From NCBI RefSeq assembly GCF_017356035.1, contig NZ_JAFIQX010000001.1:930001-994000 (forward strand): a DNA stretch of 64,000 bases, in the 5' to 3' direction. How positions within the stretch are numbered: the stretch's first letter is position 1; each line of letters opens with the position of its first letter. The notes beneath the pieces were generated by a model. The model saw nothing but the letters and a program-made list of their open reading frames with translations, was not told the origin of the DNA and searched no databases. Source of the DNA: Longitalea luteola (GTDB lineage: Bacteria; Bacteroidota; Bacteroidia; Chitinophagales; Chitinophagaceae). Made by a program: the position numbers and the translations under genes. Below, piece by piece: positions 1 through 64,000 of the stretch.

Positions 1-306
1 TATCTGAACCAGGTACGCGACCGGCCGGGCGTGCAAATGCCGCATTACCCAACAGCCCAGTTCCCAACCGGTAATAAGCAACAGATCACAAGAGCTATTA
101 TGCACGAAAAAATGGTAGAGCTGGGTGGTGAAGAGATTCGAAACCGCGATATCATTCGTTGGAGAAAGAAGGGATATTTTACAACTGATCCTGTTTCTTA
201 TTTCAGGCCCAATCGCGATGAATTACTCCCCATTCCCCAGGCTGAAATCGATAATAACCCCGAACTCGGCTCAAGGGGTATAGCCAGGCAAAACAGAGGG
301 TACTAA
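1..306 (+). CDS. RagB/SusD family lipoprotein, C-terminal part (5' end outside window)
   Basis: Frame 1 is open from the first base to the TAA at 304-306, giving the last ~101 residues of a SusD-like outer-membrane nutrient-binding lipoprotein. The closing pattern is typical of the family: a helix ending in MVELGGEEIRNRDIIRW, then KKGYF, then LLPIPQAEIDNNPEL, which resembles the usual LLPIP-x-EIxxNPxL ending. SusD proteins cap a SusC TonB-dependent transporter, so a susC gene is expected just upstream of the window. The FG-GAP gene that follows could belong to the same locus but is separated by a tandem repeat block. Confidence 0.85.
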   Translation, partial: YLNQVRDRPGVQMPHYPTAQFPTGNKQQITRAIMHEKMVELGGEEIRNRDIIRWRKKGYFTTDPVSYFRPNRDELLPIPQAEIDNNPELGSRGIARQNRGY

Positions 307-311
307 AACAT

Positions 312-721
312 TTCTGATTTTGAGATTTAGGGATTTCGAGATTTTATCAGTTTTTGGCTGGCAAACAAATCCCGAGATCTCTAAATCCTGAAATTCTGAT
401 TTCGAGATTTAGGGATTTCGAGATTTTATCAGTTTTTGGCTGGCAAACAAATCCCGAGATCTCTAAATCCTGAAATTCTGATTTTTGAGATCCAAAGATT
501 CTGATTTGATCTGGTTTTTCGTGTTTAGGCAAATCTCGAAATCTCAAAATCCCGAAATTCTGATTTTTGAGATCCAGGGATTCTGATTTGATCTGGTTTT
601 TCGCGTTTAGGCAAATCCCCAGATCTCAAAATCCCGAAATTCTGATTTTTGAGATCCAGGGATTCTGATTTGATCTGGTTTTTCGTGTTTAGGCAAATCC
701 CGAGATCTCTAAATCCCGAAA
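312..721. repeat. Five tandem copies of an 82-bp repeat (two subtypes)
   Basis: The motif TTCTGATTT recurs at 312, 394, 476, 558 and 640, giving an exact 82-bp period across five units. Units 1-2 share a centre with TTTTGGCTGGCAAACAAATC. Units 3-5 share a different centre containing GATCTGGTTTTTCG and GTTTAGGCAAATC. Each unit has a left arm (GAGATTTAGGGATTT or GAGATCCAGGGATTC) that is partly complementary to its right arm (AAATCCCGAGATCTCTAAAT), so each could fold into an imperfect hairpin. The array fills the whole gap between the susD end and the next gene. The spurious reading frames inside it are not genes. Confidence 0.9.
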
Positions 722-738
722 TCGAAAAATTTCTTATT

Positions 739-3700
739 ATGGGTTTATCACAAAAGCGCATCGCTTTTTGGTTACCGCTATTAATGACATTTCTTTTTTC
801 AATAAGCTGTAAAACAAAAAAACAGGACACCTTATTTACGGCACTGCCCTCATCAGCAACCAACATACATTTTATTAACCAGGTGAATGAAACCGATTCT
901 ACCCATTCCTTTATCAATGAATTCGGTTATATGGGCGGTGGCGTTGGCATTGGTGATTTTAACAATGACGGACTAAAAGACATTTATTTTACCGGCAATC
1001 AGCAAAGCTCAAAGCTGTATCTCAATAAAGGCGATAACCGGTTTGAAGATATTACCACTACTGCAGGTTGCGGCACCAGTACCTGGGCCACAGGGGTAAG
1101 CATAGTAGACATCAATAACGATGGCTATGATGATATTTATGTTTGTGTATTTGGGAAGAACCTGCTCGAGCGCGCGCCCAATCTTTTGTTCATCAATCAG
1201 CGCAATGGAACGTTCAAAGAACTGGCGGCTGAATACGGGCTCGCAGATACCAGTTACAGCACGCAGGCGGTTTTTGTTGATTACGACAAAGACGGCGACC
1301 TGGATATGTACCTCACCAATTATCTGCTCAGCGCAGCCAATGCGAATACGATTTACCCACGCGACAAAAGCGGCCGCTCACTGGCCAATGATAAATTGTA
1401 CCGCAATGACGGCAGCCCCCTCCCGGCCTCCCCGAGTGGGAGAGAAGCCAGGCATCCTGTATTTACGGATGTAACGCTGGCCGCCAATATCAAGGAAGAC
1501 GGTTACGGCCTGGGCGTAGTAGTAAGCGATTTTAATAACGATAGCTGGCCCGATATCTACGTGGCCAATGATTTTTTAACGAACGATGTATTGTGGCTGA
1601 ACAATCAAAATGGCACATTTACCAATTGTATTGCCAGTAGCATGCAGCATCAGAGCTATAGCAGCATGGGCGCGGATGCGGCTGATATAAACAATGACGG
1701 CTGGCCGGATGTAATGACACTGGATATGATGCCGGAGCACAACGAACGCCGCAAGTTAACCTGGTCGGTCATGAATTATGAACGTTACCAGGCAGAAAGA
1801 GCTTATGGTTACGAGCCGGAGTATATGCGAAATATGCTTCAGTTGAATAATGGCGTGATGAAAGCGGGCGATACCGCCATTCCCTTCTTCAGCGAGATCG
1901 GGCAAATGGCGGGCATTTCAAATACCGACTGGAGCTGGAGCGTGCTGATGGCCGATTTCGACAACGATGGCTGGAAAGATCTTCATGTGACCAATGGTAT
2001 CGGCCGAGATTTTATCAATGCCGATTTCCTGGAGTTCAGTTCAACTGTAATGGGGCGCATAACCGATCTGCAAGAACAACGAAAGCTGATCAATAAAAAG
2101 CTGGAATCACTACATCATGTGGAGCTGGGCAACTATTTATACCGGAACAATGGCAACTATACATTTACAGATGTTAGTGAACAGGCGGGGGTAAATGAAG
2201 CGTCTATGTCGAATGGCGCGGCCTGGGCCGATCTGGATAATGATGGCGACCTGGACATCGTGGTTAATAACATCAATAAAGAAGCATTTGTACTCATCAA
2301 TAATACGAATGACAATAAGAAGCCGCCAACGCAACATTTCATTGGTATTGAATTAAAAGGCAAAGGGGCGAACCGGCATGCGTTTGGCGCCAAAGTAAAA
2401 GTATATACACAGGGACAGGTGCAGGTACAGGAGCAGAACCCGGTGAGAGGATATTTTTCTACCACAGATACAAAATTGCTGTTTGGTTTGGGCCAGTCTA
2501 CATATATCGATTCCATTGTTACCATTTGGCCCGACAATAGCTGCCAGGTGTTGCGGCAGGTGACAGTGGATTCGTTATTGGTTATTAAACAACAGCCGGA
2601 AGGAGTATGGAATGAACTGGCCTTAAGCGGCCAGCCGGCTGTTTTTTCCGATGTAACACAAGCCGCCAACATGCATTACCGGCATCTGGAAAGTAATTAT
2701 AATGACTTCGCGGTTCAACGCTTATTGCCGCAGAAATTTTCGCAGTTGGGTCCGTATATAGCGATGGCCGACGTCAACCAGGACGGCCTCACCGATTGTT
2801 TTGTAGGTGGGGCCTTTAATTATTCCGGTCGGCTGTTCCTGCAACAACCGAACGGTCAGTTTGTATCCCAGGCCCTCACCGACAGCATTAAAATGGAAGA
2901 GGACCAGGATTGTATCTTCCTCGATGCCGACGGCGATGGCGATCCCGATCTGCTGGTGACCAGCGGTAATGTACAGGTAGAAGAAAACTCACCATATAAT
3001 AGGCCCCGCTTGTACCACAATGATGGAAAAGGACATTTCAAATATCAACCGAATGCTTTTCCTCAGAACATTCGCATCATAGCCGGATGTGTACAGAGCG
3101 GCGATTATGATAACGATGGCGATCCCGACCTGTTCATCGGCAGCCGCGTTACCCGTCAATATCCTTTACCGGGCCGCAGCTATATTTTGCAAAACGACAA
3201 AGGCGTATTTACCGACGTTACGGCCAACGTGTGCAAAGAGCTGGTTCAACCCGGTATGATCACAGCTGCCGTCTGGACCGACCTCGATAATGATAAACAG
3301 ACAGACCTGGTGATAGCAGGGGAGTGGATGCCGGTACGGTTCTTCCGCAATGATCGCGGCCGCTTACGGGAAGTGACCGCAGCAACCGGCATCAGTAACC
3401 TGAGCGGCATGTGGCGAAGTGTGGCCGCAGCAGATATAGATCACGATGGCGATGTGGACCTGGTAGCGGGCAATCTGGGATTGAACTGCGATTACCAGGT
3501 GAGCGACACCACTCCCATGGAATTATATGCGGCTGACCTCGACGGCAATGGAAGTATCGATCCGATTCCCTTTTATTATATTAAAGACCATACAGGCGTT
3601 AAACGATTATATCCCGGCATCAACCGGCGGCAGTTTGCCGACCAGGTGCCGGCCATCAAAAAGCAGTTCCTGCACCATGCAGATTATGCGAGGGCTACGT

Positions 3701-4125
3701 TCGATGATATATTTAAGGGTAAAAAAGACAGTTTGCAGCGTTTTATCTGCACCGAAACGCGTAGCTGCTGGTTTGAAAATCAAGGTGGTGGACGTTTCAG
3801 GCAACATTATTTACCGCAAGAAGCGCAATTTGCGCCAGTGAATGCTATATTGTGTGAAGATATTGATGGCGACGGCATGACGGATCTGCTGCTGGCAGGC
3901 AATGAATACCAGAATGAAGTGATGACGGGACGCTACGATGCGAGTTATGGCTGCTTTTTAAAGGGGATCACCCGCAGGAGTTTTTTGGCGATACCGCCGG
4001 CACAAAGTGGGTTTGTGGTGCGGGGCGATGTGAAGGATATGGCATTAATGAAACTGCGCAATGGAAGCAGGCTGATCGTGATCGGGGTAAATAACGACGC
4101 TTTGAAAGTTGTAAAGGTGCGGTAA
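739..4125 (+). CDS. FG-GAP/VCBS repeat lipoprotein with ASPIC/UnbV domain
   Basis: A 1128-residue surface lipoprotein. The start at ATG 739 was chosen because it gives a signal peptide with lipobox FSIS-C24; the longer frame from 649 would translate the tandem repeat. Many DxNxDGxxD calcium-binding FG-GAP/VCBS motifs (for example DFNNDGLKDIYF, DYDKDGDLDMYL, DADGDGDPDLLV) run along the chain and predict a beta-propeller. Around residues 535-605 the stretch GKGANRHAFGAKVKVY to WPDN matches the ASPIC/UnbV domain of CRTAC1-like proteins. Such genes commonly sit beside SusCD pairs and are thought to bind glycans or proteins at the cell surface; the ligand is unknown. A short hairpin-forming insertion lies at about 1416-1455. 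Confidence 0.85.
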   Translation: MGLSQKRIAFWLPLLMTFLFSISCKTKKQDTLFTALPSSATNIHFINQVNETDSTHSFINEFGYMGGGVGIGDFNNDGLKDIYFTGNQQSSKLYLNKGDNRFEDITTTAGCGTSTWATGVSIVDINNDGYDDIYVCVFGKNLLERAPNLLFINQRNGTFKELAAEYGLADTSYSTQAVFVDYDKDGDLDMYLTNYLLSAANANTIYPRDKSGRSLANDKLYRNDGSPLPASPSGREARHPVFTDVTLAANIKEDGYGLGVVVSDFNNDSWPDIYVANDFLTNDVLWLNNQNGTFTNCIASSMQHQSYSSMGADAADINNDGWPDVMTLDMMPEHNERRKLTWSVMNYERYQAERAYGYEPEYMRNMLQLNNGVMKAGDTAIPFFSEIGQMAGISNTDWSWSVLMADFDNDGWKDLHVTNGIGRDFINADFLEFSSTVMGRITDLQEQRKLINKKLESLHHVELGNYLYRNNGNYTFTDVSEQAGVNEASMSNGAAWADLDNDGDLDIVVNNINKEAFVLINNTNDNKKPPTQHFIGIELKGKGANRHAFGAKVKVYTQGQVQVQEQNPVRGYFSTTDTKLLFGLGQSTYIDSIVTIWPDNSCQVLRQVTVDSLLVIKQQPEGVWNELALSGQPAVFSDVTQAANMHYRHLESNYNDFAVQRLLPQKFSQLGPYIAMADVNQDGLTDCFVGGAFNYSGRLFLQQPNGQFVSQALTDSIKMEEDQDCIFLDADGDGDPDLLVTSGNVQVEENSPYNRPRLYHNDGKGHFKYQPNAFPQNIRIIAGCVQSGDYDNDGDPDLFIGSRVTRQYPLPGRSYILQNDKGVFTDVTANVCKELVQPGMITAAVWTDLDNDKQTDLVIAGEWMPVRFFRNDRGRLREVTAATGISNLSGMWRSVAAADIDHDGDVDLVAGNLGLNCDYQVSDTTPMELYAADLDGNGSIDPIPFYYIKDHTGVKRLYPGINRRQFADQVPAIKKQFLHHADYARATFDDIFKGKKDSLQRFICTETRSCWFENQGGGRFRQHYLPQEAQFAPVNAILCEDIDGDGMTDLLLAGNEYQNEVMTGRYDASYGCFLKGITRRSFLAIPPAQSGFVVRGDVKDMALMKLRNGSRLIVIGVNNDALKVVKVR
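1416..1455. repeat. Small hairpin-forming insertion inside the FG-GAP gene
   Basis: Between the codons for LYRNDG and VFTDV the gene carries an extra in-frame segment encoding PLPASPSGREARHP. The DNA is GC-rich and self-complementary: CTCCC (1420-1424) can pair with GGGAG (1438-1442). FG-GAP modules normally run directly from NDG to a short loop and then FTDV. The composition and coded peptide resemble short palindromic elements scattered through Bacteroidota genomes, but that identity is recalled, not searched. Confidence 0.45.
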
Positions 4126-4263
4126 TCGTTTCGCATTTTTGCGTTACGCGTTAAGCGTTCTGCGTTCAGCGTTCTGCGTATATTAAGTAAATATTAAGAA
4201 CAATGCCCGCCAGGGAAACATAGAAAATTAAATTGATAACTTGCAGGACCAAGTAGCGATTTA

Positions 4264-4866
4264 TTGGAAAATCATTTCTTGCATATCGATAAAGAATTGT
4301 TGCAGCGAATAGCTGAGGGAGACCAGGATGCGTTTGCCAGACTGTATATTGCTTTCTATGATAAAGTGTATTCAGTGGCGCTGATGTACCTGAAGGTGCA
4401 TGAACTGGCGGAAGACAGCACCCAGCAGGTCTTCCTGAAGCTTTGGGAAAAACGCGGCTCGCTGGTGGCGGTGAACGATATGAACGCGTTCATCTTTATT
4501 ATCGCCCGCAATGAAATATTCAATAACCTGCGCAAAAGCTCCAGGCAGATAACTTACCGGGCGCTTGTAAGCGAACGTTTTCTGCAGGAAACAGGTTCTC
4601 CCGAAGAATTGCTGATCCTCAAACAAAGAGCCGGAATGATCGAGCAGGTCATCGGCCGCTTGCCCGAACGCCAGCAGCAGGCTTTCCGCCTTAGCCGGGA
4701 AAGCGGCCTGCGGCATAAGGAAATAGCGGGCATTATGAAAGTTTCAGTAACCACTGTGAAAGAACATATTTCCCATGCCTTGCACCATATCAGAACTACC
4801 TTAATAGTACATAAGGACGAATTATTACTACTGCTCGTTTATCTACTCTGTCATACCCCCGTTTAG
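4264..4866 (+). CDS. ECF RNA polymerase sigma factor (Bacteroidetes FecI-like)
   Basis: A 200-residue sigma-70 family factor that should direct transcription of the linked SusCD operon once released by the anti-sigma FecR. Region 2 is seen at residues ~20-90 (FARLYIAFYDKVYSVALMYL, then STQQVFLKLWEKR). Region 4 is at ~130-180 (RLPERQQQAFRLSRE, then HKEIAGIMKVSVTTVKEHI, a helix-turn-helix). The frame opens at 4240 and its first plausible initiator is TTG at 4264; no ATG is available upstream in frame. The protein ends in a hydrophobic tail (LLLLLVYLLC). It is first in the order sigma-FecR-SusC-SusD. Confidence in function is high; the exact start is less certain. Confidence 0.9.
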   Translation: MENHFLHIDKELLQRIAEGDQDAFARLYIAFYDKVYSVALMYLKVHELAEDSTQQVFLKLWEKRGSLVAVNDMNAFIFIIARNEIFNNLRKSSRQITYRALVSERFLQETGSPEELLILKQRAGMIEQVIGRLPERQQQAFRLSRESGLRHKEIAGIMKVSVTTVKEHISHALHHIRTTLIVHKDELLLLLVYLLCHTPV

Positions 4867-4965
4867 CAACTTCCACTTTTTTAAAAAAAAAATTTATCAG
4901 ACATACCTACCTTTTTTTAACTACTGTGTCTTTATATAGAAATAGGAACACCTTTTCAATCAAAC

Positions 4966-6240
4966 ATGACTATAGAACGGTTCGAACGCTTATTGCAGCA
5001 ATATCTGTTACAGCAAATGACAGAAGAGGAATTGAAAGAATTTCTCGATGCTGCTGTATTGCCGGAATTTGAACCGGTTCTCAAAGCGGCCCTCGACAGG
5101 GACCTGCAATCGACAACAATAGCAGGAAGCAGCGCCGAAGGGCAGGCCGAACAGTCCTTTGAAAGCTTCAGGCAGTTGATGACCGGCCACGACACCGGCC
5201 CAGCTCCAAAATACCGCCGGATGCAAACAGGTTTTGCGTGGTTGCGTTATGCGGCCATCCTGATACTGGTAGCTGGTACCGTGATCTGGATGCTGACGAA
5301 AAAAGCGCCGGATCAAAATGATCAGCAACCACTGGCGCAGGAAATAACACCTGTAGATATTGCACCGGGTGGCAACAGAGCGCAGCTTACGTTGAGCGAT
5401 GGTTCTGTGATCCTGTTAGACAGTGCCGTTGACGGCATGCTGGCCCAGCAGGGGAATGCTAAAATTGTAAAGTTGAATAACGGGCAACTGGTTTATGCGC
5501 AGAAAGATGAGAAGACCGGTAACCCATTGACCAATGATCCCGTCCGAACGGATCATCCGGGCGGGCATTCTCCATCCTTCAACACATTGACAACGCCCCG
5601 CGGCGGACAATACAAACTTACTTTGCCCGATGGTTCAAATGTATGGCTCAACGCTGCATCGAGCATAACCTATCCCACCGCATTCACAGCAAAAGAGAGA
5701 GTAGTGACCATTACCGGCGAAGCCTATTTCGAAGTTGCCAAAAATGCAGCACGTCCCTTTATTGTAAAAAAAGGAACTACGAGTGTTACGGTGCTGGGTA
5801 CGCATTTCAATGTGAATGCGTATGAAGATGAAGCGAATTTGAAAGTGACCCTGCTGGAAGGAAGCGTGAAAGTGAGTTCAGAAGCCGGAAATCGGAAGTG
5901 GGAAAATAAAGCTGAACATTCAGCTATATTGAAACCCGGTCAGCAGGCGGTGGTGAAGCCGCACTCGCCGCTGGCTATTAACTACTCGCCCGATATAGAT
6001 AAAGTAATGGCCTGGAAAAACGGCATCTTTAATTTTCACAGGGCCAGCCTGCAGGAGGTGATGCGGCAATTGTCGCGATGGTACAATGTGGATGTAATTT
6101 ATGAAAAAGGAATTCCGGCCATGGAATTCGGCGGCGAGATGGGACGCGATCTTACACTCGCGCAGGTGCTGAAAGGTTTTGAGGATATGGAAATTCATTT
6201 TAGAATAGAAGCCGGCAACCGGCTGATCGTTATGCCATAG
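4966..6240 (+). CDS. FecR family anti-sigma factor with DUF4974
   Basis: A 424-residue inner-membrane anti-sigma regulator. The N-terminal ~85 residues are cytoplasmic and would hold the sigma factor. One transmembrane helix follows at ~92-110 (YAAILILVAGTVIWML). The periplasmic FecR domain at ~205-310 contains TLPDGSNVWLNAASSITYP and ITGEAYFEVAK. A DUF4974 module closes the protein (FHRASLQEVMRQLSRWYNVDV). It lies 100 bp after the sigma gene and 84 bp before susC, so it should link STN-domain signalling by SusC to the sigma factor. Its segment NYSPDIDKVMAW is nearly identical to the second FecR at 52026. Confidence 0.92.
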   Translation: MTIERFERLLQQYLLQQMTEEELKEFLDAAVLPEFEPVLKAALDRDLQSTTIAGSSAEGQAEQSFESFRQLMTGHDTGPAPKYRRMQTGFAWLRYAAILILVAGTVIWMLTKKAPDQNDQQPLAQEITPVDIAPGGNRAQLTLSDGSVILLDSAVDGMLAQQGNAKIVKLNNGQLVYAQKDEKTGNPLTNDPVRTDHPGGHSPSFNTLTTPRGGQYKLTLPDGSNVWLNAASSITYPTAFTAKERVVTITGEAYFEVAKNAARPFIVKKGTTSVTVLGTHFNVNAYEDEANLKVTLLEGSVKVSSEAGNRKWENKAEHSAILKPGQQAVVKPHSPLAINYSPDIDKVMAWKNGIFNFHRASLQEVMRQLSRWYNVDVIYEKGIPAMEFGGEMGRDLTLAQVLKGFEDMEIHFRIEAGNRLIVMP

Positions 6241-6324
6241 GGAAATTACCCAGCTTATCCTTTTTATTGTTTTATTCTTCACCGATTTTATTGCACTCTT
6301 AGCATTAAATGTAAACGCGCATTT

Positions 6325-9300
6325 ATGAAGTTAACTTCATTGTTATTAGTCCTGTTCGGTCTACAGGTAAGCCTCACCGCCAGTCCGCAAACCATTACCT
6401 TTTCGGGTAAGGAGGTCAGGCTCGAAAAACTGTTTAACGAGATCAAGTCCCAAACCGGTTACCTGGTGATGTACAATTACAAAATGATCCGTGATGCAAA
6501 ACCCGTGACCATTGCTGTGCAGAATGAGCCCTTGCCCTCTTTTATGCAGCGGGTGCTGAACAGGCAATCGCTTGATTTCAGCATTCACAACAAGACCATC
6601 ATTATTAAACGCAAACCGGAACCACCCACCGGTGAGACAAACACCCAGCAGCCAACCCAGCCACTGCCTATCGACGTAAATGGAAAGGTGACCGATGAGA
6701 GCGGGGCGCCGCTTTCGGGCGCCACTGTAAAAGTGAAAGGCACCAACCAGGTCACCAGTTCAGACGCCGGAGGCAATTTCAGTCTTAAAAATGTGAAAGA
6801 AGGTGCTGTACTGGAAGTGTCTTACATAGGCTTTGTTGCCCGCGAGATCAGGCTCGATGGAAAGAACAGCATGCCGGTGATCACGCTTCAGAAAGAAGAA
6901 TCAAAAATGAGCGAAGTAGTGGTCATAGGTTATGGATTTCAGAAGAGAAGGGAAGTATCGGCAGCCGTAGCATCCTTCAAACCAACTGAAGAGAACAGCC
7001 GCCCGGCCCTCAGTGCCGACCAAATGATCCAGGGCAGAATGCCAGGCGTACAGGTGAGCGCCGGCTCAGGTAGTCCCGGCTCCAGCAACCGCGTGGCCAT
7101 CCGGGGTATCGGTTCCCTCAGCGCTACCAACGAACCGCTGTATGTGATCGATGGAATTCCGGTGGTGCAGCAGAATGCCGCCCTCATTAACATGGGCGAG
7201 AACATGAATCCGCTGGCCCTGCTTAATCCCAATGATATCGAGTCTGTGGAAGTATTGAAAGATGCTGCCTCTGCCGCCATCTATGGATCAAGAGCTACCA
7301 ATGGCGTCATCATCATTACCACTAAATCAGGCCGCGCCGGTAAATCGAAATTCACTGTTGATTATACCACCGGCATTCAGCAGGTGCCCAATTTGCACAA
7401 GGTGAAAATGGCCAGTTCTGAACAATACCTGCAGGTGATCAATGAAGCCATCGACAATTTCAATACACAAAATAATTACCTGCCCGGCAGCACCAATTAT
7501 ATGCTGCGGAAAGAGAATCCGTATCCAGGTTTGCCCGATACAGACTGGATGGACCTGGTGTTACGTACAGCCCGCACACAGAGCGCCGGCTTCTCGGTAA
7601 CCAGCGGTACTGATAAAACGAAACTGTATATTTCCGGCAACTACCTGAACCAGGAAGGCGCTGTAAAAACACAAAAATTTGAAAGATATACGGGCAAGCT
7701 AAACCTGTCGCATAAGCTGAATAACTGGCTGGAATTTGGCGCCAATACCAATTTCAGCTATTCGAAGAACGACCGCGTGCCCGGTTCCAACCTGGGTTCT
7801 ACCATTATGGCCCGTTCGCTGCCCCAGCGGCCTTTCGACCGGCCTTATAAACCCAATGGAGAATATTATGTGGGCGGAACGGAAGACCTCGTGTACCACA
7901 ACCCGGTGCAGATCCTGAATGAAGAGAACACCTTCATCAATTCATATCGCATGTTGGGTAACTTTTACGGCAACCTGACCCTTGCCAAAGGACTGGTGTT
8001 CAAATCAGCGTTTGGCGCCGATCTTACGTATACGGTAGACAATGTGCACTACAACGAAAAACATCCCTATGGAACCGGCGTGGGCAGTTTAACGGATGCC
8101 CGCCGCCTTGCCTCCAACCTGTTATGGGAAAATACCCTGAATTATAACAAGACCTTCGATAAACTCGATTTCGGCGCACTGGCAGGTTATTCTTACCAGA
8201 AGCTGAACAACTCTACTTCGTCTATTGAAGGCCGGGGCTTCCCATCACCCGCTTTCGATGTATTGTCGGTAGCTTCTGAAATCACAAATGCTTCTACCGG
8301 TCTTTCCGAAAGCGCTTTGTTGTCGCTTTTCGGCAGAACCAATTTCTCCTGGGATGGTAAATACCTGCTGGCACTTTCACTGAGGGCCGATGGTTCTTCA
8401 AAATTCGCACCCAATAACCGCTGGGGTTATTTCCCCGCCGTATCTGCGGGTTGGAATATCTCGAATGAGAACTTCTGGAGATGGCAGCATACACAGGCGA
8501 AGATCAGGGCCAGCTATGGCGCCACGGGCAACCAGGATGGCATCAGCAGTTATGCCTACCAGGCACAAATGAGCGGTGGCATGAACTATGGCCTCAGCAG
8601 CGGTATTGGCGTAACTACCAATGGTAATATGAACCTTACCTGGGAAACCGCGCGCCAGTTCGATGTTGGTATCGACCTCAGCCTGCTGAAAGGCAAACTG
8701 AATATCACAGCCGATTACTTCCTGAAGAATACCGACAACCTGTTGTACAGCAAACCTGAGCCGGCTACCAGCGGGTTCACCAGCATCATCAGCAATATAG
8801 GCTCTATGCGGAACACCGGATTGGAATTCCTGGTAGGTACCAATCTGAACATCGGTAAAGTACAATGGTCATCCGATTTTAATATCTCGTTTATCAAAAA
8901 TAAGCTCACCTCACTCATTGGCAATGATGCATTGTTGATCGGCGACAACCGCACCTTGAAAGTAGGCGAGGAGGTAGGCAGCCATTACCTGTATAAACAA
9001 CTGGGCATTTACCAGGATGATAAAGATGTACCGGAATCTTTCTACAAGAACGGTGTAAGAGCGGGCGACGTTATCTATGAGGATATCGACAATAACGGAG
9101 CCATCGATGTCAACGACCGGCAGATCGTGGGTTCTTCCAACCCTGACTTCTTTGGCGGCTGGAACAACAGCTTCCGGTATAAGAATTTCGATCTGAATAT
9201 CTTCTTCACTTACTCTTCCGGTTCAGAAGTATATGCCAGTTACCGGCTCACCGTGGATCGCCTGGGTAATAATTTCGCCAACATAACTGAAAGAGCAGTG

Positions 9301-9642
9301 AATGAAAGATGGACAGGACCAGGCACCAGCAACAGCACGCCAAGGGCCATTTACGGTTCTACCTGGAATACCCAGAACTCGTCCCGCTTCATTGAAGACG
9401 GATCGTATATCCGCCTGCGCTCACTGAATCTCGGTTACACGTTGCCGGCAAATGTTATTGGCCGGTTGAAGATGACCCGGGTGCGCGTATTTGCACAGGC
9501 AGATAACCTGTTCCTGCTTACCAACTACTCGGGCATGGACCCAGAGGTGACCAGCAATTTTGATCCGCAGTTCCTGGGACAGGACAACCTGATCCTTCCG
9601 CAACTGCGAGTGATCAACTTTGGCTTGAACATTAGTTTTTAA
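6325..9642 (+). CDS. SusC/RagA family TonB-linked outer-membrane receptor with STN domain
   Basis: An 1105-residue TonB-dependent transporter. After a signal peptide (to about LTASPQ) an STN/secretin-type signalling domain occupies ~20-90 (TFSGKEVRLEKLFNEIKSQTGYLVMY). A carboxypeptidase-regulatory-like fold follows at ~113-190 (VNGKVTDESGAPLSGATVKVKGT), then the SusC signature VVVIGYG, the plug (PLYVIDGIPV, SVEVLKDAASAAIYGSRATNGVI) and a 22-strand barrel ending in INFGLNISF. The STN domain fits control by the upstream FecR/sigma pair. The partner SusD starts 18 bp downstream. The cargo is not predictable from sequence, though the co-operonic phosphodiester glycosidase hints at a sugar-phosphodiester. 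Confidence 0.95.
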   Translation: MKLTSLLLVLFGLQVSLTASPQTITFSGKEVRLEKLFNEIKSQTGYLVMYNYKMIRDAKPVTIAVQNEPLPSFMQRVLNRQSLDFSIHNKTIIIKRKPEPPTGETNTQQPTQPLPIDVNGKVTDESGAPLSGATVKVKGTNQVTSSDAGGNFSLKNVKEGAVLEVSYIGFVAREIRLDGKNSMPVITLQKEESKMSEVVVIGYGFQKRREVSAAVASFKPTEENSRPALSADQMIQGRMPGVQVSAGSGSPGSSNRVAIRGIGSLSATNEPLYVIDGIPVVQQNAALINMGENMNPLALLNPNDIESVEVLKDAASAAIYGSRATNGVIIITTKSGRAGKSKFTVDYTTGIQQVPNLHKVKMASSEQYLQVINEAIDNFNTQNNYLPGSTNYMLRKENPYPGLPDTDWMDLVLRTARTQSAGFSVTSGTDKTKLYISGNYLNQEGAVKTQKFERYTGKLNLSHKLNNWLEFGANTNFSYSKNDRVPGSNLGSTIMARSLPQRPFDRPYKPNGEYYVGGTEDLVYHNPVQILNEENTFINSYRMLGNFYGNLTLAKGLVFKSAFGADLTYTVDNVHYNEKHPYGTGVGSLTDARRLASNLLWENTLNYNKTFDKLDFGALAGYSYQKLNNSTSSIEGRGFPSPAFDVLSVASEITNASTGLSESALLSLFGRTNFSWDGKYLLALSLRADGSSKFAPNNRWGYFPAVSAGWNISNENFWRWQHTQAKIRASYGATGNQDGISSYAYQAQMSGGMNYGLSSGIGVTTNGNMNLTWETARQFDVGIDLSLLKGKLNITADYFLKNTDNLLYSKPEPATSGFTSIISNIGSMRNTGLEFLVGTNLNIGKVQWSSDFNISFIKNKLTSLIGNDALLIGDNRTLKVGEEVGSHYLYKQLGIYQDDKDVPESFYKNGVRAGDVIYEDIDNNGAIDVNDRQIVGSSNPDFFGGWNNSFRYKNFDLNIFFTYSSGSEVYASYRLTVDRLGNNFANITERAVNERWTGPGTSNSTPRAIYGSTWNTQNSSRFIEDGSYIRLRSLNLGYTLPANVIGRLKMTRVRVFAQADNLFLLTNYSGMDPEVTSNFDPQFLGQDNLILPQLRVINFGLNISF

Positions 9643-9660
9643 TAGTTAAATCGGAATACA

Positions 9661-10950
9661 ATGAACCGGCTTACATTTATTACAGTTGTTTTTTGTGCGA
9701 TCGTTTTTACCGGCTGTACCAAACTGGATTTTTATCCCCACTCGGCCGCCTCACCGGATAATGTATCAGAAAAAGACCTGGACCCATTAATGAAAGGTAT
9801 GTATAATGCGGTGCAGAACTTTCCGGGAAGGGAATCCTACATCATGTACGATTTGGTTGGCGGCAACCTGACCACTGCCTCCGGTGGTAATGTGCTGGCC
9901 TTTATTAAAAATATTATGCGCACCGATTATTCCCTCGTAAGGCAGGACTGGAACGGTTATTTCCGCGCTTTGTACCAGGTGAACAATGTGCTGCAGATCA
10001 TGGAAAGAATGCCTGATACGGACAAAAAGACCCAGGTGGCAGGTGTAGCGCATTTTTTAAGGGCATATATCTATTACAACCTCACTACCCGCTGGGGCGA
10101 TGTACCGCTGTTAAGGGTCAATACTTCAGAGTTGGTTTCCCGCACGGCACAAGCTGAGATCTGGAAATTCATTGAAGAAGACCTGCTCGCTGCGATGACG
10201 CAGGCGCCCGGCTTTATTACCGGACTGAATGGAGATTATTATCTCGCTTCCAGGGAAGCGGCGCAGGCGCTCATGGCTCGCGTGAAACTGGCGCAGGGAA
10301 AAAACAGCGAAGCAGCTGAATATGCAGAAAGGCTTATTACGTCAGGTTTGTTCCAGCTCGACCGCTTCGAAAAAATATTCAGGAAGCAGGATAACAAGGA
10401 AGTGATTTTTGCTTTTGAAAATTTAACCGAAGAATCGAGTATTACCCTCAGTACTCTATTCTACACTTACGCCCACCCGGTGAAGGGTTCTTATGTGTAT
10501 AAGCCCACAGACGAGGTGATGAACATGTATGAAGCCGGCGATAACCGCAGGGCCATGTCTATAGACACCTATACCAATCTTGATGTGATCAACAAATACC
10601 CCAGCGGCCAGGCAGGCACAGATCCGGTTATCATTATCCGGCTGGCCGAAATGTATCTCATTAGTGCCGAAGCACAGGGCCTCAATGGCCTGAACCGGCT
10701 GAACGAATTACGCGCTGCAAGAAATCTGTCTGCCCTCAATCCGTCCTCGGTAGACGAATATCAGCAGGCCGTGGCGCTGGAAAGAAGGCGTGAGCTGTTG
10801 GCGGAAGGATTTCGCTGGTACGATCTCGTACGTACCGGTAAAGCCGTGGATGCGTTGGGAATTGAACCATTCCGCACGAAATTCCCTGTTCCTGATTATG
10901 AAAGACTGGTGAATGAGAACCTGGGTCAGAATGACGGTTATGTTTTTTAA
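9661..10950 (+). CDS. RagB/SusD family nutrient-binding lipoprotein
   Basis: A 429-residue SusD homologue, slightly short for the family. The signal peptide ends in a lipobox with Cys19 (IVFTGC). Helical TPR-like segments follow (HFLRAYIYYNLTTRWGDVPLL is the classic conserved stretch), and the C-terminus has the family ELRAARN and ERRRELLAEGFRWYDLVRTGK motifs. It should form the lid over the SusC barrel encoded 18 bp upstream. The next gene begins 18 bp later, so the whole run is probably one transcript. Confidence 0.94.
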   Translation: MNRLTFITVVFCAIVFTGCTKLDFYPHSAASPDNVSEKDLDPLMKGMYNAVQNFPGRESYIMYDLVGGNLTTASGGNVLAFIKNIMRTDYSLVRQDWNGYFRALYQVNNVLQIMERMPDTDKKTQVAGVAHFLRAYIYYNLTTRWGDVPLLRVNTSELVSRTAQAEIWKFIEEDLLAAMTQAPGFITGLNGDYYLASREAAQALMARVKLAQGKNSEAAEYAERLITSGLFQLDRFEKIFRKQDNKEVIFAFENLTEESSITLSTLFYTYAHPVKGSYVYKPTDEVMNMYEAGDNRRAMSIDTYTNLDVINKYPSGQAGTDPVIIIRLAEMYLISAEAQGLNGLNRLNELRAARNLSALNPSSVDEYQQAVALERRRELLAEGFRWYDLVRTGKAVDALGIEPFRTKFPVPDYERLVNENLGQNDGYVF

Positions 10951-10968
10951 AGAAAAAAATGAGACACT

Positions 10969-11880
10969 ATGCTGCTGAAAAATTGTAAAGCATTTGCAAT
11001 AGGATTAACGCTGCTGGGCTTTGTGGCCTGTAAAAAAGACGAGCCGGTTGAAACAATACTCGATAACAACCTGAGCGAAGTATCGAAAGCTTTTTTAGAA
11101 AAGACACAACTGGTGGCCCGGGTGTTTACGGATACGGTGATCGAAGTGCACCCGGGTGTACAAAGCACCGAAATACATTACCTGAGCCGGGAAGGTTATT
11201 CCATGCGCGTTTTTGTGATGGGGGTGGATATGAAACAGTCCGGAATAGCATTAAGACCCCTTACGCCATTCGGAGGTACAGGGTATGCACGGCAAACCGT
11301 TCCCGATATGCTGAAGTATATTCAGGGCCCGAATAGCAAACCACTGTTTGCGACCAATGCCGATTTCTTCAATGGCAATACCGGCGAACCCAGAGGTGTT
11401 GTGTATTTGAATGGGCAGGCGGTACGCACGACCATTCCGGCTGCCAGCTGGGGCTATTTCGGCATCAGCAAGACCGGACAGTTGATGCTGGGCGATTCAT
11501 TGGATTACACGAAAAGAAAAGGCGAGATCCTGCATGCGCTGGGCGGACATCAAAGGCTGGTAAGGAATAAGGTGCTGGAGCCACAAACGGATCAGTCGAT
11601 AGAGCCGCGCACCTGTGTAGGCTTTACGGCAGACAATATCCTTTATTTTATTGTAGTGGATGGGCGCCGGTTCGATTATTCCAATGGAGCCACTTTTCAA
11701 AAACTGGGGCAAATGATGCTGGCCCTGGGCGCTGTGGAAGCCATCAATATTGATGGGGGCGGCTCTTCAACGTATATGATCAACAACCCTCGCGGCAATA
11801 TCATGCAGATGCGCAACTGGTCATCGGACGGAGCGCCGCGGGCTGTGGCCAATGGATGGAGTATTGTATCAACCAATTAA
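10969..11880 (+). CDS. Phosphodiester glycosidase family lipoprotein (NAGPA domain)
   Basis: A 303-residue lipoprotein (lipobox GFVAC, Cys21). The NAGPA/DUF2233 domain spans ~75-300. Recognisable landmarks are ATNADFFNGNTGEPRGVV, RTCVGFTADN and the closing INIDGGGSSTYMIN, all typical of the family that includes the mammalian N-acetylglucosamine-1-phosphodiester alpha-N-acetylglucosaminidase and bacterial exopolysaccharide or wall-phosphodiester enzymes. Position after susCD suggests it acts at the outer membrane on the ligand that the SusCD pair captures. Substrate is inferred only by family. Confidence 0.85.
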   Translation: MLLKNCKAFAIGLTLLGFVACKKDEPVETILDNNLSEVSKAFLEKTQLVARVFTDTVIEVHPGVQSTEIHYLSREGYSMRVFVMGVDMKQSGIALRPLTPFGGTGYARQTVPDMLKYIQGPNSKPLFATNADFFNGNTGEPRGVVYLNGQAVRTTIPAASWGYFGISKTGQLMLGDSLDYTKRKGEILHALGGHQRLVRNKVLEPQTDQSIEPRTCVGFTADNILYFIVVDGRRFDYSNGATFQKLGQMMLALGAVEAINIDGGGSSTYMINNPRGNIMQMRNWSSDGAPRAVANGWSIVSTN

Positions 11881-11901
11881 AAACATCAGATAGTGAACTA
11901 T

Positions 11902-13221
11902 ATGATCTCAGTTAAAAAATGTCAAAGGCTGTTCCTGCTGCCCGTTTTATTACTGGCAGCCGCCTGCGAAAAAGACAGCGATACCAACAATAAATCTGTG
12001 GATCCGGTGATCGTGTCGGTATCGCCGGAAAGTGGAACAGGGGCTACCATCGTGAGCATTTTAGGAAGGAACTTCAGTGCGGTAGCCGATGAGAACAAAG
12101 TACAGTTCAATGGACAGGACGCGATCGTGCTGGATGCTAGTAAAGGCGAACTGAAAGTAGTGGCGCCGGCGAACGGACAGACCGGTAAAATAACCATTAC
12201 GATAGGAGGCATAACCCTCGAGGGGCCCGTGTATACGTATAAGGAGCCGGCAAAGGAATACATCGTTTCTACGGTGGCAGGAAATGGAACTGCCGGCTAT
12301 AAGGATGGGATCGGCTTTGACGCCCTGTTTGCTGCTCCCGAAGGCGTATGCCTGGATGCGCAGGGAAATATTATTGTAACCGACAGGACCAATAACCGCA
12401 TCAGGAAAATTGCACCCGACAGAACGGTTACCACCGTGGCTGGCACCGGTGAAAATGCATACGCCGATGGACCCGCAGCGGCGGCCAAATTCAATTTGCC
12501 CTGGCGTTCTACCATGGATGCACAGGGAAATATTTATGTGGCCGACCGCGATAACCATAAGGTTCGGAAAATAGCGCCCGATGGAACGGTGAGCACACTG
12601 GCAGGAAGTACGGCAGGCTATGCCGATGGACAGGGAACGGCCGCGAAGTTTGACCAGCCGCTGGATGTGGCCGTCGATGGCAGCGGCAACGTGTACGTGG
12701 CCGACAACAGGAATCACCGTATCCGGAAGATCACACCTTCAGGAGAGGTTACTACGCTGGCAGGCAGTGCCAGTGGCTTCAAAGACGGCACTGGTGCGGC
12801 AGCCGCTTTTGCCAATCCATCAGGGATAGCGGTAGATAAGGATGGTAACATATTGGTGGCCGACCGGGCAAACCACCGCATTAGAAAGATCACACCCGCC
12901 GGCGCGGTAACTACGTTGGCAGGCGCCGGCACGATAGGTGCGCTGGACGGAGATGCCGCCGCGGCGAAATTTAACAATCCCTATGGGATAGACGTAAACG
13001 CTAATGGCGTGATCGTCGTGGCCGATTTAAACAATAACATGGTGCGCATGATTGAGCAGGGTAAGGTGAGCACACTGGGAGGAACGGTCAGCGGCTTTAC
13101 CGATGGGCTTGGCTCGGCTGCGCGTTTTAGCTCACCGGTGGATGTGGTGATCGATGGAAACGGTACGGTGTATGTGGCGGATCTGGGCAATAACCGGGTG
13201 AGGAAAATAGAACCGATGTAA
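11902..13221 (+). CDS. IPT/TIG plus NHL-repeat lipoprotein
   Basis: A 439-residue lipoprotein. ATG 11902 was preferred to the in-frame GTG at 11893 because it gives a clean signal peptide with lipobox LAAAC (Cys22). An IPT/TIG immunoglobulin-like domain covers ~33-112 (VSPESGTGATIVSILGRNF). Six NHL repeats follow, each ending like ADRDNHKVRKI, so a six-bladed propeller is predicted. IPT-NHL lipoproteins are common as the last gene of SusCD loci, where they take the place of SusE/SusF-type surface glycan-binding proteins; that role is inferred. It starts 21 bp after the glycosidase gene. Confidence 0.88.
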   Translation: MISVKKCQRLFLLPVLLLAAACEKDSDTNNKSVDPVIVSVSPESGTGATIVSILGRNFSAVADENKVQFNGQDAIVLDASKGELKVVAPANGQTGKITITIGGITLEGPVYTYKEPAKEYIVSTVAGNGTAGYKDGIGFDALFAAPEGVCLDAQGNIIVTDRTNNRIRKIAPDRTVTTVAGTGENAYADGPAAAAKFNLPWRSTMDAQGNIYVADRDNHKVRKIAPDGTVSTLAGSTAGYADGQGTAAKFDQPLDVAVDGSGNVYVADNRNHRIRKITPSGEVTTLAGSASGFKDGTGAAAAFANPSGIAVDKDGNILVADRANHRIRKITPAGAVTTLAGAGTIGALDGDAAAAKFNNPYGIDVNANGVIVVADLNNNMVRMIEQGKVSTLGGTVSGFTDGLGSAARFSSPVDVVIDGNGTVYVADLGNNRVRKIEPM

Positions 13222-13264
13222 TAAAAGGGCCTTTTTAATCATGTATTCTGTTGACGGCGAGTAT

Positions 13265-13310
13265 GGTTGTGGCCATAAATAGTGATTTTCTGAAGGTTAT
13301 GGCCATAACC
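13265..13310. promoter_or_regulatory. Two copies of a GGCCAT-centred palindrome, 30 bp apart
   Basis: A perfect 16-bp palindrome, GGTTATGGCCATAACC, lies at 13295-13310. A related copy, GGTTGTGGCCATAAAT, lies exactly 30 bp upstream at 13265-13280. Spacing near three helical turns suggests a paired protein-binding site. They lie between the end of the NHL lipoprotein gene and the tRNA promoter. No regulator is assigned. Confidence 0.4.
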
Positions 13311-13357
13311 TGCTGGAAATAGTTTAATTCGACAGGAAAAAATATCGATAAAAAACC

Positions 13358-13365
13358 TATTTTTG
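13358..13365 (+). promoter_or_regulatory. Putative -7 promoter box upstream of the tRNA
   Basis: TATTTTTG matches the Bacteroidota TAnnTTTG -7 element and lies 61 bp before the tRNA. No clear TTTG -33 element is present. The predicted leader would contain two perfect hairpins: CTCCCGA (13368-13374) with TCGGGAG (13381-13387), and TTTTGAACC (13393-13401) with GGTTCAAAA (13416-13424). Confidence 0.35.
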
Positions 13366-13426
13366 CGCTCCCGATGAAAGTCGGGAGGTGTGTTTTGAAC
13401 CGGTAAGCAATTATTGGTTCAAAATA

Positions 13427-13712
13427 GGACCGGTAGCTCAGCTGGATAGAGCAGCTGCCTTCAAACTTAGGAGCCTTATAGGGGAAACGAAACCTTATAA
13501 GTGGATGCCACTATATCGGTGAAACCTTCCTGTAGCAATGCAGATGGCAATACCGAGGAAACCTGCAAGGGGTTCCGTAGAGACTACACGTGGCACACCT
13601 GAAATGGTGAAGATATAGTCCAGACCACAAATTCCGACCCAGGTTGGAAGCAGGGAAACCTGTAGCGGGTAAGCTAAGCAGCAGGTCATTGGTTCGAATC
13701 CAATCCGGTTCA
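13427..13712 (+). tRNA. tRNA-Arg(UCU), interrupted by a group I intron
   Basis: The exons join to a complete tRNA. The acceptor stem is GGACCGG with CCGGTTC (13705-13711, one G-U pair), and the discriminator A is 13712. The D arm is 13436-13452. The anticodon stem is GCTGC (13454-13458) with GCAGC (13678-13682), and the T arm ATTGG-TTCGAAT-CCAAT spans 13688-13704. The spliced anticodon loop reads CTTCTAA, giving anticodon UCU, which decodes AGA (Arg). The exon ends after U34 at 13461 and resumes with C35 at 13674. CCA is not encoded. Because the intron splits the anticodon, the tRNA is useless until spliced. Confidence 0.92.
13462..13673 (+). ncRNA. Group I self-splicing intron (212 nt, IC3-like) in tRNA-Arg(UCU)
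   Basis: All core elements can be drawn. P1: exon CUU (13459-13461) with intron GAG (13471-13473), including the U-G pair at the splice site. P2: 13475-13483 with 13493-13501 (9 bp). P3: UGCCAC (13506-13511) with GUGGCA (13590-13595). P7: GACUA (13582-13586) with UAGUC (13616-13620), within the classical R-like AGAGACUACACG and S-like AAGAUAUAGUCC boxes. P8: CACC (13596-13599) with GGUG (13606-13609). P9: UUCC (13632-13635) with GGAA (13646-13649), then a CAGG-GAAA-CCUG tetraloop hairpin (13651-13662). The intron ends in omega-G 13673. It has no endonuclease ORF. The segment GAGCCTTA...AAGTGGATGC resembles cyanobacterial tRNA-Leu introns. Confidence 0.92.
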
Positions 13713-13714
13713 CG

Positions 13715-13746
13715 AAAAAGCTTCACAACAATGTGGAGCTTTTTTT
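13715..13746 (+). terminator. Rho-independent terminator after the tRNA
   Basis: AAAAAGCTTCACA (13715-13727) pairs with TGTGGAGCTTTTT (13732-13744), with one T-G pair, and runs into a T tract. It begins three bases after the discriminator base, so the tRNA precursor is short. Confidence 0.75.
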
Positions 13747-13780
13747 ATGGCGAAAACCTTTGCAAATAGAATGCTAACAC

Positions 13781-14773
13781 TCAGCACGCCATTTGACCAA
13801 TGACCAGCTTGTACCCTTTGCCATGCACATTCAGGATGCTTATGCGCGGATCCGCCTGCAATTTTTTCCGCAATTTCGAGACGAACATATCCAGGCTCCG
13901 GCCAACGATAACGCCTTCATCTTCCCACACTTCTTTCATCAACTGATCACGATCTATCAATTCCTGCTGGGCGTTGGCAAATACGTGCAACAGTTTGGCT
14001 TCTTTGGCTGTGAGCAGAATGATGGTAGAGCCGGCTACCAGTTGCTGACTTTCCGGCAAGAAAACCAGGTTACCAATAGCAATACCCGATGACCGCGGGA
14101 TTTCCTGTTTAATCGCTGACGATGGCAGATCTGGTTGTGTGTTTTGCTGTACCGGACTATCCATCGTAATTCCGGTTGAGGCACCCAGGGCTGGCATATT
14201 GTCTGCCTTGTCGGTGGTTCTTCTTTTTCTTAAATATAGTGAGCGGAATAATAAACTTACCAGAATGGCCACCAGGCTACCCGCCAGCAGGCCCATGGAA
14301 AACGGGTACATACCGGCGGCTTCGGTTTCTGTAAACCTGATCCGGATATTGTAACAGGATCTTTCCTGCCGGCGACCCCCGCAGGGTACTATATTACGGG
14401 AACTGTTTTTATATATCCGGAATCCATAGATCACTTCGGCCGATGGGGCGCAACGGATCACCTCCACGAGGTAACTGGAGCGCAGGCGGTTGGCCGCGAC
14501 TACCCGGCGTACGGTAGCCACTAAAGTATCGGTTAAGAAGGTAAAAGGTGCCGTAAACCGGATCAGGTATTCCCTGTTCGCCCGGTCTTCCACAGGAAGG
14601 ATACGGGAGGAGGAATCGCCGGCCTGTAACAGCAATTGGTGACCGATCTGCCGGATCACCAGCTTTTCAGTCGCCTTATCTGTAGCGGGCAGGGCAGCCC
14701 GGTCACGGATGGCAGTCCATGAAACGATGACTATCAGGGCGGTGCCTATTGCCAGCAAGGCTTTCCAGTTCAT
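13781..14773 (-). CDS. Membrane-tethered winged-helix regulator (Trans_reg_C at C-terminus)
   Basis: A 330-residue protein with a signal-anchor helix at ~4-22 (LLAIGTALIVIVSWTAI), a ~130-residue extracytoplasmic part containing two Cys (CAPSAEV, VPCGG) and a later Cys (RSCYN), a second helix at ~155-178 (GLLAGSLVAILVSLLF), and a cytoplasmic C-terminal OmpR/PhoB-type winged helix at ~225-327 (TAKEAKLLHVFANAQQELI, SLDMFVSKLRKKL, NVHGKGYKL). It thus looks like a one-component membrane regulator of ToxR/CadC logic with reversed domain order. It is divergent from the YceI gene, 167 bp away, which is its most likely target. The signal sensed is unknown. Confidence 0.82.
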   Translation of the reverse strand: MNWKALLAIGTALIVIVSWTAIRDRAALPATDKATEKLVIRQIGHQLLLQAGDSSSRILPVEDRANREYLIRFTAPFTFLTDTLVATVRRVVAANRLRSSYLVEVIRCAPSAEVIYGFRIYKNSSRNIVPCGGRRQERSCYNIRIRFTETEAAGMYPFSMGLLAGSLVAILVSLLFRSLYLRKRRTTDKADNMPALGASTGITMDSPVQQNTQPDLPSSAIKQEIPRSSGIAIGNLVFLPESQQLVAGSTIILLTAKEAKLLHVFANAQQELIDRDQLMKEVWEDEGVIVGRSLDMFVSKLRKKLQADPRISILNVHGKGYKLVIGQMAC

Positions 14774-14940
14774 ACTTAAAATTACAGCATTCCCTGCGAG
14801 CTCCGGTGCCTCCGGCCAGATTTTACATTCGTTTACAAAGCTTTTACTACGCTTTTACCCCTCCCGCAAACGGACACCGTAGGTTTGTATCAACAACCCG
14901 GGTTTCTTTCCGCTTTCATCATCACATAAATCAACATCTT

Positions 14941-15633
14941 ATGCGGTCAATCTTATTTTTCGTTTGCGCATCCCTGTGCCTGGCCGGTGCCGTGGCCTGC
15001 CGGGATCGTTCAGTTGCGGCTATTGACGCCTCTACACCTGCTATTACATTGCCGGCATCTTCCACCCCAGTGGGAAGCGTAGTAGGTTATTCCCTTGTTA
15101 TACCAGAAAGTTTTGTCAAATGGAAAGGCATGCATGTTATGGGAGGAGCTGGACATCAGGGCTATATCAAACCCCTGAAAGGCAACCTGGCTTTCGATGC
15201 CAACGGCTCTATTGCAGGAGGCTATTTTGAACTGGATATGAATACAATAACCACTACCGACAAGAAAGACACGAGCAGCGATAACGGACTGGTATCGCAT
15301 CTGAAAGACCCTGACTTCTTTGATGTGAAGAAGTATCCCAGGTGTACGTTTCAATTAACTAAAGCGACTAAAGTCTCCGGCGATTCTTCGTATTATCTTA
15401 CCGGGCAACTGACCTTGCGGGCCATTACACAAGAGATCCATTTTCCAGCCACGATTGTCAAAAATGGGGAGGATATTGTTGCCACAGCGTCGCTCACAAT
15501 AGACCGTACGAAATGGGGCATTACTTACAAGTCGGGCAGTTTATTGGGACTTGTGAAAGACGAGTTGCTGGAAGACACTGTACCAGTATCACTGGTTTTA
15601 CGGTTTCAAAGCAGTAAGAAACGGGCCTGTTAA
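14941..15633 (+). CDS. YceI family lipoprotein
   Basis: A 230-residue protein of the YceI lipocalin-like family, which binds isoprenoid or amide-like hydrophobic molecules in the envelope. ATG 14941 is chosen over 14749 because it begins a signal peptide ending in lipobox GAVAC (Cys20); the upstream extension overlaps the divergent gene. Family landmarks are VKWKGMHVMGGAGHQGYIKPLKG, LVSHLKDPDFFDVKKYPRCTF, YYLTGQLTLRAITQEIHFP and LTIDRTKWGITYKSGS. It is divergent from the membrane-tethered regulator at 13781-14773, which may control it. Confidence 0.88.
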   Translation: MRSILFFVCASLCLAGAVACRDRSVAAIDASTPAITLPASSTPVGSVVGYSLVIPESFVKWKGMHVMGGAGHQGYIKPLKGNLAFDANGSIAGGYFELDMNTITTTDKKDTSSDNGLVSHLKDPDFFDVKKYPRCTFQLTKATKVSGDSSYYLTGQLTLRAITQEIHFPATIVKNGEDIVATASLTIDRTKWGITYKSGSLLGLVKDELLEDTVPVSLVLRFQSSKKRAC

Positions 15634-15671
15634 AAATCATCAGCTTAATGACGAAAACGGCTACAACAAAA

Positions 15672-15703
15672 AAGCCTTGTAAATCTTGGGATTTACGAGG
15701 CTT
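15672..15703. terminator. Bidirectional terminator hairpin
   Basis: AAGCCTTGTAAAT (15672-15684) pairs with ATTTACGAGGCTT (15691-15703), with one wobble. It separates the convergent YceI (+) and ppnP (-) genes, and a T-rich run follows on the minus strand. Confidence 0.65.
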
Positions 15704-15725
15704 AATAAGAGCACCAGTATTTTTT

Positions 15726-16022
15726 TTAACTATAGTAACAGATATATGCTACATCCGTAGCACACATTACATCAAACGATGAGTTTGCGGCTACTTCAAA
15801 GCTGTCACCCTGCTTGTGCGTGAGCCAGTCGCCACCGCTCAGCTTTGTACGCATAGTGCCGGAAATAACTACCATGGTCTCAAGTGAAGAGGTGTTAAAT
15901 ACATAAGTCCCCTTTTTCATAACGCCGACAGTTGCAGGCCCTTTCTCTGTTTCGATACCAAGGCTTTGAACTTTTCCATCAAAATATACATTGTGCGACA
16001 CTTTATCATTTGAACTGCTCAT
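15726..16022 (-). CDS. ppnP: Pyrimidine/purine nucleoside phosphorylase
   Basis: A 98-residue single-cupin protein of the PpnP (YaiE/DUF1255) family, which phosphorolyses several purine and pyrimidine nucleosides. Length matches the family (~94). Landmarks are VYFDGKVQSLGIETEKGPATVGVMKKGTY near the start, VVISGTMRTKL in the middle, and QGDSFEVAANSSFDV, the cupin core, near the end. It ends head-to-head with YceI across a hairpin. The 390 bp upstream hold no gene. Confidence 0.9.
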   Translation of the reverse strand: MSSSNDKVSHNVYFDGKVQSLGIETEKGPATVGVMKKGTYVFNTSSLETMVVISGTMRTKLSGGDWLTHKQGDSFEVAANSSFDVMCATDVAYICYYS

Positions 16023-16413
16023 ACATTAATTTATTAAACGTCATTATTTTTTTGAGGCGCTAAGTTAATTTATTCCGGTAGAACAACCTAAGCGGTATTT
16101 TCATTTCTTAGAGCAGGTTTGCAAATCACTTATTTCCCGAATCAGCGCAGCTATTGCCTAAACACTGCACTTGTTAATTGTTGCTGTAACTCCCAAAGCA
16201 TTTTATATAAATTTACTCAATTGCATAAGTAACCGAACATAACCGGTTTATTAACTATGCAATTAAACATCACTGTTACTATTCTATTGCTCCGGTTGTT
16301 TTTTATGACCTTCTCAAGGAAAGCGCACCGGCTTGCCGGTAACAATCGTTTGTGCCTGCTGTAAAGGGGGCGAACAGGAAGCACTTTGTTATTATTAACC
16401 ATAAATATTATCA
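16023..16413. other. Intergenic region without a recognisable gene
   Basis: Between the divergent ppnP and 16414 genes. It is AT-rich (for example near 16200-16260) and must hold both promoters, but no strong TAnnTTTG box, hairpin or credible ORF stands out. The short frame at 16217-16414 on the minus strand has no protein-like character. Confidence 0.4.
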
Positions 16414-16941
16414 ATGAAAAAAGTAATCATCCCACTGGTACTTGGATTCATCACTGTGTCCTTTCCCGGGCAATTATCCAGTGCCCCTTCGGAGGGAAAA
16501 GCGATGCGTAAAGCGCCAAAGCCGCCAGTAACGATCACACAGGTACCGAGTAAACTCACGCTTTCCTGGTTCGTGCCCAGCAACAGAACCTGTAGTAAAA
16601 CGCCTAACGATCAGTCGAACCCGGCATTGAATCCGGGTGCCAGCAGCCTGGCCAGCCCGATCACTTATTATTGCAAGGTCACCGTTGAACCAAACGCACC
16701 TACAAACATGTACGCCGCCTCTACATACAAGTTTACCTGGTTGAAAGCCGGCTCTTACCTTGACATTAAAGTACCCAAAGAGGTGGGTGGCAAGATCACT
16801 GTAGATTTTTATGAGAATTGCAACAACTGCATAGACGGCAAGATGAACAGACCTATCTGGCACGGCACAGATATGATACAAAAAGGGCAGCCTAATGTAA
16901 ATGTGAACCTGAATTTTACAGGTGTGCTGGGAGGCTGTTAG
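16414..16941 (+). CDS. Secreted Cys-containing protein of unknown function
   Basis: A 175-residue exported protein of no family I recognise. An N-terminal signal peptide (MKKVIIPLVLGFITVSFPG) is followed by a mature part with five cysteines (RTCSKT, TYYCKV, CNNC and a terminal GGC), so disulfides are likely. The segment SKLTLSWFVPSN and a later YKFTWLK resemble beta-sandwich strands. The protein ends exactly in Cys. It is 40 bp upstream of a lipoprotein gene and then an Lnt-like acyltransferase, so the three may act together in the envelope. Existence as a gene is well supported; function is open. Confidence 0.7.
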   Translation: MKKVIIPLVLGFITVSFPGQLSSAPSEGKAMRKAPKPPVTITQVPSKLTLSWFVPSNRTCSKTPNDQSNPALNPGASSLASPITYYCKVTVEPNAPTNMYAASTYKFTWLKAGSYLDIKVPKEVGGKITVDFYENCNNCIDGKMNRPIWHGTDMIQKGQPNVNVNLNFTGVLGGC

Positions 16942-16981
16942 ATCAATCTGTTTACATTTCTTAACCTTTTACTCCTTTCTA

Positions 16982-17962
16982 ATGAAACAAAATTCCCTGT
17001 ACTTATATGCCTGCGTGCTGATGATGGTATGCAGTTGCGGCAAAAGCAAAGAGCAAACCGGTAGCAAGCTCGATAAAGTAAATGTCCGGACGGCTACCAC
17101 CGAGAACGTGAACGACATTATGGGTTTTTATACCTTTATGGAAACACCTACCAATGGAATGTTTGGCGCCATCCATCATTCCGTAAGGCCGGCAACCGCT
17201 TCACGCAACGTGCCTGCAAATGACAATTACAGGTTCAGTGGTGCTTTTTACGATGCGAATAACAACCTGATCCCCGGTGGGAAAGTTGTATTTAGCGGGA
17301 TAGAGTTTTCGCCCGTGAATAATTTTTACAGCTTTGCCTCCAGCTACATTCCCGCCCGTCCAAGTAAGGATCCTACAAAATACAGTTCACTTGAGGGGCA
17401 AATCGTTACCTATTCGATCAACCCTAACCCTGCCACAACTACAACAGCAAGAGTAGTACCTGGCCCGGCAGCCCTTGCCCCCGGTTACTTTTATATTCCC
17501 AAAAAGGTGAGTCTGGCCACCAACGGCGCCATAACCCAGGTAGGCAATAACTACTTTGATGTATGGAATTGGCAGGCCATATTCAATCCGCTTGACCTTA
17601 CGATCACCTGGAATGCAGATGCCCAAAATGATAAAGGAGTGGTTATTGGGTTCGAATACGACCAGGAACTGAGTTCACAGTTTTATAGTACTTCACCTGC
17701 ATATAGTACCAAACGGTATAAGGCATTCCGTGTGCCCGATAATGGAAGCTATACTATAAAATTGACCGACCTCAATGAAATGTGGCCGGGCAGGGATATC
17801 TATAAACAATTCAATGCAGTAGTGACCCTTACGGTTGGCCGGGCGAACTACGCCATCGTTAACAGCCCCGATAACTTACAAAAGTATTCGATCTATGCCG
17901 GCAGCGCACAGGAAACACTGATAGTACTAAACTGGGGGCCCTGGCCAAGAGTGACTGGTTAA
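16982..17962 (+). CDS. Lipoprotein of unknown function
   Basis: A 326-residue predicted lipoprotein. ATG 16982 is preferred over the upstream frame start because it gives a signal peptide with lipobox VCSC (MMVCSCGKSKE). The rest is rich in aromatic, Asn and Thr residues (SGAFYDANNNLIPGGKVVF, WNWQAIFNPLDLTITWNA), as in beta-sandwich surface proteins; I recognise no family. It lies between a small secreted protein (40 bp upstream) and an Lnt-like enzyme (19 bp downstream). The acyltransferase could modify this lipoprotein's N-terminal Cys, but that is inference. Confidence 0.7.
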   Translation: MKQNSLYLYACVLMMVCSCGKSKEQTGSKLDKVNVRTATTENVNDIMGFYTFMETPTNGMFGAIHHSVRPATASRNVPANDNYRFSGAFYDANNNLIPGGKVVFSGIEFSPVNNFYSFASSYIPARPSKDPTKYSSLEGQIVTYSINPNPATTTTARVVPGPAALAPGYFYIPKKVSLATNGAITQVGNNYFDVWNWQAIFNPLDLTITWNADAQNDKGVVIGFEYDQELSSQFYSTSPAYSTKRYKAFRVPDNGSYTIKLTDLNEMWPGRDIYKQFNAVVTLTVGRANYAIVNSPDNLQKYSIYAGSAQETLIVLNWGPWPRVTG

Positions 17963-17981
17963 TAAATAATTCCGGAAGAAC

Positions 17982-19574
17982 ATGCGATTATTATCCCGTT
18001 TATATGATCAGCAAAGCTGGCCGCAATTCCTGTTGTGCTGGATCTCCTTTGGTATACTGCTATCAGCTTCGTGGTTTGTGCATCCGCTTTTGTCGTTATG
18101 TTGCTTTGTGCCTTACTTTATTATATTGTTTCGGTGCAAAGTGCGTGGTGCCTGGTACCTGCAGTTGTTCATACTGAACCTTACATGGAATGCAGCCGTT
18201 ACTTACTGGTTATGTCAACTGGATGTAATAAGAGGTTCGGGGGCGCTGTTGGCGAACAGCGTCCTCTTTTTGCTTCCCGTAATGTTATGGCAGTTATATG
18301 TACGGTATGGGCGTATTAAGCAGGGGGTAGCCCTGGCCTTGCTGCTTTGGTGGTTGCTTTTTGAATATGTGCATCACCTGTGGGATTTTTCCTGGACCTG
18401 GCTTACAATAGGCAATGTATTCGGAAAGGCGCCTCAACTGGTATTATGGTATTCATGGGTGGGTGTAATGGGCGGATCGGCCTGGATATTGGTATGTAAT
18501 TACCTGCTTTACCAACTGGGCAAACGATCATGGCATATAAGGAAAGCGTCAGTAGCATTAATGGCTATCGTACTGCCAATGGTGCTGTCGGCAGGGTGCT
18601 GGTTTTTCCAACAGCCAAACACTAACTCACCGGAAAAAGATATTACCGCCATTGCTACTACCATGGGCGGTACCGACGAGATAAGTGACAGGGAAAAGAT
18701 ACTTATCATTGACTCCCTGGCAACACGTGATAAAAAGTCAAAGGGAATAACCTTATTGCCCGAAGTGTTGCTATCGAATGATGTGTGGCTCAGCCGGTTT
18801 GCATTGGGTGATGTATACGCCCGCCTCAAACATGGCCTTCAGTTGTGGCAAACTGATAATATAATTGTGGGTGCCCTGCTCAATGTACCCGATCCGGAAG
18901 GGTTGCATGTAGAACAGCGCATGGCCCTACAACAACATTACAGCCGGTACAACGCGGCATTGCTGATCAATGCGTCTGATACCTTTAGCCTCAAGCTGAA
19001 AAAAGTATATGTTCCGCTGGCAGAATATGTGCCATCGTACCTTTCTTTCCTGCACCTGAAAACATATGGCTTTGCCAAAGACCCTTACAATACCAATCAC
19101 TTCGACATTGATGGTAAAAAATATTTTATAGGCATTTGTTATGAAGTAGTGAACAGCCTCTTCATGGCTCAAAGTTTACAAGATAATACCAATGCCATAC
19201 TAATGCTGTCGAGCGAAAGCTTTTTTGGCGGGTCGGAAACCGGACGACGGCAATATATGAACATTTGCCGGCTGCGCGCGCTTGAGAACAACCTTCCGTT
19301 GGTAAAGTCTTCCAACGATGGAATTGTTATGGCGGTAAATGCCAGGGGAGAGCTGCAGCAAGCCAAACGAACTGTTCTTCCTTATGTAATGCACGCCACC
19401 ATCAGGCTTTCTACCCCTTCCTGCTATCGCCACATAGCCCGTTGCTTGCCGTATTTTTTGATGACGTTATTGGTTTCGCTGGTTTTATTTCCGCTATTCA
19501 GGCGCATTTCGGTAATATCTGCATCGCCACGGCGGGCTATTGGTACAGAAGAAATGGCCGCTGGCGACGCGTGA
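17982..19574 (+). CDS. Apolipoprotein N-acyltransferase-like membrane protein
   Basis: A 530-residue protein with about six hydrophobic helices in the first ~200 residues, then a nitrilase-type carbon-nitrogen hydrolase domain. The Glu-Lys-Cys triad of Lnt can be placed at about E261 (TLLPEVLL), K340 (LKKVYVPLAEYVP) and C386 (FIGICYEVV), and the usual closing SSESFFGGS...MNICRLRALENNLPLVKSSNDG is present. A last hydrophobic helix follows at ~485-505. Lnt adds the third acyl chain to lipoproteins in the inner membrane. Its location directly behind a secreted protein and a lipoprotein gene suggests a dedicated copy rather than the housekeeping enzyme, but this cannot be proved from the window. 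Confidence 0.8.
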   Translation: MRLLSRLYDQQSWPQFLLCWISFGILLSASWFVHPLLSLCCFVPYFIILFRCKVRGAWYLQLFILNLTWNAAVTYWLCQLDVIRGSGALLANSVLFLLPVMLWQLYVRYGRIKQGVALALLLWWLLFEYVHHLWDFSWTWLTIGNVFGKAPQLVLWYSWVGVMGGSAWILVCNYLLYQLGKRSWHIRKASVALMAIVLPMVLSAGCWFFQQPNTNSPEKDITAIATTMGGTDEISDREKILIIDSLATRDKKSKGITLLPEVLLSNDVWLSRFALGDVYARLKHGLQLWQTDNIIVGALLNVPDPEGLHVEQRMALQQHYSRYNAALLINASDTFSLKLKKVYVPLAEYVPSYLSFLHLKTYGFAKDPYNTNHFDIDGKKYFIGICYEVVNSLFMAQSLQDNTNAILMLSSESFFGGSETGRRQYMNICRLRALENNLPLVKSSNDGIVMAVNARGELQQAKRTVLPYVMHATIRLSTPSCYRHIARCLPYFLMTLLVSLVLFPLFRRISVISASPRRAIGTEEMAAGDA

Positions 19575-19668
19575 CCAGGTAGCATTGAGCAGCGCGTTTA
19601 CCAAGGGCAAAATGCTCAATTTTTTTGGCCATGCCTATAGAGCAGGATGCCGGCTACAACAAATGGAC

Positions 19669-19676
19669 TATTTTTG
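19669..19676 (+). promoter_or_regulatory. Putative -7 promoter box for the FMN dehydrogenase
   Basis: TATTTTTG matches TAnnTTTG and lies 22 bp before the chosen ATG at 19699. It supports separate transcription from the Lnt-like gene that ends at 19574. Confidence 0.35.
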
Positions 19677-19698
19677 CGCATTTGAAATCAAACAGTCG

Positions 19699-20862
19699 AT
19701 GAGTAAACAAGTTCCAGTAGTTAAGTATAATACCAGTTATCCTTCCATTGAAGACCTGCGCAACAAAGCCAGAAGAAAGATCCCAAAATTCGCCTTTGAA
19801 TACCTCGACGGGGGATGTAATGAAGATGTGAACCTGTATAAAAACACGGCCGAGATCAGAGAGGTGGAATTAGCCCCTTATTATCTGAGCAAACACAAAG
19901 GGTCGAGCCTGCAAACCGAACTGTTCGGTCATGTGTACGATGCGCCTTTTGGTATTGCACCCGTTGGACTACAGGGACTCATCTGGCCCAATTCGCCACA
20001 GATCCTTGCCAAAGCTGCAAAGGATCATAATATCCCCTTTATACTGAGCACCGTTACTACGGCCGATATTGAAACCATCAGCCAGATAACAGAAGGCAGG
20101 GCCTGGTACCAGCTGTACCATCCTGCCGAAGACGCTGTACGCGATGATATTTTAAAGCGGCTCGAAGCCGCCCAATACCCCGTGCTGGTGTTGCTGAGCG
20201 ATGTACCTTCGTTCGGGTTCAGGCCAAGAGACATTCGCAATGGATTGGCCATGCCGCCCAGAATGACCCTGAAAAATATTTTGCAGATCATGACGCGGCC
20301 TGAATGGGCATTGAAAACATTGAAGTACGGTACGCCTAATTTTGCCACGCTGAAGCCCTATATGCCAAAAGGATTAAACATGAAACAGCTGGGGCTTTTT
20401 ATGAATCGCACTTTTGCCGGCAGGCTGAATGCTGATAAAATAGCACCCATTCGTGATAAATGGAAGGGAAAAATTGTAGTGAAAGGAATTGCCACGGAGG
20501 CAGATACCGAAATGTGCATGAAGCTGGGCGTAGATGGCATTATCGTTTCTAACCACGGCGGCAGGCAGCTTGATGCCGGTCAATCGGCTATAAAATCAAT
20601 GCATCCGATCATCGATCGCTATAAAGGGAAAATTAAAATTATGATGGACAGTGGCCTGCGTTCGGGCCCGGATGTAGCCAGGGTAATGGCCAGTGGCGCC
20701 GATTTTACCTTTATGGGCCGGTCGTTTATGTACAGCGTGGCCGCACTCGGGGATGAGGGCGGTAATCATGTGATCGCTATGCTGAAAACACAATTGCAGC
20801 AGGTAATGGAGCAGGTTTGCTGTGAGCAGATCTATGACTTGCCGAAGCATATTATTAAATAA
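19699..20862 (+). CDS. FMN-dependent alpha-hydroxyacid dehydrogenase/oxidase
   Basis: A 387-residue TIM-barrel flavoprotein of the L-lactate dehydrogenase/glycolate oxidase family. ATG 19699 is chosen because the family N-terminus begins around YPSIEDLRNKARRKIPKFAFEYLDGGCNED; the longer frame would run through the intergenic region. Visible active-site parts are WYQLY, the Lys of IVVKGI, the catalytic His in VSNHGGRQLD, and the FMN phosphate loop DSGLRSGPDVARVMASGA followed by FMGRSF. It would oxidise a small 2-hydroxy acid to the keto acid. The acceptor (quinone, cytochrome or oxygen) is not decidable here. Confidence 0.9.
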   Translation: MSKQVPVVKYNTSYPSIEDLRNKARRKIPKFAFEYLDGGCNEDVNLYKNTAEIREVELAPYYLSKHKGSSLQTELFGHVYDAPFGIAPVGLQGLIWPNSPQILAKAAKDHNIPFILSTVTTADIETISQITEGRAWYQLYHPAEDAVRDDILKRLEAAQYPVLVLLSDVPSFGFRPRDIRNGLAMPPRMTLKNILQIMTRPEWALKTLKYGTPNFATLKPYMPKGLNMKQLGLFMNRTFAGRLNADKIAPIRDKWKGKIVVKGIATEADTEMCMKLGVDGIIVSNHGGRQLDAGQSAIKSMHPIIDRYKGKIKIMMDSGLRSGPDVARVMASGADFTFMGRSFMYSVAALGDEGGNHVIAMLKTQLQQVMEQVCCEQIYDLPKHIIK

Positions 20863-20920
20863 ACCATTTCAGTTTGAAGAAATTCAAATCGGGATTATAT
20901 TGTCCAGGCCAGAAATTTAC

Positions 20921-20949
20921 GGGGCGTCACCAGTTGGCGCCTTTTTTTA
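20921..20949 (+). terminator. Terminator after the FMN dehydrogenase gene
   Basis: GGCGTC (20923-20928) pairs with GGCGCC (20936-20941) around a short loop, with one wobble, and is followed by seven T residues. Confidence 0.6.
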
Positions 20950-21094
20950 TGCGAATGCCTGATGAGTTTGGGATTTCAATAAAGTTGTAAAGATCGGCCG
21001 TTAGGCCCTTCAAACTCATACTTTAAGCCCCTTTTTCATTTCCAAATCACCACAAAAAGTCAGACCTTGTACCGCTAAAACCGGACCATGCATC

Positions 21095-21829
21095 ATGATG
21101 TATAAACACGCGAAACCACATCAGGCACTGGCTGCTTATATTCACTGCTTTTGGTCAATAAAAGGCGAGGGAAGTGGGATCCATGTGGAGCGGATCTTTC
21201 CGGATGGGAGCCCGGGACTGGTAGTAAACCTGGGCGAAAAATGCATTACCGACAATGGCCTCGTAACCATGCATCCTGGCCGTTCTTATTTGGTAGGCGC
21301 CATGACTTCTTATAAAGAAACCTATCTTAACGAAAACCATCACCTGATCGGCGTGTGCTTTAAACCGGGCGCCTTCTCTCATTTTTATAATTATCTACCG
21401 CTGGCCGAAATCAGGGAGCAGACAGTACAACTCGAAAAAGCGCTTGCGCCCGACACCAGCAACATGCAGGAACTGTCGTTTGCCGACTTAAACGCTTTTT
21501 TTCTCAAGCGGCTCAATCCACCCAGACAGGACGTTTCCTCCATTGTAAAATGTATAAACGAAACCAAAGGGCAAATTACGGTAGACGCACTGGCCAAAAA
21601 GAATCACACGTCACCACGACAACTCGAAAGAAGTTTTCATAAGCATATCGGCATTACTCCTAAAGAATTCATCAATATCACCAAATTTCAACATGCCTTC
21701 TCAGACATCACCCGTAACAAAGGGCATAAAAGCTTATTGGATATTGCCATTGAACACGGATACTATGATCACGCGCATCTGACAAATGAGGTAAAACGGT
21801 ACACGGGCCTGCCTCCTTCAGGGTTATAG
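21095..21829 (+). CDS. AraC family regulator with DUF6597-type N-terminal domain
   Basis: A 244-residue AraC-type transcription factor. The N-terminal ~150 residues (HCFWSIKGEG, IFPDGSPGLVVNLGE, LIGVCFKPGAFSHFY) match the compact sensor domain usual in Bacteroidota. The C-terminal two helix-turn-helix units span ~165-244 (VDALAKKNHTSPRQLERSF, IGITPKEF, DIAIEHGYYDHAHLTNEVKRYTG). An upstream ATG three bases earlier is possible. Its last ~160 bp are duplicated in decayed form at 24397-24552. Confidence 0.88.
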   Translation: MMYKHAKPHQALAAYIHCFWSIKGEGSGIHVERIFPDGSPGLVVNLGEKCITDNGLVTMHPGRSYLVGAMTSYKETYLNENHHLIGVCFKPGAFSHFYNYLPLAEIREQTVQLEKALAPDTSNMQELSFADLNAFFLKRLNPPRQDVSSIVKCINETKGQITVDALAKKNHTSPRQLERSFHKHIGITPKEFINITKFQHAFSDITRNKGHKSLLDIAIEHGYYDHAHLTNEVKRYTGLPPSGL

Positions 21830-21835
21830 AATCAC

Positions 21836-22375
21836 TTTTGTTGAATTCACCAGTCCTTTTTTCGAATTCATTTGTCCTTTTGTTAATTTCTATCATGCTT
21901 TTGTAGAATTCAATGAGTCTTTTTATGAATACTATATTTCTTTAGTTGAATTCAATATTCAATTGGATGAATTTACTTACTCAATTGCAAGATATAGTAC
22001 TCCTTTTGTTCAATGCTTAACCCAGTTGATCAAATGAGGTGCAACTATTTTCGATCTGATAGCAACTTTCTCTGAATGAGTGATAACTTTAATCAAATGG
22101 CCTGGAACATTTGACAAACTGAATGATCAATGTAACAAAGTGCCCATTGCATTTGCCTAAAGAGCTGGCAAAATGAGTAAATGAGAAACTCAATTTGCCA
22201 AAAGTAAACTTCAATTCTACAAACCAGGTATACAATTCGCCAAAAGTGCTATTGAATTTCAAAATAAGACTCGTTCAGCTGCCTAATGAATAGTCAAAAC
22301 AAAAAAATAGAATCAGCACATCAAAAAATGGCAAAGTAAAACTGAAAAATGAAGGACCAAAACCTGGAAAACGGA
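21836..22375. repeat. Array of about 25 degenerate 21-bp repeats
   Basis: Equivalent TTT-type starts recur at 21836, 21857, 21878, 21899, 21920, 21941, 21962, then 22004, 22025, 22046, 22067, 22088, 22109, and later 22172, 22193, 22214, 22235, 22256, 22277 and 22298. The spacing is 21 bp with one or two single-base slips. Many units follow WTTTGNNNAAA...CAA. On the minus strand the same period codes a heptad with Phe at position 4 (for example LIEFYKS, TNEFEKR, TGEFNKS, KFTFGKL), but several stops interrupt it. The array fills the gap between two AraC genes. It is either a decayed heptad-repeat gene or a non-coding minisatellite. Confidence 0.8.
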
Positions 22376-22377
22376 GG

Positions 22378-23280
22378 TCACTTAATGGTGAGAAAGCCAT
22401 TATCTTGCTTTGCTATCGTCCTCTTGTTATTCTTCCGGTATTCGAGTGGACTAACACCGCCGCTGTGCTTCCTGAACTGTTTGTTCAAATGGCTTTCGTC
22501 GGTAAAACCCAATTCATCGGCAATTTGGCTGATGGTAAGCGTACTGTTCGCCAGCCGGTGTTGCACCAATTGTATTTTATATTGAGTTATATATTGTTGC
22601 AGACTTTCACCAGTAAGCTTTCTGAAGTATTCACCCACATAAGTAGCCGAAAGATTAAATTTTTTAGCCAGGTAAGGAATACGTAGTTTATCGGGATTAT
22701 TAATGTTCTCATGCACATGCAACAACATCCGATTGATCAATGGTTCGGGTTCGGGATCCTCTTTTGAAGTTAACTTTCCATCGGCGACATTGCGTGCAAT
22801 TATATTCAGCACCAGCGTAATAAAATGCTGCAGGTTCTCTTCATAATAAGGCTCTTTTCTATCATATTCCTGCACCATATTATTGATCAAAGTAGCAATC
22901 ATTTGGCAGTCGGCCGGTTGTTTGATCAACACCCGTTCAAATCGGTTGTGATGGTAGAAAATATGTTCCAGTTGCCGTAACCATGATGATATGCGTTCAC
23001 GGTCCTGCGCATTTTTACATTTGCTTAGAAACACTTCTGAAAACCGGATGGAGCAAAACCGGGTAGGTGATTGCATTTCAAAACCCCGGCAATCGAGTGG
23101 CGTAAACAGAAAAATACTGCCCTTGTTATAAGGGAACCGATTGCGGTTGACGACCCGCACGCCTTCGCCGTCGAGTATTTGCACAACCTCAAAGAAATGA
23201 TAGATGAGTGGTCGTGACTGCCACTCTTCCATGTCTGACACATACAACTCAAAGGGTCGTTGTAACATTTTTTGTTTCAT
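22378..23280 (-). CDS. AraC family transcriptional regulator
   Basis: A 300-residue regulator with an N-terminal cupin-like sensor (~1-165; LIYHFFEVVQILDGEGVRVVN, KGSIFLFTPLD) and a C-terminal AraC DNA-binding domain at ~190-285 (IPYLAKKFNLSATYVGEYFRKLTG, ISQIADELGFTDESHLNKQFRKHSG). The closing KNNKRTIAKQDNGFLTIK is unremarkable. The gene is divergent from the quinone oxidoreductase at 23370, only ~90 bp away, so that gene is its probable target. A TAATTTTA box ends six bases before its own ATG. Confidence 0.9.
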   Translation of the reverse strand: MKQKMLQRPFELYVSDMEEWQSRPLIYHFFEVVQILDGEGVRVVNRNRFPYNKGSIFLFTPLDCRGFEMQSPTRFCSIRFSEVFLSKCKNAQDRERISSWLRQLEHIFYHHNRFERVLIKQPADCQMIATLINNMVQEYDRKEPYYEENLQHFITLVLNIIARNVADGKLTSKEDPEPEPLINRMLLHVHENINNPDKLRIPYLAKKFNLSATYVGEYFRKLTGESLQQYITQYKIQLVQHRLANSTLTISQIADELGFTDESHLNKQFRKHSGGVSPLEYRKNNKRTIAKQDNGFLTIK

Positions 23281-23340
23281 AACCTGTAAAATTACAGAAC
23301 AAACCTTTTATTATCCCTGTTCCGGCCTTGCCAGGGCTAT

Positions 23341-23348
23341 TAATTTTG
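23341..23348 (+). promoter_or_regulatory. Putative -7 promoter box for the quinone oxidoreductase
   Basis: TAATTTTG matches TAnnTTTG and lies 21 bp before ATG 23370, inside the ~90-bp gap shared with the divergent AraC gene. Confidence 0.35.
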
Positions 23349-23369
23349 ACCACAAATCATTTGACTACT

Positions 23370-24386
23370 ATGCATTTAACTGAAAAAATGTTTCCGGCAG
23401 CCGGATCCTCCACCATAAATGCGGTCCGTGTTCACCGCCATGGCGGGCCAGCTGCACTTACTTATGAAAAAATTGCTATCGGTCACCCCGGTCCCGGTGA
23501 AGTACGCGTGCATAATAAGGCGGTAGGGCTCAATTTCGTTGACATTTATTTCCGCAATGGTGAATATACGCCACCGGCGCTGCCATTCGTCCCAGGCAAT
23601 GAAGGTGCTGGCATCGTGGTGGCCGTTGGAGAAAACGTAACAGATTTTGCACCAGGCGACAGGGTAGCGTATGTAATGACGTTGGGCGCTTATGCCGAAG
23701 AAAGCCTCGTGCCGGCCCACTATGTAGTACACCTGCCCGATGCCATTGATTTTGAAACGGGCGCTGCGATGCTCCTGAAGGGACTTACCGCCCAATACCT
23801 GCTTCGACGTACATTCCGGGTTGAACCAGGGCATACTGTTCTCATTCATGCGGCAGCCGGCGGAGTAGGGCTTATTCTTACCCAATGGGCGAAGCATCTG
23901 GGCGCTACTGTTATTGGTACAACAGGTTCTCCGGAAAAGGCTGAATTGGCATTAAAGAATGGTTGTGACTTTGTGATCGATTATCATAAAGAAGATTTTG
24001 CCAAACGGGTAAAAGAAATTACGAACGGGGAAGGCTGCCATGTCGTTTATGACGGTATTGGCAAAGCAACTTTTCCTCATTCGCTCGATTGTCTTCGCCC
24101 TTTTGGTTATTTCGTTAGCTATGGCTCTGCCTCAGGCGCCATTGAGCCGTTCGATATTATGCTGTTAATGAAGAAAGGTTCGGTATTCGCCACATGGCAG
24201 TTGTTGTTCGACCACCTGGCAAAACGGGAAGATGTGCTGGCCATGAGCAGCGAACTTTTTGAAGTTGTTGCCAGCGGCGCTGTGAAAATTTCGGTACATA
24301 CACGCTTACCGCTGACCGAAGTGGCAGAAGCTCACCGGCGGCTCGAAGCAAGGGAAACAACCGGAGCAACGGTACTGCTGCCTTAG
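23370..24386 (+). CDS. NADPH:quinone reductase (zinc-independent MDR family)
   Basis: A 338-residue medium-chain dehydrogenase/reductase of the quinone oxidoreductase (QorA) type, which reduces quinones with NADPH. The GroES-like part has NFVDIYFRNGEYTPPALPFVPGNEGAG. The nucleotide-binding part has VLIHAAAGGVGLILTQWAK, the AAxGGVG loop of the family. The zinc ligands of alcohol dehydrogenases are absent. ATG 23370 was taken; ATG 23388 is possible. It is divergent from an AraC regulator, and ten bases after its stop begins a decayed AraC fragment. Confidence 0.9.
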   Translation: MHLTEKMFPAAGSSTINAVRVHRHGGPAALTYEKIAIGHPGPGEVRVHNKAVGLNFVDIYFRNGEYTPPALPFVPGNEGAGIVVAVGENVTDFAPGDRVAYVMTLGAYAEESLVPAHYVVHLPDAIDFETGAAMLLKGLTAQYLLRRTFRVEPGHTVLIHAAAGGVGLILTQWAKHLGATVIGTTGSPEKAELALKNGCDFVIDYHKEDFAKRVKEITNGEGCHVVYDGIGKATFPHSLDCLRPFGYFVSYGSASGAIEPFDIMLLMKKGSVFATWQLLFDHLAKREDVLAMSSELFEVVASGAVKISVHTRLPLTEVAEAHRRLEARETTGATVLLP

Positions 24387-24396
24387 GGACCTCCAT

Positions 24397-24552
24397 TTCA
24401 TTACTATCACCAAATTTCAACATGCCTTCGAGACATCACCCGTAATAAAGGGCATAAAAGCTTGTTGGCTCTTGCCATTGAACATGGGTACTACGATCAC
24501 GCGCATCAAATGAGGTAAAGCGGTACACGGGCCTGCCTCCTTCAGGGTTATA
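24397..24552 (+). pseudogene. Remnant of an AraC 3' end (copy of 21668-21828)
   Basis: About 156 bp align to the last 161 bp of the AraC gene at 21095-21829, from TTCATTACTATCACC through CCTCCTTCAGGGTTATA. Two short deletions (after GCCTTC, and four bases after CGCGCAT) break the frame and there is no 5' part or start codon. Most base differences fall at third codon positions (AAC/AAT, GGA/GGG, TAT/TAC, AAA/AAG), so the copy seems to have diverged while still coding before it decayed. Confidence 0.85.
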
Positions 24553-24594
24553 ATTTTGTCGCCTTTTTCCAAATTACCTTGCACTTTCCATTAT

Positions 24595-24602
24595 TACCTT
24601 TG
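24595..24602 (+). promoter_or_regulatory. Putative -7 promoter box four bases before a start codon
   Basis: TACCTTTG matches TAnnTTTG and ends four bases before ATG 24607. If used, transcription would begin at or next to the start codon, making a leaderless message. No -33 TTTG at the usual spacing is seen. Confidence 0.35.
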
Positions 24603-24606
24603 CCCT

Positions 24607-25155
24607 ATGAGAAAGGTAATTCTGAATTTAGCCACAACATTAGACGGCTTTATTGAAGGAGTAAATGGTGAGTTGGACTGGTGCTTACTCGAGGAGGATA
24701 TGCGTTTCGATAGCTTCCTCGAATCCATCGATACCATCTTTTATGGCCGCGTGAGTTATGATTTATGGGGCAATTATCAGCCTGAGGCATCTGCCTCCGG
24801 TATGGAGAAGCAGATCCATGCAGCCATACAGTCGAAGAAAAAATTCGTATTCTCCAGGCAGCCACGGTCAGATGATAAAGCCACTTTCATTAACACCGAC
24901 GTAGTAGCCCAGGTAAAAAAGATCAAAAACCAACCGGGAAAAGATATCTGGCTCTATGGAGGCGCCAAACTCATCACCACTTTTGTAGAAAACGGCCTGG
25001 TGGATGAATATATGATCTCTGTTCATCCAACTGTATTAGGCGCCGGCAAGCCCTTGTTTGATATATCAGCCAGATTGTCGCTGGTGCTTATCAAAACAAA
25101 TGTATTCAAATCCGGTGTGGTGCAATTGATCTATACAGCCCATACCAAACAGTGA
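24607..25155 (+). CDS. Dihydrofolate reductase-like (RibD C-terminal domain) protein
   Basis: A 182-residue protein of the RibD C-terminal/DHFR-like reductase family. The start MRKVILNLATTLDGFIEG is typical of the family, which is why ATG 24607 is chosen over 24556. Other landmarks are FYGRVSYDLWG, FSRQP and DIWLYGGAKLITTFVENGLVDEYMISVHPTVLGAGKPLF. These stand-alone homologues are NADPH-dependent reductases with mostly unknown substrates. It follows the AraC remnant; a regulator/reductase pairing may have been broken by the rearrangement described in the findings. Confidence 0.9.
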   Translation: MRKVILNLATTLDGFIEGVNGELDWCLLEEDMRFDSFLESIDTIFYGRVSYDLWGNYQPEASASGMEKQIHAAIQSKKKFVFSRQPRSDDKATFINTDVVAQVKKIKNQPGKDIWLYGGAKLITTFVENGLVDEYMISVHPTVLGAGKPLFDISARLSLVLIKTNVFKSGVVQLIYTAHTKQ

Positions 25156-25275
25156 AAAAGATGTTTCTTTCTATCCGATGCTTCCACATGGTTCGTCAAC
25201 TAATGTAATGTAAATATTGTAAGTTCGCCGGTGAATTTGCAGCGCTGGTTTTATGAACTTAATTATATTTACCCA

Positions 25276-26607
25276 ATGAAGAAATTGTCCGTATTGTTTG
25301 CCCTTGGGCTGTTTGCTGTTGCCCCGGCTGTCTTTAGCCAAAAAAATATCGATCCCAAAGAAATTCGTGATAAGATGCAGTGGTTTGCCGATGCCAAACT
25401 CGGCATCTTTATTCATGCCGGAATTTATGCAGTTAATGGCGTTGATGAGTCCTGGAGCTTTTATAACAAGAAGATCAGCTATGCTGATTACATGAAGCAA
25501 TTGAACGGCTTTACGTTAAAAAAATACGATCCTGCTTTTTGGGCAGGCCTCATCCAGCAAAGCGGCGCCCGGTATGCTGTCATTACCACCAAACATCACG
25601 ATGGGGTGGCTATGTACGATACCCGCATGAATGCGCTCAGTATTGTAAAGAAAACACCGGCAAAACGGGATATGATCAAACCCTTATTTGAAGAGTTACG
25701 TAAGCGCAATGTCAAATGCGGAGCATACTATTCGCTTATTGACTGGAGCGATCATAATTATCCCGCCTTCCTGAAAGACAGTTCCCGGTATGTCATATCG
25801 AAAGATTATGATCGCTGGAACCGCTTCCGTAATTTTTTTCAGGGACAGATCAAAGAGATCGCCACAATGTTCAATCCTGATCTATGGTGGTTTGATGGCG
25901 ACTGGGAACACAGTGCCGAAGAATGGGAGTCGCAGAAAGTAAGAACCATCATTCTGTCAGCTAATTCCAAAGCTATTATCAACGGACGGCTCCAGGGCTA
26001 TGGCGATTATGAAACGCCCGAACAGAATTTTCCGGTAACACGTCCTGATTATCACTGGTGGGAACTTTGCATGACCAGTAACGACAACTGGGGTTTCCAC
26101 AACGACAACAACTGGAAAACGCCTTATGAAATAATTACCATTTTTGTAGATGCTGTCGCAAACGGCGGTAACCTGCTCCTTGATATAGGACCAAAAGAAG
26201 ACGGCACCATTCCTGATGAACAGGTTAATTTATTGAAAGAACTGGGCGCATGGAACAGTAAACATGGCGAAGCCATTTTCAATACAGTAGGAGGGCTGCC
26301 TCAGGGGCATTTTTACGGCCCTTCAACGCTGTCGAAAGATTCCACAACTTTATATTTATTCCTGCACGGAAAAATGAATGGACAGGTAATGATCAAGGGG
26401 CTTAAAAATAAAGTGGAAGAAGTTACCGTGTTGGGCAGTGAAACAAAGCTGCCATCGAAAGTAGTGGGAAAGATCTCCTGGAGCCCTGTGCCCGGACTGG
26501 TTTATATTGATGTACCCGCGTCCGTTGCAGATAAGTACGTAACTGTATTAAAAGTGAAGCTCGATAAGCCGCTTGATTTATACAAGGGAAGCGGCGGTTT
26601 AAAATAA
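25276..26607 (+). CDS. Alpha-L-fucosidase, GH29
   Basis: A 443-residue exported glycoside hydrolase. ATG 25276 gives a signal peptide (LSVLFALGLFAVAPAVFS). The GH29 barrel begins MQWFADAKLGIFIHAGIYAV and continues with ARYAVITTKHHDGVAMYDT and CGAYYSLIDWSD. The nucleophile Asp is expected in LWWFDGDWEHS. The C-terminal ~90 residues form the family's beta-sandwich. It would release alpha-L-fucose from glycans in the periplasm or outside. No SusCD pair is adjacent. A TATATTTA box ends four bases before the ATG. Confidence 0.92.
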   Translation: MKKLSVLFALGLFAVAPAVFSQKNIDPKEIRDKMQWFADAKLGIFIHAGIYAVNGVDESWSFYNKKISYADYMKQLNGFTLKKYDPAFWAGLIQQSGARYAVITTKHHDGVAMYDTRMNALSIVKKTPAKRDMIKPLFEELRKRNVKCGAYYSLIDWSDHNYPAFLKDSSRYVISKDYDRWNRFRNFFQGQIKEIATMFNPDLWWFDGDWEHSAEEWESQKVRTIILSANSKAIINGRLQGYGDYETPEQNFPVTRPDYHWWELCMTSNDNWGFHNDNNWKTPYEIITIFVDAVANGGNLLLDIGPKEDGTIPDEQVNLLKELGAWNSKHGEAIFNTVGGLPQGHFYGPSTLSKDSTTLYLFLHGKMNGQVMIKGLKNKVEEVTVLGSETKLPSKVVGKISWSPVPGLVYIDVPASVADKYVTVLKVKLDKPLDLYKGSGGLK

Positions 26608-26723
26608 AACAAGGCAATGGCCTGATTCGATGCAATCGTATCTCAAATCGCTTAACGAGGCGTCCCTCCTTGGCGCTTCGTTAGGTGTAAAAATCCGGTC
26701 AACCTGCGTTTTGACAGAGAACG

Positions 26724-27791
26724 CTACAACATCACCCGCTTCCCTTCCTTTGCCGATCTCTTTGCTGCTTCTAGTATTCGTACTACAATAAGATTGTTCT
26801 CCAGTGAAGAAAGATCATTGCCTGGCTGCACTTTGCCATGCAGTACATCCGACAGATACTGCAGGTTATCCGTATACAAAGGTTGTTGCAGTGGTACAGA
26901 CTCATAACTGTTCTTCAACCTCTGCTGAAGTGTATTTGGATTCAATGCGTGCAGATAACCGGATTTACCAAAGACTTCCAAGTCCTTTATACTAAATGGC
27001 CAGTTCCACGATGCTTCAATGATACCAGTAGCATTGCCATAATCCAGTACAATAGTTGCGTCGTCATCTACCTTGGGATACAGGTGGGGTTTGATCTGAT
27101 GTGTAACTGCGGTCACAGCAACCGGCGCCTTTCCGTTCATCAACCAGGTCATTAAGTTAGCGCCATAACAGCCGAAATCAGTAATTGCTCCGCCGCCATT
27201 TTTTACCGGATCAGTTAACCACTGCAGAAAGTCTTTGCTGCAACCAATCTCTTTGGGGCCTTCGTGCCCATCGTGTACCACCATTCTTCTTACATCGCCA
27301 ATAACTTTCGACTGCACCATGTTATACAGTTGCTGGTTGCTTGCATACCAGGTGGTTTCATAATTAGTCAACAAATGAATGCGGTACTTTCGCGCCAGTT
27401 CAGCCATACGATTGGCCTGTGCTACGGTTGTTGCCAGCGGTTTCTCCACCATGACCGGGATGCCTTTGGGCGCACAAACTTCTACTACATCGATATGCTG
27501 ATAAACGGGATTGTAAGCGAGCACCGCTTCAGGATGGATCTTTTGCAGCATCATTTCAAGGGAAGGGTAGAAGATGGAGTCGGGCAGTTGAAACCTTCTT
27601 TTATAACGGCCGCTCAGGGTAGTATCGGCCTCCGCAATACCCTGGATGATCACTTTGCCTTCTTTGTACTGGTGCATCAGTCCCATTGCATGGTCGTGGC
27701 TAAGTCCGGCAACACCTACTTTCAACGGCTGCTGGCTTAATACAGGAAATAGCGATGCAAGTGCCATGAGTGTGAGCAGTGATTTTTTCAT
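26724..27791 (-). CDS. Gfo/Idh/MocA family oxidoreductase (exported)
   Basis: A 355-residue NAD(P)-dependent sugar or inositol dehydrogenase-like protein. ATG 27791 is chosen over 27818 because it starts a signal peptide (MKKSLLTLMALASLFPVLSQ). The Rossmann part has VGVAGLSHDHAMG in place of the usual GxGxxG, then GIPVMVEKPLATTVAQANRMAELARKY, the conserved EKP motif. The C-terminal alpha/beta part has GGGAITDFGCYGANLMTW. The signal peptide suggests export through Tat or Sec, as in other Bacteroidota glycosidase-like members. It is convergent with the GH29 gene. Confidence 0.88.
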   Translation of the reverse strand: MKKSLLTLMALASLFPVLSQQPLKVGVAGLSHDHAMGLMHQYKEGKVIIQGIAEADTTLSGRYKRRFQLPDSIFYPSLEMMLQKIHPEAVLAYNPVYQHIDVVEVCAPKGIPVMVEKPLATTVAQANRMAELARKYRIHLLTNYETTWYASNQQLYNMVQSKVIGDVRRMVVHDGHEGPKEIGCSKDFLQWLTDPVKNGGGAITDFGCYGANLMTWLMNGKAPVAVTAVTHQIKPHLYPKVDDDATIVLDYGNATGIIEASWNWPFSIKDLEVFGKSGYLHALNPNTLQQRLKNSYESVPLQQPLYTDNLQYLSDVLHGKVQPGNDLSSLENNLIVVRILEAAKRSAKEGKRVML

Positions 27792-27936
27792 ATTATTAGG
27801 TTGATGAAAACAAGACAAATAAAGTTAAAGCTTTAGCAGAATACATGAATGCTTTCCTGCATTTGTTGTATTTTATTCATCATCCTGATGGCTGCTGGTT
27901 GTCTGGTAAATGTTGCGATTTGCGTATCTTTAGTAT

Positions 27937-29928
27937 ATGACGAAAAATACCTTATCAATCATCTGCCAACTGCTCTTTCTTTTCCCTTGCGTTGCTCAAC
28001 GGTTCACTCAGGTTCCTTCAGACAGCGGCGTATTTATATTACATAAGTTTCAGCAGGCCATAGGACGCGAAGTGTATCACACTACCAAAGCGAATGGTAG
28101 TACAAAATATGATATCGATTTTAAATTTGTTGACCGCGGCAGTCCTGTTCCACTCACTGCCAGCATCCGCGTAAATGCTGCCGGCGAGCCATTGTCTTTT
28201 TTTATGAAAGGTAAAACCTCCCGCTTTTCCCAGGTGCACGATTCAGTTAGCATTACCGGTCAGCAGGTATTTGTTCATACCGCCTATACATCGTTCACGC
28301 AGCGTCTTTTGCCGAACACGTTTACTATAGAGGGGTATTCTCCGGCCACCGTTCAGCAGTTGCTGCTGAAATACTGGCTACTAAAGAAGCAACCAGCCCA
28401 TATTCATACACTTCCTGCCGGCTCGCTGCAAATCCGTCGCGAAGGCATCGACACGGTAACCCTGAACGGAAAACGGTTTATCCTTAACCGCATGGGCATC
28501 CGCGGACTGATCTGGGGCAGCGAAATGGTATGGACTGACCAGCAGGGTAATGTTGTATGCATTCTGACGATCGATGCAGAAGGAGATAAGACCGAGATGG
28601 TACGGGAAGCCTATGTTTCCCTGCTCCCTTCCTTCATTGCTCTGGGCGCTCAATATGGAATGGCTGCTTTTGCCGCTTCCTTACAAGGGAATAAACACCG
28701 CGAAAAGATGCTGGCCATCAAAGGCGGCCAGTTAATTGATGTAGAGAAAGGCATTGCTGTGCCCAACAAGATGCTGCTGATCAAAGACGGACTTATCGCC
28801 CAAATAGGCACTCCTGAAACCCTGCCTGCCAACATACCAGTCATCGATGCTACGGGAAAAAGTATTGTGCCCGGTCTTTGGGATATGCACGCCCATTTTC
28901 AGCAAACGGAATGGGGACCGGCTTATCTTGCCGCCGGCGTAACCACCGTTCGCGATTGTGGCAATGAACTTGATTTTATTACTGCTACGAAGAAAGCAAT
29001 AGACAGCGGCAAAGGGGTGGGTCCTCGTATCTTAATGGCCGGCATCATCGACGGCAAAGGGCCTATAGCCCTTGGGGTTATCCAGGCCGATACACCGTCA
29101 ACTGCTATTAAAGCGGTTCATCATTACAAATCCCTGGGTTTTGATCAGATCAAACTGTACAGTTCAGTAAAACCTGCAATTGTCAGGGTCATCTGTGATG
29201 AAGCACACCGGTTGGGGCTTACTGTTACCGGACATATACCGCGTGGGATGAACCTTCGCGCAGCCGTTGACTCAGGCATGGATATGGTGAACCATCTTCC
29301 ATATTTGATAGGCCTCATGAAAGCCGATAAATACAGGAATATAGATTTTGAAGATACTGCGAGTCAGGCTGCCATCGATTTTGTGGTAAAGCATCGTACG
29401 GTAATTGACCCGACTATCGGCGTGTATGCCCTGTCGACCAGAAATATTAACGAAGATATTACGAAGATAGAGCCCGCTTTTTATACCTTGCCGCTCACCC
29501 TGCAGATCCAGTTTAAAAGTATGGGAGTGGATTCTGCCACTGCAGCGTTGTATAAACCTGCGCTTAAGAGCATGGGTATATTGGTAAAAAAGCTGTACCA
29601 GGCAGGTGTACCTATTGTAGCGGGTACGGATATGTGTTTCCCAGGTTACAGTGTAGCGCGTGAACTGGAATTGTATGTGGAAGGCGGCCTTACTGCTGCC
29701 GAGGCGCTTAAAACAGCTACCATCATTCCAGCCCAGGTCATGGGTAAAAGTGCTGTATCGGGCTCTATTGCTCCAGACAAACAGGCGGATCTGTTTATCG
29801 TAGACGGCAACCCGTTCACCAATATCAGCGACGTACGCAATGTACACATAGTGATCAAGGACGGGCAGGTGTATGACCCGGAGAAACTGCACCGCATAGT
29901 TGAATTCAGCAGTAAGAAAGGCCGGTGA
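27937..29928 (+). CDS. Exported amidohydrolase family protein
   Basis: A 663-residue protein. After a signal peptide (IICQLLFLFPCVAQ) come ~230 residues of unknown fold, then an imidazolonepropionase/prolidase-like amidohydrolase from ~250. Metal-site landmarks are VPGLWDMHAHF (HxH), the Lys in LGFDQIKLYSSVK, VTGHIPRGM, NHLPYL and PIVAGTDMCFPG, with the closing GSIAPDKQADLFIVDGNP typical of the superfamily. It probably hydrolyses a peptide-like or cyclic amide substrate in the periplasm. A TATCTTTA box ends four bases before the ATG. Confidence 0.88.
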   Translation: MTKNTLSIICQLLFLFPCVAQRFTQVPSDSGVFILHKFQQAIGREVYHTTKANGSTKYDIDFKFVDRGSPVPLTASIRVNAAGEPLSFFMKGKTSRFSQVHDSVSITGQQVFVHTAYTSFTQRLLPNTFTIEGYSPATVQQLLLKYWLLKKQPAHIHTLPAGSLQIRREGIDTVTLNGKRFILNRMGIRGLIWGSEMVWTDQQGNVVCILTIDAEGDKTEMVREAYVSLLPSFIALGAQYGMAAFAASLQGNKHREKMLAIKGGQLIDVEKGIAVPNKMLLIKDGLIAQIGTPETLPANIPVIDATGKSIVPGLWDMHAHFQQTEWGPAYLAAGVTTVRDCGNELDFITATKKAIDSGKGVGPRILMAGIIDGKGPIALGVIQADTPSTAIKAVHHYKSLGFDQIKLYSSVKPAIVRVICDEAHRLGLTVTGHIPRGMNLRAAVDSGMDMVNHLPYLIGLMKADKYRNIDFEDTASQAAIDFVVKHRTVIDPTIGVYALSTRNINEDITKIEPAFYTLPLTLQIQFKSMGVDSATAALYKPALKSMGILVKKLYQAGVPIVAGTDMCFPGYSVARELELYVEGGLTAAEALKTATIIPAQVMGKSAVSGSIAPDKQADLFIVDGNPFTNISDVRNVHIVIKDGQVYDPEKLHRIVEFSSKKGR

Positions 29929-29974
29929 TCCCTGGCAGGCATGATGAGCATTTGGTGAAGTAAAAAAGATAATT

Positions 29975-30004
29975 AAAGAGGCAAGCCACATGGCCTGCCT
30001 CTTT
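29975..30004. terminator. Bidirectional terminator hairpin
   Basis: AAAGAGGCAAGCCA (29975-29988) pairs with TGGCCTGCCTCTTT (29991-30004) with one mismatch. It lies between the convergent amidohydrolase (+) and GreA-like (-) genes. Confidence 0.65.
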
Positions 30005-30014
30005 ATGAAACTGT

Positions 30015-30416
30015 TTACTGTTCGTTGATTACATCAAGAATGAGATAGGTTTTTTTCCCTGATGGCATTTGCCAGCTCACCTGTTGTCCCTGCCGGAATC
30101 CTATGAGGGCTGTACCAATTGGCGCCATCACGGAGATCTTCCCTTCTCTGATATTCGCTTTTTCGGGGGTGACAATCGTTATCTCCATGATGTCATCCGT
30201 TCCTTCGGTTTTAACCCGGACTGTTGAGTTAATTCTTATAGCATCATTGGGAAAGTCTTCTTTCTCCACCACTTTCGCCCGCTTTAATTCGGCTTTTAAT
30301 ACTACTGCGTTCCGCCGGTCAAATGCCGTCTTTGGTTTTACTCCATTTAAATACGACGTCAGTAATTTATGATCGTCTTTTCTCAGTATCAGATCCTCGT
30401 TTATCGTTAGCATCAT
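30015..30416 (-). CDS. GreA/GreB-family (Rnk-like) transcription factor
   Basis: A 133-residue protein with the GreA/GreB C-terminal FKBP-like domain (ITIVTPEKANIREGKISVMAPIGTALIG, QQVSWQMPSG). It lacks the long N-terminal coiled coil with acidic tip of true Gre factors and instead has a short helical start (LILRKDDHKLLTSYLNG), as in Rnk, the regulator of nucleoside diphosphate kinase. It probably binds RNA polymerase without stimulating transcript cleavage. ATG at 30413 is an alternative start. Confidence 0.85.
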   Translation of the reverse strand: MMLTINEDLILRKDDHKLLTSYLNGVKPKTAFDRRNAVVLKAELKRAKVVEKEDFPNDAIRINSTVRVKTEGTDDIMEITIVTPEKANIREGKISVMAPIGTALIGFRQGQQVSWQMPSGKKTYLILDVINEQ

Positions 30417-30825
30417 AAATAATTTTTAGTGATTGATTTTCGTTCTGCCATTACATGCAGCTACTGTGCACGACCTGCCGGGTCATACGCTGGCAGACAG
30501 CCCTGAAGCTGATCTAATGATTTAATTGATAGGTAAAAGCTATCCTAATACAACCGGAGTGTAATTCCCAAGCGCTTTTAAGATCAGGCTTGGGGAATAA
30601 ACCCAAAGTCTTTAAAGCTTGAGATATAGAACAGATGGTGGCAGAAAGGCATGAACTCCTGAAATGATGATGGGCGTATCATTCCACATCCGAAGGAACC
30701 GGATCTTGTGAACGTGAAAGTTCGATTATGGAGTATTACCTGGATCATCACTGCAAAGGTAATGAAATATCCTGTATAAGAAAATGCAGGCATATAAGCA
30801 GTGGTCGCCCGGGTGTTAATTTTCA
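30417..30825. other. Intergenic stretch without a recognisable gene
   Basis: About 400 bp between the GreA-like gene and the terminator of the polysaccharide lyase-like gene. The open frame at 30584-30844 (minus) has a composition unlike a protein and overlaps the terminator stem. No repeat or RNA structure was recognised. Confidence 0.4.
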
Positions 30826-30867
30826 TTAAAAAAAATTGCACCATCCGACAGCTGCGGATGGTGCAAT
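30826..30867 (-). terminator. Strong terminator of the polysaccharide lyase-like gene
   Basis: ATTGCACCATCCG (30835-30847) and CGGATGGTGCAAT (30855-30867) form a perfect 13-bp stem. Read on the minus strand the stem is followed by a run of eight T residues, so it ends the gene at 30915-31757. Confidence 0.85.
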
Positions 30868-30914
30868 CCTTTTAGAGGTTCTGATGTCATACAAAGTCAC
30901 TGGCCAACCAGGTA

Positions 30915-31757
30915 CTACATGCCGGCCATTGTCGCATAGCTGGCATTTTCATCGCCCATCTTCACATCATCAAAGTAGATCACTCTTCTGTTCGTAGAAG
31001 ATGTACGGCTGCCATTCCAATATGATTTGTAAATACCGAATTTCCAGAAGGGGAGGTGAAAACTACCGGTGAGCGGGTAGCTGTTGGCGCCGGCATGATT
31101 CAGAATCTTCACACCATCCCGCCAGATCTCCACCAAACCGTCTGATCCGGCTGTGTGATTCACATGCATAACATACGTATGCCATCTGTCTTTGTCCAGT
31201 GCTCCAAGATCGATCCAGGTTTTGTTAAGCACTCTCAGGTACAGTCTGTCGTTTTTTGTACGCAGACAGAGCGCTGGTGAAACGCCACCGCCCTGGTGCC
31301 ACTGGGTGATCACTTCATCTGCTGCATCAGGTGTATAATCTGCGCTGGGAATGTACATCGCATAAGAATACCAGCGGTTGTTGCTTGTTGCTATGGGGAA
31401 AGTTATTTCAGCTCTTGTTCCACCCTGTACTTCGGGATCACTATCCCTTAATTCAAAACGTATCGATTTACTACCACTACTGTATTGATCGGGGGAAGCT
31501 GTAATTGAATAGGGTGCTGCTGCCTGCAATTTCGCATAAGAATTATTGAACCAGTTTCCATCGGCATTCTCCTGCCAGATCACGTTGCCAATAGATTTAA
31601 TAGAGACCTGTTCGTTCACCGTATTGTCAACTTCGTTTTCAACGGGAGATATCATTGCATCTTTCTGACAAGAGTATAAAGACGCTACCAAAAAAGGAAC
31701 CGCAAGCAGGTGCTTGTTGTTAAATAGTTTGCCTGAGTTACGCATCGATGTTTTCAT
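30915..31757 (-). CDS. Polysaccharide lyase-like lipoprotein (heparin lyase I/PF14099 type)
   Basis: A 280-residue lipoprotein (lipobox SLYSC, about residue 30). The mature part is a jelly roll: YSSGSKSIRFELRDSDPEVQGGTRAEI, then RWYSYAMYIPSADYTPD, VITQWHQGGGVSPALCLR, and KFGIYKSYWNG near the end. These are hallmarks of the heparin lyase I/polysaccharide lyase family (PF14099), which includes glucuronan and alginate lyase-like members. It would cleave a uronic-acid polymer at the cell surface. The exact substrate cannot be stated. It is monocistronic and has its own strong terminator. Confidence 0.82.
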   Translation of the reverse strand: MKTSMRNSGKLFNNKHLLAVPFLVASLYSCQKDAMISPVENEVDNTVNEQVSIKSIGNVIWQENADGNWFNNSYAKLQAAAPYSITASPDQYSSGSKSIRFELRDSDPEVQGGTRAEITFPIATSNNRWYSYAMYIPSADYTPDAADEVITQWHQGGGVSPALCLRTKNDRLYLRVLNKTWIDLGALDKDRWHTYVMHVNHTAGSDGLVEIWRDGVKILNHAGANSYPLTGSFHLPFWKFGIYKSYWNGSRTSSTNRRVIYFDDVKMGDENASYATMAGM

Positions 31758-32867
31758 TTGAGTTTTTTAATTAATTGTTTAAATACAGCATTTCACTTTG
31801 CTGTCATGGTCAACGGTATGGACAGAAATCTCCCTGTCGTATCACAAGCCCTTTTTTGAGCTGTGATCCGTTAACCCGAAGGCACTTCATTACTGTTTTC
31901 AGTTTACATTTCTCTCTGTTTGGCGTACTTGCAGTACACCAACCTCCTGGTGCACAACTGTGAACATGGCACACCGGTTGATCCTTACTGTTTGATTATT
32001 GACTAACAGGTACGAGTTTAACCAAGTAACGAGCTCGTGTTATTATGCTTTCTGTAAGTCGGATAAATCTGCTTCCAATACTGGCACCGGATAAATCTAG
32101 CTTAAGCTGTAGTTAAATTTCATAAGGGACAACAGGGTAGGACTTACTAACTTTTCAGTTAGTATCAATGCATTTTAACAATACTCTTAGTGGGATAATT
32201 CAACTATGAATTCTCTTGCTTTGCTTGCACAAAGTATCAGCACCATTTTTTTTGCCATAACAACAGCCTTCAAACCGTTTTTGAAATAATTATCAAATTT
32301 GTGTGGCCGGTTGATCAGCGTCTGGCAATAAAAAATGGCTCCTTTTGTAAATGGGATTTTTCCAGCAATTGGGAAAAACTGTCTGGCATGCATATTACCG
32401 GGGCTGGCACGGATTGCTTTGTTTTAGCTCCCAGTTGAGAAATTCCAGCTGCTATAGATGACGCAACCTGGATGAGTTGACTAAAAATGGTGTTTAACAT
32501 AGGTCCTTTTGTGTTTTTCTAAGAGTATTTCGCCTAAGTTGACAATTATGGTGCCTTAAAAGCCAGAAAAAAGAAGCATATGAGCTGCGTCAGTAAATTT
32601 GGGTAAGGGTTGGTAAGGGTTTATGCTTACTTAAGTTCATAAAATAGCCCATTTACCGGAAAAAAAAGGAGTCAGCAAGCATGCCACAACCGGCTACCGG
32701 AAAATGAGGAAGAAACGCGCCACCGGTAAATTGAGTGTTTTTATTACAATTAAATAAATATTTTCTTTATTCAGCCAGGTGCTGTCAACGATCAAAAAGA
32801 AAATGGCACAGGTTCAGATGATCATACTATTATAAAAATCCTTCCTGGTTCTGCCACGTAGGCGTTT
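31758..32867. other. Long gene-poor stretch (~1.1 kb)
   Basis: No convincing gene or RNA was identified. Its first ~150 bp must carry the promoter of the minus-strand lyase gene. Two overlapping minus-strand frames (32187-32393 and 32315-32500) are the only candidates. The second encodes a peptide starting MLNTIFSQLIQVASSIAAGI, amphipathic at its start, and could be a small gene or part of a decayed one. The stretch runs into an orphan sorting-domain fragment, so it may be the graveyard of a larger exported-protein gene. Confidence 0.4.
32315..32500 (-). CDS. Possible small protein of unknown function
   Basis: A 61-codon frame beginning MLNTIFSQLIQVASSIAAGI, with a purine-rich AAAGGA seven bases before the ATG. 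The first 25 residues would make an amphipathic helix; the rest (QSVPAPVICMPDSF) is uninformative. A second, shifted minus-strand frame overlaps the 3' half, which may indicate decay. Support is weak. Confidence 0.25.
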   Translation of the reverse strand: MLNTIFSQLIQVASSIAAGISQLGAKTKQSVPAPVICMPDSFSQLLEKSHLQKEPFFIARR

Positions 32868-33050
32868 ATGAAAAACAGACAGGCTCCTCTTCTGCCAGAC
32901 CAGGAACCATCCCGTTTATCGATACCTATCAGTTTTAGCGCTGACAGCATTGTATGTCTGCACCAGAAAGGTTTATATTTTTATCGCGTTACGGTGAAGG
33001 CAAAGGGCCAGGTATGGGTTAAAACCGGGAAGATCAATGTAGTTAAATAA
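32868..33050 (+). pseudogene. Orphan T9SS C-terminal sorting-domain fragment
   Basis: The frame ends KGLYFYRVTVKAKG, then VKTGKINVVK and a stop, matching the usual end of a type 9 secretion C-terminal sorting domain (GxYxYRVxx...KTGKxxVxK). Only ~60 codons are open; no exported protein precedes it. An intrinsic terminator still follows the stop codon. It is best read as the 3' relic of a secreted-protein gene. The ATG at 32868 is probably not a true start. Confidence 0.5.
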
Positions 33051-33075
33051 AGGCTGTCAGCAGCGGTTTGGGAAA

Positions 33076-33108
33076 AAAACCGGCAGCGCATTAATCGCTG
33101 CCGGTTTT
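33076..33108. terminator. Bidirectional terminator
   Basis: AAAACCGGCAGCG (33076-33088) and CGCTGCCGGTTTT (33096-33108) form a perfect 13-bp stem with flanking A and T runs on both sides. It serves the sorting-domain relic (+) and the SnoaL-like gene (-). Confidence 0.8.
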
Positions 33109-33113
33109 ATAGC

Positions 33114-33509
33114 TTATGACCAGAATGAGTTTTCTGCTTCGATGTCCGCAGTAAAGACCCTCGCTTTTACAATTTCGCCATTGTTAACCGTATAAACGTC
33201 TATATTTTCTACGTTGAGTGTAGCGCCATCCGGTTTCGTCGCCTGCCATTGCAACAGACAGGCTACCTCGTTTCCATTGACGGTAACTGATTTAATATCC
33301 GTCAGCCGGAGGCTGTTTGCTGATAGTTCAAACATTTTTCCTACCATACCGAAAACTTCGGCCGCTGAGTTTTTGATCCCTGATACCAGATTATCGCCTG
33401 GTTGCTCCCAACGAATGTTTGGACTTAACAGCGCTGCGAGTTGTGCGTTATTACCGGTTTGAACAGCCTTTAAGAATTCGGTCACAATTGTTTTTGCCTG
33501 ATTTTCCAT
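33114..33509 (-). CDS. SnoaL-like/NTF2-fold protein
   Basis: A 131-residue protein of the nuclear transport factor 2/ketosteroid isomerase-like superfamily. ATG 33509 (MENQAKTIVTEFLKAVQTGN) is chosen over 33638 since the family starts with this helix. Further landmarks are LAALLSPNIRWEQPGDN and the closing ENIDVYTVNNGEIVKARVFTAD. Members act as small isomerases, hydrolases or ligand binders; the substrate is unknown. It is divergent from the AraC gene at 33772, which may regulate it. Confidence 0.85.
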   Translation of the reverse strand: MENQAKTIVTEFLKAVQTGNNAQLAALLSPNIRWEQPGDNLVSGIKNSAAEVFGMVGKMFELSANSLRLTDIKSVTVNGNEVACLLQWQATKPDGATLNVENIDVYTVNNGEIVKARVFTADIEAENSFWS

Positions 33510-33771
33510 ATTAAACGTTTTTATAAATGATGAATAGATTTCAATTTTTATCTCGAATGATCTCCTGAGTGTCGAACAGGTTTGTTGTTCGTTTCTGAGT
33601 TCAAAGTTGAGGCAAAAACAACCTGCAGCTGTTATCATTTGACGACCATGAGTTGTCAGATCGCGCCATTGTTGATTTCGTCAATCGCGACAATGTGTTG
33701 ACTGATTGCGCCAGGCGCTCCTGATCTCCCATGAAGAACTTATCTTAGTGTTATTATCATTGCTTATTAGT

Positions 33772-34791
33772 ATGGAAACTCCTGCGAACAACTTTATATT
33801 GGGTCTTCTGGCTTATGCTGCACAGCGCGACATTGCACCCGAACAACTCTGCAAACTGGCGCATATCGATCCGGCCTGGCTGCGGTCGGCCAATAAGCGG
33901 CCGTTATCCGAAAAACAGGTAAACGATCTTTGGTTAAACGTGCTGCATCTTAGTAAGGACGCACAGTTTGGCCTGCACCTGGGAGAATCGCTGCAGCTCT
34001 CAGCGCTGGGAATAGTGGGAGAGATCATTAAAAGCAGTAAAACGGTTGGTGAGGCGGTAACCAATGCTGCGGGGCTGGTGGAGCATGTGACCGACTGGTT
34101 CAATATGACGGTCACCAGGAATAGCAATTCCTTTACCATACATATCAATCCACTGAAAGCGGACTGGAAGTCATTTGTCCCAGCCGTTCAAATGCTTGAT
34201 GTGTTCATGGTGCTGGTCATCCATGAATTAGATGGCCTCTTGTTACATAAGATCGCGCCGTTAACGGTGAGCTATATGCCTGGAATAGACAACCTGCATG
34301 AATATGAACGCGTGTTCCGCTGCAGGCCTGTTGCTAAAAGCAGGAAAAACGCCATTACCTTTGACAGCTCCTTTTGGGATGAACCCATCATCACAGCAAA
34401 TTATGAGCTCCAGCATTTTTTGAAAGAGAAAATGAGTGCCGCGTTGAATCAGGTGAAGAAAAACGAGCGGCTTTCCGATAAGATCAATCGTTACCTCATC
34501 AGTAATGCGTATCTGGGTATATTGTCGCTGGAAGAAACAGCTGCTAACTTTCATATGAGCCCTCGCACCCTGCAACGGCGGCTGAAAGAGGAGGACGTAA
34601 GTTTTCAGCAGCTTGCTGACAGTGCCCGTCAGTATCTGGCGGTACAAACGCTGAAGCAGGGGAAATACTCTGTTAAGGAGATTGCCTATATGATGGGATA
34701 TAATGAATTAAGCGCGTTTTCAAGAGCCTTTAAACGCTGGACAGGAAACAGTCCGGAAAGTTATCGGTTGAAATACAGCACGCAGTCATAA
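33772..34791 (+). CDS. AraC family regulator with arabinose-binding-like (PF12625) domain
   Basis: A 339-residue regulator. ATG 33772 (METPANNFILGLLAYA) fits the family start better than 33706. The N-terminal ~185 residues match the OruR/ArgR-type AraC sensor (LRSANKRPLSEKQVNDLWLN, FGLHLGESLQLSALGIVG). The C-terminal HTH pair spans ~245-335 (LSLEETAANFHMSPRTLQRRLKEEDVSFQQL, VKEIAYMMGYNELSAFSRAFKRWTG). It is divergent from the SnoaL-like gene, 262 bp away. Confidence 0.9.
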   Translation: METPANNFILGLLAYAAQRDIAPEQLCKLAHIDPAWLRSANKRPLSEKQVNDLWLNVLHLSKDAQFGLHLGESLQLSALGIVGEIIKSSKTVGEAVTNAAGLVEHVTDWFNMTVTRNSNSFTIHINPLKADWKSFVPAVQMLDVFMVLVIHELDGLLLHKIAPLTVSYMPGIDNLHEYERVFRCRPVAKSRKNAITFDSSFWDEPIITANYELQHFLKEKMSAALNQVKKNERLSDKINRYLISNAYLGILSLEETAANFHMSPRTLQRRLKEEDVSFQQLADSARQYLAVQTLKQGKYSVKEIAYMMGYNELSAFSRAFKRWTGNSPESYRLKYSTQS

Positions 34792-34808
34792 GAGATGACA
34801 AACATATA

Positions 34809-34842
34809 AAAGCCGCGTACATCGAAGGATCTACGCGGCTTT
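34809..34842. terminator. Bidirectional terminator hairpin
   Basis: AAAGCCGCGTA (34809-34819) pairs perfectly with TACGCGGCTTT (34832-34842), between the convergent AraC (+) and SRPBCC (-) genes. Confidence 0.75.
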
Positions 34843-34872
34843 GTAGTATGGCCAATGGTGTAAATTCCCGCA

Positions 34873-35322
34873 TTATGCATCGGGAATCTCAGGCTCCACT
34901 AATTTTGCCAGTTTTTCCAGTGACTCCTGCCAGCCTAAATAACACATTTCAGCAGGTATTGCTTCAGGTATGCCTTCCTGGTTAATTTTTATTTCAGTAC
35001 CGACGATCGTTTTGCGCAGCGAAACGGTGGTGATCATTTCGCCCGGCAGGTTTGGATCGTCAAATTTATCACTGTATTTCAAATACTCATTAGGTTTAAG
35101 TTCCAGGTAATTTCCACCGAATGAATGACTATTGCCGGTAGTAAAGTTCTGGAATGACATTTTAAAAGAACCGCCCGTTTTTACATTCATTTCATGAACG
35201 GTGCATATAAAGCCATAGGGAGGCAACCATGATGCAATGGCGGGAGCTTCGGTAAATGCCCGGTAAACTTTTTCGGGTGATGCTTTAAGAACCCGGTGTA
35301 ACGAAACAGCGTTGTTCGACAT
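34873..35322 (-). CDS. SRPBCC/AHSA1 domain protein
   Basis: A 149-residue START-like protein. The start VSLHRVLKASPEKVYRAFTEAPAIASWLPPYGF, the middle GGSFKMSFQNFTTGNSHSFGG and the closing LGWQESLEKLAKLVEPE are standard for the AHSA1 (activator of Hsp90 ATPase-like) family. These are small-molecule binding proteins of mostly unknown ligand. It ends convergently with the AraC gene across a perfect hairpin. Confidence 0.88.
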   Translation of the reverse strand: MSNNAVSLHRVLKASPEKVYRAFTEAPAIASWLPPYGFICTVHEMNVKTGGSFKMSFQNFTTGNSHSFGGNYLELKPNEYLKYSDKFDDPNLPGEMITTVSLRKTIVGTEIKINQEGIPEAIPAEMCYLGWQESLEKLAKLVEPEIPDA

Positions 35323-35757
35323 AAGATTTGTTTTTGATCCTACTCGTCTGGCTTTTCGGTTCCGCCCGTTTTTGTAGTGGTTGCTGCTCCACTTACTTGC
35401 TTAATGCCAGAACAAAAATAGAAAGGGCAGGTCTGTCACATCGGGGGTGTTTGCGCCAATCTGAGGGCAGTTTGTGACTATTTACAAGCACTGTCCGCTA
35501 CCTGCAGAAATGATAACAGGCGTTCGTTCGGTTACGGCTATTTGAGGTGATAATGCGAGATCCGAAAAACATTTATACCCTGTTCCAAGCCTTGGGCATC
35601 ATGTTGTCTTCTTTATGAAATCCGCTTCCATGGCGGGTTTTAACATTTTGTACGGGGTTTTAGTATCCTAAAAACGTCCCTGAGTTGATTTTTGCGGGGC
35701 CAAAACGCGCGGTATGTTTGCATCATCAAACGAAACAAACTCTTAAAACATACAATT
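35323..35757. other. Intergenic region between divergent genes
   Basis: No ORF or strong repeat. It should carry the promoters of the SRPBCC gene (-) and the small exported protein (+). A GATTTTTG box near 35685 resembles a -7 element and would leave a leader of about 65 nt. Confidence 0.35.
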
Positions 35758-36165
35758 ATGAAAACTGATTCGAGGAACTACGGAAAATTGGCTATCGTAG
35801 CGCTGGCTTTAACCCTGGCATTTACTACACCTTCAATGGCTAATGATGGAGAGAAAGGCGATCACAAAACGGAATTGAGGTTCATCGGAAACATGGAAAA
35901 TCAACCGGTATTCGAATTGAACCTGGCCAATAATGAAGAAGATGAGTATACGGTAATTTTCCGCGATGAATACGGTAACGTACTCTACAACGATAAATTC
36001 AAAGGCGCCGGTCTTACCAAAAAGTTCATGTTGAAATCAGACGAGTTCGGTGATGCGGCCCTGTATGTAACCGTAAAGTCTAAAAAAGGAAACACCACTG
36101 AGGTGTACACCATCAACAGAAGCCACAGCTATGTTGCAGAAACACAAGTGAACAAGATCAAATAA
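35758..36165 (+). CDS. Small exported protein of unknown function
   Basis: A 135-residue protein. ATG 35758 is used because it gives a clean signal peptide (MKTDSRNYGKLAIVALALTL, cleavage after SMA). The mature part is charged and predicted to be all-beta: KTELRFIGNMENQPVFELNL, EYTVIFRDEYGNVLYNDKFKG, ALYVTVKSKKGN. This is a pattern seen in many small Chitinophagaceae secreted proteins of unknown function. It is monocistronic with a good terminator. Confidence 0.75.
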   Translation: MKTDSRNYGKLAIVALALTLAFTTPSMANDGEKGDHKTELRFIGNMENQPVFELNLANNEEDEYTVIFRDEYGNVLYNDKFKGAGLTKKFMLKSDEFGDAALYVTVKSKKGNTTEVYTINRSHSYVAETQVNKIK

Positions 36166-36203
36166 TAAGTTTCAGTCAATATCCTAAAATAGTGTTTTAT
36201 AGG

Positions 36204-36232
36204 GCGTTCCGATTAATCGGGACGCTTTTTTT
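36204..36232 (+). terminator. Terminator of the small exported protein
   Basis: GCGTTCCGAT (36204-36213) pairs with ATCGGGACGC (36216-36225), with one wobble, followed by seven T residues. Confidence 0.8.
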
Positions 36233-36384
36233 GTGCCTGATATAAAAGATCTGGAATATATGTAATACATCAGCCTGGGTTTCTTTTTCACGATTATGCA
36301 CAGGTGAATAATTTTTTTGTTAAAACGAAGCTGTCTGGAACGATTTTTTAGCGGGTAAGGAAACTCTAATTATCCACCACAAAA

Positions 36385-37626
36385 ATGAAGGACATGAAAT
36401 CTGTTTCCTGGTGTATCACCCTTGCAGTTGCATTGACAGTGCTGAATGGCTGCTCCAAGGATGATAAAGACAACAAACCTGAGTCGCCATCTACTGGCAA
36501 ACCTGTGGAGACCAACCCGCCCAATACGAACTACCCGCCCGCATTTACCGGCCAAACCCGCATCAATGGCGTTAAAACCGCCGCCGCTTACGAGGCAAAG
36601 GTGCTCACTTCTGCACTGGTTGCTCCCTGGGGTATCACGAGCCTGCCTGATGGTCGTTTATTGATCACTGAAAAAGCAGGCAGAATGCGTATTGTTACCA
36701 ATACCGGCTCGGTTGGTAATCCCATTACCGGTATTCCGGCGGTTAATGCAGCCGGTCAGGGCGGTTTGTTAGGGCTTTGTATTGATCCGCAGTTCACCTC
36801 GAACCGAATGGTATACTGGGTGTTCTCTGAAAATGTAACCGGTGGTACGGTAACCGCTGTGGCCAAAGGCAGGCTGGCCGACAATGAGGCCAGCATAGAG
36901 AATGCAACGGTGATCTACCGCGCCATTCCCGCATTTAACGGCAACCTGCATTATGGTGGCCGTATTCTTTTCGATAATACCGGTCATTTGTTCGTGAGCA
37001 CCGGCGAACGTTCCAGTTTAACCACGCGGCCCCTGGCCCAATCGGTAACAGCTGCATTGGGAAAAATAATCCGCATAACCACCAACGGAACACCAGCGCC
37101 GGGTAATCCAACTTTTGGCCAGTCAGGCGCGTTGCCGGAATTATATAGTATCGGCCATAGAAATCCGCAGGGGATAGCTATTCACCCGCGCACCGGCGAA
37201 TTGTGGCAGAGTGAGCATGGCCCGCGCGGCGGTGATGAGATCAACCGGATTAAAGCAGGTGCTAATTACGGCTGGCCCGTAATTACTTATGGTATCGAAT
37301 ATAGCGGTCAACCCATTGGCACACCGCCCATACAGCAGCAGGACGGTATGGAACAACCGGTTTATTACTGGGACCCGGTTATTTCGCCCAGTGGCATGAC
37401 ATTCTATAAAGGCAACCGTATCCCTGAATGGGAGAACGATCTGTTCATCGGTGCATTAAGTGGTACTCATATTGCCCGCCTCGTGATTGATGATAACAAG
37501 GTTGTAGGCGAAGAAAGGCTGCTGGCAACCGAAAACCAACGGTTCAGGGATATTACACAAGGCAAGGACGGTGCGTTGTATGCCATAACAGATGGTGGCA
37601 GGCTGTATAAGATCGATAAACAATAA
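36385..37626 (+). CDS. PQQ-dependent sugar dehydrogenase-like lipoprotein
   Basis: A 413-residue lipoprotein (lipobox VLNGC, Cys ~23) with the soluble glucose dehydrogenase (GDH-B/sorbosone) propeller. Landmarks are APWGITSLPDGRLLITEKAGRM, QGGLLGLCIDPQF, YGGRILFDNTGHLFVS, SIGHRNPQGIAIHPRTGEL, WQSEHGPRGGDEINRI and YGWPVITYG. The His-Arg-Asn and Gly-Asp-Glu segments line the PQQ site in the family. It would oxidise an aldose outside the cytoplasm using PQQ. Whether this organism makes PQQ is not visible here. Confidence 0.9.
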   Translation: MKDMKSVSWCITLAVALTVLNGCSKDDKDNKPESPSTGKPVETNPPNTNYPPAFTGQTRINGVKTAAAYEAKVLTSALVAPWGITSLPDGRLLITEKAGRMRIVTNTGSVGNPITGIPAVNAAGQGGLLGLCIDPQFTSNRMVYWVFSENVTGGTVTAVAKGRLADNEASIENATVIYRAIPAFNGNLHYGGRILFDNTGHLFVSTGERSSLTTRPLAQSVTAALGKIIRITTNGTPAPGNPTFGQSGALPELYSIGHRNPQGIAIHPRTGELWQSEHGPRGGDEINRIKAGANYGWPVITYGIEYSGQPIGTPPIQQQDGMEQPVYYWDPVISPSGMTFYKGNRIPEWENDLFIGALSGTHIARLVIDDNKVVGEERLLATENQRFRDITQGKDGALYAITDGGRLYKIDKQ

Positions 37627-37645
37627 GTATCAGCTATAATAAACA

Positions 37646-37681
37646 AGCGATGCCATCCCGGATCAATGGGGTGGCATCGCT
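37646..37681. terminator. Hairpin between convergent genes
   Basis: AGCGATGCCATCCC (37646-37659) pairs with GGGGTGGCATCGCT (37668-37681) with one wobble. The T tract is poor, so it may act as a terminator or only as an RNA-stabilising stem. Confidence 0.5.
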
Positions 37682-37725
37682 GTATTTATAACAGTGAAGG
37701 AGCTATGCGATCTGGTTTAACTATG

Positions 37726-38511
37726 TTATGATTGTCGCACCCCATTCGTTTTTAAAAACTCAGCCAGGGCTTTTATACTGTCTGTATTGATATAATCAAC
37801 CCCTAACTCTATCAGCTTACGCCATCCTTCAATGAAATCAGGCGTATTCCACAATCTTATTTTTTTGCCAGCCGCATGGCCTTTGTCTACAGCTTTCTTT
37901 AATTTTTCCCAGTCATTGGGCAACATGGCTTCATGTCCGTTCCATTTGGAATAATTAATGAAATTTTCGCCGAGTAAGGCAATGCGTGAAAGTGTTTCCT
38001 TGCTGTAATTCGCGCTTAACAAACCATCGAACCACAAAAATGAAGGATAGGAGCTATACGTTGTATGATGGGGCTTGCTGCCGGTTACCAGTATTGTCAG
38101 GGAAGGGCACCTGGTAACGGCCGGGTATTTCATGAACAGGTCTATCAGCTTATTGATGCTCGTAATGGCTTCCGTTTTTACATCGAGCATCAATATCAGT
38201 TTGCGGGACGTATCGGCATATACATTGCCGCCGTTTTTTTCAATGATGTCTGCCAACGGGCTCAGATACAGTTTTTCGAAAGTGCGGTTTAACGCTATAT
38301 CTTTTGAAGTATGTGCTACATACAGCTCATTGTCGTTTACACTTAAGTAAACGTCTACTTCAATGCAGCCGTATTGCAGGTTGTAGGCCGAATAAAATGG
38401 AGCCGATTGTTGGTAATCATTATGTGAATGCGCATTGGCGGTAGTGTATACAACAGGTTGCGCAAACACATGCATGCATGGGAGCAAAAGGCAAAGCAAT
38501 AGGGTTTTCAT
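37726..38511 (-). CDS. PI-PLC/glycerophosphodiester phosphodiesterase-like exported protein
   Basis: A 261-residue exported protein (signal MKTLLLCLLLPCMHVFA). The barrel starts ANAHSHNDYQQSAPF and continues with YGCIEVDVYLSVNDNELYVAH, the His/Glu/Asp pattern of the PLC-like phosphodiesterase superfamily. The end AAGKKIRLWNTPDFIEGWRKLIELGVDYINTD is typical of GDPD barrels. It probably hydrolyses a glycerophosphodiester or related ester in the periplasm. Confidence 0.8.
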   Translation of the reverse strand: MKTLLLCLLLPCMHVFAQPVVYTTANAHSHNDYQQSAPFYSAYNLQYGCIEVDVYLSVNDNELYVAHTSKDIALNRTFEKLYLSPLADIIEKNGGNVYADTSRKLILMLDVKTEAITSINKLIDLFMKYPAVTRCPSLTILVTGSKPHHTTYSSYPSFLWFDGLLSANYSKETLSRIALLGENFINYSKWNGHEAMLPNDWEKLKKAVDKGHAAGKKIRLWNTPDFIEGWRKLIELGVDYINTDSIKALAEFLKTNGVRQS

Positions 38512-38706
38512 ACGAATGTATGTAAGGGTTTAATTAGGTGCTTCTCTTAGGAAACTGACTATACCGGGGCTGTAATGGTTGGCTGTAGTGCAAAACAAAT
38601 AAAGATAAATTAAGTGAGATTTGCAACCTTTTTTAAGATTTCTATGCAAAGGAGTTTGTTTGTCGTTGATTACCACCGCCATTACCGCGTTACCATGGCC
38701 GGTAAC

Positions 38707-40311
38707 TTATTCGTTATTCAAACGAACCAGGATCCCTTCATCGCCCTCCAGGCTTATGGTGCCGTTCACCAGGGTGCCTTCCAGGTCGTAATGGGTAGAG
38801 ATCTCGATCCTGCCGTTTACAGCGATCTGCTCCGGCTCAAAATAGCAAACGCCATGGCTCAGGTTCAAAACAATTAAAAAGCGCTGGTCCTCATATTGCC
38901 GCAGGTAAGCGATCAATTTATGATCTGAATACACCGGCTGGTAGGTGCCAATCATCAAAGCCGGCTCCTGTTGGCGGAAATGAATGAGGCGGTGATAAAA
39001 GTTGAGCATCGAGTCTTCCTGCTTTATCTGCTTCTGAACATTCCTGTGAGGGTAATCTCTCGATAGTCTTAACCATGGCTTACCGGTGGTAAAACCTGCG
39101 TGCTGGCTGCTATCCCATTGCATGGGTGTACGTTCCGGATCTCTGCTTAAATGTTTGCCGGGCATGTTCAATCCCTGTGGGTCCTGCACTTCATTCAATG
39201 GAATGGAAACATCCCGCATGCCGATCTCATCGCCGTAATACAGGGTAGGAGTGCCCCTTAATGTCAATAACAACATAGCCGCCACCCGGGCCTGGTAGAG
39301 ACCAATACGGCTGGCTATCCGCGGTTGATCATGATTGCCAAGCACCCAGTTAGGCCATCCGTTTTCCGGAAGAGCGCCCTCATAGGCGTTTATGGCAGCT
39401 GCGATCTGCTGTGCATGCCAGGGCAAAGTGATCAATTGAAAATTAAACGGTAAGTGGGCTCCCTTGTTATCAATGCCGTAATAAATGATCAGTTTTTCAA
39501 TGGGCAGATAAATTTCGCCGATGATCACTCTTTCATCATAAGCATCCGTCAGCGCCCGCATTTGATGAACAATGGAATGCACTTCGGGCTGATCAGTGGA
39601 AAAGATCGGTAACAGTTTTTCGTATTCGGCCATGTATTCCTGATAGGAAGGATTAGGTGGGTTGTCGCGTAACTGTTCATCTTTTATCATATGCCACATA
39701 ACATCCACTCTGAAACCATCCACTCCTTTCTCGAGCCAGAAGCGCATGACATCAAACATTGCTTTTTGCACTTCCGGGTTGCGCCAGTTGAGATCCGGCT
39801 GCTTTTTTAGAAAGGCATGGTAGTAATACTGACCTGTTTGCTCGTCCCACTCCCAGGCAGGGCCGCCAAAAACCGACAGCCAGTTATTAGGTGGACCGCC
39901 ATTTTTTCCATCTTCCCAGATGTACCAGTTGCGCTTTGGATTGGTACGCGAAGACCGGGATTCAAGGAACCAGGGATGTTCATCAGAAGTATGATTAGGT
40001 ACCAGGTCAAGGATCAGTTTCATTCCGCGCTGATGAACCTCTTTAAGCAGTTCATCAAAATCGGCTATCGATCCAAACAGGGGATGAATATTTGTATAGT
40101 CTGAAATATCATAACCAAAGTCGGCCATGGGTGAGGGGTAAACCGGTGAAACCCAAACGGCCGTTATTCCCAGCCATTGCAGGTAATCCAGTCTTTGAAT
40201 GATCCCTTTAATATCACCTACGCCATCTCCATTACTATCCTGGAAAGAGCGGGGATACACCTGGTAAATGATTCCGTGCTGCCACCATACATGTTGTGCT
40301 GCCTTTGTCAT
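38707..40311 (-). CDS. GH13 alpha-glucosidase (oligo-1,6-glucosidase-like)
   Basis: A 534-residue cytoplasmic enzyme without signal peptide. GH13 regions are clear: WWQHGIIYQVYPRSFQDSNG at the start; LILDLVPNHTSDEHPWF (region I); DGFRVDVMWH with the nucleophile Asp (II); ERVIIGEIYLP with the acid/base Glu (III); WVLGNHDQPR with the transition-state Asp (IV). Its start and RDPERTPMQWD motif match the GH13 alpha-glucosidase/oligo-1,6-glucosidase subfamilies, which release glucose from maltose- or isomaltose-type oligosaccharides. It follows an AI-2E-type permease gene on the same strand by ~80 bp. Confidence 0.9.
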   Translation of the reverse strand: MTKAAQHVWWQHGIIYQVYPRSFQDSNGDGVGDIKGIIQRLDYLQWLGITAVWVSPVYPSPMADFGYDISDYTNIHPLFGSIADFDELLKEVHQRGMKLILDLVPNHTSDEHPWFLESRSSRTNPKRNWYIWEDGKNGGPPNNWLSVFGGPAWEWDEQTGQYYYHAFLKKQPDLNWRNPEVQKAMFDVMRFWLEKGVDGFRVDVMWHMIKDEQLRDNPPNPSYQEYMAEYEKLLPIFSTDQPEVHSIVHQMRALTDAYDERVIIGEIYLPIEKLIIYYGIDNKGAHLPFNFQLITLPWHAQQIAAAINAYEGALPENGWPNWVLGNHDQPRIASRIGLYQARVAAMLLLTLRGTPTLYYGDEIGMRDVSIPLNEVQDPQGLNMPGKHLSRDPERTPMQWDSSQHAGFTTGKPWLRLSRDYPHRNVQKQIKQEDSMLNFYHRLIHFRQQEPALMIGTYQPVYSDHKLIAYLRQYEDQRFLIVLNLSHGVCYFEPEQIAVNGRIEISTHYDLEGTLVNGTISLEGDEGILVRLNNE

Positions 40312-40393
40312 GGAGATCGTTTTGGTTATTAAAAATTACTGAAGGACTGAAAAATTGATGCCATGCGGCATCCGGTGGCATTATGGGGAGCAC

Positions 40394-41506
40394 CTATTTA
40401 TTTTTTATGGCAGCTGCTGCCTTTTGCATAAAGGTCTTTACTTTCTTTTTGAAACCCTTATCCTCTTTTTTATCATTACCGATCAGGTAGGCATAAGGTT
40501 TAAGTGGCGGCACATGTTCGCAGATTATTTTTGTTATTCCTAACATCGGTATGGCCAGGATCATTCCGGGAATTCCCCAAAGGACTTCACCGGCGACCAA
40601 TCCTATTATGGTAAATAATGGATTGATCTGCACCTCGGCGCCTACGATCAATGGCTCCAGCAGGTACGACTGGATAAACTGTACAACGGCATAGGTAACA
40701 AGAATGCCGATCAACACACCTGAGCCTCCACCCTGTACGAGCGACATGGCTAAAGTGAGGGCTGTTCCTATCAGGTTGCCTACGAACGGCACTATTTCAA
40801 GCAAGCCACAAATGATGGCAAAAAACAAGGCATTCTTAACGCCGGCAATTGTAAAACCAATAGTGTACATGATCCAAAGGCAAACGATCATGAGAAAAAG
40901 ACCAGTGAGGTATTGCTGCGACACTTTTTGTGCTTCGTTAACGGCCTGCATGGCATCGGCTGCGCGGTCCTGTGGTGCCATTTTTATAATAAAGCCTTTT
41001 AGCTTTCCCCGGAAAAATAAGAAGAGAAAAATATAAACGAGGGTCAGAACGGCGTTCGTCAGAAACCCAAATATACCGGTTAACAGGCCTGTCAGGAAGG
41101 AGCCGGTATTACCGGAAGAAGATTGTTGTTGTTTTTCAATTAATTGTTGCTGCTTATCCGGGGAGATCTTAAAGAGTTGCGCAATGTACTGGCGTACACT
41201 GTTAAACTTTTGGGTAACCTGTTGTTCCAGTTTGGCGCTATCTTCTCCAATGTTCGCCAGTTGCAGGCTCGTAAAAAAAATGACCGCAGCAAAAAAAGCG
41301 ACCAAAGCCAACATGGCAAGCAGTATCGCCAGCACGTGCGGAACGTTTTTATTTTGCAGCCATTTAACCAGCGGCAGCAGCAGCATTGCCAGCAGGCCCG
41401 CAAAGGTCAATGGCATTAAAAAGGGTTTGGCATAGACCAGCACCACCACTATAAGAACGGCGGTGCTTAAAACAAGTGCGGGTTTCAATAATTGCCTGTT
41501 GGTCAT
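40394..41506 (-). CDS. AI-2E family transporter (PerM-like permease)
   Basis: A 370-residue membrane protein with about eight hydrophobic helices. ATG 41506 (MTNRQLLKPALVLSTAVLIV) is chosen; a start at 41545 would add 13 unlikely residues. The family core is seen in EIVPFVGNLIGTALTLAM and LVAGEVLWGIPGMILAIPMLG. A soluble segment (residues ~95-150, with KLEQQVTQKFNSVRQYI) lies between helices as usual. Members export various solutes, AI-2 or sodium among them; the substrate is not predictable. Confidence 0.88.
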   Translation of the reverse strand: MTNRQLLKPALVLSTAVLIVVVLVYAKPFLMPLTFAGLLAMLLLPLVKWLQNKNVPHVLAILLAMLALVAFFAAVIFFTSLQLANIGEDSAKLEQQVTQKFNSVRQYIAQLFKISPDKQQQLIEKQQQSSSGNTGSFLTGLLTGIFGFLTNAVLTLVYIFLFLFFRGKLKGFIIKMAPQDRAADAMQAVNEAQKVSQQYLTGLFLMIVCLWIMYTIGFTIAGVKNALFFAIICGLLEIVPFVGNLIGTALTLAMSLVQGGGSGVLIGILVTYAVVQFIQSYLLEPLIVGAEVQINPLFTIIGLVAGEVLWGIPGMILAIPMLGITKIICEHVPPLKPYAYLIGNDKKEDKGFKKKVKTFMQKAAAAIKNK

Positions 41507-41634
41507 ACATAAGGTATAGAAATAATTATACCGATGGTATGACATTATCCGTTCGCAATATTCCCTCTCCCTATAGGTAACCGTTATCCGTTGTCACTTC
41601 CTTTGTAGAAGAATGTCTACAGTAAATGAATAAA

Positions 41635-41937
41635 CTACGCCAGCAATGTCTTTGCTTTTTCAGTGATAAGCGACGCAATTTGTCCTTTGAACAGCGCAAC
41701 GGCAAAAGGCAGGTCCGACTCCAGGTTCACTTCCTTATCTTTCACGGCAATAGTGCCGGCAATATTAAAACCCTTGGCGGAGAAACTGAAGCTGCCATTA
41801 GGACCGTCCCAGTTTTCCTGAACATTCGTAACTGTGCCTTTTTGTTCTTCCTGTAGGCGGCCCAGCAGTTGTTTAATGCGGCGTAATGCTTCTTCCTGTG
41901 TTTGTGAATGCGGTATATTTAATGATAATTTCGACAT
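41635..41937 (-). CDS. Polyhydroxyalkanoic acid system family protein
   Basis: A 100-residue protein that starts MSKLSLNIPHSQTQEEALRR; ATG 41937 is chosen over 42132, whose extension overlaps the divergent hydrolase. Landmarks are IPHSQTQEEALRRIKQLLG, FSFSAKGFNIAGTIAV and VNLESDLPFAVALFKGQI, matching the small PHA_gran_rgn family found near polyhydroxyalkanoate genes in proteobacteria. In Bacteroidota it occurs without PHA genes and its function is unclear. Confidence 0.8.
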   Translation of the reverse strand: MSKLSLNIPHSQTQEEALRRIKQLLGRLQEEQKGTVTNVQENWDGPNGSFSFSAKGFNIAGTIAVKDKEVNLESDLPFAVALFKGQIASLITEKAKTLLA

Positions 41938-42115
41938 ATTATTAGTTATCCGGTTTTTCGCAGTTTCAAAGATAAATAACAAAGGCCACATAAACCTCAG
42001 GGTAATGCTAACCTCTTTTTTAGATAGCTCCGGTCGGAGAAAAAACGGCGTTTTTGCGAAGCAATGTGCTGAAATCAGTAATATTGTTCCTGCCATGGCA
42101 AAACAAAGCTTCACT

Positions 42116-42949
42116 ATGATATATAATCGCATAAGCGTATCACTGATTTTCCTACTTCTGCAGGTAACCTATATACAGGCACAGCAAACCTATGTTACTG
42201 CAAAAGATCTTGCCTATTATCCTGCACCGGTGGCTGAAAAGGATGCGTACCTGAGTTCACAATGCAAACTGGATCTTTACTATCCAAAAGGCTCGAAAAA
42301 CTTTGCAACGATCGTGTGGTTTCATGGCGGCGGTATAACCGGCGGGCGAAAAGAAATTCCTGCTGCCCTGATGGAGAAAGGGTATGCAGTCGTAGGCGTC
42401 GGTTACCGGTTGTCGCCTAAGGTTAAAGCCCCGGCTTATATTGAGGATGCAGCAGCTGCCGTAGCATGGGTATACCAACACATTCAAAGCTATGGCGGTA
42501 ATACCCGGCTTATTTTCGTGTCTGGTCATTCGGCAGGCGCCTACCTGGGCATGATGATCGGGCTTGATAAAAAATATTTGAACAGGTACGGCATCGATGC
42601 AGACAGTATTGCCGGGCTTATTCCCTTCAGTGGTCAAGCGATCACCCACTTTACTATCCGTACGGAAAGAGGCATCAAGGGTACACAACCTGTTATCGAT
42701 GAATACGCGCCTTTGTTCCATGTTCGAAACAATGCACCGCCCATGCTGCTGATCACCGGCGACCGCGAGAAGGAACTGCTGGGGCGGTATGAAGAGAACG
42801 CTTATCTGTGGCGCATGATGAAACTGGCCGGACATACCAAAACAAGATTGTATGAATTGGACGGGTTTGATCATGGCGGCATGGCACAGCCCGCCTTTCC
42901 CTTGTTGCTTAAAGAAGTAGCCGCTATCAAAAAAGAGCTTACACAATAA
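42116..42949 (+). CDS. Exported alpha/beta hydrolase (BD-FAE/carboxylesterase-like)
   Basis: A 277-residue esterase-like protein. ATG 42116 gives a good signal peptide (ISVSLIFLLLQVTYIQA); ATG 42095 is also possible. The oxyanion motif is in VWFHGGGITGGRKEIP, the nucleophile Ser in FVSGHSAGAYLG, and the catalytic His in ELDGFDHGGMAQP, as in the HGGG-type hydrolases. It would cleave ester groups, perhaps acyl substituents of polysaccharides, in the periplasm. Substrate is unknown. Confidence 0.88.
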   Translation: MIYNRISVSLIFLLLQVTYIQAQQTYVTAKDLAYYPAPVAEKDAYLSSQCKLDLYYPKGSKNFATIVWFHGGGITGGRKEIPAALMEKGYAVVGVGYRLSPKVKAPAYIEDAAAAVAWVYQHIQSYGGNTRLIFVSGHSAGAYLGMMIGLDKKYLNRYGIDADSIAGLIPFSGQAITHFTIRTERGIKGTQPVIDEYAPLFHVRNNAPPMLLITGDREKELLGRYEENAYLWRMMKLAGHTKTRLYELDGFDHGGMAQPAFPLLLKEVAAIKKELTQ

Positions 42950-43095
42950 TTAACGTAAAAAGTACAGTTCGTAATTTTATTAGTATCAGATCATCATTTT
43001 CTTAGGATGATATGTCCTTTTTTTGTTTTGTAAGCAATTTATTTTCCAATAGTTTATCATCCGCTTAATCAATAATTCATATTGCTGGCTAATTG

Positions 43096-43124
43096 ATTTA
43101 GTTTCCAATGCTAAGTAATTTAGT
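43096..43124 (+). promoter_or_regulatory. Direct ATTTAGT repeats upstream of imuA
   Basis: ATTTAGT occurs at 43096-43102 and again at 43118-43124, a 22-bp spacing of about two helical turns, immediately before the start of the mutagenesis cassette. They could form an operator. No classical LexA palindrome was found. Confidence 0.3.
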
Positions 43125-43131
43125 AGTTTTG
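43124..43131 (+). promoter_or_regulatory. Putative -7 promoter box of the imu cassette
   Basis: TAGTTTTG matches TAnnTTTG and ends seven bases before ATG 43139. Transcription from it would start at, or within a few bases of, the initiator codon. Confidence 0.4.
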
Positions 43132-43138
43132 CCTCTGA

Positions 43139-43870
43139 ATGGCACAACCAGCGTCAGATATAATCAGGCAACTTCAGCATGAGATCCTGCCCCTTCAGGG
43201 ATACAGATCTGTATTGGGTGAATCCGCTGTGAAAATTGATCTCAATATCATTAATACCGCATTCCCGAATGCCATATTTCCAACGGGAGCTATACATGAA
43301 TTTATGGTGAACAGCGCGCAGGGAAAGGCGGCGACATCAGGATTCATTGCTGGTATCATCTCCTTTTTAATGAAAGAAGAAGGCGTTGTTTTATGGATCA
43401 GTGCTGAGCCTGCCATTTTCCCGCCAGCCTTTGGTTTTTTCAACATCGATCCTCACCGGATCATTTTTATTGATCCGCGTAATCAGCGGGAGGTAGCCTG
43501 GGCCGTAGAGGAAGCGTTGAAATTACAGGGGCTTGCTGCAGTGATCGGTGAAATGCGCGAACTGGATTTTATCACGAGCAGACGTTTACAGCTGGCTGTA
43601 GAAAAAAGCCGCGTCACCGGATTCTTGCTTAATCACAGTAAAAAGAAAACAAACACCAACGCGGCTCTTTGCCGTTGGCAGATAACGGCTGCACCCAGTA
43701 TCCCCATCGATGATCTGCCTGGTATTGGTTATCCCTGTTGGAAGGTAGACCTGTTAAAGGTTCGTAACGGCCGGCCAGGCTCCTGGGAGATCGCCTGGAT
43801 AAACGGACAGTTTGCTGTGGCCAATGATACCCCGGTATTGATTCAGGAATTGCACAAAAAAACAGGGTGA
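43139..43870 (+). CDS. imuA: ImuA, RecA-like subunit of the DNA-damage mutasome
   Basis: A 243-residue RecA-related protein. It has FPNAIFPTGAIHEFMVNSAQGKAATSGF near the usual P-loop position, but the GPESSGKT-type Walker A is degenerate. Walker-B-like VVLWIS and a following FFNIDPHRIIFIDP fit the family found with imuB and dnaE2. ImuA supports translesion synthesis by DnaE2 and ImuB. It overlaps nothing and is followed one base later by imuB, so the genes are one operon. Confidence 0.88.
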   Translation: MAQPASDIIRQLQHEILPLQGYRSVLGESAVKIDLNIINTAFPNAIFPTGAIHEFMVNSAQGKAATSGFIAGIISFLMKEEGVVLWISAEPAIFPPAFGFFNIDPHRIIFIDPRNQREVAWAVEEALKLQGLAAVIGEMRELDFITSRRLQLAVEKSRVTGFLLNHSKKKTNTNAALCRWQITAAPSIPIDDLPGIGYPCWKVDLLKVRNGRPGSWEIAWINGQFAVANDTPVLIQELHKKTG

Positions 43871-43871
43871 T

Positions 43872-45374
43872 ATGAAAAAGCGTTTTGTGGCCGTGTGGTT
43901 CCATCACCTGGAAACGGATTGGTTTATCGTGCGGCAGCCCGCATTAAGAACGGTTCCCTTTGTGCTTGCCGTGAAAGACCATGGCCGGTTGGTAATTACT
44001 GCCGCCAGCACCCGGGCAGAAGAACAGGGCATAAGAAAAGGGATGGTAGTAGCAGACGCCCGGATGCTGCTGCCTTCACTGGAAGTGCTGGACCATATTC
44101 CCGGCCTTCATGAAAAATTATTATTCAAGCTGGCTGAATGGTGTATCCGCTTCTCTCCCTGCATAGCTATCGATGCGCCGGATGGATTGATCTTCGATGC
44201 CACGGGTTGTGCTTATTTATGGGGCGGCGATATAGACTACCTGTCAACCATTATAAAGCGGCTGAATGGCCGGGGTTATCAGGTTCGGGTGGGAATGGCT
44301 GATACCATTGGCGCCGCCTGGGCCATTGCGCGGTATGGAAGATCTTCGCCGGTGATTGAACCGGGTATGCAATCAACCGTTTTACTCCCTTTGCCACCCG
44401 CTTCGCTTCGCATTGAACAGGAACTGGTGGAGCGGTTGTATAAATTAGGCTTACATCAAATAAAGGATTTTATCAGTATGCCGCAAAGCTCCTTGCGGCG
44501 TCGTTTCGGCCACGCTTTTTTGCAAAGGCTGCACCAGGCCCTTGGCAATGAACCCGAATTTATAGAACCGGTTCAGCCGGTAGAACCTTACCAGGAACGA
44601 TTGCCCTGCCTGGAGCCGATCGTTACCCTCGCCGGCATCGAGATCGCCTTACAGCAGCTGCTGGATAATTTATGCAAGCGGCTCGAGTTGGAACAGAAAG
44701 GCATAAGAACGCTTCGCCTGCAGTGCCACCGGGTAGATGATAGAATTCTCACTGTGGGCATTGGAACCAATCAACCTTCGCGAAACAGGGAACACCTTTT
44801 TAAATTATTTGAGAACAAACTACCTACAATTGAACCTGCATCAGGCATTGAATTATTTTTGCTGGAAGCGGTAAAAGTACAGGATCATTCACCGGTACAG
44901 GAAAAGTTATGGGAAAAAAGAAGCGGCTTGCAGGATACCCCATTGGCTGAGTTGTTAGACCGCTATACCGACCGCTTCGGCGCCCATTGTTTCTACCGGT
45001 ATCTGCCCGATGAGCACTACTGGCCCGAGCGAAGCATCAGGTTGTCACAATCATTGGAAGAGCCAGTAACTACTGCCTGGCGAAAAGATGTGCCAAGGCC
45101 TTTACATCTACTTCCGCAACCACAACCCATACAGGTAACCGCACCTATTCCAGACTACCCACCCATGTTGTTTCGATATAAAGGCCAGTTACATAAAATA
45201 GTAAAAGCCGATGGGCCGGAACGGATCGAGCAGGAATGGTGGATAACAGAAGGAGAGCATCGCGATTATTACTGCGTTGAAGATGAGAAAGGGCAACGTT
45301 TCTGGCTGTTCCGCGCCGGTCATTATGAGGCGGATAAAACGGTTGGTTGGTTCCTGCATGGATTTTTTGCATGA
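43872..45374 (+). CDS. imuB: ImuB, Y-family polymerase-like protein
   Basis: A 500-residue DinB/UmuC-fold protein. It starts MKKRFVAVWFHHLETDWFIV; in active Y-family enzymes this strand carries the first metal-binding Asp, which is not in place here. The second acidic site reads CIAIDAPDGLIFDATG, lacking the Glu of the SxDE motif, so it is probably a catalytically dead clamp- and DnaE2-binding adaptor, as known for ImuB. A HhH-like segment (LYKLGLHQIKDFISMPQSSLRRRFG) and a little-finger region follow. Stop at 45374, with dnaE2 beginning 13 bp later. Confidence 0.92.
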   Translation: MKKRFVAVWFHHLETDWFIVRQPALRTVPFVLAVKDHGRLVITAASTRAEEQGIRKGMVVADARMLLPSLEVLDHIPGLHEKLLFKLAEWCIRFSPCIAIDAPDGLIFDATGCAYLWGGDIDYLSTIIKRLNGRGYQVRVGMADTIGAAWAIARYGRSSPVIEPGMQSTVLLPLPPASLRIEQELVERLYKLGLHQIKDFISMPQSSLRRRFGHAFLQRLHQALGNEPEFIEPVQPVEPYQERLPCLEPIVTLAGIEIALQQLLDNLCKRLELEQKGIRTLRLQCHRVDDRILTVGIGTNQPSRNREHLFKLFENKLPTIEPASGIELFLLEAVKVQDHSPVQEKLWEKRSGLQDTPLAELLDRYTDRFGAHCFYRYLPDEHYWPERSIRLSQSLEEPVTTAWRKDVPRPLHLLPQPQPIQVTAPIPDYPPMLFRYKGQLHKIVKADGPERIEQEWWITEGEHRDYYCVEDEKGQRFWLFRAGHYEADKTVGWFLHGFFA

Positions 45375-45387
45375 TAAAACAGGTGTT

Positions 45388-48300
45388 ATGGAGTATACGG
45401 AACTACAGGTAACCAGTAACTTTAGTTTTTTACGGGGCGCCAGTCATCCGGAGGAAATGATGGAGTATGCGGCGGCTTTGGGTTATAAAGAGATCGCCAT
45501 TACCGATCGCAATACACTGGCCGGGATCGTACGCGCACATGCTGCCGCTAAAAAATCCGGGGTGCGATTGATCGTTGGTTGCCGGCTCGACTTGCAGGAC
45601 GGCCCATCCCTGTTGGTTTATCCAACCGATAAAGCAGCCTATGCCCGCCTTTGCCAGTTACTGACCCGTGGTAACCTGCGTGCAGATAAAGGAGAATGTC
45701 ATTTATACCGGTCTGATGTATATGAGCTGGCCGCAGGGATGCTGTTGATTGTTGTTCCGCCGGAAAAATTAAATGAGCAGTTCCGTTTCGATGAGCTGTT
45801 TATAGCGGTGCTTGAAGAATACAAACAGGTATTTAAAGAACAACTGTATATAGCTGTATCCCGCCAGTATTATGCACACGATACAAAATATATATTCAGG
45901 CTCGCGCAAGTATCACAACAGGTGCAGGTGCCATTGGTAGCTGTGAATGATGTACATTTTCATGAACCGGCCCGGCGGGAGCTCCAGGATATTGTTACCT
46001 GCATCAGGGAGAAATGTACGATCTATACCGCAGGGTACAGGTTACATGCCAATGCAGAACGGTACCTGAAACCGGCTGCTGAAATGATGCGGCTGTTCAG
46101 GCAATACCCGGAAGCTATAGCTAATACGCAAAAGATAGCCGAAGCCTGTCAGTTCAATCTTGATTCACTTACCTATGAATACCCCCAGGAAATTACCAGC
46201 GAGGGCCGCACCCCACAGGAAGAACTTACATTGCTTGCCTGGCAGGGAGCACATGAACGTTTTGGGGAAGTTATCCCCGAAAAAACAATAGCTGCTATTA
46301 AGTATGAGCTCGACTTTATTGAGCAGATGAATTATGCCTCGTATTTTTTAACGGTGTATGATATCGTTCGTTTTGCACGCTCGAAAAATATCCTGTGCCA
46401 GGGCAGGGGTTCTGCCGCCAATTCTACCGTTTGTTATTGTTTGGGCATTACGAGTGTAAACCCCACGAAATTCGATCTGTTGTTTGAGCGGTTTATCAGT
46501 TCGGCCCGCAATGAGCCGCCTGATATTGATGTGGACTTTGAACATGAACGAAGGGAAGAAGTGATCCAGTATGTTTATGAAAAGTACGGGCGCGACCGTG
46601 CAGCGATAGTAGCCACGGTTACCCAGCAACACCAGAAAGGGGCGTTACGGGATGTTGCCAAGGCAATGGGTATTTCTGTTGATACCATTAATCAGTTATC
46701 CGGTTCCATCTGGGATTCCGTCACCGAACGGATAGAAGAAAGAACGATCCGGCAGCAGGGACTTGATCCCGGTGATAAACATTTGCTGAAGGTATTGCAG
46801 CTCACCAATGCATTCATGGGCTTTCCCCGGCAGTTGGGACAACATACAGGCGGCTTCGTCATTACCAAAGGTAAATTGACCGATCTGTGCCCGGTGCTCA
46901 ATGCCCGGATGGAGAACCGCACCTGTATAGAATGGAATAAAGACGATATCGACGCACTTGGATTTATGAAGGTGGATGTACTGGCATTAGGCATGCTGAC
47001 CTGCATTCGTAAAGCGTTTGATCTGGCAAAGCAGCATTATAACCTGGATCTCACGCTGGCCAATATTCCGCAGGATGACCCGGCAGTTTATGAAATGATC
47101 TCGCGTGCCGATACCATCGGCGTATTCCAGATAGAAAGCAGGGCGCAGCAAAGTATGCTGCCGCGTTTAAAGCCAAAGACCTTTTATGACCTGGTAATTG
47201 AGGTGGCCATTGTGCGGCCGGGACCCATACAGGGAGATATGGTGCATCCTTATCTGCGCCGCCGGAATGGCGAAGAGCCGGTGGTTTATCCATCGAAAGA
47301 ACTCGAGGAAATATTAGGGCGTACCCTGGGCGTTCCCTTATTCCAGGAACAGGCTATGAAAATTGCCATAGTTGCGGCAGGTTTTACGCCATCCGAAGCA
47401 GACGCATTGCGCAGAAGTATGGCTACTTTCAAGTCCCAGGGCATGATCACGAAGTTCCAGGAAAAACTGGTCAGGGGTATGACAGAAAGAGGTTATCCGC
47501 TGGAATTTGCACAAAGGGTATTTAAACAGCTGGAAGGTTTTGGCTCCTATGGTTTCCCCGAGAGCCATGCGGCCAGCTTCGCTTTGCTGGTGTACGTGAG
47601 CAGCTGGCTCAAATGTTATTATCCCGATGTTTTTGCCGGTGCCTTACTGAACAGTATGCCGATGGGTTTTTACCAGCCGGCGCAGATCGTTATTGATGCC
47701 AGGAATCATGGGGTAGACGTTAGACCCGTAGATATAAATTTTTCGGATTGGGATAATACCCTCGAAGAGAAAGCAGGCGCCCATTGCGCTTTACGGCTCG
47801 GTTTCAGGCAGATAAAAGGGTTGCGCAAAGAAGATGTGCACATACTGGTTAGTAAAAGAAACGGAGGTTATAGAAGCATTCATGAGTGTAGGGACACCGG
47901 ATTATCCAATAGCTGTTTGGAATTGCTGGCTGATGCAGATGCCTTCCGTTCGCTGGGGCTCGACCGGCGCCAGGCCTTATGGGAAATTTCGGCAAAAGAT
48001 ACTTCCATACAATTGTTCAAAGGCCAGCAACCTGCGGAAGCCGCCAATGAAAATGTACAATTGCCGGAAATGAGTATTTCGGAACATGTGGTACAGGATT
48101 ACGCTGCTTTATCACTTTCATTGAAGGCCCATCCCGTAAGTTTCATCCGCAGTAAACTCGACCAGTTACATATAACGCCGGTTGATCAGCTGGCGGGTCT
48201 GAAAGATGGCGACCTGGTTAAAGTTTCAGGATTAGTACTGGTTCGGCAACGGCCGGGAACTGCAAGTGGCGTTTGTTTTATGACCATTGAAGATGAAACA

Positions 48301-48564
48301 GGGTGGGCGAACCTGGTGATCTTTCAACAGCTGTTCGATCAATACCGAAAAGAGATCCTGCAATCGCGGCTTATTATGGTGGAAGGTAAATTACAAATTG
48401 AAGGAGATGTGATCCATGTAGTGGTTTCCGCCTGTTATAATTTTTCAAAGCTGTTAAAACAGTTAACTGCCTCCCAAAAAGAGCAGGCTGCTTTATTGAC
48501 CTTGTCTCGCGGTGATGAGCGGCCGCCAGGAAAACTATTTGGCGAGGCCAGGAATTTTAAATAA
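45388..48564 (+). CDS. dnaE2: Error-prone DNA polymerase III alpha subunit DnaE2
   Basis: A 1058-residue polymerase (ImuC). ATG 45388 is taken because the PHP domain begins MEYTELQVTSNFSFLRGASH; ATG 45358 would overlap imuB. The catalytic Asp residues lie in PPDIDVDFEHERREEVI. Other landmarks are LCQGRGSAANSTVCYCLGI, QHTGGFVITKGKLTDLCP, FPESHAASFALLVYVSSWLKC and an OB-fold at ~940-1020 (VSGLVLVRQRPGTASGVCFM). It performs error-prone bypass of DNA lesions with ImuA and ImuB. The stop is four bases from the convergent amylase gene's stop. Confidence 0.95.
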   Translation: MEYTELQVTSNFSFLRGASHPEEMMEYAAALGYKEIAITDRNTLAGIVRAHAAAKKSGVRLIVGCRLDLQDGPSLLVYPTDKAAYARLCQLLTRGNLRADKGECHLYRSDVYELAAGMLLIVVPPEKLNEQFRFDELFIAVLEEYKQVFKEQLYIAVSRQYYAHDTKYIFRLAQVSQQVQVPLVAVNDVHFHEPARRELQDIVTCIREKCTIYTAGYRLHANAERYLKPAAEMMRLFRQYPEAIANTQKIAEACQFNLDSLTYEYPQEITSEGRTPQEELTLLAWQGAHERFGEVIPEKTIAAIKYELDFIEQMNYASYFLTVYDIVRFARSKNILCQGRGSAANSTVCYCLGITSVNPTKFDLLFERFISSARNEPPDIDVDFEHERREEVIQYVYEKYGRDRAAIVATVTQQHQKGALRDVAKAMGISVDTINQLSGSIWDSVTERIEERTIRQQGLDPGDKHLLKVLQLTNAFMGFPRQLGQHTGGFVITKGKLTDLCPVLNARMENRTCIEWNKDDIDALGFMKVDVLALGMLTCIRKAFDLAKQHYNLDLTLANIPQDDPAVYEMISRADTIGVFQIESRAQQSMLPRLKPKTFYDLVIEVAIVRPGPIQGDMVHPYLRRRNGEEPVVYPSKELEEILGRTLGVPLFQEQAMKIAIVAAGFTPSEADALRRSMATFKSQGMITKFQEKLVRGMTERGYPLEFAQRVFKQLEGFGSYGFPESHAASFALLVYVSSWLKCYYPDVFAGALLNSMPMGFYQPAQIVIDARNHGVDVRPVDINFSDWDNTLEEKAGAHCALRLGFRQIKGLRKEDVHILVSKRNGGYRSIHECRDTGLSNSCLELLADADAFRSLGLDRRQALWEISAKDTSIQLFKGQQPAEAANENVQLPEMSISEHVVQDYAALSLSLKAHPVSFIRSKLDQLHITPVDQLAGLKDGDLVKVSGLVLVRQRPGTASGVCFMTIEDETGWANLVIFQQLFDQYRKEILQSRLIMVEGKLQIEGDVIHVVVSACYNFSKLLKQLTASQKEQAALLTLSRGDERPPGKLFGEARNFK

Positions 48565-48568
48565 ACAT

Positions 48569-50062
48569 TTACTGCTGTTGGTCAGCCTGCACCCAAACCG
48601 ATACCGAGCCCGGGTTCACGGGAAATTCAGCCCACCCATCATCTCCGATCGTAATTAACGCCGGATGGTTGCCCAGCAGGTCTGTAAACTGCCGGCCGGC
48701 ATGGGAAGCGCCCATTTCCATCCGCTTCGTTTTGCCGTCGCCGTTGCTGAGTATTACCGCACATCCTGATCCCGCATGCGCCGGATCCCCCGCTCTTGTA
48801 AAGCCGATACAATTAGGATCATCAAAGTAGTCACGCTGAAACCCGTAGGCATAGCGGCGCCGTGCGGTAAGTAATTTATCGAGGTTGGCACATTTTTCCA
48901 GCCAGATCTCGTGCTCGCTGCCATCGGGTGCTTTCCCGAAATAATGGCCCCCATAAAGATCGGCGTAGAACACACAGGGATAACCTTGTTCGCGCAGCAG
49001 GATCAACGCGTAAGCCAGCGGCTTGAACCAGGTTTGAACAGGGGCTTCGAGCAGTTCCAGAGGTTGTGTATCATGATTGCTTACAATGGTAACAGCCAGC
49101 TCCGGTTTTTTCTCCAGGATGCAGTTGGTGAGCACCTGACGCAGGTCATACTCCTTTCCCTGGTTTCCCGCCAGATAGAAGTTTCTTTGAAGGGGCGCAT
49201 CGAACAAGGACAAACGGGCTCCCGTTGCTTCCATGAATTGCAGCATAATGGACAGGTCTTCGGGCGCCCAGTATTCGCCCACGGCGAAAAGGTCTGGTTT
49301 CAGGGTGCGCATATAATCGATCCATTCAGCAATGAAACCGGGCGTCATATGTTTCACTGCATCCAGTCGTACCCCATCGAAGGGCGCCTCCCGGAAATAC
49401 CAGGCGCCCCAGTTCCTGAGCTCTTCCCGCACGGCCGGGTTACGGAACTCGATATCCGCACCCATCAGGTAATCATAGTTACCTTTTTCCCTGGCCACCA
49501 CCGGCTGCCAGCCATCTCCATATTCATTGGCTATACTATAGATGGCCTCTTCATTCAGGTTATCGGCGTAGTCAACGCCTGAGAAGCAGCGGTGATCCCA
49601 GATAAAAGCGGAATATTTGCCCTTGCGGCCGGGAAAAGTGAAACGGGTATAGGCATCGATCTCGATGGGTTCGCCCAGCAGCTCTTTCCGGTTTTCAGGG
49701 TTCACTCTGTACACCTTGATCCTTTCTTTTTCATCGGCGCCTGATTTGTGATTTAATACTACATCGGCGTAAACGCCAATACCTTTCTCTTTAAGCGTGC
49801 GGATAGCGTTCTGTAATTCCTGTTTGGTGCCATACCTTGTACGTACAGAACCCTTTTGATCGAATTCGCCCAGATCGTACAGGTCGTATGCATCGTAGCC
49901 GCTGGCGAACGCACCCTCACTGCCTTTACAGGCAGGCGGCAACCACACAGCCGTTACGCCAAGCTCCTTTAGTTCCGAAGCCTTTTCGCTGGCATGGTTC
50001 CACAAGCTTCCATCTGCCGGCCAGTGGAAGTAAAAGAATTGCATCATTGTACCGTTTCTCAT
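48569..50062 (-). CDS. Cytoplasmic alpha-amylase (GH13_5, AmyA-like)
   Basis: A 497-residue enzyme without signal peptide. It starts MRNGTMMQFFYFHWPADG, parallel to E. coli AmyA (MRNPTLLQ), which supports the start at 50062. GH13 regions are VYADVVLNHKSGAD (I), FDGVRLDAVKHM (II, nucleophile Asp), LFAVGEYWAPEDL (III, Glu) and VSNHDTQPLE (IV, Asp). It would degrade intracellular or imported alpha-1,4-glucan. It is convergent with dnaE2 and divergent from the bestrophin gene. Confidence 0.92.
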   Translation of the reverse strand: MRNGTMMQFFYFHWPADGSLWNHASEKASELKELGVTAVWLPPACKGSEGAFASGYDAYDLYDLGEFDQKGSVRTRYGTKQELQNAIRTLKEKGIGVYADVVLNHKSGADEKERIKVYRVNPENRKELLGEPIEIDAYTRFTFPGRKGKYSAFIWDHRCFSGVDYADNLNEEAIYSIANEYGDGWQPVVAREKGNYDYLMGADIEFRNPAVREELRNWGAWYFREAPFDGVRLDAVKHMTPGFIAEWIDYMRTLKPDLFAVGEYWAPEDLSIMLQFMEATGARLSLFDAPLQRNFYLAGNQGKEYDLRQVLTNCILEKKPELAVTIVSNHDTQPLELLEAPVQTWFKPLAYALILLREQGYPCVFYADLYGGHYFGKAPDGSEHEIWLEKCANLDKLLTARRRYAYGFQRDYFDDPNCIGFTRAGDPAHAGSGCAVILSNGDGKTKRMEMGASHAGRQFTDLLGNHPALITIGDDGWAEFPVNPGSVSVWVQADQQQ

Positions 50063-50269
50063 CGCATTTATTTACGGGGACATTGTAGAGGCAGGATATA
50101 GTATGCAAAACACAAGCCATTGAAAAAGGATGGGTTGGATGACATTACTGCCGGGTGAAAAATTTGCAGGCCTGTCAATGGAACAAGAAAATTTTTCAGC
50201 ATTTCCCGCCAGTGCTGTCCCCGGCCCACCGTTTGCAATGCGGAAAATCAGGTGTAAAAATCAACAGGT

Positions 50270-51163
50270 ATGCTTTTAGAAAAAAAATTTCCGTTGGGAT
50301 ACATAGTTAAAAAAGTAAGGTTCGATCTGGTAATGGTGATATTGGTGGGCTTATGCGCTCATTTTATCAGTGACCGTTATGAGAACTTTTTACCTGAGAT
50401 ACCGCTTAACATTCCCATCTTTTTAGGTACCGCCATCTCAGTGTTGTTATCCTTTAAGATGAACCAGTCATACGACCGCTGGTGGGAGGCTAGAAAGATC
50501 TGGGGCTCTATTGTGAACGACTCACGCAATCTCATTATTCAGTTACAATCATTTTTGAAGAAGGACCATATATCACTCATACGAACAATCGCTTACCGGC
50601 AAATTGCCTGGTGTTACTGTCTCGGACAGTCGTTGCGTGGCCTGCCACCGTTAGAGAACATACATGCGTATGTGAGTAAAGAAGACCTGGAAGCTATACG
50701 ATCGCATAATAACAAACCCCTTGCCATTGTACAACTCAGTGCACGCGACCTGCAGCAGGTAAAGGAATCAGGCGACCTCGATGTGTTCTCTCATGTTGAA
50801 CTTAACAGTACCCTATGTTCTCTCGTGGATTATATGGGTATGGCCGAAAGGATCAATAATACCGTGTTCCCGGTCACTTACAGGTACTATCTGCATCTTA
50901 TTATCTATATTTTCGTCGTGACGCTCTCCATTGCCATGGAGGATGTGGATGCGCTGTTCAAGCTGCCGCTCCTGGTGCTCATCTGCGGATGTTTTTTCCT
51001 GATCGAAAAAAGCGCTTACCATTTGCAGGATCCATTCCGGAACCGGCCCAGTGATACGCCGATGACTTCCATTGCCCGCACCATCGAAATAAATATCAGG
51101 CAATTGCTGGGCGAAAAGGAAGTGCCTGCACCGCTGGCGCCAAAAGGTTTTTATGTTTATTAA
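50270..51163 (+). CDS. Bestrophin family anion channel
   Basis: A 297-residue membrane protein. ISVLLSFKMNQSYDRWWEARKIWGSIVNDSRNL is the diagnostic bestrophin stretch. Hydrophobic helices are found at ~18-35, ~45-62, ~208-228 and ~232-250, and the closing YHLQDPFRNRPSDTPMTSI is usual. Bacterial bestrophins form pentameric channels for anions or, in some, cations; selectivity is not predictable here. Confidence 0.92.
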   Translation: MLLEKKFPLGYIVKKVRFDLVMVILVGLCAHFISDRYENFLPEIPLNIPIFLGTAISVLLSFKMNQSYDRWWEARKIWGSIVNDSRNLIIQLQSFLKKDHISLIRTIAYRQIAWCYCLGQSLRGLPPLENIHAYVSKEDLEAIRSHNNKPLAIVQLSARDLQQVKESGDLDVFSHVELNSTLCSLVDYMGMAERINNTVFPVTYRYYLHLIIYIFVVTLSIAMEDVDALFKLPLLVLICGCFFLIEKSAYHLQDPFRNRPSDTPMTSIARTIEINIRQLLGEKEVPAPLAPKGFYVY

Positions 51164-51164
51164 C

Positions 51165-51190
51165 CTTTTCAGCTTTGAAAAGATTTTTTC
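51165..51190 (+). terminator. Terminator of the bestrophin gene
   Basis: CTTTTCA (51165-51171) pairs with TGAAAAG (51176-51182), followed by six T residues. The stem is short but directly follows the stop codon. Confidence 0.55.
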
Positions 51191-51333
51191 GGCAGATGCT
51201 GGTTAGCTGCTGTTTCAAACATATATAATAGAATATTACATCATTTAAATGAAATATGCCATTTTCAAAAGGAGGACGTCTTGCTTAATTTGATCGCGCA
51301 TCGCCATACAGCAAAACCAGAACTAACGACGAC

Positions 51334-51921
51334 TTGCCGCTGCAGCGCCATGTTCCTCGTTTTTCTAACAGACAACGATTGTCGAACACCGAGGCTAACA
51401 TATTATACAGGTTCCTGCAACGGGAGGAAAAAGCGTTTGAAGAAGTATATACGCTCTTTTACGGGCAACTTTGCTACTTCGCGGAAAAACTGGTTATCAG
51501 CAGGCAGCTCGCCGAAGAAATAGTCGTTGACGTTTTTGTCAGAACCTTTCGATCCACTGTTTCAGTTACCAGCATGGAGCATTTGCGGGGCTATTTATTC
51601 CAGGCAGTCAAAAACCAGAGCCTCAACTACCTCAAACGAGAAAAAAGGTATGAGCAACATTTATCCAATTATGCAACAACCAGCCAGCTTGCCATAGAAC
51701 ATTTTGAAAATGAGATGATAGAAACCTCAGCCCTCGAACTGATCTTCCAGATCGCCGAAGGACTGCCGCCGGAATGTAAACGCATTTTCGAATTGCTGTA
51801 TAAAGAACAATTGTGCTACCAGGATATTGCCGTACAACTACAATTACACATACAAACCGTTCGAAATCAAAATGCGCGGGCCATCGCCTACATCCGTAAG
51901 AAGCTGGCTGCCCTGCGTTAA
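51334..51921 (+). CDS. ECF RNA polymerase sigma factor, second locus
   Basis: A 195-residue sigma-70 factor. The start is uncertain: the frame has TTG at 51334 and TTG at 51379 (MSNTEANILYRFLQREEKAF), and no in-frame ATG. Region 2 reads FEEVYTLFYGQLCYFAEKLV, then VVDVFVRTFRS; region 4 reads LPPECKRIFELLYKEQLCYQDIAVQLQLHIQTVRNQNARAI. It precedes FecR (104 bp), SusC and SusD and should drive that operon. Confidence 0.88.
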   Translation: MPLQRHVPRFSNRQRLSNTEANILYRFLQREEKAFEEVYTLFYGQLCYFAEKLVISRQLAEEIVVDVFVRTFRSTVSVTSMEHLRGYLFQAVKNQSLNYLKREKRYEQHLSNYATTSQLAIEHFENEMIETSALELIFQIAEGLPPECKRIFELLYKEQLCYQDIAVQLQLHIQTVRNQNARAIAYIRKKLAALR

Positions 51922-52025
51922 TAACTGTCCTACTGATAATTATTTAAAAAAAACCTGCTTTCCGTGTGGTTGAAACGCCCGGGTGGGTTGTATAACTGGT
52001 AAGAGAAGACCTCTATCGACTGCTT

Positions 52026-53267
52026 ATGGGAATGGATCATTCTGATAAGGAACTTGCCATCATCATTTTAAGATCTGCCTTCACTACCCTTAACCGGGAG
52101 GAGCAGGACAAACTGTCGGTATACCTCAACGCTTCCGAGGCCAACCGGGAAAAGTATCAGGAACTGATCGATGCCGAAGAGCTCCGGCGAAAAATGACGA
52201 TTTATGCCAACAGGAATGAGAACCAAGCCCTCCATTTACAAACCATTCTGCAGCGGGTCAATAATAAAACAAGCGTTTATCCTGTCAATTTCTTTAAAAG
52301 ATACTGGTTGGCAGCAGCCGTGGTATTACTGGCAGCATGCGCCTGGTTGCTTAACCGTACCGTTAAACAAAAAAGAGCCATTTCCACTACAATAGCGGCT
52401 ACGGCAAAAGAAGTAGTGCCTGGCAAAACAGGTGCTTTGCTCACCCTCGATGATGGTTCGCAACTGGTGCTCGATAGTGCGGGTAATGGCATTCTGGCCA
52501 CCCAGCAGGGCGCACAGGTCGTACTGAAAGACGGACAACTTGCTTACGATAAAACAGGCGCCGCCGAAGGTAAATTGATATACAACACACTGGCTACCCC
52601 CAGGGGCAGGGAATTTACATTGGCCTTGCCCGATGGCACCCGCGTGTGGTTGAATTCGGGCAGCTCTATACGTTACCCTGTGGGCTTTGCTTCCAGTGAA
52701 CGTATCGTATACATTACCGGGGAAGCATATCTTGAAGTCGCAAGCCTGAAAGGAGAAAAAGGGAAAAAAATACCCTTTAAAGTGATCATTTCCGCCCAGG
52801 GAGAAACCACTGGAATTGGAGGCACCGAAGTGGAGGTGCTGGGCACACATTTCAATATCAATGCGTATGAAGCAATTTGTAAAACAACGTTGCTGGAAGG
52901 TAAGGTAATCGTGAGGAAGGCGGGAAACCCTTCGGATGCCGCCTCTGACGGATTGGTGCTGCGACCCGGGCAGCACGCTGTGGTGAAGCCCCACTCGCCA
53001 CCGGCTGTTAACTACTCGCCTGATATAGACAAAGTGATGGCATGGCGCAGGGGCTTCTTCAACTTCGATAATGTGGGCTTGCAGGAGGTGATGCAGCAAC
53101 TGGCCCGGTGGTACGATATAGACGTGGAATACGAGGCTGGTGTACCAAACATCCTGTTTGCAGGTGAGCTCAGCCGGGGAATGACATGGCCAGGTGTATT
53201 GAAAGCCCTGGAAGAGTCACAAGTACATTTCAAAACAGCAGGCAGGAAGATCATCATTCTGCCATAG
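52026..53267 (+). CDS. FecR family anti-sigma factor, second locus
   Basis: A 413-residue anti-sigma protein with a cytoplasmic N-terminal helical part, a transmembrane helix at ~94-110 (WLAAAVVLLAACAWLLN), the FecR domain at ~185-300 (LPDGTRVWLNSGSSIRYPVGF, YITGEAYLEVA, VEVLGTHFNINAYE) and DUF4974 at ~340-413. The segment NYSPDIDKVMAW, just before DUF4974, is shared almost base for base with the FecR at 4966. An alternative start is ATG 52032. Confidence 0.92.
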   Translation: MGMDHSDKELAIIILRSAFTTLNREEQDKLSVYLNASEANREKYQELIDAEELRRKMTIYANRNENQALHLQTILQRVNNKTSVYPVNFFKRYWLAAAVVLLAACAWLLNRTVKQKRAISTTIAATAKEVVPGKTGALLTLDDGSQLVLDSAGNGILATQQGAQVVLKDGQLAYDKTGAAEGKLIYNTLATPRGREFTLALPDGTRVWLNSGSSIRYPVGFASSERIVYITGEAYLEVASLKGEKGKKIPFKVIISAQGETTGIGGTEVEVLGTHFNINAYEAICKTTLLEGKVIVRKAGNPSDAASDGLVLRPGQHAVVKPHSPPAVNYSPDIDKVMAWRRGFFNFDNVGLQEVMQQLARWYDIDVEYEAGVPNILFAGELSRGMTWPGVLKALEESQVHFKTAGRKIIILP

Positions 53268-53428
53268 GATATACGATTGCATTACATCATCTTAAAACGT
53301 TGCTATATGAATGAAATAACTTCTGCAATCTATTTCACCTAATAAGTCTACTTACTGTCCATAGGCAGGTATTGAGCTCCCGGCAGGCCGGGGGGCTGTT
53401 GGTTATTTGTTATAAGTCAAAATAATGT

Positions 53429-56400
53429 ATGCAAAAAAGTACCACCAAAACACTGATCGTGATGAAAATTGTATTTATGTTATGCACTATTGCGACCATG
53501 AACGCATACGCGTTTGGGTATTCGCAAACGGTAACATTCTCGGGCAGGGATGTACCGTTAAGAAATGTGTTTGCGGTAATCCGGCAGCAAACCGGTTACA
53601 GTTTGTTTTGCAATAAGCAACTGCTGCAATCAGCGCAGCCGGTAACGGTAAACGCCCGGGAAATGCCGCTCTCTCTTTTTATGGCAAACGTATTGAAACA
53701 TCAGCCGCTCAACTTCAGGATAGATGATAAAACCATCATCCTGTCGGAAAAGCCGGAAGAAAAACCGGCGCCGCCCGCACCGCTAAAGAAAGAACAGCGG
53801 CAGGATAAAATAGTGACCGGCAGAATTACCGACGAGAAGGGCGAACCGTTGGGCGGCGCCACAGTTACAGTGAAAGGAACCAACGAGACCACATTGACGA
53901 AAGAGGATGGCACATTCAGGCTCAGGGTGCCCGAAGGCAGGAACGTTCTGGTAGTGAGCCATGTGGGGATGGCCAGCCAGGAGATCAATGTAGCAGGTAA
54001 AACCATGGTTGCTGTTGCACTGACATCGCTGAACAACAATATGAACGATGTAATCGTGATCGGTTACGGCACCCAGAAAAGATACCAGAGCACCGGCGCC
54101 GTAGCCTCTATAAAAGCAGCGGAAGTACAGGATATTCCTGCGCCCAATATTGCGGGAACATTGCGTGGAAGGATTGCGGGTTTAGGCGTAAGCTCGGCAT
54201 CGGGCCGGCCCGGTTCCAGCATAACCCTGAACGTAAGGAACTCTACCACTTCGGATGCCGGCAACCTGATCGGCGCTACCCCTGAGCCTCTGTATGTGAT
54301 TGATAATATAATAGTGGACAAAGCATCTTTCGATGCGCTCGATCCTTCCATGGTGGAAGATATTACCGTGCTGAAGGACGCTTCCGCGGCCATTTATGGT
54401 GCTGCCGGCGCAAAAGGGGTTATTCTCATAACAACTAAAAGAGGCCAGGCTGGTCAGGCCAAAGTAAGTTATAATGGCTATTATGGCACTACGGATGCTA
54501 CCAAAAAACCTGAAATGTTATCAGCCTACGACCATGCGCTGTTGTTGAACGATACTTATAAGATGAACAACGCCGATCCGAAGGACTTTTTTTCTGAAGA
54601 AGACCTGGAATACATCAGGGGGTTGAACTATGCAAGCTGGTTCGATGAATTATGGCAGCCTTCCTATACGCAACGGCACAACCTGAGCGTATCGGGCGGA
54701 AGTGACCGGCTGACCTATTTTGTAGGCGGCAGCTACCAGAATGAAAATGGTAACTATGCGGGGATAAAGGTAGACAAGTATTCATTCCGCAGCGGATTGA
54801 ATGCCAGGCTCGCCAAAGGTTTGAAGGCAGATATCAACTTCAATGTGGATCATAATATCAGGTATAGTGAGAATGAGATCAGTGAAAACGATCAGAACTT
54901 CCTGGCAGACCTCGTTCAGATACCCCGCTGGGTGCCTACCCAGATCAATGGGCAATGGGTGAACCATGACAATATGAACAAACATCCATTGGCGATGATC
55001 GCATCGGGCTATTACAGAACCCAGAAAAACCGCGGTTATCGCATCAATGCGGCCATGACGTGGCAGCCAGAATCAGGGTTTCTGAAAGGGTTAACAGCCC
55101 GTTTCCAGGTGTCGCAGGGCGGTAGCAATTCGGATGGTGACGAATATCGCCCGCCTTATACGCTCTATAACTTCCACAGACTGGGGAACAACCAGGCTTT
55201 ATACAGCGATTCTGCAACTACACCGTATGTTGTAAATGCTGCCGACAGGTCGCGACTGGGTTTAAGCCTGGGCAACAACAACAGCTACCAGGGCTTTTTA
55301 ACGCTGCAATACGCGCGGTCTTTCGCCAGGCATAATTTCAGCGTGCTGGTAGGCGGTGAGCAATCGCGATCCTATAGCAAAAGCGTTGAAGCGGAATACT
55401 TCAACCAGCAGATCCCGAACTTCGACCAGTACTGGGCTTTTGATCTGAATTCTGATAACGTGCGTAATCCGGTTATATCGGAAGCGACCAAACGCTCCTT
55501 TTTTGGCCGCCTTAGCTATAATTTCGATGGTAAATACACCCTGGAAGGGATCACCCGTTTCGATGCCTCTTCGAATTTTGCCCGCGGAAATATCTGGGGC
55601 GTATTTCCAAGTATAGGTTTGGGCTGGATCGTGAGCCAGGAAGACTTCTTTCGCGATAATGTGAAGTTCATAGACTACATGAAGCTGCGGTTGAATTATG
55701 GTTTGACAGGGGATGACCGCGTAAATAAAAGGTTGTGGCAGGAAAGATTCAGGGCAGATATTCAGGGTTATCTCTATGGCAATAACTATGTGGCAGGGTT
55801 GAAGCCGGATGTTATTCCCAATCCGGATATTACCTGGGAGAAAAGAAATACCATTAACGTAGGCGCCGAGATCGCATTGCTCGATAACAAGCTTAGTATA
55901 GGCGTGGATGTTTTCCGGAACCATATATACGACGCGTTCGACCAGGGCGCCAATGATATGTTCCCCATGTATGTAGGCTTTGCCATGCCGGTGGTGAATT
56001 ACCAGGTACGGTATGCGTGGGGATCGGAGTGGTCGATCGGTTACAAAACGCAATTGGCCCGCGACCTGCACATAAGAGCGAACATGAATTTCAGTTTCTC
56101 CAATTCGGTGATCGAGCGCATGTTCTATAACCCGTACGATCTGTGGCAGAATATGCCCGAAGACTGGATCATTGGTTTGGGTACAGACCCGCGCAAATAC
56201 AACAGCAGCAACTTCGGGCTGATCTACCAGGGCATGTTCAGAACCCAGGAAGAGGTAGATGCATTTCTGGCTAAAAACCCTAACTATACCATCGATGAAA
56301 AAGTTCCGCAACCCGGATGGATGTACTACAAAGATCTGAATGGTGACGGCAAGATCACCGACGTTGACAAAACGACGATGTTCAACAGGGTAGATCCCTG

Positions 56401-56857
56401 GCTGGCCACAGGCATTCAGTTAGGGCTTACCTACAAATCGTTCACGATGAATGTGAATATTGCTGCCCGCTTCGGTGGTAAGGAGTTTATTGATTCGAGG
56501 GCCCGCAGAAGTGAACCCACTGAATCGAAAAACGTTCCTGCATTCTGGACAGACCGCTGGTCGCCTGACAACCCCGATGGCAGGTACCCGCGTACCGACG
56601 ATCCCTCGCTGGGCTGGGAATCTGATATCTGGGCCGTTGACGGCACTATGATCCGGATAAACGATATGACTATCGCCTATAGCATACCTGAACGGCTGAC
56701 CAAAAAAGCTGGATTGAGCAATGCCCGGATACTCGCTACCGGCAATAACCTGTGGACGCTTAAGAACCCGTTGAAGTATAAGGATCCCTATCAATCTTAT
56801 ATATACGATTATCCCACATTGAGGACCATGTCTGTAGGCCTTAGCCTGGGTTTGTAA
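53429..56857 (+). CDS. SusC/RagA family TonB-linked receptor with STN domain, second locus
   Basis: An 1142-residue outer-membrane transporter. A long signal region to about GYSQ is followed by an STN domain at ~32-100 (VTFSGRDVPLRNVFAVIRQQ), a carboxypeptidase-regulatory-like domain (VTGRITDEKGEPLGGATVTVKGT), the SusC motif VIVIGYGTQKR, the plug (PLYVIDNIIVDKASFDALD, ITVLKDASAAIYGAAGAKG) and the barrel. It partners the SusD encoded 36 bp downstream. The STN domain ties it to the FecR/sigma pair just upstream. Cargo unknown. Confidence 0.95.
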   Translation: MQKSTTKTLIVMKIVFMLCTIATMNAYAFGYSQTVTFSGRDVPLRNVFAVIRQQTGYSLFCNKQLLQSAQPVTVNAREMPLSLFMANVLKHQPLNFRIDDKTIILSEKPEEKPAPPAPLKKEQRQDKIVTGRITDEKGEPLGGATVTVKGTNETTLTKEDGTFRLRVPEGRNVLVVSHVGMASQEINVAGKTMVAVALTSLNNNMNDVIVIGYGTQKRYQSTGAVASIKAAEVQDIPAPNIAGTLRGRIAGLGVSSASGRPGSSITLNVRNSTTSDAGNLIGATPEPLYVIDNIIVDKASFDALDPSMVEDITVLKDASAAIYGAAGAKGVILITTKRGQAGQAKVSYNGYYGTTDATKKPEMLSAYDHALLLNDTYKMNNADPKDFFSEEDLEYIRGLNYASWFDELWQPSYTQRHNLSVSGGSDRLTYFVGGSYQNENGNYAGIKVDKYSFRSGLNARLAKGLKADINFNVDHNIRYSENEISENDQNFLADLVQIPRWVPTQINGQWVNHDNMNKHPLAMIASGYYRTQKNRGYRINAAMTWQPESGFLKGLTARFQVSQGGSNSDGDEYRPPYTLYNFHRLGNNQALYSDSATTPYVVNAADRSRLGLSLGNNNSYQGFLTLQYARSFARHNFSVLVGGEQSRSYSKSVEAEYFNQQIPNFDQYWAFDLNSDNVRNPVISEATKRSFFGRLSYNFDGKYTLEGITRFDASSNFARGNIWGVFPSIGLGWIVSQEDFFRDNVKFIDYMKLRLNYGLTGDDRVNKRLWQERFRADIQGYLYGNNYVAGLKPDVIPNPDITWEKRNTINVGAEIALLDNKLSIGVDVFRNHIYDAFDQGANDMFPMYVGFAMPVVNYQVRYAWGSEWSIGYKTQLARDLHIRANMNFSFSNSVIERMFYNPYDLWQNMPEDWIIGLGTDPRKYNSSNFGLIYQGMFRTQEEVDAFLAKNPNYTIDEKVPQPGWMYYKDLNGDGKITDVDKTTMFNRVDPWLATGIQLGLTYKSFTMNVNIAARFGGKEFIDSRARRSEPTESKNVPAFWTDRWSPDNPDGRYPRTDDPSLGWESDIWAVDGTMIRINDMTIAYSIPERLTKKAGLSNARILATGNNLWTLKNPLKYKDPYQSYIYDYPTLRTMSVGLSLGL

Positions 56858-56893
56858 GTTTGATCACCTGATAAAAGACTAATTCAGAAAACA

Positions 56894-58753
56894 ATGAAAA
56901 AGACTATTAATATATCAAAATACCTGCTGGCGATCGGCATCGCTGTAGCCGGCAGCGGATGTACCAAAACTTCCGATTTCCTGAACCTCAAGGACCGTGA
57001 GGGTATCGATGCGGCGATCTGGGAACAGGAGGGCGCTGTGCAATACCTGTTGAACGAGACCTATGATATGATCATGCCTGATTTCACGTACCAGTATACC
57101 GCCAATAATTATAACATTCACCTGGTGAGCGATGAAAATTTTTTCTCAGCGACTGACAACTGGGGTAAAAAGGTCTTCAATTTCAATGGCGCTTTAATTG
57201 CCAACGATCCGCGCTATATCGCCAGCAAATACGCAGGTAACAATATTGGAGAGAACCGTTATTTCGATGTGGCCAAATGTAACCTGGCCATCGTAAACCT
57301 GCCCGGCAGTAAAAACATCCCCGAACAGTCGAAGAAGGCCATGCTGGGGCAGTTTTATACATTAAGGGCCATGCTGTATTTCAATCTTACCAGGTATTAT
57401 GGCGGCGTACCGCTGTTGCTGGAGCCGCAAAGCCCTTCGAATTTGACGCTGCAGGGAAGAGTTAAAGCAAAGGGAATGTTTGAGCAGATCATAAGCGACC
57501 TCGATGCAGCAATTGAAAACCTCGATGGAGTTACCTATAATGCGGGCACCGAGTGGGGAAAACTGACCAAAGCTGCTGCTGCTGCGCTGAAAGCAAAAGC
57601 GCTGATCTATTGGGCCAGTCCCCAATTCAATCCCGAGAATGATCCCAACCATCCGTATGAGGCGCAAAGATGGCAAACGGCGCACCAGGCCGCCAAAGAC
57701 GCCTATGATATTTGTGTGGCCGCCGGTCATGCCCTGCAGTCGGATTATGCTACCATTTTCCAGATAGAAGGTAACACCAATAAAGAAGCGATCATTGTGA
57801 AGTCTTATTCACCCACCCATCTGAAAAGAAATCATAACGTGGAAGGCATGTGCCGCCCTCAATCAGAAGGTGGATCGCCTTCCGACGTATATTACGCCAG
57901 TAACCGCATGATCGAGGCGTATACGATGAAAGACGGTCGTCCCATCACCGAGGCCAATACCGGCTATGACGGAACCATGTTCTGGCTGAACAGGGACCCT
58001 CGTTTTGAAGCCACCATTGCTTATAATGGCAGCACCTGGAAACTCAGCGGAAAGAATAACAGGCGTCAATGGACCTATATCGGCGCAGCTGATGAAAGAG
58101 GTGACCGCGGCTTTTATTGTAAACGCTTTTCGAGCCCGAATCTTTCCAGGGAAAATGCACCAAAGGCCGGCGACTTTGGCGGCAGCGGAATGGATTGGAT
58201 AGAGCTGCGTTTTGCCGAGGTGATCTTGAACTATGCCGAAACAGCCAATGAAACCGGTAACCTGAGTTTGTCCAAAGATCTGGTAAGGCAGATCCGGAAA
58301 CGCGCCGGTATTATTGAAGGTAGCTTTGATTATGGACTGTCGCTGGCGAACACTAAAGAACAAATGAGAGACCTGATCATGAACGAAAGAATGGTGGAAT
58401 TTGCGTTTGAAGGTAAACGCCATGATGACCTCCGCAGAACAAGGAGGATGCACAAACTTACAGGCTTGTTGGAATCCACACAGTTTGACCTGGTGAACTC
58501 GGGTGACAAGGCTTTCCTTGAAAAAGTGATAGATGCCAATACCGGTTTACGCAACAGGGATACGATCGATATGACCAATAAAGCTACCGTAACCCGCTTT
58601 TTTAGAACCAAAACCCATTCAGTCACCAACAATTCCGGGTTCAGCATGCCTGAACATTATTATTTCATGCCATTGCACAACCAGTTCATCAACTCCAGCC
58701 CGCTGCTGGAACAAACGATCGGCTGGGAGGGTGGAACCTTCGACCCGCTGTAA
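56894..58753 (+). CDS. RagB/SusD family lipoprotein, second locus
   Basis: A 619-residue SusD homologue, longer than the one at 9661. The lipobox is AGSGC (Cys23). Family segments include LGQFYTLRAMLYFNLTRYYGGVPLL, MNERMVEFAFEGKRHDDLRRT and the C-terminal HYYFMPLHNQFINSSPLLEQTIGW. It would cover the SusC barrel and bind the imported glycan. It is followed by a lipoprotein gene 38 bp downstream. Confidence 0.94.
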   Translation: MKKTINISKYLLAIGIAVAGSGCTKTSDFLNLKDREGIDAAIWEQEGAVQYLLNETYDMIMPDFTYQYTANNYNIHLVSDENFFSATDNWGKKVFNFNGALIANDPRYIASKYAGNNIGENRYFDVAKCNLAIVNLPGSKNIPEQSKKAMLGQFYTLRAMLYFNLTRYYGGVPLLLEPQSPSNLTLQGRVKAKGMFEQIISDLDAAIENLDGVTYNAGTEWGKLTKAAAAALKAKALIYWASPQFNPENDPNHPYEAQRWQTAHQAAKDAYDICVAAGHALQSDYATIFQIEGNTNKEAIIVKSYSPTHLKRNHNVEGMCRPQSEGGSPSDVYYASNRMIEAYTMKDGRPITEANTGYDGTMFWLNRDPRFEATIAYNGSTWKLSGKNNRRQWTYIGAADERGDRGFYCKRFSSPNLSRENAPKAGDFGGSGMDWIELRFAEVILNYAETANETGNLSLSKDLVRQIRKRAGIIEGSFDYGLSLANTKEQMRDLIMNERMVEFAFEGKRHDDLRRTRRMHKLTGLLESTQFDLVNSGDKAFLEKVIDANTGLRNRDTIDMTNKATVTRFFRTKTHSVTNNSGFSMPEHYYFMPLHNQFINSSPLLEQTIGWEGGTFDPL

Positions 58754-58791
58754 CTGTCAGCAGTATAACATTTTCAAAAAAAAGTATTACA

Positions 58792-59718
58792 ATGAAACAT
58801 CAAAATAAATGGGTGCCCGCATTGATGATCGCTTTCTGCGGGTGGTTGGCTTCCTGCAAAAAAGACGTTCCGAATATCTTCAATATGTTCGATGTAACGC
58901 TGGAGCTGCATTCCGACCTACCCAATGCGGCAGCTGAATACAACGAATTAAATGCCGGCGATAGCGTAGTGATCGACTTTACCATTAACTCGCCAACCAA
59001 AGACATGTACCAGGTAGCGGTGCTGAAGACAGGCGCCAATACACCTTACATTAAGATTCCCATTACCGATGAAGGTAAACGCAGAACCTATTCAGACAAA
59101 ATAACCCTGAAAGCTGAAAAGGCCGGGGAAACCACCTATCGTGTATGGGCCGTTGACAAACAGGGCGTTTACCTGGGCGATGGTTATAAACAGATCACCG
59201 TTAATGTGATCTCCGATTACCGGCATCTGCCCAACCGCCAGGTGTACTTTCCCGATACGGTGGGCAAATCATTGAACTGTTATCTCTCGCTTAAAGATGC
59301 AACGACGTATAGTTATTCAACCGGCGCAGCCAGTTCAGCAGATATCGACCTGGGAATATACCGCACATGGTCAATTGTGAACGGTGAAGTGAAATATCGA
59401 TGGTTTATTTATTCGCTGTCTGCCTCGCCCGTTCCTTTTGGGGCCTATGACGTATCAGGCTGGACGAAAAGAGCCACCCTGTTTGCATCGCCTGGTGGTA
59501 ACGCCAACGAATATCGTGACAAGTTAGCAACGGGGCTGGCCATTGAAACAGAGGCAAAGAAGAAGACCATTAACCTGAAATCCGCGGAGGTGAAGTCAGG
59601 TCAGTACCTGTTCTTTAAAACCCCTGACGGAAAATATGGTGCGCTGATGATCAATGCCATCACGGATGATTACATGGAGCGGCCATTTATGAATGTGAGT
59701 GTAAAAATACAGCCTTAA
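58792..59718 (+). CDS. Lipoprotein in SusE/F position, unknown family
   Basis: A 308-residue lipoprotein (lipobox WLASC, Cys22). I do not recognise a named family. The middle (DKITLKAEKAGETTYRVWAVDKQGVYLGD) looks like a PKD/Ig-like beta-sandwich, followed by a longer C-terminal domain (VYFPDTVGKSLNCYLSLKDATTY). By position as the last gene after susD it probably serves as a surface glycan-binding protein like SusE/SusF; that is inference. A strong terminator follows. Confidence 0.8.
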   Translation: MKHQNKWVPALMIAFCGWLASCKKDVPNIFNMFDVTLELHSDLPNAAAEYNELNAGDSVVIDFTINSPTKDMYQVAVLKTGANTPYIKIPITDEGKRRTYSDKITLKAEKAGETTYRVWAVDKQGVYLGDGYKQITVNVISDYRHLPNRQVYFPDTVGKSLNCYLSLKDATTYSYSTGAASSADIDLGIYRTWSIVNGEVKYRWFIYSLSASPVPFGAYDVSGWTKRATLFASPGGNANEYRDKLATGLAIETEAKKKTINLKSAEVKSGQYLFFKTPDGKYGALMINAITDDYMERPFMNVSVKIQP

Positions 59719-59807
59719 AGTCCTGCTATCATAAGCATTGGGTTATAAGACCGATTTCGCTAATCGTCCGGTCCGCAGAACCGGATTGTAGATTCATATA
59801 GCATATA

Positions 59808-59832
59808 GAGGGGGTGTCTACCCCCTTTTTTT
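59808..59832 (+). terminator. Terminator of the second Sus locus
   Basis: GGGGG (59810-59814) pairs with CCCCC (59821-59825) around TGTCTA, followed by seven T residues. A second stem (CCGGT with ACCGG, 59768-59784) lies just upstream. Confidence 0.85.
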
Positions 59833-59868
59833 GTGAGTTACTCTTTTAAACCGTTACGCCTTTATTCT

Positions 59869-60660
59869 TTAGTTTATAACCAGGCCTGCGGTTAAATTCA
59901 GGATGGTGCCTGTTAGTGACCTGCCTTCATCGGATGCCGCGAATACGGCAGCGGTGGCCAGATCATTGATAGAAGTCAGCCGCTTGGTATGCGTTCTGCT
60001 TTCCATGCCTAAAAGAAATTGATTGTAATCTATTCCATGGGCCTTCGCATGCAGATCGTATACTTCATCGATCAATGGGGTATCTGGCATTGCTGATGTT
60101 AAAATACATACGGAACGTACTCCGTATGGACCGCATTCCGCAGAAATGGTTCTGCTCAGTGCTTCTATTGCTGACCAGGTAGATGGCATGCCTCCCATAA
60201 ATGGAACACTGATGCGGCTTGGGCTTGGTGTATTCATCAATATGACACCGTGCTTTTGTTGTATCATGCGTTTTGCGGCTGCCCTGGCCGTTATGAAATG
60301 CGACTGGGAATAAGTAGTAATTGGCTTTAGAAAATTTTCCAATGAAAGTTCGGTCAAAGCAGTGCCCTGATGAGCAGTTTGTGACAGGCCAACGGCATTG
60401 AACGAAATGTCGATCCTGCCTGATCTATTTACCACTTCGCTCATGTGTTTTTCTACAGCTGCTTCATTCATTGCATCAACGACCGCTATTTCAATTAAAC
60501 CGCCTTCAGCATGTATTATCCGGGCTGCCGCTTCCAGTTTCGATAATGTAGTTCCGGTTAAATAGACCATGGCGCCCTCTTTGGCAAAGGCTTTTGCAAC
60601 TGTTGTACCTACCGCTCCATTGCCATAAATTACGGCTGCTTTGTTTTCTAATCTTTTCAT
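59869..60660 (-). CDS. SDR-fold protein lacking the catalytic Tyr and Lys
   Basis: A 263-residue short-chain dehydrogenase/reductase-like protein. The Rossmann start reads AAVIYGNGAVGTTVAKAFAKEG, with YGNGAVG in place of TGxxxGIG, and FNAVG replaces NNAG. Aligning the following SAECGPYGVRSV with the family AxExAPxGIRV puts Met158 and Trp162 where the catalytic Tyr and Lys of YxxxK belong. The oxidoreductase chemistry is therefore doubtful; it may bind NAD(P) or serve another role. The upstream gene on the minus strand, ~45 bp away, is an SRPBCC protein. Confidence 0.85.
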   Translation of the reverse strand: MKRLENKAAVIYGNGAVGTTVAKAFAKEGAMVYLTGTTLSKLEAAARIIHAEGGLIEIAVVDAMNEAAVEKHMSEVVNRSGRIDISFNAVGLSQTAHQGTALTELSLENFLKPITTYSQSHFITARAAAKRMIQQKHGVILMNTPSPSRISVPFMGGMPSTWSAIEALSRTISAECGPYGVRSVCILTSAMPDTPLIDEVYDLHAKAHGIDYNQFLLGMESRTHTKRLTSINDLATAAVFAASDEGRSLTGTILNLTAGLVIN

Positions 60661-60705
60661 TGTATTCAGAGATATGCTATTGTGAATGGTTGCTTTTAAT
60701 TAAGA

Positions 60706-61188
60706 TTATTTACGGAGCCTTTCCTCTGTTGCAGTTTGTGGCGCTCCTGTTTTATTGGGTTGGCCGCTTCCTGTATTGATGTAATTTTTAAGACTGGTTT
60801 GAATATAATGTGTCCAGCCCTGGTGGCAGGCATCGTAGCATTCGTATTCGGGCACCAAACCAATATGCGTAAATACCAGTTTTGTTTTGTCGCCTTCTGT
60901 TGCGATATCAAACACCACTTTAGTATCTATCCATTCAGTTTTGTCCTGGGTAAAATTGAAGTCGTTCTCCAGGATCTGCCAGACTACCTTTTTGTTTGGT
61001 ACTAATTCCAGGATCTTAACCTTACAGTAATGGATATCTTCAAAGTGATATTCGAATACTTCGTTTACCTGGTTTGTATTGCCTGCTATCTCTTCACTCC
61101 ACCATCCCCTGGGATTATTGATGGCGCTGAATACTTCTGATGGTGTTTTGTTTACCAGAACTGTTGTTGAAAAATCCTGTTGTTGCAT
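60706..61188 (-). CDS. SRPBCC/AHSA1 domain protein
   Basis: A 160-residue START-like protein. TTVLVNKTPSEVFSAINNPRGWWSEEIAG, then FEYHFEDIHYCKVKILELVPNKKVVW and VFDIATEGDKTKLVFTHIGLVPEYECYD, then WTHYIQTSLKNYINTGSG, follow the family order. It binds a small hydrophobic molecule of unknown identity. It precedes the SDR-like gene on the same strand and may be co-transcribed. Confidence 0.88.
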   Translation of the reverse strand: MQQQDFSTTVLVNKTPSEVFSAINNPRGWWSEEIAGNTNQVNEVFEYHFEDIHYCKVKILELVPNKKVVWQILENDFNFTQDKTEWIDTKVVFDIATEGDKTKLVFTHIGLVPEYECYDACHQGWTHYIQTSLKNYINTGSGQPNKTGAPQTATEERLRK

Positions 61189-61344
61189 ATTATTTTTATT
61201 TAGTGATTACATCAACTGTTGAGCGCTGAATGTGACCGATGAATGATGGAACAAAAGTATTCTCCAAATACCATTGTTAAGGGGTATGAAATAGACAATC
61301 TCGTGGGGTGTTTTAGACAATTTGCTGCCGGGTATACCCGGTTT

Positions 61345-61986
61345 TTATTCGCCTTTTTCGAGCACCAATAAACTGATGGCAGTAAGCTGTTCGTGGTGGT
61401 TGATGATCATTTCATGTTGCTGTTTGCAATAAGGCAACAGCTTTTCAATGAAAGGTTTGGCCATGAGCCGATGCGGCGTGGTGAGCAGAATAACGGTGCC
61501 TTGTTCAAGAAACCATTGCAATACCTTGAAAAGCTGGTCAAATTGGGGAGGGTCATAATTGATATCGCTCAGCAGCAATAGATCTGCAGTAAGATCGTCG
61601 GGCAGGTGGTACCAGTCGAGCAACCGGCAGGTCACATTGGAAAGTTGTAAATGTTGAACAGACCTGGCCATGGTGGCAACGGCTTCTTCGAGGTAATCGC
61701 TGCAGCATACACGTTTTGCATGGCGGGCGGCCACAAAAGAAGGAAGTCCCAATCCGGCAGCCAGTTCCAGCACATTTTTGTTTTGTAACAGTTCCGGATG
61801 CTGCTGTAAAAAGTCGCCCATAGCCAGTGCGGAAGGCCATAGTTTGGTCCAATGTGGAAAGGGCACTTGTGCCTGTACCTGCTTTTGCTGAAAGTAGTTG
61901 TCCTGTACCTCCTGCGCGTTGGGTACAAACAGTTCTAAGTTATAGCCTGGTCTTTCCAGGTGTTGTAATTGCAGAGATAGGGACAT
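61345..61986 (-). CDS. Class I SAM-dependent methyltransferase (Methyltransf_16-like)
   Basis: A 213-residue methyltransferase. The SAM-binding motif I is NVLELAAGLGLPSFVAARHA, motif II-like CCSDYLEEAV, and motif III-like LLLLSDINYDPPQFDQL. The preceding HWTKLWPSALAMGDFLQQHP is characteristic of the METTL21/METTL23-like lysine methyltransferase family, suggesting a protein target. A perfect palindrome, CCGGGTATACCCGG (61328-61341), lies just beyond its stop. Confidence 0.82.
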   Translation of the reverse strand: MSLSLQLQHLERPGYNLELFVPNAQEVQDNYFQQKQVQAQVPFPHWTKLWPSALAMGDFLQQHPELLQNKNVLELAAGLGLPSFVAARHAKRVCCSDYLEEAVATMARSVQHLQLSNVTCRLLDWYHLPDDLTADLLLLSDINYDPPQFDQLFKVLQWFLEQGTVILLTTPHRLMAKPFIEKLLPYCKQQHEMIINHHEQLTAISLLVLEKGE

Positions 61987-62045
61987 CTGTTTTGTGTAAG
62001 CCTGTAAAATAAATGATTTTTTCCGGTAGCGCTTTATACAAAAGC

Positions 62046-62092
62046 AAAAAAGCCATACCTGCTGGGCTGCACCAGCCGGAACGGCTTTTTTT
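62046..62092. terminator. Terminator of the SDR gene at 62108
   Basis: AAAAAAGCC (62046-62054) pairs with GGCTTTTTT (62083-62091), with an inner GCTGG/CCAGC stem. It lies between two minus-strand genes and is followed by T residues in the minus direction. Confidence 0.75.
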
Positions 62093-62107
62093 CATTGGTA
62101 ATTATTA

Positions 62108-62827
62108 TTACGGATGTAATTTGGCAAATTCCTTTTGCAATTCCTCGGCGCCTATTTTCGCTCTATCGGTACTGGTGCCATACGTCAGTTCCGTTTTGCC
62201 TTGCTCCAGCTGTTGAAAAATGCTTTCAATGAATGGGCCAACAGCCGGTGCATGATCATGTAAGCCTTTTCCACCCAGGTCGGTATTCAATGCCGGTGGC
62301 ACAATTTCCACCACATTGATATTGCGGTCTTTCAGGATATAACGTAATGAATGGGTAAAGGATCTGAAAAATGCTTTGGTAGCGGAATACACGGGCACTT
62401 TGGCAAAAGGCGAAATAGCAAGCCCGGAGGTGACGTTCATTATGGTATCCAATGCAGGCAGTTGTAAAAACAGCGCTGTCAGGTGCAGGGGCGCTTCTAC
62501 GTTGATAGCAATTTCCTGCTGTGCCTTCAGAAAGAAGTCACCATCTAAAGGCGACATCCAGTTTTGAATACCGGCATTGTTGATGAGCACATTCAGATCG
62601 CTGTGCGCTGCAGCTACCCATTTATACAGAGCTTCTCTTTCAGCAGCACTTTCCAGATCGCATTTTCTGGTAATAACAGCCGGATGTTTAACGGATAGAT
62701 CCTGTAATACATCCTCGCGCCGGCCACAAACTATTACGGTGTGATTGTCTCTTACCAGGCGCTCAACAATTCCGAGCCCAATACCGGATGCGCCACCGGT
62801 TACAAGTATCTTACTTTCAGGTTTCAT
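62108..62827 (-). CDS. SDR family NAD(P)-dependent oxidoreductase (DltE-like)
   Basis: A 239-residue short-chain dehydrogenase with an intact site: TGGASGIGLGIVERLV (cofactor), INNAG, and VYSATKAFFRSF carrying the catalytic Tyr and Lys. ATG 62827 is chosen over 62917, whose extra residues are not protein-like. The similarity is to DltE/YqjQ-type reductases, whose substrate is uncertain. It is divergent from nothing; the AraC gene upstream at 62921-63853 lies on the same strand ~90 bp away and may control it. Confidence 0.88.
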   Translation of the reverse strand: MKPESKILVTGGASGIGLGIVERLVRDNHTVIVCGRREDVLQDLSVKHPAVITRKCDLESAAEREALYKWVAAAHSDLNVLINNAGIQNWMSPLDGDFFLKAQQEIAINVEAPLHLTALFLQLPALDTIMNVTSGLAISPFAKVPVYSATKAFFRSFTHSLRYILKDRNINVVEIVPPALNTDLGGKGLHDHAPAVGPFIESIFQQLEQGKTELTYGTSTDRAKIGAEELQKEFAKLHP

Positions 62828-62920
62828 GTTCAATGACTTTTTTACTTCATTAATTGAAGTGTAAAGGTAGCAGGGAGCCGGATGGGGGAGTTGCAAGTTA
62901 CAATCCAATATTTGCAAAAA

Positions 62921-63853
62921 TCAAACCTTATCCAGTTCTTCGCGGAAAGCGTTGGGCGAAAGGCCGGTATGCTTGCGGAAAAAGTTGCTGAAGTGGGCCA
63001 CTTCTTCAAAGCCCAGGCACCAGGCAATCTGGGAGATGTTCCAGTTGGAATGCCGAAGCAAGATCTTCGCTTCCTGTAACACACGCTGGCTGATGATTTG
63101 TGTCGTGGTTTTGCCGGTGGATTCTTTCAGCGCTTTATTCAAATAATTGACGTGAACCGAAAGCCTGTCGGCATAATCACTGGCCGTCCGCAACTCCGGT
63201 TGCTGGTATAAGGTCTCGATGGGAAATTGCCTTTCCAGCAATTCGATAAACAGCGAAGTAACCCGGTCGGCCGCGTTGTGTGAAGTTACCAGCGCAGCTG
63301 CAGGTTGTAGCTTTTGTCCGTAATGGATCAGCTCCATCAGGTAATTACGCAACAGATCGTACTTATAGGCATAGTCAGATGCCAGTTCTTTCACCATTTT
63401 ACGAAAGATGGCTGCTATCTCTTCATATTCTTCATTGGTAAGCTGGAATACCGGATAACCACCGGGTTTATAAATGGGCAACTCATCCAGTACGATGCCG
63501 TTTTTGGCTGAAGAAAAGTAGGTATCGGTAAAAATGCAGAAATATCCCTTCTGATTATCATCCTGCGGAACGTAATGATAGGGGATACGCGGTGTTCCAA
63601 ACAGCAGGGCGCAGTTTTCAATTTCGATCACTTTATCGGCGTACTCTACATGATTACGCCCGTTGATCAAACTGATCTTATAATAATTACGCCGGTTATA
63701 AGGCATAACGCCTTTTCTGGCACGAACGCCGGCAATGAACTCATCGATCCTGAACACATTAAAATGCCCCACAGCCTTATCGATCCCTTCCGGAATATTG
63801 GCTGAGATGCTTTTATAAAAGGCGGAGAGCGTTTTTATTTCCTTTATGGCCAT
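62921..63853 (-). CDS. AraC family transcriptional regulator
   Basis: A 310-residue regulator with an N-terminal cupin sensor (FNVFRIDEFI, ENCALLFGTPRIPYHYVPQDD, GYFCIFTDTYF) and a C-terminal HTH pair at ~205-305 (ADRLSVHVNYLNKALKESTGKTTTQIISQRVLQEAKILL, ISQIAWCLGFEEVAHFSNFFRKHTGLSPNAFRE). The HTH sequence is a strong match to the family. It sits directly upstream of an SDR gene on the same strand. Confidence 0.9.
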   Translation of the reverse strand: MAIKEIKTLSAFYKSISANIPEGIDKAVGHFNVFRIDEFIAGVRARKGVMPYNRRNYYKISLINGRNHVEYADKVIEIENCALLFGTPRIPYHYVPQDDNQKGYFCIFTDTYFSSAKNGIVLDELPIYKPGGYPVFQLTNEEYEEIAAIFRKMVKELASDYAYKYDLLRNYLMELIHYGQKLQPAAALVTSHNAADRVTSLFIELLERQFPIETLYQQPELRTASDYADRLSVHVNYLNKALKESTGKTTTQIISQRVLQEAKILLRHSNWNISQIAWCLGFEEVAHFSNFFRKHTGLSPNAFREELDKV

Positions 63854-64000
63854 TTACGGGGCGTTTGCAAAAATCAAATATACATGGAATTTCTTAAAGT
63901 GCCGCGGTTCCCTGCGGCGTTCATGGCTTCGGTTTTGGTGATCATGAGATCACAGGTAGGAATACCCTGCGCTGATCAATCCTTTATTGCGCATGGCTTC
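63854..64000. other. Window end without assignable gene
   Basis: A TATATTTG box (complement of 63875-63882) 21 bp before the AraC start is a plausible promoter. Beyond it, overlapping minus-strand frames end near 63884 and ~63950 (EAMRNKGLISAG, then a shifted GIPTCDLMITKTEAM), and one plus-strand frame from 63884 stays open to the edge. The sequence is too short to choose. Confidence 0.3.
63875..63882 (-). promoter_or_regulatory. Putative -7 promoter box of the AraC gene
   Basis: Reads TATATTTG on the minus strand, a match to TAnnTTTG, 21 bp before the ATG at 63853. Confidence 0.4.

Follow-up and report, generated by a model that had tools for sequence, protein, structure and literature searches.

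A tRNA-Arg(UCU) gene split by a 212-nt insert

The window, by which we mean the whole 64,000-nt stretch of Longitalea luteola DNA analyzed here (genome G000), carries a tRNA-Arg(UCU) gene at 13427-13712. Reading of the sequence places a 212-nt insert at 13462-13673 (intron L001), which splits the gene after U34. The gene and its surroundings are laid out as follows.

13358 to 13365, + strand: candidate promoter element of the Bacteroidota -7 type, TATTTTTG, which precedes the tRNA and occurs in each of the five same-genus loci with the intron that were compared
13427 to 13461, + strand: 5' exon of tRNA-Arg(UCU), ending in C32 U33 U34 (from the sequence)
13462 to 13673, + strand: group I intron of 212 nt without an endonuclease ORF (from the RF00028 score and two-sided changes)
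13674 to 13712, + strand: 3' exon of tRNA-Arg(UCU), starting with C35 U36 A37 A38 (from the sequence)
13719 to 13746, + strand: probable intrinsic terminator, stem AGCTTCACA/TGTGGAGCT followed by a T run (read by eye)

The 5' exon contains the acceptor strand GGACCGG, the D arm, the anticodon stem strand GCTGC, and the loop letters C-T-T, and the 3' exon continues with C-T-A-A, GCAGC, the T arm, CCGGTTC, and A. The loop after splicing is CTTCTAA, which gives the anticodon UCU, and the exons form a normal cloverleaf. Pairing between the 5' and 3' exons in the acceptor and anticodon stems is found in 16 of 16 aligned loci. The 39-nt 3' exon is matched at 100% in the intron-bearing genomes G071 (Longitalea arenae) and G253, and also in several genomes with adjoining 5' and 3' exon matches (e.g., G216 and G323). 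Uninterrupted copies of the tRNA in same-genus genomes, with identities of 99% in G150 and G342 and 93% in G209 and G288, each over all 74 nt, mark the exact insert.

The octamer TATTTTTG at 13358-13365 is a candidate promoter element, its motif resembling the Bacteroidota-type -7 element. Downstream of the gene, a terminator-like hairpin and T run similar to those of the window are found at L033, L035, and L036, and the locus of the G253 intron (L032) has a different hairpin and a shorter T run. Two leader hairpins were read by eye. The first, CTCCCGA/TCGGGAG at 13368-13387, has changed bases in the relatives that are still mostly paired, and the second, TTTTGAACC/GGTTCAAAA at 13395-13424, is also present in G071 among the five loci compared.

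The insert has the fold of a group I intron

In a 381-base E-value search, RF00028 (group I intron) was matched at 40.6 bits (E 4e-9) with model positions 1-253 aligned. Because this score lies under the gathering score of 50 bits, an Rfam gathering scan of the window gave no group I match at 13462-13673. The sole gathering match in the window is a DUF805 RNA motif (RF03081) at 35333-35397 on the minus strand, with 70.4 bits. Two candidates over the 3' exon and terminator were rejected as under threshold, namely SpF41_sRNA (34.3 bits versus a gathering score of 52) and an Rfam tRNA fragment (20.1 bits versus 29). The elements of the intron are given below, with counts taken from the alignment described after the list.

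13459 to 13473, + strand: P1, exon CUU and C13462 paired with GGAG at 13470-13473; 16 of 16 rows
13475 to 13501, + strand: P2 hairpin, 13475-13483 with 13493-13501; two-sided changes in 6 of 9 pairs, 90.8% of cells paired
13506 to 13595, + strand: P3, 13506-13511 with 13590-13595, pseudoknotted with P7; 100% paired, two-sided changes in 2 of 6 pairs
13516 to 13556, + strand: P4, 13516-13521 with 13551-13556, enclosing P5; 95.8% paired, no two-sided changes
13525-13526 with 13546-13547 and 13530-13532 with 13541-13543, + strand: P5; two-sided changes in 4 of 5 pairs
13557 to 13576, + strand: P6/P6a, 13557-13563 with 13570-13576, with a 6-nt loop in the window (pair count)
13582 to 13620, + strand: P7, 13582-13586 with 13616-13620, guanosine-binding helix by homology; invariant in 16 of 16 rows, predicted by RNAalifold
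13596-13599 with 13606-13609, + strand: P8, inside P7; invariant in 16 of 16 rows
13624-13626 with 13668-13670, + strand: P9.0 (pair count)
Within 13624 to 13670, + strand: P9, 13632-13637 with 13644-13649, and a second P9 hairpin with a GAAA loop, 13650-13654 with 13659-13663
13673, + strand: last nucleotide of the intron, the omega G; the same in all 16 rows

The pair count was carried out on 16 aligned Chitinophagaceae introns, including that of the window, and covered 83 pairs, 62 of which are intron or intron-exon pairs and 21 tRNA pairs. The structure was drawn from the window sequence, an origin that favors the structure on cells paired and less so on two-sided changes. In it, 97.3% of 1313 cells of the named helices were paired, and two-sided changes were found in 24 of the 83 pairs, 22 of them outside the tRNA stems. 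None of 500 shuffles scored as high on either measure or on the covariation score of the named fold. When the partners were slid by one to three columns, pairing amounted to only 28-42%. One of the five measures, the number of further pair types, was close to its shuffled mean (49 versus 46.0, with 90 of 500 shuffles as high).

Two-sided changes are present in P2, P3, P5, P6a, and the two P9 hairpins, where they affect 9 of 11 pairs, and are absent from P1, P4, P7, P8, and P9.0. Since P7, P8, and P9.0 are invariant in all 16 rows, these three helices are without covariation support. The U-G pair at the 5' splice site is likewise invariant (16/16). P10 is weakly preserved (78-86% of cells): its three pairs, between the guide and the 3' exon, form in 6 of the 7 rows that have letters there, in 15 of 16, and in 10 of 16, respectively. 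A single-sequence fold of the pre-tRNA, which cannot reach the P3/P7 pseudoknot, had an energy of -99.9 kcal/mol (z -4.4), and none of 200 shuffles was equally stable. GAAA was read by eye at L9 and within L2 of the window intron.

The sequence reading and the pair counts confirm that the insert is a group I intron in tRNA-Arg(UCU). The preliminary description had proposed this position, length, and class from the sequence, together with core helices that include the U-G pair and the omega-G, and the proposal stands in each of these respects; the covariance-model search that it suggested gave the score under the gathering threshold stated above. The P3-P9 core with its P3/P7 pseudoknot appears to be kept by compensatory change, P3 having two such pairs. 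By comparison with the Azoarcus and Anabaena introns, the intron may belong to subgroup IC3.

The intron and its flanks in Chitinophagaceae

Part of the query was matched in 354 of 394 Chitinophagaceae genomes, with most of the listed rows consisting of tRNA exons only. Among the matches listed, at least 16 of the 394 genomes carry the intron, the window genome included, an outcome of the wider family search that the preliminary description had called for. Ten same-genus genomes are listed, five with the intron and five with adjoining exon matches or an intact copy only. The named same-genus relatives with the intron support the assignment of the host to Bacteroidota and to Chitinophagaceae.

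An intron tree of 104 rows was built from the set of 136 introns defined below, from which 28 introns without the P4 landmark and four duplicates were dropped. The tree pairs the window intron with the endonuclease-bearing intron of G071 as sisters (support 100/97), and both lie inside a five-row same-genus group (97/88). The 16 family introns do not form one group (four label changes). Because they are scattered, support is poor for many of the deep branches, and long branches come together, we claim no direction of transfer. In BLAST comparisons over 1.5 kb, the upstream flank is common to the window and G071 (81%), whereas with L032, L035, L036, and L051, the last of which is intronless, the window has just 111-123 bp of leader in common. 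On the downstream side, the flank matches that of L053, an intronless locus of another genus, at 77% and in a different arrangement.

A homing endonuclease in relatives and its absence from the window

In 12 of the 16 family introns, which measure 621-657 nt, the P6 loop contains an intact 138-codon endonuclease ORF. The copy in the G175 intron is shortened to 53 codons by an internal deletion, and three introns, those of the window, G253, and G163, are without the gene. Intact, internally deleted, and absent endonucleases are thus found alongside empty tRNA sites within one family, and this series is a compact natural set for the gain-and-loss cycle of homing elements. In the 12 introns, the ORF stops at a TAG inside the conserved core CCGTAGAGACTA, and its last codons are the 3' side of P6a, so that coding and ribozyme overlap.

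No profile match to an endonuclease ORF was obtained in the window intron, and a protein-query search gave no match to the gene elsewhere in G000, G253, or G163; the intron had been described at the outset as free of an endonuclease, and the same can be said of the remainder of G000. The same query found the gene in four of four genomes with a known intact copy (G071, G317, G365, and G293, a Niastella MAG) and found it in two pieces in G175. A PF11645 search of G000 says nothing alone, since none of 14 control genomes was matched either.

One family endonuclease matched PF11645 (PDDEXK_5) with an E-value of 2.7e-28, and so did four endonucleases encoded outside the family, including one on a viral contig, at 3.7e-30 to 2.6e-43. 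A 21-row profile across hosts found PDB 2OST (I-Ssp6803I) with an E-value of 4.8e-7. A 12-row family profile reached 2OST at E 0.52 only, behind an unrelated dehydrogenase, and a phmmer search of the PDB with one endonuclease returned nothing at E 0.001. For the predicted model (mean pLDDT 86.9), the top Foldseek match was again 2OST (E 1.9e-9, TM 0.76). Profile and model together indicate that the P6-loop ORF of the relatives is a homolog of I-Ssp6803I with the same fold. I-Ssp6803I is the product of 150 codons in the 655-nt intron of Synechocystis tRNA-fMet (PMC1995217). Both enzymes are located in tRNA group I introns of ~650 nt; they differ in sequence (~19% identity in the Foldseek alignment) and in host tRNA, which is fMet in one case and Arg(UCU) in the other, and the window allele is without the enzyme. 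We infer that in the past the I-Ssp6803I-homologous endonuclease cut tRNA-Arg(UCU) genes that were free of the intron and so allowed it to spread.

The position of the window intron, sister to that of G071 in a same-genus group, favors loss of the endonuclease. Yet the window and G253 introns, which are not sisters in the tree, have an identical 34-nt P6a segment (window 13553-13586), and simple independent deletion does not explain this identity. It is compatible with recombination or with an endonuclease-free form of greater age. If the window form were such an older intron, with the endonuclease having entered the relatives later, the shared segment would follow directly, since two independent identical deletions are unlikely. 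We nevertheless consider this order of events rather unlikely, because the gene is present in the nearest intron (G071, 100/97) and, at this location, in 12 of the 16 introns overall, and recombination with an endonuclease-free allele also explains the shared segment.

The interrupted gene and AGA decoding in the host

The G000 assembly consists of 7.3 Mb in 43 contigs and is listed as 99.98% complete. A tRNA-model search, in which 150 of 365 candidates were scored, gave 44 matches, with the split gene absent among them. ARAGORN in its default mode reported no tRNA for the window; when introns were permitted, it located the gene but called it Leu(caa), interrupted by 213 nt. Run on the 44 loci and the window, ARAGORN reported the arginine anticodons CCU (CCT), CCG, and ACG, and no tRNA in one sequence. 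A joined-exon search of G000, with all 16 candidates scored, found the two exons only and no intact tRNA-Arg(UCU), and two exons only were also found in G253, G071, and G365 (Niastella yeongjuensis). The second, intronless gene for which the preliminary description suggested a search was thus found by none of these three approaches. It is possible though unlikely that an intact copy was missed in G000, since 150 of the 365 first-look candidates were scored on a 43-contig assembly.

None of the anticodons CCU, CCG, and ACG is expected to read AGA, a codon that accounts for 115 of the 792 arginine codons (14.5%) in 36 window ORFs. Because ARAGORN missed or misnamed the gene and the Rfam gathering threshold missed the intron, a genome with this intron may seem to be without an AGA tRNA. 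Extra 3' tRNA-Arg fragments with 100% identity were noted at G163:C50:2004-2045 and G209:C15:215510-215547, and are possibly attachment-site copies of integrated elements.

Our main reading, to which we assign a probability of roughly 90%, is that the window holds a short group I intron from a mobile lineage, whose homing endonuclease was lost or never received, and that it interrupts the one tRNA-Arg(UCU) gene that the searches of the host detected. Transcription would yield a pre-tRNA with 212 extra nucleotides, in which the intron would fold into its P1-P9 core. By the mechanism usual for group I introns, P7 would then bind a guanosine that attacks after U34, which supplies the U of the U-G pair in P1, and U34, once released, would attack after the terminal G, so that U34 and C35 are joined into the UCU anticodon of an AGA-reading tRNA. 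We infer that this two-step splicing occurs, and that it is autocatalytic.

A different view is that the intron needs host proteins and that splicing is a regulated step which tunes AGA decoding, as the reading of AGA appears to depend on one interrupted gene. However, with the intron in only five of the ten same-genus genomes listed, a shared need is not evident, AGA at its 14.5% share is an ordinary codon, and the patchy presence fits a passenger. We judge this view to be very improbable, and the suggestion in the preliminary description that self-splicing is a control point for AGA decoding was overstated and is unsupported. That the gene is a defunct tRNA relic whose intron has decayed and no longer splices, AGA being read by another tRNA, is scarcely credible: the absence of an endonuclease marks a stage at which introns may decay, but both exons are intact and fully paired, the core is unbroken, and no second UCU tRNA was found in G000 beside the other arginine tRNAs (CCU, CCG, ACG).

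Distribution across bacteria

An exact pattern consisting of the core followed by GCTAA, which selects for this 3' exon and leaves the 5' exon independent, matched at least 114 stretches in GTDB (one genome per species) and 24 in viral contigs. Of the 138 matches listed, 120 are tRNA-Arg(UCU) genes cut after U34 (100 of 114 in genomes, 20 of 24 in viral contigs), one is an Arg(CCU) gene cut after position 36 (a Gloeocapsa record), and 16 are without exon assignment. The match at L204, with anticodon TAC, looks spurious and was set aside. The assigned introns are hosted by Gammaproteobacteria, Bacillota, Bacteroidota, Omnitrophota, Chloroflexota, and a few others, and thus the tRNA-Arg(UCU) intron appears, among the matches listed, in at least five phyla in addition to viral contigs.

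The 120 listed matches and the 16 family introns make up the set of 136 introns, which includes four repeats of the same introns. Their lengths range from 199 to 780 nt. The endonuclease profile matched 42 of the 136 (repeats included) at 92 bits or more, and nine more at 19-68 bits. Two expectations of the preliminary description did not survive this survey. A length of 212 nt is not extreme, as members of 199, 203, 205, 211, and 211 nt were measured, and the hosts of such introns are not limited to cyanobacteria and proteobacteria, since Bacillota, Omnitrophota, Chloroflexota, and other Bacteroidota have them too.

A covariance model of the 3' half of the intron gave matches in 27 of 395 Bacteroidota genomes. 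Twenty of these loci comprise nine that are clearly Arg(UCU) cut after U34, five tRNA-fMet(CAU), two tRNA-Leu(UAA)-like, two with competing registers (L219 and L225), and two unassigned by script, one of which is the same G155 intron as L043. The five tRNA-fMet(CAU) genes (L227-L230 and L232, from the Bacteroidota genomes G553, G772, G632, G667, and G654) have group I introns of a related kind, inserted after U33. A likeness to tRNA-Leu(UAA) was seen in L220 and L224, in one case by a lower-ranked register only.

Introns in phage and viral contigs

Several of the viral-contig introns, all located in tRNA-Arg(UCU) after U34, encode a putative HNH enzyme. L191, L200, L205, and L212 have an HNH_3 ORF according to Pfam, and HNH-like ORFs were read by eye in L192, L196, L202, and L210. 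The HNH-bearing viral introns occupy the same site as the cellular introns that bear a PD-(D/E)XK enzyme, with a different enzyme. The viral-contig intron L199 has an endonuclease of the PD-(D/E)XK type, and L201, where the tRNA is Bacillota-like, may be host flank. The L210 intron lies as follows on its contig.

8971 to 9465, - strand: L210 tRNA-Arg(UCU) intron with an HNH-like ORF (by eye, with phage protein matches)

The L210 ORF matches phage proteins, some of them annotated as HNH or homing endonucleases, and the intron adjoins ribonucleotide reductase, primase/helicase, and thymidylate synthase genes of phage families. From these matches and neighbors, the contig is most likely that of a phage. 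According to a 2014 review, the phage introns seen until then were all in protein-coding genes (PMC3984707). In a distant DNA search of annotated phages, no record covered 80% of the window gene, the best being a huge phage with 69% coverage. A similar intron core was seen in a 485-kb uncultured phage (L233, LR745208.1, about 1490-1790), in a tRNA that by eye has the anticodon UAU (CTT|ATAA).

The larger picture is that of a tRNA-Arg(UCU) intron lineage that appears, as judged by sequence, to be common to many bacteria and phages. The intron copies in phages point to a concrete candidate route of transfer, and the family is widespread in bacteria and easily missed. A broader synthesis would hold that position 34/35 of tRNA-Arg(UCU) is among the main bacterial homes of group I introns, occupied by one related lineage in at least five phyla; that an I-Ssp6803I-type enzyme drives it in cells and an unrelated HNH enzyme in phages with the intron in their own tRNA-Arg(UCU); that the lineage is shuttled by the tRNA genes of phages; and that the window intron is an endonuclease-free allele, kept because its location is the sole copy of an essential tRNA. 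We offer this synthesis tentatively, at somewhat less than even odds.

Relation to known introns

The preliminary description knew of no intron in tRNA-Arg(UCU) of this phylum. Likewise, among the titles and abstracts listed in our searches of the open literature, none concerns tRNA group I introns of Bacteroidota. The novelty does not extend to the tRNA, since the same tRNA and site are occupied in many bacteria and cases in Beggiatoaceae are in print: PMC4853749 mentions putative group I introns in tRNA-Arg-TCT of Beggiatoa BOGUAY and Thiomargarita Bud S10, citing MacGregor et al. 2013a. The kind is thus already known, and the window intron is a further member, in Bacteroidota. The Beggiatoaceae introns have the isoacceptor of the window and the same putative class; in contrast, their hosts are Gammaproteobacteria, and the paper assigns no structure or type to them.

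The tRNA-Arg(CCU) introns of alphaproteobacteria, such as BbgpI of Bartonella bacilliformis, are reported to splice both in vivo and in vitro (PMC7717549). Like the window intron, the BbgpI type is a group I intron in an arginine tRNA that was overlooked by annotation; unlike it, the isoacceptor is CCU and there are flanking CCT repeats. Missed genes are also reported by the authors of tRNAscan-SE 2.0, who name group I introns, carried by the fMet and Ile2 genes of bacteria, as a cause of missed tRNAs (PMC8450103).

Finally, the introns of cyanobacterial tRNA-Leu(UAA) and Azoarcus tRNA-Ile(CAU) appear to resemble that of the window in their anticodon-loop site, short ORF-less core, U-G pair, and terminal G, and differ from it in tRNA and host phylum. 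Both are presumably members of subgroup IC3.
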